Of a stretch of DNA of 28,120 nt, positions 1-28,120 are shown piece after piece. The stretch lies in the IMG/VR virus record IMGVR_UViG_3300031957_001887, positions 1-28,120 of that record; one strand, given 5' to 3'. The notes below the pieces were generated by a model. The model saw only the letters and a program-made list of their open reading frames with translations. It did not search any database and was not told where the DNA came from. Both the position numbers and the translations under genes were made by a program. This DNA is from a virus. The first letter of the stretch is position 1, and each line of letters begins with the position of its first letter.

Positions 1-28
1 ATATAAGAACAAAAAATGAAAAAGTCAA
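1..28 (-). promoter_or_regulatory. Possible second sigma70-type promoter, cut by window edge
   Basis: Read on the minus strand, TTGACT (plus 23-28) is followed by a 17-base spacer and then TATAT at the window edge. The spacing and bases fit a -35/-10 pair whose last -10 base lies outside the window. It would drive genes to the left of the window and lies in tandem with the stronger promoter at 81-109. The -10 box is incomplete, so this is tentative. Confidence 0.4.
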
Positions 29-80
29 GCTTTTTCTCAACTTTTTTTTCCTACATCAATTATCAAAAAACTTACACTAT

Positions 81-109
81 AATATAATAAGAATTTTTGA
101 CAATGTCAA
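81..109 (-). promoter_or_regulatory. Strong sigma70-type promoter pointing out of the left edge
   Basis: On the minus strand there is a perfect -35 (TTGACA, plus 104-109), a 17-base spacer and TATATT (plus 81-86), followed by ATAGTG. The architecture and the TATATTATAGT core are the same as in the two plus-strand promoters at 13022-13050 and 13164-13192. The -35 lies inside a 13-base palindrome, TTGACATTGTCAA, which could be an operator. It starts immediately downstream of the 136-residue gene and no gene follows before the edge, so its target lies to the left of the window. Confidence 0.75.
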
Positions 110-117
110 GTGTTTTT

Positions 118-528
118 TTATTTTTTTCCCCAAGTGGTTGTGTCTATGATTTGGAATATCTTTGTTGGTATTTTTTGTAAACCGATTTCGTTTGTTAATA
201 ACAATGTGTTTTCGAATTCTAACCAATCAACCATATATGATTTGTCTAATACGCCATCATTCTTTTCTCTGATGACTTCGTTTAGTGCGTTGATTGTGTA
301 GAGTGTGTTGGATTGTTTCTTTCTGTGAAGTGATATGGTATCAATTATATTTTCTTGATAGTCAGGTTGGTGTTCAACATTGTATGTGCAGATTAATTGA
401 TTTAATTCATTGGTGTTTTGAAACACATATATTTTTTCATACAATACATCATTACACGTTACAACGATATCAACGACTTCATTAAGTCTTTGTTTAGTGG
501 TAAAGGTGCATAGTAATTGAGTTTTCAT
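118..528 (-). CDS. Hypothetical protein, 136 aa, last gene of the late operon
   Basis: I do not recognise a functional domain. The protein starts MKTQLLCTFT, is soluble and mixed alpha/beta in character, and has no membrane segment or signal peptide. Three cysteines or histidine clusters that might bind metal are not arranged in a known motif. Its ATG overlaps the stop codon of the 780-residue gene by one base (TAATG), which indicates translational coupling. An AAAGG sequence lies about a dozen bases upstream. It is the last gene before a sigma70-type promoter, so it ends the leftward late operon. The compact tail of conserved residues around SLHRKK and NTLYTINALNE suggests a real, selected gene, but its role is unknown; the neighbours suggest a virion or late function. 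Confidence 0.8.
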   Translation of the reverse strand: MKTQLLCTFTTKQRLNEVVDIVVTCNDVLYEKIYVFQNTNELNQLICTYNVEHQPDYQENIIDTISLHRKKQSNTLYTINALNEVIREKNDGVLDKSYMVDWLEFENTLLLTNEIGLQKIPTKIFQIIDTTTWGKK

Positions 529-2870
529 TAATTACCTTTATTCGCCTTTGCTACTTCTTTAATTTTTGCTTGAAGTGCAGGTCCATATTGAGCTACAACT
601 TTAGAGTTTCTACCGTCAGTTCTGTGAGTATCTTTACCAATAACTACCTCTTTGTTATCTTTGTCTCTATATACTAATTCTTGTGAGTCTTCTGATGGAA
701 CAAGGTTTTCTACTATGTGTCGTTCTAATGCTTCTATGTCATCAGCGTCCCCTTCAAATCCAAGTAAATCTCCTAACGCCTTACGAAAGTCTTTTGGTGA
801 TACTGGTTGGTCGCCAACTTCCATCATAGATTGTCCCTCGTAAGTTCCTCTAATCATATCAGTTAAGTGAGACCTTTGTAACCAACCTCTCACATAAGCT
901 TGTGTATGTGGGCCATTTTTAGGCGGAATATCTTCAACGCCATTTTCTTTCGCCCATTTTTCATCTTCTTCCTTTAATTGTTTAGTGGTCGCATCATACA
1001 TATCAGCTATGTCTTTACCTCTTTGTCTTTCCGCATCTTCTAATTCTTTTAATTCATTACTATTATAAATTTCCTCAACATCATCTGCCGAAAACTTTCC
1101 ACCATAAAGTTTACCCTCATCTGATTCAGCTTCCGAAACTTGTTTACAAGCTTCTTTAACTGACATTCCACCGTCAACTAATTTTTGAACTCTATTTCTT
1201 AAATCTCTTGTTACGAGTGTTGCTCTTGTCAATGAATATGGTGCAGCTTTTGAGCCGTCTCCAACATCATTTAGTGCACCTGTTCCGGTCGCATCTATTG
1301 TCGCTTGTATAGTTTCTTCCGCGTCATACTCTCTATCTCTATTACCCCACTTTTCAGTTATTCCCTTTTTCCACTCTTTGTATTCTTTTGATTTTGGGTC
1401 GTTGTTTGGTGCTGGTTCTTCACCTAAAAGTTTTGCTTGAACTTCTGGTGCTTCTTGAGCGTTCCTCGTATACTTTTGTGACCTATCCTCATCTATATTA
1501 TCTACGAATTTCTTTTTACCAGAAGCGCCTTGGTCAACTGAGGCGGCTATACTTATGGCTTTACTAATGCCAGGTTCTTTTAATTTATTTCTTTTTTCTG
1601 TATCGTCCGCAACTTTTTTAACATTTTCTGTGTAAGTTTTACTGAACTCCATTGATTTTTTATATTGTCTTTCAGTTGTATCAATAGTTGTTTTTGTGAT
1701 GGCTTTCGCTTGTTCCTCTGTTAAATTCATTGACTTAACAACTTCTTCAATGTTTTCTATAATCGCTTCTTTTGATGAATTAAGAGTTGAACTATTTAAT
1801 TGGTCTCCAATGGTTTGTTTATTTGATACATAAACTGCTTTTGTTCTTCCGTCTTTATCAGTATACATTATCACGGTGTCAGCGTCTCCCTCTTTACCAG
1901 TTACATTTCTTTTAGTGGCCTTTTTTTGATAAAAATACAACTCTCGTTTATAATGTGCAATCGCTTCTTTATCTCCGTCTTCTTCGGCTTGTTTAAGTTT
2001 TGTCATTAATTCATCTCTTACAAGATTAGTGTCTGTTGTATGGATAGGGTGTCCGTCAGGTTGCTCTTCCGCAAAGTTCCAACCAGGATTATTTTTTAAT
2101 CTTTCCATAGTTTTTGCACCAGCGTCTGATTTCTTTGCGAGTCTTTTTAATAATTTATCATTATTTGCAAGTTTAGTATCAGGATAATCTCTTTTAACTC
2201 TTTCAATTATTTGTTCCGATAATGGTGGTGGTTCTTTGAAGCCAGGTTCGTTAGCTATTTCTCTACCGATATTAGCTAATTCCTCTTGTTGAGTGGTTTC
2301 TACTGTTCCTGGTCCTGTCTTTTTTCCTTCAAAAACATCAACTCTATGTTTTTCTGCTCTTTTCTTTGTTTCTGTTCTTGATGTAGTTGGTTCAATATTA
2401 GGTTCGTCTTTACCTGTAATTCTTTCAAATATTTCATCTGATGATAAGTTATCTAAATCAGAAATTTTATTAAAACGTCTTTCTAATCGTGCTATTTGTG
2501 TTTTTGATAATTTTTTATCTGAAAACTTTTCGTATAAACTAACTAAGTTATCGGCGGATTCTCCCTCAGGTATGTCTTTTTCATCTGCTGCGGAACCATC
2601 TGGATTAGACCAGTAATAAGTTCCGCCTTTCGGCCCTACACCAGTTTTTGCTCCCTTTGGTGGCGATTGTCCTTTATCAGCTTGATAGTATCTTGGCTTG
2701 ACTGCTTCATCTAAATTCTTTAATAATTCAACTCTCGCATCAAGATTCCAATTATGTTCTTTTAAAATGTCCCATAATTTCATCAAGTGTTGTTCGTTGG
2801 ATAAATCTGGAATGCCAGTAGAAACCCTATAACTTAACTCTAAAAGTATTTTGTCCCAATTATTTTTCAT
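528..2870 (-). CDS. Large charged, probably virion-associated protein, 780 aa
   Basis: The function is not recognised. It is a long, very hydrophilic, Lys/Glu/Asp-rich protein with no membrane segment. Residues 1-55 form a compact helical unit with W5, L9-L10-E11 and a DLSNEQHL stretch. Around residues 66-88 there is a short Gly/Pro module (GVGPKGGTYYW). This resembles the xGPxGGxYY patch I associate with capsid-internal and MuF-type phage proteins; that is recollection. Residues 690-780 form a second compact, better-conserved-looking region (PVSPKDFRKALGDLLG). An N-terminal LLE within the first 11 residues fits a prohead-protease cleavage signal like those of T4 internal proteins. Its start overlaps the 86-residue gene by 11 bases and its stop overlaps the 136-residue gene. 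A head-internal or ejected protein is a reasonable but unproven guess. Confidence 0.85.
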   Translation of the reverse strand: MKNNWDKILLELSYRVSTGIPDLSNEQHLMKLWDILKEHNWNLDARVELLKNLDEAVKPRYYQADKGQSPPKGAKTGVGPKGGTYYWSNPDGSAADEKDIPEGESADNLVSLYEKFSDKKLSKTQIARLERRFNKISDLDNLSSDEIFERITGKDEPNIEPTTSRTETKKRAEKHRVDVFEGKKTGPGTVETTQQEELANIGREIANEPGFKEPPPLSEQIIERVKRDYPDTKLANNDKLLKRLAKKSDAGAKTMERLKNNPGWNFAEEQPDGHPIHTTDTNLVRDELMTKLKQAEEDGDKEAIAHYKRELYFYQKKATKRNVTGKEGDADTVIMYTDKDGRTKAVYVSNKQTIGDQLNSSTLNSSKEAIIENIEEVVKSMNLTEEQAKAITKTTIDTTERQYKKSMEFSKTYTENVKKVADDTEKRNKLKEPGISKAISIAASVDQGASGKKKFVDNIDEDRSQKYTRNAQEAPEVQAKLLGEEPAPNNDPKSKEYKEWKKGITEKWGNRDREYDAEETIQATIDATGTGALNDVGDGSKAAPYSLTRATLVTRDLRNRVQKLVDGGMSVKEACKQVSEAESDEGKLYGGKFSADDVEEIYNSNELKELEDAERQRGKDIADMYDATTKQLKEEDEKWAKENGVEDIPPKNGPHTQAYVRGWLQRSHLTDMIRGTYEGQSMMEVGDQPVSPKDFRKALGDLLGFEGDADDIEALERHIVENLVPSEDSQELVYRDKDNKEVVIGKDTHRTDGRNSKVVAQYGPALQAKIKEVAKANKGN

Positions 2871-3120
2871 AAATGATTGTTAGTCCGTCTGTCTCTATTT
2901 GACCTTCTGTGTGTAGTATTTCCATTTCTTTCTTTGATAAATGAACTACGGTAGGTTTTGTAAAATCTGTTTTTTGATTTGTTGGGTGTGCTATACCCTC
3001 TTTTCTTTCTAATTCTGTTAGTCCGTCTCTCGTGTCGTTAACATTTTTAGACCAGCGTTTTGGTAGTGATTTGAAAGAAGTGTCGTTCCACTCTTTCAAT
3101 AAACTTTTTAATTTAACCAT
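2860..3120 (-). CDS. Small protein with capsid-targeting-like N-terminus, 86 aa
   Basis: The function is unknown. The protein begins MVKLKSLLKEW, a short basic amphipathic helix ending in L-K-E. That is the (I/L)xE context cut by T4-type prohead proteases, and it resembles the N-terminal capsid-targeting peptides of T4 internal proteins. The remainder is basic and hydrophilic (RWSKNVNDTRDGL), followed by a C-terminal segment KKEMEILHTEGQIETDGLTI that looks like a small beta hairpin. Its start overlaps the end of the polymerase-like gene by eight bases, and its end overlaps the 780-residue gene by 11 bases, so the three genes are likely translated together. Packaging inside the head is inference from the N-terminus only. 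Confidence 0.75.
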   Translation of the reverse strand: MVKLKSLLKEWNDTSFKSLPKRWSKNVNDTRDGLTELERKEGIAHPTNQKTDFTKPTVVHLSKKEMEILHTEGQIETDGLTIIYEK

Positions 3121-4369
3121 TAAATTTCTCCGTTATGTCTTGCATATCGTGATAGTTAACTCCTTTACCAATTTTAACTGGATACTTACCATCACTCTCA
3201 ATAGTTTGTTTAACGATATTTAGAAACTCTAATCCTTCTTCAGGATTGAAATCAAATAAAAATGCGTCATAATTATACAATACTAACTTACTATTGTATT
3301 GTTGTAATTTAGGTTGCAATTCATTTAAAATCTTGATATTGTTTTCTGTTTCCATCAATTGAATCATATAATTAAACAACTTGTTTGGATTCATATCGTG
3401 TAGATTTTTTCTATATATCTTTCTATTATAAATATAAGACTGAATAAAATTGTTAGTTTTATAGTCTTGCCAGAGTAATTTAATATAATCGTTTACTTTT
3501 GAAAAAAATGGATTGTCCGATACCTCATCTGTGATTCCTCCGTACAAATATTTAAAGGATAGAGCTTTCGCCTCATCATAAGGTAATCCATATAGTTCTG
3601 CCATATGTTCGTGGACTGATGTTTGTGGAAACTCATAACCGATAATCTCTCCGATTAATCGTAAGTGATAAGCATCAAAGTCCATTTCAACCAGAACTCC
3701 ATTGTTGAACCGACTAATGAATTGTTTTCTACTTCCGTCTGATTTATTTAGTGCGGCGAAGTTCATACCACCGAAACGATTACTTGGTCTACCTGTTGAA
3801 GTGTATGGATTGTATTCTGAATAAACTATCTTTTCGTAAGTTTTCAATCCGTTTCGTTCTATTTGGTATAGGTTTTCCAATAAAGTTTGGTCTTGTTCAG
3901 TATAGTGTTCAAATAAATTTTCTGCTATTGGTTTTAAGTATTCTATATGTTTGACCAATGGAACAATATCATTGATGTTTTTCTTGTCGTGGTGTAATCT
4001 ATTATAGTGATGATGTGCATTCGTTAAGTATTGTTCAGTATCGTAAGGTTTATTGTGTTGTAAATAATAGGACCAATTCATATCACGAATATCTTTACCG
4101 AACACCAATGTGTTGTGATAATAGTGTTTTAAGTCTTGAACGAATATGGTTTGTTCGGTTTCAATCATTTGTATTTCGTCTTGGTATTTTTCTGTATGGT
4201 GAATCGGAACGATATATTGTTCGTCTTGAAAATCAACATAATAACAACTCACACGATTTTCTTGTGGATGCGCATTGACATCAGAATACATTTGCAATAA
4301 TACAAATGGTTTAGATTGTATTTGTTGTTTGAGTTGATTGAATAGTGTATTTGTATTTACTATAATCAT
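3113..4369 (-). CDS. Compact family-A DNA polymerase-like protein, 418 aa
   Basis: This is a DNA polymerase of the Pol I/T7 fold, about half the usual length. Residues 190-220 carry the TSTGRPS...NFAALN...GSRKQFI block of family A. Motif A is MDFDAYHLR, with D230 as the metal-binding aspartate, but His replaces the usual Glu that acts as the sugar gate. The O-helix is KALSFKYLYGG (K268, F272, Y276), without the usual leading Arg. NYMIQ at 334-337 matches the conserved Gln region. Motif C is YNYDAFLFD, with D368 in place and the usual His and Glu replaced by Tyr and Ala. Residues 20-130 look like a 3'-5' exonuclease fold (IFVQDLKHYYH...YDTEQYL) lacking the acidic catalytic set. Spacing between the motifs is shorter than in E. 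coli Pol I. It lies inside the tail/virion operon behind a TATAAATA palindrome with AAAGG as RBS. Replication, repair or a virion-carried role are all possible. Confidence 0.85.
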   Translation of the reverse strand: MIIVNTNTLFNQLKQQIQSKPFVLLQMYSDVNAHPQENRVSCYYVDFQDEQYIVPIHHTEKYQDEIQMIETEQTIFVQDLKHYYHNTLVFGKDIRDMNWSYYLQHNKPYDTEQYLTNAHHHYNRLHHDKKNINDIVPLVKHIEYLKPIAENLFEHYTEQDQTLLENLYQIERNGLKTYEKIVYSEYNPYTSTGRPSNRFGGMNFAALNKSDGSRKQFISRFNNGVLVEMDFDAYHLRLIGEIIGYEFPQTSVHEHMAELYGLPYDEAKALSFKYLYGGITDEVSDNPFFSKVNDYIKLLWQDYKTNNFIQSYIYNRKIYRKNLHDMNPNKLFNYMIQLMETENNIKILNELQPKLQQYNSKLVLYNYDAFLFDFNPEEGLEFLNIVKQTIESDGKYPVKIGKGVNYHDMQDITEKFNG

Positions 4370-4381
4370 TATAACCTTTAT

Positions 4382-4398
4382 TATAAATAGTATTTATA
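4382..4398 (-). promoter_or_regulatory. Perfect 17-base TATAAATA palindrome, candidate late promoter
   Basis: TATAAATA, one base, then TATTTATA form a perfect inverted repeat just upstream of the polymerase-like gene. On the minus strand, TATAAATA at 4398-4391 is an exact match to the T4 late-promoter element. It sits 22 bases before the ATG, leaving room for a start site and the AAAGG ribosome binding site. The complementary half is the same motif found in the antisense sense in most other gaps of this window. Confidence 0.55.
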
Positions 4399-4418
4399 GT
4401 TTTGAAAATGTGATTTAT

Positions 4419-7400
4419 TTATGCTAGTGGGTCACCACCGACTTCTGGATTTTGAACATATGGATTAGAGCCCGCCTGTGGTATATCTTGTGCTGTTGCA
4501 ACACTATCGTAATTATCAGTAGGTTCATTGTATAAATCAATCTTTATTAATTTTTTAACAACATCTGCTTTCTGTTGTTGACATAAAGCTATCAATTCAT
4601 TTGCAGTTGTGGTTTGTTGTACACCCAAAAAGTCCGTATAGGTAAGTTTTATATCACCAAGAGCACTTAGTTTTTGTTCTAATCTGTTAAAAGTATTGTT
4701 CATTTGTATTATGTTAACTCTAATTCTTGTTTTAAGAGCTGCTATTCTAGCCGCTCTATTTGCAGATTGAATTTTTTCTCTAACGAATCCACCAAATATG
4801 CCTGTTTTTTGTTCATTGGTTTCGTTTTTTATTTTTTGATATTTACTTTCTGGTCCAAATGCCAATGAGTTTATATCTGCGATTTGCTTTTGGAATGGGT
4901 CTATTTTTTCTTGAACATTAGTTAACAATGGACTATCTGAGTCTGTTATCAATGTTTCTAAATCAAATGTGGTGCTTTCAAACCACTCCATAAAATTAAC
5001 TGGTCTGTTTAATGCATTTTTTTTACCTGTCCAAAATAAAGGTAAATCTGCAATCATAGCCGCTTCAATACTCGTGGACCAACCTGTGCTTTCAACACTA
5101 TGGTCTATCTTTGTAATCATAAAAAAACAAAAGTCTCTATATTTTACTGGCAGGTAATCTACTTTGAACAAATCGCCAACTCTTAATCCACCGATTCCGT
5201 CCAATTCCATTGATAATGTAACTGGTAATAATGGTTCACTTGTTTGAATTAATGACTCAGAACCATCTTCGAGTGATGAATTGATAATATAATTCATTGT
5301 TCCTTTAAAATATTGAGAGAAGTTTCCAAACTTATCGTAGATTCCAACACCTTTTATAAATTGAATTCTTTGGTTTTCAATTCTTTCTGCTTGTTTCGCA
5401 TCATCTTCTTTGATAGTTTTTATGTTTCCAAATCTAAGACCTTTATTATCTGCTAACGGCCTTGAAGCGAACGCACTTGAATTAGAGTCATAATTGTCTT
5501 GCACATATCCTTGACCAACTCCGTCATCAGTAGGATATTTTAAATCTTTGTAAACTTCTAAATTTTTAAACTTTTCTATTCTTTTTTGTTCTTGTTGGTC
5601 TTTAACATCTTCTGAGAGTTCAGCATTATTAATTAAACTCCAAGCTTTAATCGCCAATACATCAACACCATTTAACTTCGCTTGACTTGTATTTGAACCA
5701 TATCTAGCAATTGTAGCTGCCTCAGCACTTAAATCTAAACTAACATCAAATGATGTGACGATTGAGTCTTTTGAAAAAACTGAAAATACAAATGTTTTTT
5801 CAGGGTCTGGTTTCGTATTTATGAAATCATAATAATCCTCTTTACCGGATAAATTTTCAAATCTCGCTGGTTGTTTTGGTTCCGATAGATTTAAATCAGA
5901 AACACCTATGACATTTGTTTTGTCTGCGTCTTGTCCAATCTTAAAATCCCAATATCCACCATATTGATTTGTTACATCTGCCCAAAAGTTTCTTAATCCT
6001 TGTCGTAGTGAATTCATTTCAGAAAAATGTTTTTGAAACATTTCAATTGGAAATACCATATTTCTTATATTTCCAACTCTACCCGCTCTTCTTCTTGGAA
6101 TTATGACGGCGTTTCCACTTTCTTCTTCAATGTAATAATATTGTCCTTTACTATTCAATATTAGTTTTTCACCGTTTGGACCTGCTTTTTCAGAAGGTTC
6201 GTTAGTTATTTGGTTTTGTTTATCTACTTCAAATGGTTTATATAATCTATCAATCAAATTATAAATATGATAAATTCTTGCCATATTGTTTCGTTCTTCT
6301 TTTGGATAAGCCACTCGAGCGGCTTTTAATTCTTGTTCAGTAAAATCATTAAATCCATTCATTAATATTGGGTGTTGTTTTTTTGGTAAAATTACACTAT
6401 CTAATCCCATTGAGAATAAAAACTCGTGTGATAAACATTTATTTTGTTCACCAGGTAATTTTGGGCCTGCTCCATTTACTTTACCCTCATCAGTAACACT
6501 TCTTACCTTTTGAATCGTAGTATCACCAGAACTTAAATTAAAAAAACTTCCTAAAATTATATCTTCAAACCAACCCCAAGATGCGAAGTATCTATGTTTT
6601 AGTTTTTCTGGTATTTTATTTTTTGTTTGAAAAGCTAAATCTATTGGTTTTATTCTTAACAATCCGTCTTTAAATATGTAATCGATTCTTGAACTTTCAT
6701 TTGTAAAGTCATCAAGAAAAACATCTTTTTCGTTATACTCACGAGCTTTACTTTTGTCCGCATCAAACTTTTGATGAAAAATTGCATATGGATTATTTTC
6801 TTCTTTTAATATGTCTGATGAATCTTTCAAACTCTCGGATGCAAATTCAATTATTTTTTCAACTGCTTTTCCGGCATTTAACCAATCAAGTGTTGCACCT
6901 ACTGCTGCTCCACCCGCCGCCAATACACCACCGAATAAAAGTTGAACTGGTGGGAAACCTGCTCCTAAGACTGCCCCTGCTCCTGCTCCTGCTCCTGCTA
7001 AAATTTTTGTCGTTGCGTCATCAATATTTTCTGCGTCAACATCTGCTAATCCGAGATAAGTGTCCATTACGGCGTCTAAATTTTTCATTGCGGATTGAAA
7101 TGTAACGGTATTGGATTGTAGTTTTATAACTTCTCGAAGTGTATCTTGTAGTTCTTCTTTATCTGAATCCTCTAATAATCCGTCTTTTGCTAATTGTCTA
7201 CCGAGTGCTAATTTTTCTGTTAAGTTTTTTAATCTGGCAACATTTGCTTCATCTGATGAATTTCCTGGCGATTGTGTTTCAAGTAATGGACTAGCTCCCA
7301 TACTTAATATAGTTAAGTCTCCTGCATAAACTCCATTTTCTTGTATTTTCCAATCAAAATTAGTTACGGTTCCAACACCACATTGATAGTTTCCTGCTGA

Positions 7401-8018
7401 CTTTAAATTTCTATCTTGAACACCATTATCTAATAAATTTATCATTTCTTCAATGGTTAAGTCTTCAACTTCAATACCTTGGTCATTTATCCCCCAACCA
7501 AATTCAATTGCACAATAAGCTCCAAGTTTTAAAAAGTTTGGTTCAAATGTTTCCTCAAAAAATATAGGGTCAGGACACACCCAACCGATTGTATATTTGT
7601 ATGTGTAGTATTCTTGTTGAGACGCTTTAATTGAAGTTATACCTGAGTGTCCTCTGAAACGATTGTCCTCTGATTCTTCAAACCCTTGTTGAAAAGTAAC
7701 TGGTTGATTTACTTGAAAGATATTGTTTTCATCTCGTTTTAAATAACTTGATATATTGATAGGTTGATGAACTATTGTTGATTCGGTTTTTGATTTTTCT
7801 ATTTCTTCTGGCACCGCAACACTTACTCTCGCAAAACAACTACGATACATTTGTTGTTCTATTGGACTGGAATTATCTTGTGGTTCTAATGCTCCACCAA
7901 TAAAAAAGTTTTTGCCGGTTGGAATTGGTTCATCAGTTAATTGTTGTCTGTTTATAGCATCAATTTTCCTATACAATGCTTTTTGCACTTGCGGGTGTAT
8001 TTGTCTTCTTTTAATCAT
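4419..8018 (-). CDS. Baseplate hub-type structural protein, 1199 aa
   Basis: Probably a central baseplate/hub component in the position of T4 gp27/gp5. Residues 137-178 (YTYKYTIGWVCPDP and LKLGAYCAIEFGWG) and residues 210-245 (VGTVTNFDWKIQENGVY) look like the first hub domain. Around residues 930-1000 the pattern GIGGLRVGDLFKVDYLP...ITKIDHSVESTGWST is typical of hub proteins, whose barrel ends in a His-x-Val...Gly-Trp-x-Thr strand. Residues 339-380 are an unusual Gly/Ala-rich hydrophobic stretch (AGAGAGAGAVLGAG and AAGGAAVGATLDWL) that could insert into a membrane. The C-terminal 200 residues are helical, coiled-coil-like, then Pro/Asn-rich. It follows the gp53-like gene with a one-base overlap (TAATG). 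The hub assignment rests on pattern and gene order and is moderate; no lysozyme motif was seen. Confidence 0.8.
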   Translation of the reverse strand: MIKRRQIHPQVQKALYRKIDAINRQQLTDEPIPTGKNFFIGGALEPQDNSSPIEQQMYRSCFARVSVAVPEEIEKSKTESTIVHQPINISSYLKRDENNIFQVNQPVTFQQGFEESEDNRFRGHSGITSIKASQQEYYTYKYTIGWVCPDPIFFEETFEPNFLKLGAYCAIEFGWGINDQGIEVEDLTIEEMINLLDNGVQDRNLKSAGNYQCGVGTVTNFDWKIQENGVYAGDLTILSMGASPLLETQSPGNSSDEANVARLKNLTEKLALGRQLAKDGLLEDSDKEELQDTLREVIKLQSNTVTFQSAMKNLDAVMDTYLGLADVDAENIDDATTKILAGAGAGAGAVLGAGFPPVQLLFGGVLAAGGAAVGATLDWLNAGKAVEKIIEFASESLKDSSDILKEENNPYAIFHQKFDADKSKAREYNEKDVFLDDFTNESSRIDYIFKDGLLRIKPIDLAFQTKNKIPEKLKHRYFASWGWFEDIILGSFFNLSSGDTTIQKVRSVTDEGKVNGAGPKLPGEQNKCLSHEFLFSMGLDSVILPKKQHPILMNGFNDFTEQELKAARVAYPKEERNNMARIYHIYNLIDRLYKPFEVDKQNQITNEPSEKAGPNGEKLILNSKGQYYYIEEESGNAVIIPRRRAGRVGNIRNMVFPIEMFQKHFSEMNSLRQGLRNFWADVTNQYGGYWDFKIGQDADKTNVIGVSDLNLSEPKQPARFENLSGKEDYYDFINTKPDPEKTFVFSVFSKDSIVTSFDVSLDLSAEAATIARYGSNTSQAKLNGVDVLAIKAWSLINNAELSEDVKDQQEQKRIEKFKNLEVYKDLKYPTDDGVGQGYVQDNYDSNSSAFASRPLADNKGLRFGNIKTIKEDDAKQAERIENQRIQFIKGVGIYDKFGNFSQYFKGTMNYIINSSLEDGSESLIQTSEPLLPVTLSMELDGIGGLRVGDLFKVDYLPVKYRDFCFFMITKIDHSVESTGWSTSIEAAMIADLPLFWTGKKNALNRPVNFMEWFESTTFDLETLITDSDSPLLTNVQEKIDPFQKQIADINSLAFGPESKYQKIKNETNEQKTGIFGGFVREKIQSANRAARIAALKTRIRVNIIQMNNTFNRLEQKLSALGDIKLTYTDFLGVQQTTTANELIALCQQQKADVVKKLIKIDLYNEPTDNYDSVATAQDIPQAGSNPYVQNPEVGGDPLA
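6976..6999 (-). repeat. Four tandem copies of a 6-base unit
   Basis: Four perfect copies of CCTGCT (plus-strand reading) encode alternating Ala-Gly in the hydrophobic glycine-rich stretch of the hub-type protein. Six-base steps keep the frame, so copy-number change would alter segment length without breaking the gene. Confidence 0.8.
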
Positions 8019-8314
8019 TATTTATTTAATTGTTCTAATTCTTGTAGAATTAAATTAATATTTTGTGGAATACGATATTCTTTTCCTGGTGTGGTATAAA
8101 TTGAATTACCTTGATTGTTTGCTCTGGCGATTACCCACCAAAAATCTTTATTTTGATAAAATCTGTGAGCGATGTTCATAAAGGTTTCACCAAACACTCC
8201 ACGAATAAAAACATCATCATCTCTGATTGGAATTGAAGGATACTCAATACGATTTAAATATTGTGTCCCATTTTCATCTTTGAATATTTTTGATTTGTTA
8301 TATCTTCTAGCCAT
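8018..8314 (-). CDS. 53: gp53-like baseplate wedge protein with LysM-type fold, 98 aa
   Basis: A minimal version of the T4 gp53 baseplate wedge protein (98 residues against 196 in T4). The sequence GETFMNIAHRFYQNKDFWWVIARANN followed by PGKEYRIPQN is the LysM-type pattern: a stable helix after GxTxxxIA, a Trp pair, and a final RIP strand. In contractile-tail baseplates this domain helps clamp wedges to the hub. The N-terminal 50 residues (YLNRIEYPSIPIRDDDVFI) resemble the strand that precedes LysM in gp53 proteins. It lies between the tube-initiator-like and hub-type genes, with a two-base gap on one side and a one-base overlap on the other, as expected for a baseplate operon. Confidence 0.7.
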   Translation of the reverse strand: MARRYNKSKIFKDENGTQYLNRIEYPSIPIRDDDVFIRGVFGETFMNIAHRFYQNKDFWWVIARANNQGNSIYTTPGKEYRIPQNINLILQELEQLNK

Positions 8315-8316
8315 AA

Positions 8317-9534
8317 TTATGTACCAAACCTTGTATTTTGTCTTCTTTGTTCCGTATCTTGTCTTCGTTGTTGCCTTCTTCGTTGTCTGGCTTGTCGTCT
8401 TGAAACATTAGGGTCTTCTAAATCTTGTTGGAATTGTTCTCGTCTTGCGTCTCTTTGTGTTCTTCTTTGTTGTCTTCTACCTGGTGTAGGTAATGTTTTA
8501 TCTACTGGTGGTTCTTCAAATGGGAAAGATTTGGATATATTGTCGTAATGCATTGAAGTCATTGTTGGATTTTCTTTTCCAATGTATTGGAAATCAAAAG
8601 CTAACTGACATAGAAGTGGCATTTGTCTGCCGTCTTTCAACTCCCAAGTTGAGTTCTCAGGTATTGTTAAATTGACTGAGTTAAAGAAACCTGGTGCGTC
8701 ATTGAACATATCACCTAATGTCAAATAAACTATTGGTGCAACCGGTCTTGTATTATCGGTCACGCCAGTTTTACCAAAAAATTGTTTGTATTGTGGTAAT
8801 GTTAATCCTTTTGCGTAATTAATCTTTTCCCAAATAATCGGTATATCTTCTTCTCTTTGTGCAACGATATCAACGGTAAACGAAATACTTCTTGAATAAT
8901 CTCCGTAAACATAAACTTTGTCTGCACGACCAATATAGCTAAATGATGTTGTGTTGTTTGTTGAATTATCCGTTATACCACTTATTAAAGCTGGAAAAAT
9001 AATATATCTCCCGTTGACTGCGTCTCTAATTCTAAACTTTATAAAGTCTTCTGGTGGTTTATTAGTTAACACTCCCTCTCTATTTGGAAACTGGTCCAAT
9101 TGTCCAGGTTCACCACCATAACGAACTTGTAGATTTACTTCTTTATTTAACTTGTTGTCGAAAAATCTAACTGCATTTTCTTTTTGAGTTCTTGGTCTAT
9201 CTCTTCCGATTATATTTCTGAATAAACCTTGTAAACTTCCATCTCCAGTATCAAGATGTCTTTGTGGTTTTCTTTTTGTAAATTCTTGTGGTAATCCTTT
9301 TGCTAATGCAGGAGCTAATGGATTATAAATTCTTGTTCCACGTTTTGCATTTTGTGTTTGTAATATTGTTTGTTGTAAAATAAATGTTTTACCTTGTGGT
9401 GTTGTTAAGAAGTTTGCAAATCTTTGAACATTTTGAGCACCAAGTTCTGCTTGTAATGCCAATCCACCACGAAATATTAATTCACCTGACCTTGATACAT
9501 TTCTTACTAATTTTTCTGGATTGATTTCTATCAT
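8317..9534 (-). CDS. Baseplate/tail-tube initiator protein (gp48/gp54-like), 405 aa
   Basis: Probably the protein on which the tail tube starts to polymerise. Residues ~165-250 (IKFRIRDAVNGRYIIFPALI, then VYVYGDYSRSISFTVDIV) and a segment IIWEKINYAKGLTLPQYK form a pattern common to tube-like and tube-initiator proteins: a strand with Tyr and Arg, then a KINYxxxLxxPxY helix. The preceding tape-measure-like gene and following gp53-like gene match the T4 order 29-48-54. Residues 343-405 are an exceptional Arg/Gln-rich, low-complexity tail with about 18 arginines, likely disordered and possibly nucleic-acid or peptide binding. Whether it corresponds to gp48 or gp54 cannot be decided from the sequence alone. 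Confidence 0.75.
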   Translation of the reverse strand: MIEINPEKLVRNVSRSGELIFRGGLALQAELGAQNVQRFANFLTTPQGKTFILQQTILQTQNAKRGTRIYNPLAPALAKGLPQEFTKRKPQRHLDTGDGSLQGLFRNIIGRDRPRTQKENAVRFFDNKLNKEVNLQVRYGGEPGQLDQFPNREGVLTNKPPEDFIKFRIRDAVNGRYIIFPALISGITDNSTNNTTSFSYIGRADKVYVYGDYSRSISFTVDIVAQREEDIPIIWEKINYAKGLTLPQYKQFFGKTGVTDNTRPVAPIVYLTLGDMFNDAPGFFNSVNLTIPENSTWELKDGRQMPLLCQLAFDFQYIGKENPTMTSMHYDNISKSFPFEEPPVDKTLPTPGRRQQRRTQRDARREQFQQDLEDPNVSRRQARQRRRQQRRQDTEQRRQNTRFGT

Positions 9535-9543
9535 TATTTATTC

Positions 9544-10848
9544 CTAAAATACTGGTTGTATTACCTCAACTGAATTATCTTTTGCTGCAGTCTCACTTGT
9601 GTATCCGGCTATTTCTCTCAGAAAACCATTTGAAACATCAAGCTTATCTTGTACGGTTTCTCTTTCTTGTGCTTGTTCACCTGCGGCAATTCTTTGTAGT
9701 TCTCTAACTGATATACCGATTGCATCTGCGACTGCTTGTCTTTGAACAACATTTAAGGCCTGTAAATCACCTAAACCACCAATGACACTTTGTATTTCTG
9801 CTGTAAATCCAGCGATATCACCTTCTAATGATAATTGTCTTGCTTTTTCAAGATTTAATTGTTTACCAGTCAAGACTTGTGCTTTAAACTGATTAGTTAA
9901 TGATGTTTCAAATTGCAATACTGAGTCAGCTGCTTTCAATATGGTTTCTAAACTACCACCTATTTTTGCTGCTTCAATAGCTGCTTCTGCTAATCCTTTT
10001 GCTCCGTCCATTGAGAATTTAGCAAATGTTTCTGCATTTGAAGCCATATCACTCAATACTTTACCCGTAGCTACATTTGCTGATTTCGCCATATTGACTG
10101 CTGTTTGCGCTATATTGGTTGCGACATCAAAGGACGAACCTGTTAAGTCCATCATTACTTTATTGAATTGAACTATTTCTTTACCACTTACTCCTGTGTT
10201 TTGTGCTAAACGAGAAACATTAGCTGCGTTTTTTGCAGTAACATTTTCTAATGAACCAAATTCATTTACGATTTCTCCCAATGTGGTTTTAATTTTTGTA
10301 GCGTCTAATCCGATAACTTTAAATTTGGTTTCTTGAAATTTTAGTGGAATCAAAAGGTCTCGGGCTTGTTTAGTCGATACATTTAAGTCTTGACCTAAAT
10401 CTCTTGCTGCCATTCTGACTTTTCGTATAATTGCGAATAAAGCCACTACTGAAGCTATTAAAGCAGTTATTGGATTTCTGGTGACTAAATTTCTCAATAC
10501 TTGTGAAAAACTTTTTGCTCCGTCTGCACTTTGAATAAGTTTATCATAAACCATTTGTTGTAAACCACCTGTTTCTTTAATCTTTTCTTTAAGTTGTTTT
10601 TCTAATACATCGCCAACAATCGGTATTTTTTTCGTAAAACTGACAAACTGCTTTTCTAAATCTTCTGACTTTTTAAGAATTTCTTCAGTAACATCACCTG
10701 ATTCATTGAGAAGTTCGACTCTTTGTATCAGGTTATTAACAATGTCCATTCCTGTATCTTCACCCTGTTTTTCAAGTTTTCGAGCTCTTTCAAGAGCTTT
10801 TTCCTCTGCTCTTCTTGCTGCCTGTTGTCTTCTGCTTTCTTCAGCCAT
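9544..10848 (-). CDS. Tape-measure-like protein (gp29 position), 434 aa
   Basis: Likely the tail-length ruler. It begins with a charged coiled-coil (residues 1-70, Arg/Glu/Lys-rich), followed by a hydrophobic helix at about 126-144 (NPITALIASVVALFAII). A long alanine-rich helical region with weak repeats such as TNIAQTAVNMAKSANVATGK and GLAEAAIEAAKIGG comes next. These are hallmarks of tape-measure proteins, which insert into the membrane at ejection. At about 1.5 angstrom per residue, 434 residues would set a tail near 65 nm, shorter than T4, whose gp29 has 590 residues. The chaperone-type genes (gp26/gp51-like) lie just upstream, as is usual for tape-measure genes. Confidence in the class is moderate because the family has little sequence signature. 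Confidence 0.75.
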   Translation of the reverse strand: MAEESRRQQAARRAEEKALERARKLEKQGEDTGMDIVNNLIQRVELLNESGDVTEEILKKSEDLEKQFVSFTKKIPIVGDVLEKQLKEKIKETGGLQQMVYDKLIQSADGAKSFSQVLRNLVTRNPITALIASVVALFAIIRKVRMAARDLGQDLNVSTKQARDLLIPLKFQETKFKVIGLDATKIKTTLGEIVNEFGSLENVTAKNAANVSRLAQNTGVSGKEIVQFNKVMMDLTGSSFDVATNIAQTAVNMAKSANVATGKVLSDMASNAETFAKFSMDGAKGLAEAAIEAAKIGGSLETILKAADSVLQFETSLTNQFKAQVLTGKQLNLEKARQLSLEGDIAGFTAEIQSVIGGLGDLQALNVVQRQAVADAIGISVRELQRIAAGEQAQERETVQDKLDVSNGFLREIAGYTSETAAKDNSVEVIQPVF

Positions 10849-10894
10849 TAATATTCTCTTTGTTGGTTATGTGATTGAAAAATAAAAAACTTAT

Positions 10895-11155
10895 TTAAAC
10901 ATTAAGTCCAATACTGCGAGCCATAGCTTTTAACTCTTTCGCTGCTTTTGGATTATCTTTGATTCGTTGTTTAATTTTTTTTTCTAAATCTCTTGAATGT
11001 TTCACAAGGTCTGCTCTTTTTTTACTTAATTCAGGACTCTTATCAATCACTTTGTGGATTTTTGAAGTTCCTTTAGCGGCTATAATTGCAGCTATCGCCT
11101 TACTGAAAAATTCTCTCAGTTGTTTTTTATTTTCTTTTATAAATTTTTTATTCAT
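10895..11155 (-). CDS. Small basic protein between gp51-like and tape-measure genes, 86 aa
   Basis: No known domain. The protein is strongly basic and helical, with an alanine/isoleucine patch (FFSKAIAAIIAAKG) at residues 16-29 and a Lys/Arg-rich helix (HSRDLEKKIKQRIKDNP) in the second half. Both halves look like short amphipathic helices. It occupies the place between tail assembly chaperone genes and the ruler gene, where T4 has 27 and 28. A baseplate assembly or ruler-associated role is plausible but unproven. A weak TAGGA ribosome binding site precedes the ATG, and an ATAAATAT motif lies 16-23 bases upstream. Confidence 0.7.
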   Translation of the reverse strand: MNKKFIKENKKQLREFFSKAIAAIIAAKGTSKIHKVIDKSPELSKKRADLVKHSRDLEKKIKQRIKDNPKAAKELKAMARSIGLNV

Positions 11156-11170
11156 AGTTTTTTCCTATCA

Positions 11171-11178
11171 ATAAATAT
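11171..11178 (-). promoter_or_regulatory. ATATTTAT intergenic motif upstream of 86 aa gene
   Basis: Minus-strand ATATTTAT (plus ATAAATAT) lies 16 bases before the ATG at 11155, in the gap after the gp51-like frame. It is the same element seen before five other minus-strand genes here. Promoter function is inferred from position only. Confidence 0.35.
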
Positions 11179-11184
11179 CAAATT

Positions 11185-11472
11185 TTAAGATTTTTGTATA
11201 TCTGGTCTTTGTATTTGATTAGGTTTTTTATTGACTTCTTTGATTTGTCTTGACTCTTCTTTTTTTGCTTCTACGAGTTTTTGAGCATAAAATCTTCTCA
11301 AAGGAACTGGCATATTGTAGAGTTCGTTGTGATTAAACCCATTTCCATAATAGGCGATGTTGAAGAGTTCTTCGTGAATGGCCGCCCTATTACTCGGCGG
11401 CTGGCCAAAAAAATCCAATCCCGAGTGGGATATCAATTTTATGTAGATTCCCTGTTTGACTCGTGTAATCAA
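11185..11472 (-). CDS. 51: gp51-like baseplate assembly frame, probably made by frameshift
   Basis: Its C-terminal part (HEELFNIAYYGNGFNHNEL, then MPVPLRRFYAQKLVEAKK) matches the short T4 gp51-type proteins that help assemble the baseplate hub. The frame overlaps the end of the gp26-like gene by 83 bases. Upstream of the T7 run at 11407-11413 it has no ATG: the only start is a TTG at 11470-11472, just after an in-frame stop at 11476-11478, with a poor ribosome binding site. A +1 (or -2) shift at the T7 run would join 251 residues of the gp26 frame to 73 residues of this frame (about 324 in total). I therefore read it as a translational extension. Independent TTG initiation remains possible. 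Confidence 0.75.
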   Translation of the reverse strand: MITRVKQGIYIKLISHSGLDFFGQPPSNRAAIHEELFNIAYYGNGFNHNELYNMPVPLRRFYAQKLVEAKKEESRQIKEVNKKPNQIQRPDIQKS

Positions 11473-12160
11473 ACTTCAACTCAATGTCTGGTGTAATCAT
11501 TTCTTGGTATATTCTAAATGCACGAGTGTCTAATGCCAAGAATTCATTATCAACAAAATTATCAATTGTTTTTTGGTCAGTTTTTCCATTAACTGATTGA
11601 ATTTGATGTTTTAATCTTGTTGTTAAGTTGTATGAAATACCTGTAAGTTTTTCAGCTTTTTCATAATCTTTAAGAGTTTTTTCTATTTGTTTTTCATCTT
11701 TTTGTGTTAGTAGTTTGAAATTTATTTCTACTTTTGAATTAGGTAATGTAAAGTCAAAAGTGTTTCCTGCTAAATAAAGGTCTTCATCTATTTCTTTATT
11801 ATCCAACTTTGCTAAATCCACTACACACTCAACTTTTTCATTTGTGTCGGGGTCGGTAATTATAACTTGATAATCTTTTCCGTATCCTAAAATACGAGTT
11901 CCAATCATAAGTGCATTTTTATCCCCTAACAACATATCATCTAATTTAACTTTTGGGTCTGCTATTACTGATTCTAACAATTTAGTAATCACTACACCTT
12001 GTTCTATTAGATTTGTTGAAGTTAATATATCTTCTTCTTTTGCTGTCATATATTTGACATCTATGGTTCCACTACGCAAAGGACTATCTTCGGGATACAA
12101 TAATCCCTTTGAAGGTAAAGATAGAACTTCAGTAGGAAATCCGTACTGATTTTCAGCCAT
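11390..12160 (-). CDS. 26: gp26-like baseplate hub assembly protein, 256 aa
   Basis: Related to the T4 baseplate protein gp26 family (208 residues in T4). The N-terminus has the hallmark LSLPSKGLLYPE followed by KYMTAKEEDILTS, then a helical core and a Lys/Glu-rich stretch near residues 155-190. It ends GIGFFWPAAE; the FFWP ending is coded TTT TTT TGG, which is itself a slippery run. In the T4 family, gp26 acts with gp51 in hub assembly; by analogy with chaperone pairs in other phages, the two may serve the tape-measure protein. It is downstream of the membrane protein and tube genes. Its last 83 bases are shared with the gp51-like frame. Confidence 0.8.
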   Translation of the reverse strand: MAENQYGFPTEVLSLPSKGLLYPEDSPLRSGTIDVKYMTAKEEDILTSTNLIEQGVVITKLLESVIADPKVKLDDMLLGDKNALMIGTRILGYGKDYQVIITDPDTNEKVECVVDLAKLDNKEIDEDLYLAGNTFDFTLPNSKVEINFKLLTQKDEKQIEKTLKDYEKAEKLTGISYNLTTRLKHQIQSVNGKTDQKTIDNFVDNEFLALDTRAFRIYQEMITPDIELKFDYTSQTGNLHKIDIPLGIGFFWPAAE

Positions 12161-12198
12161 TCTGTTTTACTCCTTGATTAATTAAGAATTAATAACTA

Positions 12199-12417
12199 TT
12201 ATTTTTTACCCATAATTTTTTCAGCACCTGCGATACCGAAAGAACCAAGGGTTATGAATACAAACGAGTTGTATACCATATCATTTATAACTAAATCTTT
12301 TCCAACGATTCCTGTTCCTAAATCAACAACTGCGAATATTGTCATTACTGCGAATGCTGCAAATCCAATTATTGATTTTTCATTGTAATCGTTATCATCT
12401 TTAAATATTGCCCACAT
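12199..12417 (-). CDS. Two-helix small membrane protein, holin candidate, 72 aa
   Basis: Two hydrophobic helices are clear: about 16-38 (IIGFAAFAVMTIFAVVDLG) and 47-65 (MVYNSFVFITLGSFGIAG). They are separated by a short Lys/Asp/Asn turn, with a charged N-terminus (KDDNDYNEK) and a Lys-Lys end. A short protein with two helices and charged ends is typical of class II holins or of phage-encoded membrane proteins. No endolysin lies next to it, so lysis cannot be supported by context. It is tucked between the tube and gp26-like genes with ordinary spacing, so co-expression with tail proteins is expected. Confidence 0.75.
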   Translation of the reverse strand: MWAIFKDDNDYNEKSIIGFAAFAVMTIFAVVDLGTGIVGKDLVINDMVYNSFVFITLGSFGIAGAEKIMGKK

Positions 12418-12428
12418 AATTTTCTCCG

Positions 12429-12914
12429 TTAGAATTCAAGTATTGCGTAATCATACTGCATTGTTAAACCAATTTCAACAACATCATTAGATGCGAAATC
12501 TAAATCATTGAAGTTTGCTGCTGTTAAAAATGCGCCTTTAATTATCCATTGTTCAATCTTTTCCCCATTAGGACTTAATAGATTGAAAGTGATATCTTTT
12601 TTATATTCTGATGAGTATCCGTCAACACCTGTTACTGATTCGTGGTGTAGTCTAATCCACTCATTGACTGCTTGTGCTCCACTTGGAACGATTGGGTCAT
12701 ATAAAGTTACTTCAATTGGTTGCCAAGATGCTTTACCTTTTACATATCTTTTTGTATTAATATGGTCCAAAGTAACTGTATCGAAGGCGATTGATGGCCT
12801 TGCCATTGTTTTAACGAGATACGCTGGTATTCCGTCTATTTCCATAATAAACCTATTTTTTAATTTAGGTTCAAAAGGTGTAAAAAATATTTCATTTGGG
12901 TCTGCAAAAGCCAC
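12429..12914 (-). CDS. 19: Tail tube protein gp19
   Basis: Forms the inner tube through which DNA passes. Its length (161 residues) equals that of T4 gp19 (163). Characteristic features are NRFIMEIDGIPAYLVKTMARP near the N-terminus and a second strand pair (YVKGKASWQPIEVTLYDPI). The middle contains VNEWIRLHH, and the end reads LTMQYDYAILEF, typical of the tube family's beta-barrel fold. It starts with AGGAGAATT in front of ATG and has an ATATTTAT motif 35-42 bases upstream. In T4, gp18 and gp19 are adjacent; here a plus-strand cassette separates them. Confidence 0.95.
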   Translation of the reverse strand: MAFADPNEIFFTPFEPKLKNRFIMEIDGIPAYLVKTMARPSIAFDTVTLDHINTKRYVKGKASWQPIEVTLYDPIVPSGAQAVNEWIRLHHESVTGVDGYSSEYKKDITFNLLSPNGEKIEQWIIKGAFLTAANFNDLDFASNDVVEIGLTMQYDYAILEF

Positions 12915-12948
12915 TTGAATTCTCCTATAAATTTATTTCTATTCAGTA

Positions 12949-12956
12949 ATAAATAT
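12949..12956 (-). promoter_or_regulatory. ATATTTAT intergenic motif upstream of tube gene
   Basis: Minus-strand ATATTTAT (plus ATAAATAT) lies 35 bases before the tube ATG, in the divergent gap shared with the plus-strand cassette. Because it separates oppositely transcribed units, the tube gene needs its own promoter here, which makes this site the best promoter candidate among the group. Confidence 0.45.
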
Positions 12957-13021
12957 AACAAAATCAAAAAAAGTGTAGGGTTCTAATCATATCTTTTTAG
13001 AAGTTTTTTTGAAGTTTTTAC

Positions 13022-13050
13022 TTGACATTGTCATTTATTCATTGTATATT
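13022..13050 (+). promoter_or_regulatory. Consensus sigma70-type promoter of the plus-strand cassette
   Basis: TTGACA (13022-13027), a 17-base spacer and TATATT (13045-13050) followed by ATAGT. The predicted start is at about 13056-13058, which coincides with the first base of the microprotein ATG. The -35 lies in TTGACATTGTCAT, 12 of 13 bases identical to the palindrome at the left-edge promoter. Confidence 0.85.
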
Positions 13051-13055
13051 ATAGT

Positions 13056-13154
13056 ATGATTGATGAAATAATATGTGAAGAGTGTGGTGTTGAAATAGAC
13101 GGCTTTTTCCTTTGTGATGATTGTGAAGAAGAACTCTTTGAAGAAAATAATTAA
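13056..13154 (+). CDS. Zinc-ribbon microprotein, 32 aa, apparently leaderless
   Basis: A 32-residue protein with two Cys-x-x-Cys pairs, C7-E-E-C10 and C20-D-D-C23, spaced as in a minimal zinc ribbon. The rest is very acidic (Glu/Asp) with a GFF turn between the pairs. It starts at the ATG 6 bases after the -10 box, so its mRNA would begin at or next to the start codon; no ribosome binding site fits. Small zinc proteins of this type can bind nucleic acid or host proteins, but no function can be read from it. A second promoter follows directly downstream, before the next gene. Confidence 0.65.
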   Translation: MIDEIICEECGVEIDGFFLCDDCEEELFEENN

Positions 13155-13163
13155 AAAAAAAGC

Positions 13164-13192
13164 TTGACATTTACAAATAGTATTTGTATATT
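13164..13192 (+). promoter_or_regulatory. Second sigma70-type promoter with a 15-base dyad in the spacer
   Basis: TTGACA (13164-13169), 17-base spacer, TATATT (13187-13192) and ATAGT. Between the boxes, ACAAATA, one base, then TATTTGT (13173-13187) form a perfect 15-base inverted repeat ending in the first base of the -10. This is a good position for a repressor-type operator. It drives the 135-residue gene with a leader of about 25 bases. Confidence 0.8.
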
Positions 13193-13224
13193 ATAGTGTT
13201 ATGATAATGATAAAGGAAAACGAA

Positions 13225-13632
13225 ATGACTGAAAATACAACAATTGAAACAAGGAATTATGAAGATGCTTTGGTAACGAGAGAAATTCCAAACACTTATG
13301 GGTATTATAATGAAGCTGGTGAGTATGTAGAAAATGGAACTCATACCATTACTCATTATAGATATAATCATAATCCTATGGAATTATATGAAGCTAATCA
13401 AAATCAACCAGCTGTTAGGTTGGAAGATTATGAAGCTCCTTATTTTGAACAAGCTTTATACAAGGGTATTCCTATGGAATTTAGGTATAACCCAACTATC
13501 AGAAATATGATGATGACTGGTAATTTTAGAATTAAGTATCGTGGTGGTAGCAAACCACAATATGGCTTTGTGAGAAGTCAATACAATACATTGGCTGAAT
13601 ATGCTGATACCTTTGCTATTTATCCTAAATAG
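13225..13632 (+). CDS. Unknown protein of the plus-strand cassette, 135 aa
   Basis: I do not recognise it. The ATG at 13225 is chosen over those at 13201 and 13207 because AAAGGA (13212-13217) is correctly spaced in front of it; the earlier ATGs would sit almost at the predicted mRNA start. The protein is soluble and tyrosine-, asparagine- and glutamate-rich, with no membrane helix or signal peptide. It contains NTYGYYNEAGEYVENGT, a central DYEAPYFEQALYKG segment, and a C-terminal YRGGSKPQYGFVRSQY. It stands alone against the tail genes and is transcribed from an early-type promoter, so it is a moron-like accessory gene. Its TAG stop runs into a structured region and a bidirectional terminator. 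Confidence 0.8.
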   Translation: MTENTTIETRNYEDALVTREIPNTYGYYNEAGEYVENGTHTITHYRYNHNPMELYEANQNQPAVRLEDYEAPYFEQALYKGIPMEFRYNPTIRNMMMTGNFRIKYRGGSKPQYGFVRSQYNTLAEYADTFAIYPK

Positions 13633-13763
13633 GTGTTAATATCGTAATCGTAAGAACCTATTGAGTCGTGGGTTTTCGGTGACTACAAATTTGGAACCGA
13701 AAGGGTTATGTAGTGTTTCACGAGATTAGAAACAACCCTTGTGAGTTAGGTGGTTAAACTCTC
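13631..13763 (+). ncRNA. Candidate structured RNA with a pseudoknot after the cassette gene
   Basis: Helices found by eye: TCGTG/CACGA (13666-13670 with 13719-13723) as outer stem; TTTCGGT/ACCGAAA (13674-13680 with 13696-13702) as inner stem; and ACTACA/TGTAGT (13682-13687 with 13709-13714), which crosses the inner stem and makes an H-type pseudoknot inside the outer stem. A downstream hairpin GAGTT/AACTC spans 13743-13761, and AGGT...ACCT (13631-13659) may form a small upstream stem. An alternative pairing AAGGGTT/AACCCTT (13701-13707 with 13734-13740) competes with the inner stem, so the RNA could switch. It has the same strand and promoter as the 135-residue gene and ends at the terminator at 13791. 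It could be a 3' UTR element, a processed small RNA or a sensor. Confidence 0.4.
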
Positions 13764-13790
13764 AAATTTTATTCCTTCTTTATCATAACA

Positions 13791-13819
13791 AAAAACCCCC
13801 GAGAGTATCGGGGGTTTTT
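13791..13819. terminator. Bidirectional intrinsic terminator between convergent units
   Basis: CCCCCGA (13796-13802) pairs with TCGGGGG (13808-13814) around a 5-base loop, flanked by A5 on the left and T5 on the right. It therefore terminates both the plus-strand cassette and the minus-strand sheath gene, which converge here. Confidence 0.9.
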
Positions 13820-13836
13820 CTTAATCAATATTCCTA

Positions 13837-16293
13837 TTATTCAGGGAATGCTGCGCCTGTTGGTTGAACTACAAAGTCCAATACAATAAATTCAGCTGTT
13901 CTTGTTGGTTGAATAAATATCTGACCAACTAATTGATTTCTATCAACAACATCTGGTGTGTTGTTAGAATCGTCCATAACTACTCTGAAAGCAGTTAGAC
14001 CTGAATTTGCTTGAACTTCTTCAAGAAATGGATTCACTATGTTTAGGAATCTGTTTCTTAAAGCTGTTGTGTTTTGTTCAAATACCAAGAATCTTGAAGA
14101 TGATGCGATGAACTTTCTTAAGTTAATCAACAATCTTCTTACATTGATTCTGTCTAATGCACTTGGTTTTCCTTGAAGTGTCTTCTGTCCAAACACTACT
14201 ACGCCTTGACCTGGGAAAGTTGCGATTGGATTAATACGATTTTCGTATAAATCATCTCTTTCCAAGTTGGTTAGTCTTGTTTGTGCTTCTAATACTTCTG
14301 TTAAACCACCACGATTTAGACCTGCTGGTGCGAACCACTCTTGTCCAATTCTATCATTGTTTGAATAAACACCTGGTAGAACTACTGAAGGTGGAACCCA
14401 AGTAGGTTTGTTTTTGTTCTCATCAAGAATCTTAACCCAAGGATAATATGTAGCTACATAATTACTATCTAATGTTTTTACATCATCAATAGCTCCTTGT
14501 ATTGTTCTTCCGTATTGTGAACCATCTAAGATAAAGAAACAATCTGCTCTATCTTCGACTTTATCGATTGCGTGATTAGTTACACTTGAATGTAATTGAT
14601 GAATAACACCTGGTATAGCTAATAAGTTGATATCATATTCATCAGGATTAGATACTGCGTTAATAGCTCTTTTGTATGCTACCGAACCACTTGCACTTGC
14701 ACTTGATAAATCAAATCCTTGTGTGTTGGTTGATACAATATCTGTTCCTTTTTTATTCTCTATCGCTGGATTTGTTCCGTCAAAACCACCTTGGAAAGGA
14801 ACTTGGAATTTCAATTGTCTAAAATCTGAAGTTCCTAATCCTAATAATGATGAACCATCTGAGTATGTTGTTCCCAATACTGATGCGTCGTCATTACCGA
14901 ATGCATTTTCTAAACTCATAGTAACATTGTTACCTGCTGCTGCACTTGTTGGTAATGGTGCTAAATATTGTTGACTATCAATACTATTGAAGTCAAAGCC
15001 ATAATATACATTTTGGTCATATGTTCCACGACCATTCAGTTGTGCTATCGAACCTGATGTTCCAAGATATGAAGCACTTGGATATGCTGCTGCGACCGTA
15101 CTACCACTTGGTATAGATGTTGATACATCTATAACACTTGTTTGTAGTGGTGCGTCAAATCCCATAGGAACTAATTCCTCTGGTATAGCTTCCAAATCTT
15201 TCAAAGATGAAATTTCTGTTGTTGCACTTGTGATTGTTTTACCTGATATTCTAATGTAAGATGATTGGTTTGGATAATCACCATTTGTGGTTAATTTACC
15301 ATTTGAATCAATCGTAATAAATCTATCTCCAATTCTTCTTACTACATAGTTATCAGAATCAGAGTCAAGGTTTAGATTAGAAAAGTTTTCTAAAACAATT
15401 CCATCATCATTTTGTCCTGGATTATTTACAATCACTTGTAAATCAAATGAACCATAATCACTACCGGCCACATCAACTGCTCTTTTAACATTTGATATAC
15501 CAATACGATATTTAGTATTTTGATTAGTTCCGTGTGCTAATGTAGCAACTCTGAACAATGAAGTTCTTGCTCCATTTACTAATTGTGATTGTAGTGCTGG
15601 TGTGTGTGCAACTTTGAAGTCAAATGAAAAGTTTTCATCTGAACCACTTTGTATCGTTACAACGTCAGCTACACTTTGGTCTACACCAGTTCCTAAATAC
15701 TCATTTTGTGTATTTTGGAAATTAGAGTAAACATACAATTTTTGGTTTGTATCTTGTGGATTTTCACTAAATACTTTTGTAATGTAGTTTGCTGAACTTG
15801 AATCAAAAGATAAGTTAAAAGTGCTTTCTCTTGTTCCGTCATTAGTAGTGTCTAATTCTAAAGTAAAATCACTTGCAGATACTTTTGTTTGCAATATTGA
15901 AGCACTTAATGGTCCTGCTAACTCTAATGCGTTAGGGTCTGATGCGCCTCTTGAAGGTTTTAGAACTGCTGCTACTTTGTGTCCTTGTGAACTACTGATA
16001 CTCAATACGACACTATCGTTTGCGTATCCTCCTAAATGTAAAACTCTCACGATTGTTACGGTTCCTGCACTTTTTAAATATTGTTTTGCAGTAAAAGGAA
16101 CATAAAAATCTTGATTTTCTTTTCCGAAAATTTTCTCAAACTCACCTAAATTTCTAATTGCGGTTGGAACAAATGCTGGTCCCATATCTGTTGGTCCAAC
16201 TAATGCTGCTCCAATTTCGCCTATTCCTTCAGGTAAGAAAGATAAATCTTTTTCTCTGGTGAAAACACCAGGGCTTACTATTCGTTCGGCCAT
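13837..16293 (-). CDS. 18: Tail sheath protein gp18
   Basis: The contractile sheath subunit. The N-terminus MAERIVSPGVFTREKDLS and the start of the first domain (IGEIGAALVGPTDMGPAFVP) are classic sheath features. The C-terminal region has NVRRLLINLRKFIASSSRFLVFE, and the end IFIQPTRTAEFIVLDFVVQP is the conserved inner domain that links neighbouring subunits. At 818 residues it is longer than T4 gp18 (659). The extra length lies in the central part, which is Ser/Thr/Asn/Gly-rich and beta in character, and would be the outward-facing protrusion. It starts with TAGGAGAAAGAAA in front of ATG and shares the bidirectional terminator with the converging cassette. Confidence 0.95.
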   Translation of the reverse strand: MAERIVSPGVFTREKDLSFLPEGIGEIGAALVGPTDMGPAFVPTAIRNLGEFEKIFGKENQDFYVPFTAKQYLKSAGTVTIVRVLHLGGYANDSVVLSISSSQGHKVAAVLKPSRGASDPNALELAGPLSASILQTKVSASDFTLELDTTNDGTRESTFNLSFDSSSANYITKVFSENPQDTNQKLYVYSNFQNTQNEYLGTGVDQSVADVVTIQSGSDENFSFDFKVAHTPALQSQLVNGARTSLFRVATLAHGTNQNTKYRIGISNVKRAVDVAGSDYGSFDLQVIVNNPGQNDDGIVLENFSNLNLDSDSDNYVVRRIGDRFITIDSNGKLTTNGDYPNQSSYIRISGKTITSATTEISSLKDLEAIPEELVPMGFDAPLQTSVIDVSTSIPSGSTVAAAYPSASYLGTSGSIAQLNGRGTYDQNVYYGFDFNSIDSQQYLAPLPTSAAAGNNVTMSLENAFGNDDASVLGTTYSDGSSLLGLGTSDFRQLKFQVPFQGGFDGTNPAIENKKGTDIVSTNTQGFDLSSASASGSVAYKRAINAVSNPDEYDINLLAIPGVIHQLHSSVTNHAIDKVEDRADCFFILDGSQYGRTIQGAIDDVKTLDSNYVATYYPWVKILDENKNKPTWVPPSVVLPGVYSNNDRIGQEWFAPAGLNRGGLTEVLEAQTRLTNLERDDLYENRINPIATFPGQGVVVFGQKTLQGKPSALDRINVRRLLINLRKFIASSSRFLVFEQNTTALRNRFLNIVNPFLEEVQANSGLTAFRVVMDDSNNTPDVVDRNQLVGQIFIQPTRTAEFIVLDFVVQPTGAAFPE

Positions 16294-16337
16294 TTTCTTT
16301 CTCCTATTTTTACTATCTTGTAGATAATTATACTACT

Positions 16338-16345
16338 ATAAATAT
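16338..16345 (-). promoter_or_regulatory. ATATTTAT intergenic motif upstream of sheath gene
   Basis: Minus-strand ATATTTAT (plus ATAAATAT, within TATAAATA) lies 45 bases before the sheath start, in the gap after the 93-residue gene. It is the same position class as the tube and neck gene sites. Confidence 0.4.
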
Positions 16346-16384
16346 AATCCTTAAATCCCAAAATGCTTTGATTGGGTAAAATAA

Positions 16385-16666
16385 TTAACTAACTGGTGTA
16401 AATTCACCAGTTTCAATATTTAAATTACCAACACCATACTTTTTGGTTAGTTGTTCAAGTAAATTAGATTCATTTGTTTGTTCTTGAACATATTTAGTTT
16501 CTAAAAGAATTTTTTGATTTTCAATTCTCTCTAATGTTTGTTCAGTTTGTAAACGTTGAATCTCTAAATTACCCAAAGAATTTTGAATAAATGCATAAGC
16601 ATTTCTCAAATTTTCTAATGATTCTATTTCTGTTTTGGTGAATTTAATTTGCTTTTTCTTTACCAT
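16385..16666 (-). CDS. Small coiled-coil protein between fibre and sheath genes, 93 aa
   Basis: A short helical protein with a coiled-coil pattern over residues 10-75 (ESLENLRNAYAFIQNSLGNL, then LQTEQTLERIENQKILLETK), a basic N-terminus (MVKKKQIKF) and a short C-terminal beta end. It has no recognised family. Its position between the large fibre and the sheath suggests an assembly factor or small fibre-associated protein. A clear AAGGAG ribosome binding site precedes the ATG, and an ATATTTAT motif lies about 20 bases upstream. Confidence 0.75.
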   Translation of the reverse strand: MVKKKQIKFTKTEIESLENLRNAYAFIQNSLGNLEIQRLQTEQTLERIENQKILLETKYVQEQTNESNLLEQLTKKYGVGNLNIETGEFTPVS

Positions 16667-16684
16667 TATAACTCCTTGTTGTAT

Positions 16685-16692
16685 ATAAATAT
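16685..16692 (-). promoter_or_regulatory. ATATTTAT intergenic motif upstream of 93 aa gene
   Basis: Minus-strand ATATTTAT (plus ATAAATAT, within TATAAATA) lies 19 bases before the 93-residue gene, in the 30-base gap after the fibre gene. Confidence 0.35.
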
Positions 16693-16696
16693 AAAA

Positions 16697-16996
16697 CTAT
16701 TTGTTCAAACAATCACATTTTTGTTTGATGTCTTCTACTTCTTTCTTTAATTCTTTGATTGATTCTATCAATAATGGAACTATCTTTTCATACTTAACAC
16801 CTAAGTATCCATTAGCACGAGTTGCTACAATTTCTGGTAAAACTGATTGTATTTCTTGTGCTACGACACCAATGTCTTTTCCTTTATAAACATTTTGCTT
16901 GTCGTTCCATACAAATGTATAACCACCAATCTTTTCCATTTTATCTAATGGATTTTCAATTGGTTGAATATTATCTTTTAATTCTCTATCAGATGA
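16697..16996 (-). other. S74 peptidase domain with Ser-Lys dyad
   Basis: Residues 1245-1343 of the fibre. The S-D-R-E-L-K start gives the S1246/K1251 pair expected of intramolecular chaperones from phage fibres and endosialidases. The predicted cut is before S1246 (codon at 16991-16993), releasing a 98-residue piece with a C-terminal coiled coil that ends in a Cys-x-Cys. Confidence 0.9.
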
Positions 16997-19900
16997 ACCA
17001 AATGCTATAATATCACCACTTGTTTCAAGACCTGATGCTGTCATTAGTCCTGTTGCATTTATATAATCAAATGAACCAGATGTAATATTTGCTTGTTTTA
17101 TACCTGTGATTGTTCCTAAACTACCACTTAAATGACCTGCGTGATTTAATTTTATTGATGCGTGTGAAGATGTTGCTGCGAAGTTTGTTGGAACTGCAGC
17201 TTCCAATGTCTTTGTACTACCATCTAATGTTAGGTATGCAGTTACTCCACCACTTCCGTCATCACATTTTAATATTAAATCTGCATCAGCAGTATCTTGT
17301 CTTATAGTTAGATTTCCAGTTCCATCTGCTTTTATAATACTATTAGAACCATCGTGTTTAATTTCTAAATCTTCATCAGCACCAAAATATGCATTTACAC
17401 TATCGGCAAATCTCATATTTTTGTTTATAATAATTTTTGTTGCACTTCCATCTAATGTTAGGTAAGCTGTATTACCACCACTACCGTCATCTGACTTAAG
17501 TATAATATCTTTATCGTCTGCTTGATTAGAAATAATTAAATCACCCGTTAATCTATTGGCTATATAAGAATCATTTCCATCGTGTTTTAATTGTAAGTCA
17601 TTACCAGAACCTATTTGAAGCTTTCCATTATCAATTAATCTAATATCATTGGCTACGTGTAAATTGTCCGTTACATTTACATTTAAGAAAGAACCACTTT
17701 GACTACCACTAATATCACCACTTGCACTAATTGCTGCAAATAAAACATTGGCAGTTGTTGCTACGTCTTGTCCAATCGCTATGTCATTTGCGTTAGCTGT
17801 TACACCAGTTCCTCCGACAACATTTAAAGTTCTGTTTGCAGCTATTGTACCACCACCTGTTAAACCAGTTCCTGCTACAACACTTACTGAACTATGGTCA
17901 ATATGCTCGTTTGCTACAAAGTTTGTTGTGGAATCGTGGTCAACCATTGCGGATGCTGATATAACACCTGCTCCCAATCCAACGATTGCTGCTGCGGATA
18001 ATGAACCACTAACATCAGCAGCTATTTGTGCCGAACCAGATAATATACCTGCTCCCTCACCGACTATTGCTGTTGTTAAACTACTGTTGGAACTTGAACC
18101 AGATATGATTCCTGCTCCTAATCCTACAACTGCTGTTGTTGAGAAAGAACCACTAATATCGTCTGCTAATTGTGCCGAACTTGATATTACACTATCACCG
18201 GTTGTTCTTAAAACCGTGGCGTCTACTGCAAAACTTCTGTTTGAAGCTATCGTTCCACCACCTGATAGTCCGTCTCCTGCTGTTAATGTTATTGTTGTGT
18301 GGTCAATGTGTTCATTGGCAACGAAGTTTGCTAATGAGTCGTGGTCTATTGTTCCTTGCGTTGCAGTTCCGACTAATCCTGTTAAGTTTGTTGCTTGAAC
18401 TGATGATGCGGAAACAACATTTGCGTCTAATTGTTGGAAAGAACCTGATTTATATCCTAAGATATTTCCTAAACTACCACTTATGTTTCCACTACCACTA
18501 ATATGTTGGACATCAAATATATCATTTCCGTCCATATCTAAATCTTGTGTTGCTGTATGATTACCCATATCATCACCACCTGCTATCGCACTTGCGATAG
18601 AAGCTGATACATCTGTAATGTTAGGTAATGTAAATTTACCTGTAACTCCTAAGTTATCTGTAATGTCTACATTTAAGAAAGAACCACTTGCACTCGCACT
18701 AACACTACCGACTACTTCGAGTGCCTCTGCTGGCGTGGTTGTGTTTACACCTAAGTTTTCACTAAACGAACCAGAAACACCTGTAAATGTTGTTCCTGTA
18801 ATCGTGGTTCCGTCAATCGCACTAAATCCTTTTATAGTTCCTAAACTACTACTGAAGTGTCCATTGTTTTGTAAAAATATACTTGCCAATGAAGCCGTCA
18901 TTGTATTTGTTATGTCTATTGTACTACCACTTATAGATAAAGAACCTGTAAATTGGTGTGTGTCATCTGCTGGTGTATCACCAGATACGGTTGAACCACT
19001 TCGTATTGACGAAGTCATATGTGTTACTGATGAACTTACTATATAATTTTGTGCTATAACATCACCTTGTGCGGTAATATTTCCTGTTGTGGTTACGGAT
19101 GCGAATTCTACATCTGAATCTGTTGCAACTGCCTGTCCAATCGCTACATCATTGGCATTTACCGTAACACCTGTTCCGGCTCCAACTGCTAATGTTCTTG
19201 TAGATGCGATTGTTCCACCACCTGTTAGACCTGCTCCTGCGGTGATTGTTACTCCACTATGGTCTATGTGTTCGTTTGCTACGAAATTTGCTAAACTATC
19301 GTGGTCTATTGTTCCTTGCGTTGCAGTTAAAATTGTTCCGTGAATGTTTGTCGACTTGATATGTGGGGCGTCAATGTTTAAAAATGAACCACTTGTGCTG
19401 GCACTTATCGCACCTACCACTTCGAGTGATTCTGCTGGCGTGGTTGTTCCAACACCTAAATTTATGTTAAATGAACCCGAGTCAAATCCTAAAAGACTAC
19501 CTCTACTACTACTGATATTTCCACTCGCACTAATATGATTGAATTGAACATTTGCTGTTGTGGCAACATCTTGTCCAATAGCGATGTCGTTTGCATTTGC
19601 AGTAACACCTGTTCCACCAATGACATTTAAAGTTCTATTTGCTGCTATTGTTCCACCGCCGGTCATACCTGTTCCAGCAATTACACTTACTGAACTATGG
19701 TCTATGTGTTCATTTGCCACGAAGTTTGTAGTTGCGTCGTGGTCGATTTGTGCGGAACCCGATATAACTGAACTCGATACCACATTTTCTGTTGTTGTAA
19801 GTCTTGTTGAAATACTTGCACTTGGTGCCGCAAATGAACCACTAATGTCTGTGGACAATTGTGCGGATGCCGATACTATGTTTGCTCCCTCACTAACGAT

Positions 19901-20728
19901 TGCTGTTGTTAAACTACTATTAGAACTTGAACCAGATATGATTCCTGCTCCTAATCCTGCAACTGCTGCTACGGACAAAGAACCACTTATGTCATCAGAG
20001 ATTTGAGCTGAACTTGATAATATAGTATTACCTAACTCCGACTCTGCGGTTGTAATTCTTGTTGAAAAACTTGCACTTGGTGCTCCAAACGACCCACTAA
20101 TATCGGTTGACAATTGTGCTGATGATGAAATTGCTCCACTATTCGTTCTTAATACGGTAGCATCAACTGCAAAACTTCTATTCGTTGTAATATCACCACC
20201 ACCTGATAAACCATCACCAGCTGTTAAAGTTACACCACTATGGTCTATATGTTCGTTTGCGACAAAGTTTGTAGTAGAATCGTGGTCAACTTGTGCTGAA
20301 CCACTAAATAAAGTATTTCCTAATTCTGTTTCTGCGGTCGTTACTCTTGTAGAAAAACTGGCACTCGGTGCCACAAATGACCCACTTATGTCTGTGGATA
20401 ATTGTGCCGAACTTGATATAATTGAACTCGATACCACATTTTCTGCAGTTGTTACTCTTGTAGAAAAACTAGCACTTGGTGCAACGAATGAACCACTAAT
20501 GTCGGTTGCGATTTGAGCCGAACCTGATATTAATGTATTACTTAATTCTGACTCTGCGGTTGTAACTCTTGTAGAAAAACTACCACTATCGGTTGTTATT
20601 CTTGTTGAGAAACTACCACTATCTGCGACAAATGAACCACTAATGTCAGTAGCTATTTGTGCTGAACTTGATACTACACTCGTCCCTGTTAAAGGGAATT
20701 TAATTTGTTTTGATTTTAAATCGGCCAT
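16697..20728 (-). CDS. Repetitive fibre protein with C-terminal S74 self-cleaving chaperone, 1343 aa
   Basis: A long virion fibre. The N-terminal 300 residues are repeats of a Ser/Ala-rich unit (SSAQIATDISGSFVAPSASF). The middle alternates further modules, including five copies of NFVANEHIDHS...GGGTI...R and three of NDIAIGQDVATTANV-type sequence. Two copies of a later module contain ...LKHDGNDSYI... and SDDGSGG...AYLTLDGS. The last 99 residues are the S74 peptidase/chaperone: SSDRELKDNI (S1246 and K1251 as the Ser-Lys dyad), then VWNDKQNVYKGKDIGVVAQE and a helical end. That domain drives trimer folding and then cuts itself off before S1246. The gene follows the gp15-fusion and 288-residue fibre genes and shares their modules, so the three probably build one appendage. 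Confidence 0.9.
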   Translation of the reverse strand: MADLKSKQIKFPLTGTSVVSSSAQIATDISGSFVADSGSFSTRITTDSGSFSTRVTTAESELSNTLISGSAQIATDISGSFVAPSASFSTRVTTAENVVSSSIISSSAQLSTDISGSFVAPSASFSTRVTTAETELGNTLFSGSAQVDHDSTTNFVANEHIDHSGVTLTAGDGLSGGGDITTNRSFAVDATVLRTNSGAISSSAQLSTDISGSFGAPSASFSTRITTAESELGNTILSSSAQISDDISGSLSVAAVAGLGAGIISGSSSNSSLTTAIVSEGANIVSASAQLSTDISGSFAAPSASISTRLTTTENVVSSSVISGSAQIDHDATTNFVANEHIDHSSVSVIAGTGMTGGGTIAANRTLNVIGGTGVTANANDIAIGQDVATTANVQFNHISASGNISSSRGSLLGFDSGSFNINLGVGTTTPAESLEVVGAISASTSGSFLNIDAPHIKSTNIHGTILTATQGTIDHDSLANFVANEHIDHSGVTITAGAGLTGGGTIASTRTLAVGAGTGVTVNANDVAIGQAVATDSDVEFASVTTTGNITAQGDVIAQNYIVSSSVTHMTSSIRSGSTVSGDTPADDTHQFTGSLSISGSTIDITNTMTASLASIFLQNNGHFSSSLGTIKGFSAIDGTTITGTTFTGVSGSFSENLGVNTTTPAEALEVVGSVSASASGSFLNVDITDNLGVTGKFTLPNITDVSASIASAIAGGDDMGNHTATQDLDMDGNDIFDVQHISGSGNISGSLGNILGYKSGSFQQLDANVVSASSVQATNLTGLVGTATQGTIDHDSLANFVANEHIDHTTITLTAGDGLSGGGTIASNRSFAVDATVLRTTGDSVISSSAQLADDISGSFSTTAVVGLGAGIISGSSSNSSLTTAIVGEGAGILSGSAQIAADVSGSLSAAAIVGLGAGVISASAMVDHDSTTNFVANEHIDHSSVSVVAGTGLTGGGTIAANRTLNVVGGTGVTANANDIAIGQDVATTANVLFAAISASGDISGSQSGSFLNVNVTDNLHVANDIRLIDNGKLQIGSGNDLQLKHDGNDSYIANRLTGDLIISNQADDKDIILKSDDGSGGNTAYLTLDGSATKIIINKNMRFADSVNAYFGADEDLEIKHDGSNSIIKADGTGNLTIRQDTADADLILKCDDGSGGVTAYLTLDGSTKTLEAAVPTNFAATSSHASIKLNHAGHLSGSLGTITGIKQANITSGSFDYINATGLMTASGLETSGDIIAFGSSDRELKDNIQPIENPLDKMEKIGGYTFVWNDKQNVYKGKDIGVVAQEIQSVLPEIVATRANGYLGVKYEKIVPLLIESIKELKKEVEDIKQKCDCLNK
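17210..20720 (-). repeat. Mosaic of imperfect direct repeats in the fibre gene
   Basis: Repeats are visible at DNA level. One example is a shared block of about 29 bases ending in TTGCGTTGCAGTT at both ~18338-18367 and ~19298-19327. Another is a block of about 60 bases around 18068-18125 and 19907-19965. The five EHIDH modules lie near 17740-17930, 18190-18340, 19090-19290, 19550-19740 and 20150-20290. The near-identity of some copies indicates recent duplication or gene conversion. Confidence 0.75.
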
Positions 20729-20752
20729 ATTTCTCTTTTATTTTTCCTACTT

Positions 20753-20760
20753 ATAAATAT
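20753..20760 (-). promoter_or_regulatory. ATATTTAT intergenic motif upstream of the large fibre
   Basis: Minus-strand ATATTTAT (plus ATAAATAT, within TATAAATA) lies 25 bases before the fibre start, in the 32-base gap after the 288-residue gene. Confidence 0.35.
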
Positions 20761-21627
20761 CTATGAATTAAATTTACCGAATCCTATGACCTCATCATCT
20801 GATTCTAATTCATATCCTAATTCACTTGTATTTAATCTTAATTCTAAATTTGTTGATGTCTTTTGGACTATTTCCAAAGCATCATTTTCAATTAACATTC
20901 CGTTAATAAAAAACATAAAATCTTCCTCACTTGTTGCACTCAAACCTGTTGGTGCAGAAGCAGTCACTGCTGTAAAACTTGAAGTATTTGCACTTGTAAA
21001 ACTACCCGTGTGAACAAATGACTTTCTATTGTAGGTATTTTTGTCCACAATACCCGTATTTAAAAAGAATTGTTTAATGGCATTTTCAGTTGCTAATGAA
21101 GTTGAACTTCCGTCAGCTAATGCAGTATCATTTGATATTTCATTTATAGTGTTTCCATTAAATTCAAATGAACCCGTAATGTTTGAACTACCCGATACCT
21201 TGTGAGTATCATCTAAACTATCACCAAATCTACTTGAACCACTTGCAAATATAGTTGTTGAACCCGTTACACTTACTTCAAATTTTCCATAGTTCAATTG
21301 TCCGTTTGTAGTCATTGATGTTGCGTTTACATTTTCTGTAATCGTTAAACTACCTGTATGACCCACTACACTATTTGAACTACTTATAAATCCGTCACCT
21401 AAAAACAAAGTTCCACTTCCAACTTTTATCGTATCGGAACTTACAACACTATTGAAAACTACATTTGCAGTGGTCTCAACATCTTGCCCAATACTAATCG
21501 TGACATTTTGGTCATCTGATAAAAAAAACTCTCTCGTGGTAAAATCCACTCCGTTTCTTACACCACTAACCCCTGTTCCTAACTCTATCGTTATTGGTTT
21601 TTTTAATTGAAATTCAGGTGCACTCAT
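20761..21627 (-). CDS. Fibre-type structural protein, paralogue of the gp15-fusion tail, 288 aa
   Basis: Residues 41-288 align with residues ~310-562 of the preceding gp15-like protein. Both contain SIGQDVETTANVVFN- or IAIGQSVGTTDSVTFN-type strands, then RFGDSLDDTHKVSGS, NEISNDTALADGS, TENAIK, SSFTAVTASAPTGL, FFINGMLIE and the same ending, GKFNS. The pattern is beta-rich with Ser/Thr/Gly turns, as in fibre shafts and knob-like caps. It has no S74 domain and no membrane segment. It begins with GGAGTAGT before ATG and sits nine bases from the gp15-fusion stop. It is probably a partner or short fibre in the same appendage. The unit probably arose by duplication. Confidence 0.85.
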   Translation of the reverse strand: MSAPEFQLKKPITIELGTGVSGVRNGVDFTTREFFLSDDQNVTISIGQDVETTANVVFNSVVSSDTIKVGSGTLFLGDGFISSSNSVVGHTGSLTITENVNATSMTTNGQLNYGKFEVSVTGSTTIFASGSSRFGDSLDDTHKVSGSSNITGSFEFNGNTINEISNDTALADGSSTSLATENAIKQFFLNTGIVDKNTYNRKSFVHTGSFTSANTSSFTAVTASAPTGLSATSEEDFMFFINGMLIENDALEIVQKTSTNLELRLNTSELGYELESDDEVIGFGKFNS

Positions 21628-21635
21628 TACTACTC

Positions 21636-23324
21636 CTATGAATTAAATTTACCAATACTTAAAATCTCGTCATCACTTTCTAAAATATATCCAATACTAC
21701 CTGTATCAACGTGTAATTCTAATGAACTTCCTTTCTGTTGTATCGCTAATGCATTATGTTCCATATATTGTCCATTGATAAAGAACACAAAGTCATTTTC
21801 AGTAGTGGAAGTTAATCCAGTTGGTGCGGATGCCGTGACCGCTGTAAAACTAGCTGTTGTGGCATTTGTTATACTTGCTGATGACTTGAAAAAATTCTTT
21901 CTTAAATAATTTGCACTATCCGTTACATTCTCTGTAATGTAAGTTTTTATTGCATTTTCAGTTATTAATGCGGTCGCACTTCCGTCTGTTAAAGTTGTAT
22001 CGTTTGATATTTCGTTTACACTATATCCATTTAAACTAAATGAACCCGTTACATCTACACTACCGGTAAACTCGTGAGTATCATCAAGTGTATCACCAAA
22101 TCTTGTGGAACCACTTGCAAGTATGATTGATGCGGAAGTAAATGTTGTATGAAACTCATTTGCTGTTAGTGTTCCTGTGATTGTTGTATTACCTTGAACG
22201 GTTAAATCACCTGTGGTTTCTAACGAACCCGTAACATCAATACTACCACTTATACCTGTTGAAGAATAAATTGTTGATGCGTCTCCGATTTGAACACTAT
22301 TACTAGCTGTAACTTGATTAAAAGTTACACTATCGGTTGTTCCAACTGATTGACCAATAGCTATATTTTGTGATAATTCTGTTGAACCATTGAATCCAAC
22401 ACCAGTATTTGATATCGTTACACCTGTTCCTTGGTTTAATATCAAAGAGTTTTCTAATGATATAGAAAATATATCTTTTGTTACTTCACCAAATTCTGCT
22501 GCATTTGATGATAAGTCTATCGTTTGACCGGCATTATCAACTATGGTCTTTTCTGTGCTTTCCCTTACTATAAGTTTTTTAGGTGTTAAATATTTTTGTG
22601 TTGTTGTTTTACTATCAAATGTTTCTGGTAAAATATATCCATATAGATTTACACTAAAAGTAGTTTGAATTAGTTTTTCTCCATCTATTTGTGATGCGTC
22701 CGAAAAACTTTCTATTTGAGTTCTAAATCTCATCTTACCTGGTTGACCCCAATATGCTCCGTCTGAATAATTAATTTTTTCTACAATACGATTCATTTGT
22801 TCAATGTATGAAGTCCATACGGTAAATTCATATGTTAGATTCATATAATCTGGCATAGATACATTATAATATTCTCTATTTGGTTCTAAATTTTTCTGAA
22901 CACTAAATCTATCAAAACGATTTTGTTGTGTGTATCTTTTTTGAAATGTGTAAAAATGTTTTGGGTCGTTCGCATCTAATTTATCAATTGGCATATTATC
23001 ATTACGACTCATACCTGTTCGTTTAAATGCAATCAATGGAACTATAATTTGTTTTTTCTTATCTCTTAGATATCCTTGTTTAGAAATTGTTACCCACCTT
23101 TCTGGTGATGCGTAAATACAAGGAACTTTTACCTTTTCTTTATTGATTTCTACTTCTGGTTTTATTACTTCATTGAAATAATACATAATAGCAGAGTCCA
23201 TATCCATAATACCGACTGATATATTTTTTACATCATCTTTGGCACCTGGTGAACTACGACTTATCTTTTCTCCACGATTGAATATTAGTCGTTGACTTCT
23301 TGGTATTGGTTTATTTCTTGGCAT
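21636..23324 (-). CDS. 15: gp15-like tail completion protein fused to a fibre-type domain, 562 aa
   Basis: Residues 30-240 look like T4 gp15, the ring that caps the tail and stabilises the sheath. KVKVPCIYASPERW parallels the gp15 RVPITYAS region, NLTYEFTVWTSYIEQMNRIVEKI its IYELSIFTRYEDDMFQIVE helix, and TTFSVNLYGYILPE its closing FEVNGWMYPP strand. T4 gp15 is 272 residues and ends there. Here about 320 more residues follow: a linker, repeat strands (NIAIGQSVGTTDSVTFNQVT) and, at 390-562, the same cap as in the 288-residue protein. A one-base overlap with the gp14-like gene and the neck-type order support the assignment. The fusion would fix a fibre to the neck of the tail. Confidence 0.85.
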   Translation of the reverse strand: MPRNKPIPRSQRLIFNRGEKISRSSPGAKDDVKNISVGIMDMDSAIMYYFNEVIKPEVEINKEKVKVPCIYASPERWVTISKQGYLRDKKKQIIVPLIAFKRTGMSRNDNMPIDKLDANDPKHFYTFQKRYTQQNRFDRFSVQKNLEPNREYYNVSMPDYMNLTYEFTVWTSYIEQMNRIVEKINYSDGAYWGQPGKMRFRTQIESFSDASQIDGEKLIQTTFSVNLYGYILPETFDSKTTTQKYLTPKKLIVRESTEKTIVDNAGQTIDLSSNAAEFGEVTKDIFSISLENSLILNQGTGVTISNTGVGFNGSTELSQNIAIGQSVGTTDSVTFNQVTASNSVQIGDASTIYSSTGISGSIDVTGSLETTGDLTVQGNTTITGTLTANEFHTTFTSASIILASGSTRFGDTLDDTHEFTGSVDVTGSFSLNGYSVNEISNDTTLTDGSATALITENAIKTYITENVTDSANYLRKNFFKSSASITNATTASFTAVTASAPTGLTSTTENDFVFFINGQYMEHNALAIQQKGSSLELHVDTGSIGYILESDDEILSIGKFNS

Positions 23325-23809
23325 TAAAATCCTCTATATTCTTCTAAGTTTACAGTTGGTCTTCTAACTAAATTAGCTGACACTACTATTGAATGACTAT
23401 TATCAGGTTGTCCACCTATCAATTGGTTTTCATTGAACTTATCTACTTCAAAATAACCATCATTCCACTGCATTATATCGCCTATTTCTGGTTTTAAATC
23501 TACCTCAACTAAGTATGCTCTTTGGAATGCAAATGAAACACTTTGTCTATTGTCAGGTCCGAAGTCATCATAATTGAAATCAAAGTCTGAAGCATCAACA
23601 ACACACGGCAACTTCACACCTTGTTTATAAACTTTACCTTCGGATGCTTCTCCGTACATATTTGTTTCTGTTTCGTAAACTGAAACTCTGTAAAGTATTA
23701 CAAATTGGTCTATAATTCCGCAATCGTCAATATTTGGTTCACCTAAAAGTTCTCTATTGAACTTTTCTATGGTTGCCAAATCTTTTGCTCCATAATATCT
23801 TTGTGGCAT
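23324..23809 (-). CDS. 14: gp14-like neck protein, 161 aa
   Basis: Probably the neck (head-completion) protein between head and tail. Residues 100-150 read LKPEIGDIMQWNDGYFEVDK and then SIVVSANLVRRP. This is the strand pattern of T4 gp14 and related head-closure proteins, in which GDI..(F/W)..(Y/F)(F/Y)E(I/V) is typical. The N-terminus (RYYGAKDLATIEKFNRELLGE) is helical. It is shorter than T4 gp14 (256 residues). It lies between gp13-like and gp15-like genes exactly as in T4, with a five-base gap on one side and a one-base overlap on the other. Confidence 0.7.
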   Translation of the reverse strand: MPQRYYGAKDLATIEKFNRELLGEPNIDDCGIIDQFVILYRVSVYETETNMYGEASEGKVYKQGVKLPCVVDASDFDFNYDDFGPDNRQSVSFAFQRAYLVEVDLKPEIGDIMQWNDGYFEVDKFNENQLIGGQPDNSHSIVVSANLVRRPTVNLEEYRGF

Positions 23810-23813
23810 TTAA

Positions 23814-24968
23814 TTATCCTATATAGATTGGGTAAGGAACTTTACGAAGTGTTTCTTGTTGAGATTCAGATTCATCTCTTTGTGCTTCCATAAGTGCCTT
23901 ACGACTTGTTTGTTCTAAGTTTTCTCTCAATTGTTCTATTAATTGTTCTTTTTCTGCAGTTGCTTCGGCTCTTAATGTATCTCCGTCAAGTGAAACTTCT
24001 GCATTTGGAATAGGAATACTGCCATATTTAGAACGAATAATACCCAATAACTCTTTTGCTAACGCTAATGCATATTTTCTAATCCATTGTTTACCAACAT
24101 CATTTATATTGGAATAAACCATAAAATCATATTGTGCATTTGAATAATCTGATACCACATCTACTGAACCACTATAACGAGTTCTTAATGGGTTGTCTCT
24201 ATCGTCAGTTTTTACATATTCAATGAATAACGAACCTGATTCTGTTGGGATTGGGAATACTCGTAATTGGTTATTACGAATTTCAAAAGAGTATGCTGAT
24301 TTTCTAATCTGGTCATTAAATTCAATTGCCTGTATTCTTAGTAAATCTGCATACATAGGTTGTAATACGAAAGTGATTGCCGGTGAATAACTTCCGAATC
24401 CAAATCCATCCAACATATTGTATGTTCCGAAACCTGTTGACGCATAAGGGTCAAAATATCTTGTAACTGCTGGTCTTGATTCATAATGAACTCTTTTAAC
24501 CTCAATAGACGCACCTGATTCACTTGCTTCAGCAACTAATGCATTCAAATCATAAACTTGACTACCTGAATTTACTGATACTGCTGTTCTTTTTACTTCT
24601 AATGAACCACCAACTAATGCTTCTTGCCCATATTCCTCTGAAATAAAGATATTTTCAGATAAAGTTGATTTTACTCGTTTATGAGTAAAGTTTGAACTTG
24701 TTGATTGTCCTTTTAGATGTAATAAATTATCACGAATGTTAAATTGATTGACTTGGGCACTATATTCTGATATGGATTCTTCTAAACAAGCATAAAACTG
24801 CGTGTCTTGTAATTCTATATCTACGATTGGATATCCTAATCTTCTTGCACACCAAGTTGCAACTTGTGGGGCTTCTGATTGGAATTCTGTGTCATTGTCA
24901 TATAACCCAAATGGTGTGGATTCGCTTACCGCAGAACCCGAACCTGGCCATATTGGTTCTTGAGCCAT
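23814..24968 (-). CDS. 13: gp13-like neck/connector protein, 384 aa
   Basis: The start is set at 24968 (MAQEPIWPGSG). AGGAGAATTTTA stands directly in front of that ATG, whereas an earlier in-frame ATG at 25016 lacks a ribosome binding site. The helical opening VATWCARRLGYPIVDIELQD, followed by FYACLEESISEYSAQVNQ, is a pattern shared with head-tail connector proteins that bind the portal. A beta domain with aromatic residues (YFDPYASTGFGTYNMLDGFG) follows. The C-terminus is a long charged helix with DEAQ-type residues (QLRENLEQTSRKALMEAQRD). Size and position before gp14-like and gp15-like genes fit T4 gp13 (309 residues), but similarity is positional more than residue-level. Confidence 0.7.
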   Translation of the reverse strand: MAQEPIWPGSGSAVSESTPFGLYDNDTEFQSEAPQVATWCARRLGYPIVDIELQDTQFYACLEESISEYSAQVNQFNIRDNLLHLKGQSTSSNFTHKRVKSTLSENIFISEEYGQEALVGGSLEVKRTAVSVNSGSQVYDLNALVAEASESGASIEVKRVHYESRPAVTRYFDPYASTGFGTYNMLDGFGFGSYSPAITFVLQPMYADLLRIQAIEFNDQIRKSAYSFEIRNNQLRVFPIPTESGSLFIEYVKTDDRDNPLRTRYSGSVDVVSDYSNAQYDFMVYSNINDVGKQWIRKYALALAKELLGIIRSKYGSIPIPNAEVSLDGDTLRAEATAEKEQLIEQLRENLEQTSRKALMEAQRDESESQQETLRKVPYPIYIG

Positions 24969-25005
24969 TAAAATTCTCCTATTAATAGTAATTGTATATA
25001 CATTA

Positions 25006-25013
25006 ATAAATAT
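25006..25013 (-). promoter_or_regulatory. ATATTTAT intergenic motif upstream of the neck operon
   Basis: Minus-strand ATATTTAT (plus ATAAATAT) lies 38 bases before the gp13-like ATG and 20 bases after the terminator at 25034. The terminator makes a new promoter necessary here. Confidence 0.45.
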
Positions 25014-25033
25014 CAATTATTAAATTTTTGTAT

Positions 25034-25065
25034 AAAAAAACCCCCTATAAAATAGGGGGCTTTTT
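25034..25065 (-). terminator. Intrinsic terminator after the 157 aa gene
   Basis: CCCCCTAT (25041-25048) pairs with ATAGGGGG (25052-25059) around a 3-base loop. On the minus strand the hairpin is followed by seven Us (plus A7 at 25034-25040); T5 on the other side makes it possibly bidirectional. Confidence 0.9.
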
Positions 25066-25099
25066 ATTACTATAATAATCAGTTTCAGGACTGAAATTA

Positions 25100-25573
25100 T
25101 TATGCTGCTATTACTGGTAACTCTGCTCCGAACCATTCAGCTGCGTCCATACATATGAACATAGTGATTGTGTCGGCTGCTACTGTAATCGCTGTATTGT
25201 CTGATGATACATTAACTGCGTCACCTGAACCAGGATATATTTCTAATGTCTTATTTGAAAGATTGTTCATTACGAAATATACTTCTCCAACAGTACAATC
25301 TGATAATAAAGGTAGTCTAACACCTTTTGCGTCATCTGCACCTGTTACGATTACAACTGCTCCACTACCTTGAACGATTGCTCCTGCGCCAGCTTGGTCT
25401 GAACCTGCTGCTGCGACTGATTGAACTCCCATAATCAAAGCGTTTTGAGTTGTATTACCAGTAATAGTTTGTGTATCACTTAAAGTAGCTATTGAATCTG
25501 CTAAGTCGTCCATATAGTTTGCGTGTGTTCGTCTTAGTTTTGATTTAATACTAGCTTTTGTTACATTTGCCAT
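25100..25573 (-). CDS. Separately transcribed small virion-type protein, 157 aa
   Basis: A short, Ala/Gly/Ser/Thr/Val-rich beta protein. The second half reads VYFVMNNLSNKTLEIYPGSGD, then NTAITVAADTITMFICMDA and AAEWFGAELP. This is a strand pattern common in phage head-fibre, decoration and capsid-associated domains, where a 'YPxxGD.I' turn and a closing W-F-G strand recur. The first 35 residues (MANVTKASIKSKLRRTHANY) are helical and basic. Its unit is closed by strong terminators both upstream and downstream, so it is transcribed alone, right after the major capsid protein gene; such isolation is typical of high-copy virion proteins. A decoration or head-fibre role is likely but not certain. 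Confidence 0.8.
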   Translation of the reverse strand: MANVTKASIKSKLRRTHANYMDDLADSIATLSDTQTITGNTTQNALIMGVQSVAAAGSDQAGAGAIVQGSGAVVIVTGADDAKGVRLPLLSDCTVGEVYFVMNNLSNKTLEIYPGSGDAVNVSSDNTAITVAADTITMFICMDAAEWFGAELPVIAA

Positions 25574-25700
25574 TATTTTTCTCCATGCAATAAGGGGATT
25601 TCCTGCTTCCCAAATCCTTTAATTGTAAAGATTACAATACCTACGACATCCGTCGCCAAGGCTGGAAATTAACCTTATATCTATAAGTATCTAAATTTAA
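25574..25700 (-). promoter_or_regulatory. Structured leader of the 157 aa gene
   Basis: Three hairpins follow one another before the ATG: CGAC/GTCG with a 4-base loop (25644-25655), ATTGTAA/TTACAAT with a 3-base loop (25622-25638), and GGATTT/AAATCC with a 10-base loop (25596-25617). A GGAG ribosome binding site lies just before ATG. An imperfect ATATTTAT-type site (plus ATAAGTAT at 25683-25690) lies at the upstream end and could supply the promoter needed after the gp23 terminator. The leader would be about 100 bases, far longer than others here. Confidence 0.4.
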
Positions 25701-25711
25701 TTTAAAAAAAC

Positions 25712-25738
25712 AAAAGCCCCTAAATTAATAGGGGCTTT
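25712..25738 (-). terminator. Intrinsic terminator after the major capsid gene
   Basis: AAAGCCCCTA (25713-25722) pairs with TAGGGGCTTT (25729-25738) around a 6-base loop. On the minus strand a TTTTG and T7 tract follows. It ends the scaffold/capsid transcripts, at least in part. Confidence 0.9.
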
Positions 25739-25780
25739 CGTATGCTTATTCAACTATTAGTGTTAATTGATAATGCTAAC

Positions 25781-27430
25781 TTACACGAAGTTTACATCAG
25801 CAACTACGACCTTACCATAGAATTCTGGACGAACCATCTTCTTAGCGTATCTTGTCATCACACCTTTTCTTGGCGTGAAGTTTTTAGGGTCGTAAACTAG
25901 TGGTGTCATAATTAACGGTACATATGGAGCGTAAACCGCACCTGTTTCAAGGAAGTTTGCACCTCTGAAACCAATTAATATATCGTTTTCTAACATATAA
26001 GGGTTTTTGTAAACAGTGTATCTGTTGTTAATTGCCCCTACTTTCTGAACACCCATAGCAAATGACTGAGTTGTAGCGTCGCCATCAGCACCTGTTGCAT
26101 ATCCTGGAATTGATTCAAGGATTGTTGCAGTTTCTGGTGATACAACTATAAAGTTTGCTCCACCTCTTAGTGTTTTCTGATGAATTGCGTTACTTACACT
26201 TTGTATTTTGTTTCCAAGTGTTTGGAACCACTCATTCTTAGTGTATGCGTTTGAAGCACCTGATTGTTCCTCAAAGAGTTCGGTTGATGAATTGTATTCA
26301 AATCCTACTCTTGCTGACCAGTTTTCAGTTTTTGCTGAAGCATTTGCTTTCAACATATCAAGAATTTCTAAATCAATTTCCATTGAAATGTACTCACTTA
26401 ATAGTGATGTTAGTTCTGCTTCTGCGTCTACTGAATGGTAAGCGTTAAGGTCTTGTGCTAACTCAGGAGTCCATACTGCTTTTAACTTACGAGTTTTGGC
26501 AATAATTGGAATGCTCTTTAACGCAATATCTAATTCTGGTATATCAATATCAGTTTCAGGGTTTGCGTCTACATTAGCTGCTGTAGCTTCAAAATCAGTT
26601 CTGCTGTAATTTGTGCTTGGTTGTGCGTGATATTTAACCACTGCATTTACAAGACCTGATGTTACTGATTGTCTTACAATAAATGTAATTGTATCAGCAT
26701 CTTTATCAAATTTTGTGTATGCAGGGAAGAATTCATCAAATCCACTACCTGAGATTGAGAAAGCTCTTACGCCGTCTTGGTCTTCGTTAGTGTATGATGC
26801 TCCTGATGTCACGACTTTAATCAATGCGTTATCTGCATTATCTGCGATTCCTACTGAAGCTGATAGGTCTGGCTCAAATTCGACGTCGTCCCAGTTAACT
26901 GAAGCTGTTGAGAATGTAGAAGCTGATGCTGCTGTCCCAATAGTCTGTGATGCTGTGTCTTTGTCGTTGATTGAGTATCCAAACTTACCTGCGCCGTATA
27001 AACCGCCTGTTGCGTCTGTGTTAGACCCTGATGTATTACCATATACATCTGAGTTTTCTGTATGGTTGCCTGTTTGTGCAGTTCCATATTTGAAGTCAAG
27101 ATAGAAGATAAGACCTGAAGGTAAGTTCATTGGTTGAACTGATACAAAATCTTGTGCTGCTAACTCACCAAAAATTCTACGAACTAATGGTAAAGCTACA
27201 CCGCTCCACTCTTCTGCGTTTTGTCCACCAGTAACTGATGCTTCTTGGATTAACTGACCTGCTTGGTTTTCAAGCAGAACTGCCATTCCGTGTCTTTGTG
27301 TTTCATCTTCCATACCTTCTAATAGGCCTGTTGGTTCCCATTTAGTAACTAACTGACGAGTTTGTTCTAATAATTGTCTTTGTGGATTATATCCGTCCAT
27401 CAAAGATTCAATTGAATTTAATTTACTCAT
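25781..27430 (-). CDS. 23: Major capsid protein gp23
   Basis: The head shell subunit. AVLLENQAGQLIQEAS includes an LIQE site (after E63) fitting prohead-protease removal of an N-terminal propeptide, as in T4, where the cut is after residue 65. WSGVALPLVRRIFGELAAQD and QPMNLPSGLIFYLDF are the most conserved gp23 signature. AVWTPELAQDLNAYHSVDAE and the C-terminal MTRYAKKMVRPEFYG also match the family. Length (549) is close to T4 gp23 (521). It lies directly after the scaffold gene with a 13-base gap containing TAGGAG. The cleavage requires a protease not seen in this window. Confidence 0.97.
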   Translation of the reverse strand: MSKLNSIESLMDGYNPQRQLLEQTRQLVTKWEPTGLLEGMEDETQRHGMAVLLENQAGQLIQEASVTGGQNAEEWSGVALPLVRRIFGELAAQDFVSVQPMNLPSGLIFYLDFKYGTAQTGNHTENSDVYGNTSGSNTDATGGLYGAGKFGYSINDKDTASQTIGTAASASTFSTASVNWDDVEFEPDLSASVGIADNADNALIKVVTSGASYTNEDQDGVRAFSISGSGFDEFFPAYTKFDKDADTITFIVRQSVTSGLVNAVVKYHAQPSTNYSRTDFEATAANVDANPETDIDIPELDIALKSIPIIAKTRKLKAVWTPELAQDLNAYHSVDAEAELTSLLSEYISMEIDLEILDMLKANASAKTENWSARVGFEYNSSTELFEEQSGASNAYTKNEWFQTLGNKIQSVSNAIHQKTLRGGANFIVVSPETATILESIPGYATGADGDATTQSFAMGVQKVGAINNRYTVYKNPYMLENDILIGFRGANFLETGAVYAPYVPLIMTPLVYDPKNFTPRKGVMTRYAKKMVRPEFYGKVVVADVNFV

Positions 27431-27443
27431 TTTTCTTAGTCTC

Positions 27444-28120
27444 CTAAAGTATGTTTGCTAATTTCTTGAATCTAGCTTTTAACTCTGCTCCTTCTGACAA
27501 TACCTGCGATTTAGCTGGTTTTGTTGAACGAGTTGGTTTTGAACTTGAACCCTTAGACTCGACTAATTTACTTGAAGGTCTTTTAAATGATTCTGCTAAT
27601 GTAGCGTATACCAATTTAACTTCTCTTAAGTTTTTAGTTCTGTCAAAGTTTTCTACAACTTTTAACTTCTGGTTGTTGTTCAATCCAAATGCTCTAAACA
27701 ATTTGTTTGAGAACAGTAGTTTTGCATTCAATAAATTAACTTCGTTTAATTTACTTCTCATAAAGTGTATTACTTTACGATGCTCTTTTATTTCTTTCTT
27801 GAGTTTTTCATTCTCTTCCGCGTCTTGCTCCTCTGCGTCTTCTTCTGTAAGTGCTCTAAGAACTTCATCTAAGTCAAGGTCTTCCTCGTCTTTGTCTTCA
27901 ACTTCTGTTAAGTCGTCAACAGTTTCGTGGTCGCCAAGTTCATCACCGGCTTTCTTGTCAGAACCTTCTGATTCTGGTCCTTGTCCTACTTTTGAAGAAT
28001 CGTTAGCTGCTGGTGCAACTTTGTTGTCGGATTTTCCGATATCAGATGATACATCATTTTCGTCCATTTTCTCGTCTTCTTCTTTATCTTCAGACTCGTC
28101 CATTTCTTCTTCATCTTTAT
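27444..28120 (-). CDS. 22: Prohead core scaffold protein (gp22-like), 5' end outside window
   Basis: Partial: the frame stays open to the right edge (codons Lys-Asp-Glu-Glu-Glu precede the first Met at 28103), so the true start is beyond the window and the Met seen is probably internal. The visible 225 residues are extremely acidic in the first half (DEDLDLDEVLRAL-type runs). A coiled-coil follows (KLKKEIKEHRKVIHFMRSKL), then NEVNLLNAKLLFSNKLFRAF, a helical signature I associate with T4-type prohead core scaffolds. The tail is basic and serine-rich (KPTRSTKPAKSQVL), ending in a helix. It is placed immediately before gp23, as T4 gene 22 is. Confidence 0.8.
   Translation of the reverse strand, partial: KDEEEMDESEDKEEDEKMDENDVSSDIGKSDNKVAPAANDSSKVGQGPESEGSDKKAGDELGDHETVDDLTEVEDKDEEDLDLDEVLRALTEEDAEEQDAEENEKLKKEIKEHRKVIHFMRSKLNEVNLLNAKLLFSNKLFRAFGLNNNQKLKVVENFDRTKNLREVKLVYATLAESFKRPSSKLVESKGSSSKPTRSTKPAKSQVLSEGAELKARFKKLANIL

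Follow-up and report, generated by a model that had tools for sequence, protein, structure and literature searches.

In other phages, tail chaperones are made by −1, −2, or +1 shifts (PMC5009743). Short and long tail assembly chaperones of T4-like phages were identified in 2022 by Vladimirov, Gautam and Davidson (Virology; cited in PMC10885494), and papers that cite this work attribute to it the presence of separate short and long chaperone genes in some T4-like phages (PMC10885494) and of polyT −1 signals in T4-like chaperone genes (PMC12846349). From the title of that work, the texts citing it, and the alignments presented here, we infer that the genes in question are gp26 and gp51, and what concerns T4 and the cyanophages is accordingly treated below as already known. 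Both T4 proteins belong to the Pfam family PF12322, with gp26 stopping where gp51 continues into an extension, and the locus described here shares this family and this domain plan. Whereas T4 has two paralogous genes on opposite strands, the locus consists of what appears to be one gene read in two frames.

The window, i.e., the whole 28,120-nucleotide stretch of viral DNA that was analysed (IMG/VR record IMGVR_UViG_3300031957_001887), carries this locus on its minus strand (Table 1). The gp26-like frame ends with the residues GIGFFWPAAE, encoded by the codons GGA TTT TTT TGG CCA GCC GCC GAG TAA, in which the run of seven T residues (A7 on the plus strand) spans the codons TTT (11413–11411), TTT (11410–11408), and the beginning of TGG (11407–11405). 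A second frame, +1 (equal to −2) relative to the first, is open for just 23 codons upstream of the codon GGC at 11406 and continues to a stop at 11185. Before the run it contains no ATG, only TTG and rarer codons, and no Shine–Dalgarno-like sequence comparable to the AAGGAG of the gp26-like gene was seen ahead of it when the sequence was read. When the frames are joined at the run, a fusion of 324 residues results. An earlier examination of the window (the sequence-only reading) had reported the TTT TTT TGG coding of FF-W, the +1/−2 second frame lacking an ATG before the run, and the 324-residue fusion, all of which were borne out. It had also proposed that a programmed frameshift joins the gp26-like and gp51-like frames, and this is still the best explanation of the conserved run, the missing ATG, and the coding signature described below: one gene very probably makes a short and a long chaperone by a programmed +1 frameshift at the T7 run.

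Table 1. Features of the chaperone locus and its neighbours in the window
Feature	Position	Strand	Basis
gp26-like short tail assembly chaperone (TAC-N), frame-0 gene, 256 aa	11390..12160	-	PF12322, phrog_150, AlphaFold/BFVD
Shine–Dalgarno AAGGAG, 9 nt before the ATG of the gp26-like gene	12170..12175	-	read in sequence
Slippery run T7	11407..11413	-	invariant in 79/79 testable loci; codon statistics
Hairpin GCCGCC / loop GAGTAATAG / GGCGGC	11381..11401	-	covariation, fold, G+C content
+1-frame extension, 73 codons + stop, gp51-like C-terminal part of the long form	11185..11406	-	purifying selection, homology
Tape-measure-like gene, 434 aa, downstream	9544..10848	-	similarity to immuto and Mel-JY01 proteins
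Tail tube gene (gp19-like), upstream	12429..12914	-	PF06841, phrog_4542
Tail sheath gene, upstream of tube	13837..16293	-	phrog_23, E 5.5e-75

In terms of protein identity, the short form matched PF12322 (T4_baseplate) with E 1.3e-9 (38.5 bits against a curated cut-off of 24.5) and phrog_150 (baseplate hub) with E 7e-11. Its AlphaFold model (pLDDT 91) had many BFVD matches to T4-type gp26/gp51 hub assembly proteins. Of the PDB chains re-aligned with VIA-align, two entries alone are listed, namely YqbN (3klu; 85 residues, Z 5.5) and 2ob9, the tail assembly chaperone of HK97 (81 residues, Z 5.2); both matches fell on residues 1–95 and scored below Z 8, a range in which common arrangements also score. 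YqbN is presumably a prophage tail assembly chaperone. The model of a T4-type gp51 that was folded gave no convincing PDB match. The extension was connected to T4 gp51 stepwise with hhalign, each value coming from a single comparison: the +1 fusions aligned with the cyanophage gp26–gp51 fusion over 282 columns (E 5.7e-19) and their extension with the cyanophage extension alone (Prob 96, E 2e-9), whereas the cyanophage fusion aligned with T4 gp51 over 231 columns (E 7.7e-15) and its extension with that of T4 gp51 (Prob 97, E 5e-10). The direct similarity between the extensions of the window and T4 is weak, and homology with the T4 gp51 C-terminus is claimed via the cyanophage profile only. The locus very probably encodes a short/long tail assembly chaperone pair of the T4 gp26/gp51 family in a T4-type virus of bacteria.

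The order of the genes around the locus is sheath, tube, a 72-aa ORF, the chaperone pair, an 86-aa ORF, and tape measure, so that the chaperone locus (12160–11185) lies between the tube and tape-measure genes, as in G/GT-type systems. The tape-measure-like protein resembles the protein annotated as tape measure in Flavobacterium phage immuto (E 5e-12) as well as its counterpart in Microcystis phage Mel-JY01 (E 7e-19); its 434 aa compare with 1006 aa in immuto and >1160 aa in Mel-JY01, and the similarity spans an inner part of both proteins. Elsewhere in the region, a 143-aa ORF without a PHROG match (13201–13632) lies on the plus strand among the minus-strand structural genes, and a very long repetitive protein with SGSF/SSAQ repeats is encoded at 16697–20728, the C-terminus of which (RELKDNIQPIENPLDKMEKIGGYTFVW) resembles, by eye only, a self-cleaving tail-fibre chaperone domain of the peptidase S74 type.

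Runs of this kind are common in the window, which contains 12 runs of seven or more Ts and 9 of seven or more As at 34% G+C, so a T7 run alone proves nothing and its conservation is the remarkable part. A scan of IMG/VR yielded 80 relatives with 67–96% identity, of which 78, together with the window, formed a set of 79 testable loci (L022 and L024, which end before the site can be judged, were left out). The T run, whose retention in relatives had been proposed as a check, was kept in all 79, always as T7GG and in the same register. In 40 non-redundant loci, both Phe codons of the site were exclusively TTT, although TTC accounted for 17% of the other Phe codons of the gene; the naive probability of an all-TTT site is 3e-7, on the assumption of independence among what are related sequences. 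Past the frame-0 stop, the +1 frame stayed open for a median of 68 codons, compared with 29 for the other frame. The suggestion that FFWP is a conserved gp26 ending held for the nearer relatives only, since FFYP, FLWP, and FFRP occur further away. At the other end of the gp26-like gene, the first ~40 codons (12160–12040) had unusually conserved third positions in 38 non-redundant relatives, with major-allele frequencies of 0.8–1.0 compared with about 0.7–0.8 beyond, and 17 of the 22 fixed codons fell within this stretch, where an overlapping element or a translational constraint is possible.

With profile searches and phage records, the collection grew to about 200 loci, the most distant of which are about 25% identical; the automatic choice of the site was uncertain for a handful of these (e.g., L265, L277, and L085), and some contigs were fetched by two scans. 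The distant relatives keep the frame relation, but the site differs: TTT TTT TGG was found in 119 loci, TTT TTT TAC in 33, TTT or TTC followed by TTT CGT in 14, and TTT CTT TGG in 9, with few others, such as AAT CCC AGT. The last was invariant near the gp26-like end in six loci (L282, L285–L287, L291, and L292), suggesting that a CCC_A +1 site may replace UUU there. Five loci did not fit: two were cut short (L021 and L222), and three had the second frame in the −1 register (L295–L297). Two huge phages differed from each other, the 595-kb uncultured phage LR756511 (L088) having a T TTT TTC site with the extension in the −1 frame and LR756508 (L084) having it in the +1 frame. Some relatives (L298–L302) came from contigs binned as Woesearchaeota, Winogradskyella, Flavobacteriales, and Alphaproteobacteria MAGs; these are probably phage contigs, and the archaeal bin presumably reflects misbinning.

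This turnover of the site bears on the direction of the shift. At UUU_UGG, UUU_UAC, CUU_UGG, and UUU_CGU, the conserved sites of the family, the P-site tRNA could re-pair one base forward, on UUU or CUU, and bacterial +1 shifting is reported to be particularly frequent at UUU_Ynn (PMC5009743); the A-site codons are assumed to be slow in the host. A −2 shift, which would add one Phe to the product, is documented for phage Mu (PMC5009743), and U7 alone would allow UUU to re-pair in either way, two bases back or one base forward. However, relatives with UUC_UUU_CGU, UUU_CUU_UGG, or CCC_AGU at the same position would re-pair at +1 and not at −2, which points to +1 for the family as a whole and makes a −2 shift improbable. 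The sequence-only reading had treated +1 and −2 as equivalent; its +1 half stands, whereas its −2 half fails at the variant sites UUU_CGU and CUU_UGG. The same variants speak against slippage of RNA polymerase on the T7 run, by which part of the mRNA would have only six Us and would code for the fusion without any shift by the ribosome. Such slippage could occur at seven identical bases, which the window's clade always keeps, but relatives keep the frame relation without any homopolymer (TTTCTTTGG and TTCTTTCGT) and the hairpin described below sits where it would act on ribosomes, so that we regard polymerase slippage as slightly less probable still.

We give just as little credence to the idea that the extension is a separate small gene, initiated at an upstream TTG or ATG of its own or by translational coupling at the gp26-like stop. 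TTG codons are present in the window, an ATG occurs at codon −9 of the second frame in some relatives (e.g., L003), which counts against a frameshift, and a small gp51 is annotated separately in S-PM2, P-SSM2, phiN3, and others. Nevertheless, relatives often miss the ATG, as the window does: from the opening of the frame to codon 25 of the extension, 49 of the 79 loci have no ATG before the conserved peptide and 33 have no ATG, GTG, or TTG, and in many loci the second frame opens only 3–5 codons before GGC. Between the frame-0 stop and the first ATG of the extension lie its codons 7–30, whose variation at the first, second, and third positions is 0.05, 0.03, and 0.22, respectively, a clear coding signature of purifying selection. 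Because these codons evolve as protein before the first ATG, the peptide appears to be translated from upstream of any ordinary start. The second frame overlaps the 3′ end of the gp26-like gene, lacks a start of its own, and would be joined to it at a conserved, shift-prone site. A sequencing or assembly error that splits what is really one frame has a negligible chance of being the cause, since, error-prone as homopolymers generally are, the same T7 recurs in 79 loci, the frame-0 ending and stop are conserved, and the shift site of some relatives is not a homopolymer.

In the window's clade and its near neighbours (L190, L194, and L195), TGG is followed at a distance of 3 nt by a G+C-rich hairpin of 6–7 bp whose loop contains the frame-0 stop, as in the window, or lies close to it. 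The 27 bases after the T7 run are 72% G+C, compared with 32% in the gene. The arms of the hairpin co-vary (GCCGCC/GGCGGC, GCCGGT/ACCGGC, GCCGGC/GCCGGC, and TGCGGGC/GCCCGCG); 93.8% of the cells in the alignment were paired, and four pairs and 13 cells were changed on both sides. The covariation score was 0.324, compared with 0.097 in shuffled alignments, none of 500 shuffles reached either 13 cells or this score, and slid versions of the hairpin alignment scored much worse. Part of the hairpin is coding in both frames, which is also a sequence constraint, but coding does not predict matched changes. Most of the more distant loci had no such hairpin within 46 bases, and an element found only in the window's clade and a handful of its neighbours is not a general requirement. 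Where present, the hairpin is a probable frameshift stimulator. A Shine–Dalgarno-like stimulator upstream of the run was also looked for: GGG precedes many sites, but its spacing is unlike that of prfB and it is absent at other sites, and no such element is claimed.

Under the +1 frameshift that we favour, most ribosomes would terminate at the gp26-like stop and release the 256-aa short form. A minority would pause at UUU_UGG, with UUU in the P site and UGG in the A site, where the hairpin that starts 3 nt further on would hold them; the peptidyl-tRNA-Phe would slip one base forward on U7, from UUU to UUU, and reading would resume at GGC (11406), yielding the 324-aa long form with its 73-aa gp51-like extension. 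On the model of lambda G/GT, the part shared by both forms may coat the tape measure protein and the extension may recruit tail tube subunits. We infer the slippage, its direction and efficiency, and what each form does during tail assembly from features observed in the sequences: the frames, the conserved site, the selection on the extension, the hairpin, the homology, and the gene order.

In the open-licence literature, no account was found of a +1 version in a T4-type pair, of the turnover of its sites, or of the hairpin, which is weak evidence of novelty; as far as we have found, these three are new here. On balance, we lean towards the view that a large group of mostly uncultured T4-type phages makes the long chaperone by a hitherto undescribed +1 shift in which the A site holds a sense codon rather than a stop and which, in one clade, a hairpin 3 nt downstream stimulates, and that across lineages this orthologous pair is made by +1 frameshifting, −1 frameshifting, or duplication. 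That the short and long forms of one protein pair should be reached by three routes suggests that selection keeps the two forms, or their ratio, and offers a series of natural cases in which to study how one route turns into another. The loci also supply many natural sites, lacking a stop codon, that are candidates for +1 shifting in bacteria, and in one clade the site is followed by a covarying hairpin. For annotation, a joined CDS is the appropriate form for the small gp51-like gene of these genomes.

Among the known systems, influenza A PA-X shifts at UCC_UUU_CGU (PMC5009743), with the same UUU in the P site and the same forward re-pairing as proposed here, and the distant relatives use UUU_CGU itself. 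PA-X is an unrelated gene in an unrelated host and has no evident stimulator, whereas the window's clade has the hairpin, and the analogy is one of shift sites only. Lambda G/GT uses a −1 shift at a different site (PMC5009743), and the likeness is drawn without any claim of sequence similarity; the comparison with G/GT made in the sequence-only reading holds in that the position between tube and tape measure, the startless second frame, and the conserved shift site are all present. The T4-type pair had been described there as normally two separate genes, which is true of T4 but not of the cyanophages and KVP40-type phages, which look like −1 frameshifters. All 80 cyanophage loci examined (seed S-PM2) had the −1 heptamer T_TTT_TTC one codon before the gp26 stop and the small gp51 in the −1 frame, with no ATG near its beginning in 35. 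The same heptamer was found in Pseudomonas phage Astolliot, Stenotrophomonas phage Moby, the KVP40-type Vibrio phage VH1, Vibrio phage EniLVp02, Aeromonas phage avDM12, and Cronobacter phage S13, and Sinorhizobium phage phiN3 had T_TTT_TTT. The two Ackermannviridae checked (L311 and L312) differ, with the gp51-like ORF after the gp26-like stop and no clean slippery heptamer, and may use coupled re-initiation; L311 has an overlapping TAATG at the gp26-like stop. The cyanophage gp26–gp51 loci (S-PM2, P-SSM2, and syn9) and the KVP40-type pair have the same proteins, the same position, and the same overlapping second frame as the window, but appear to shift by −1 at a tandem heptamer where the window would shift by +1.
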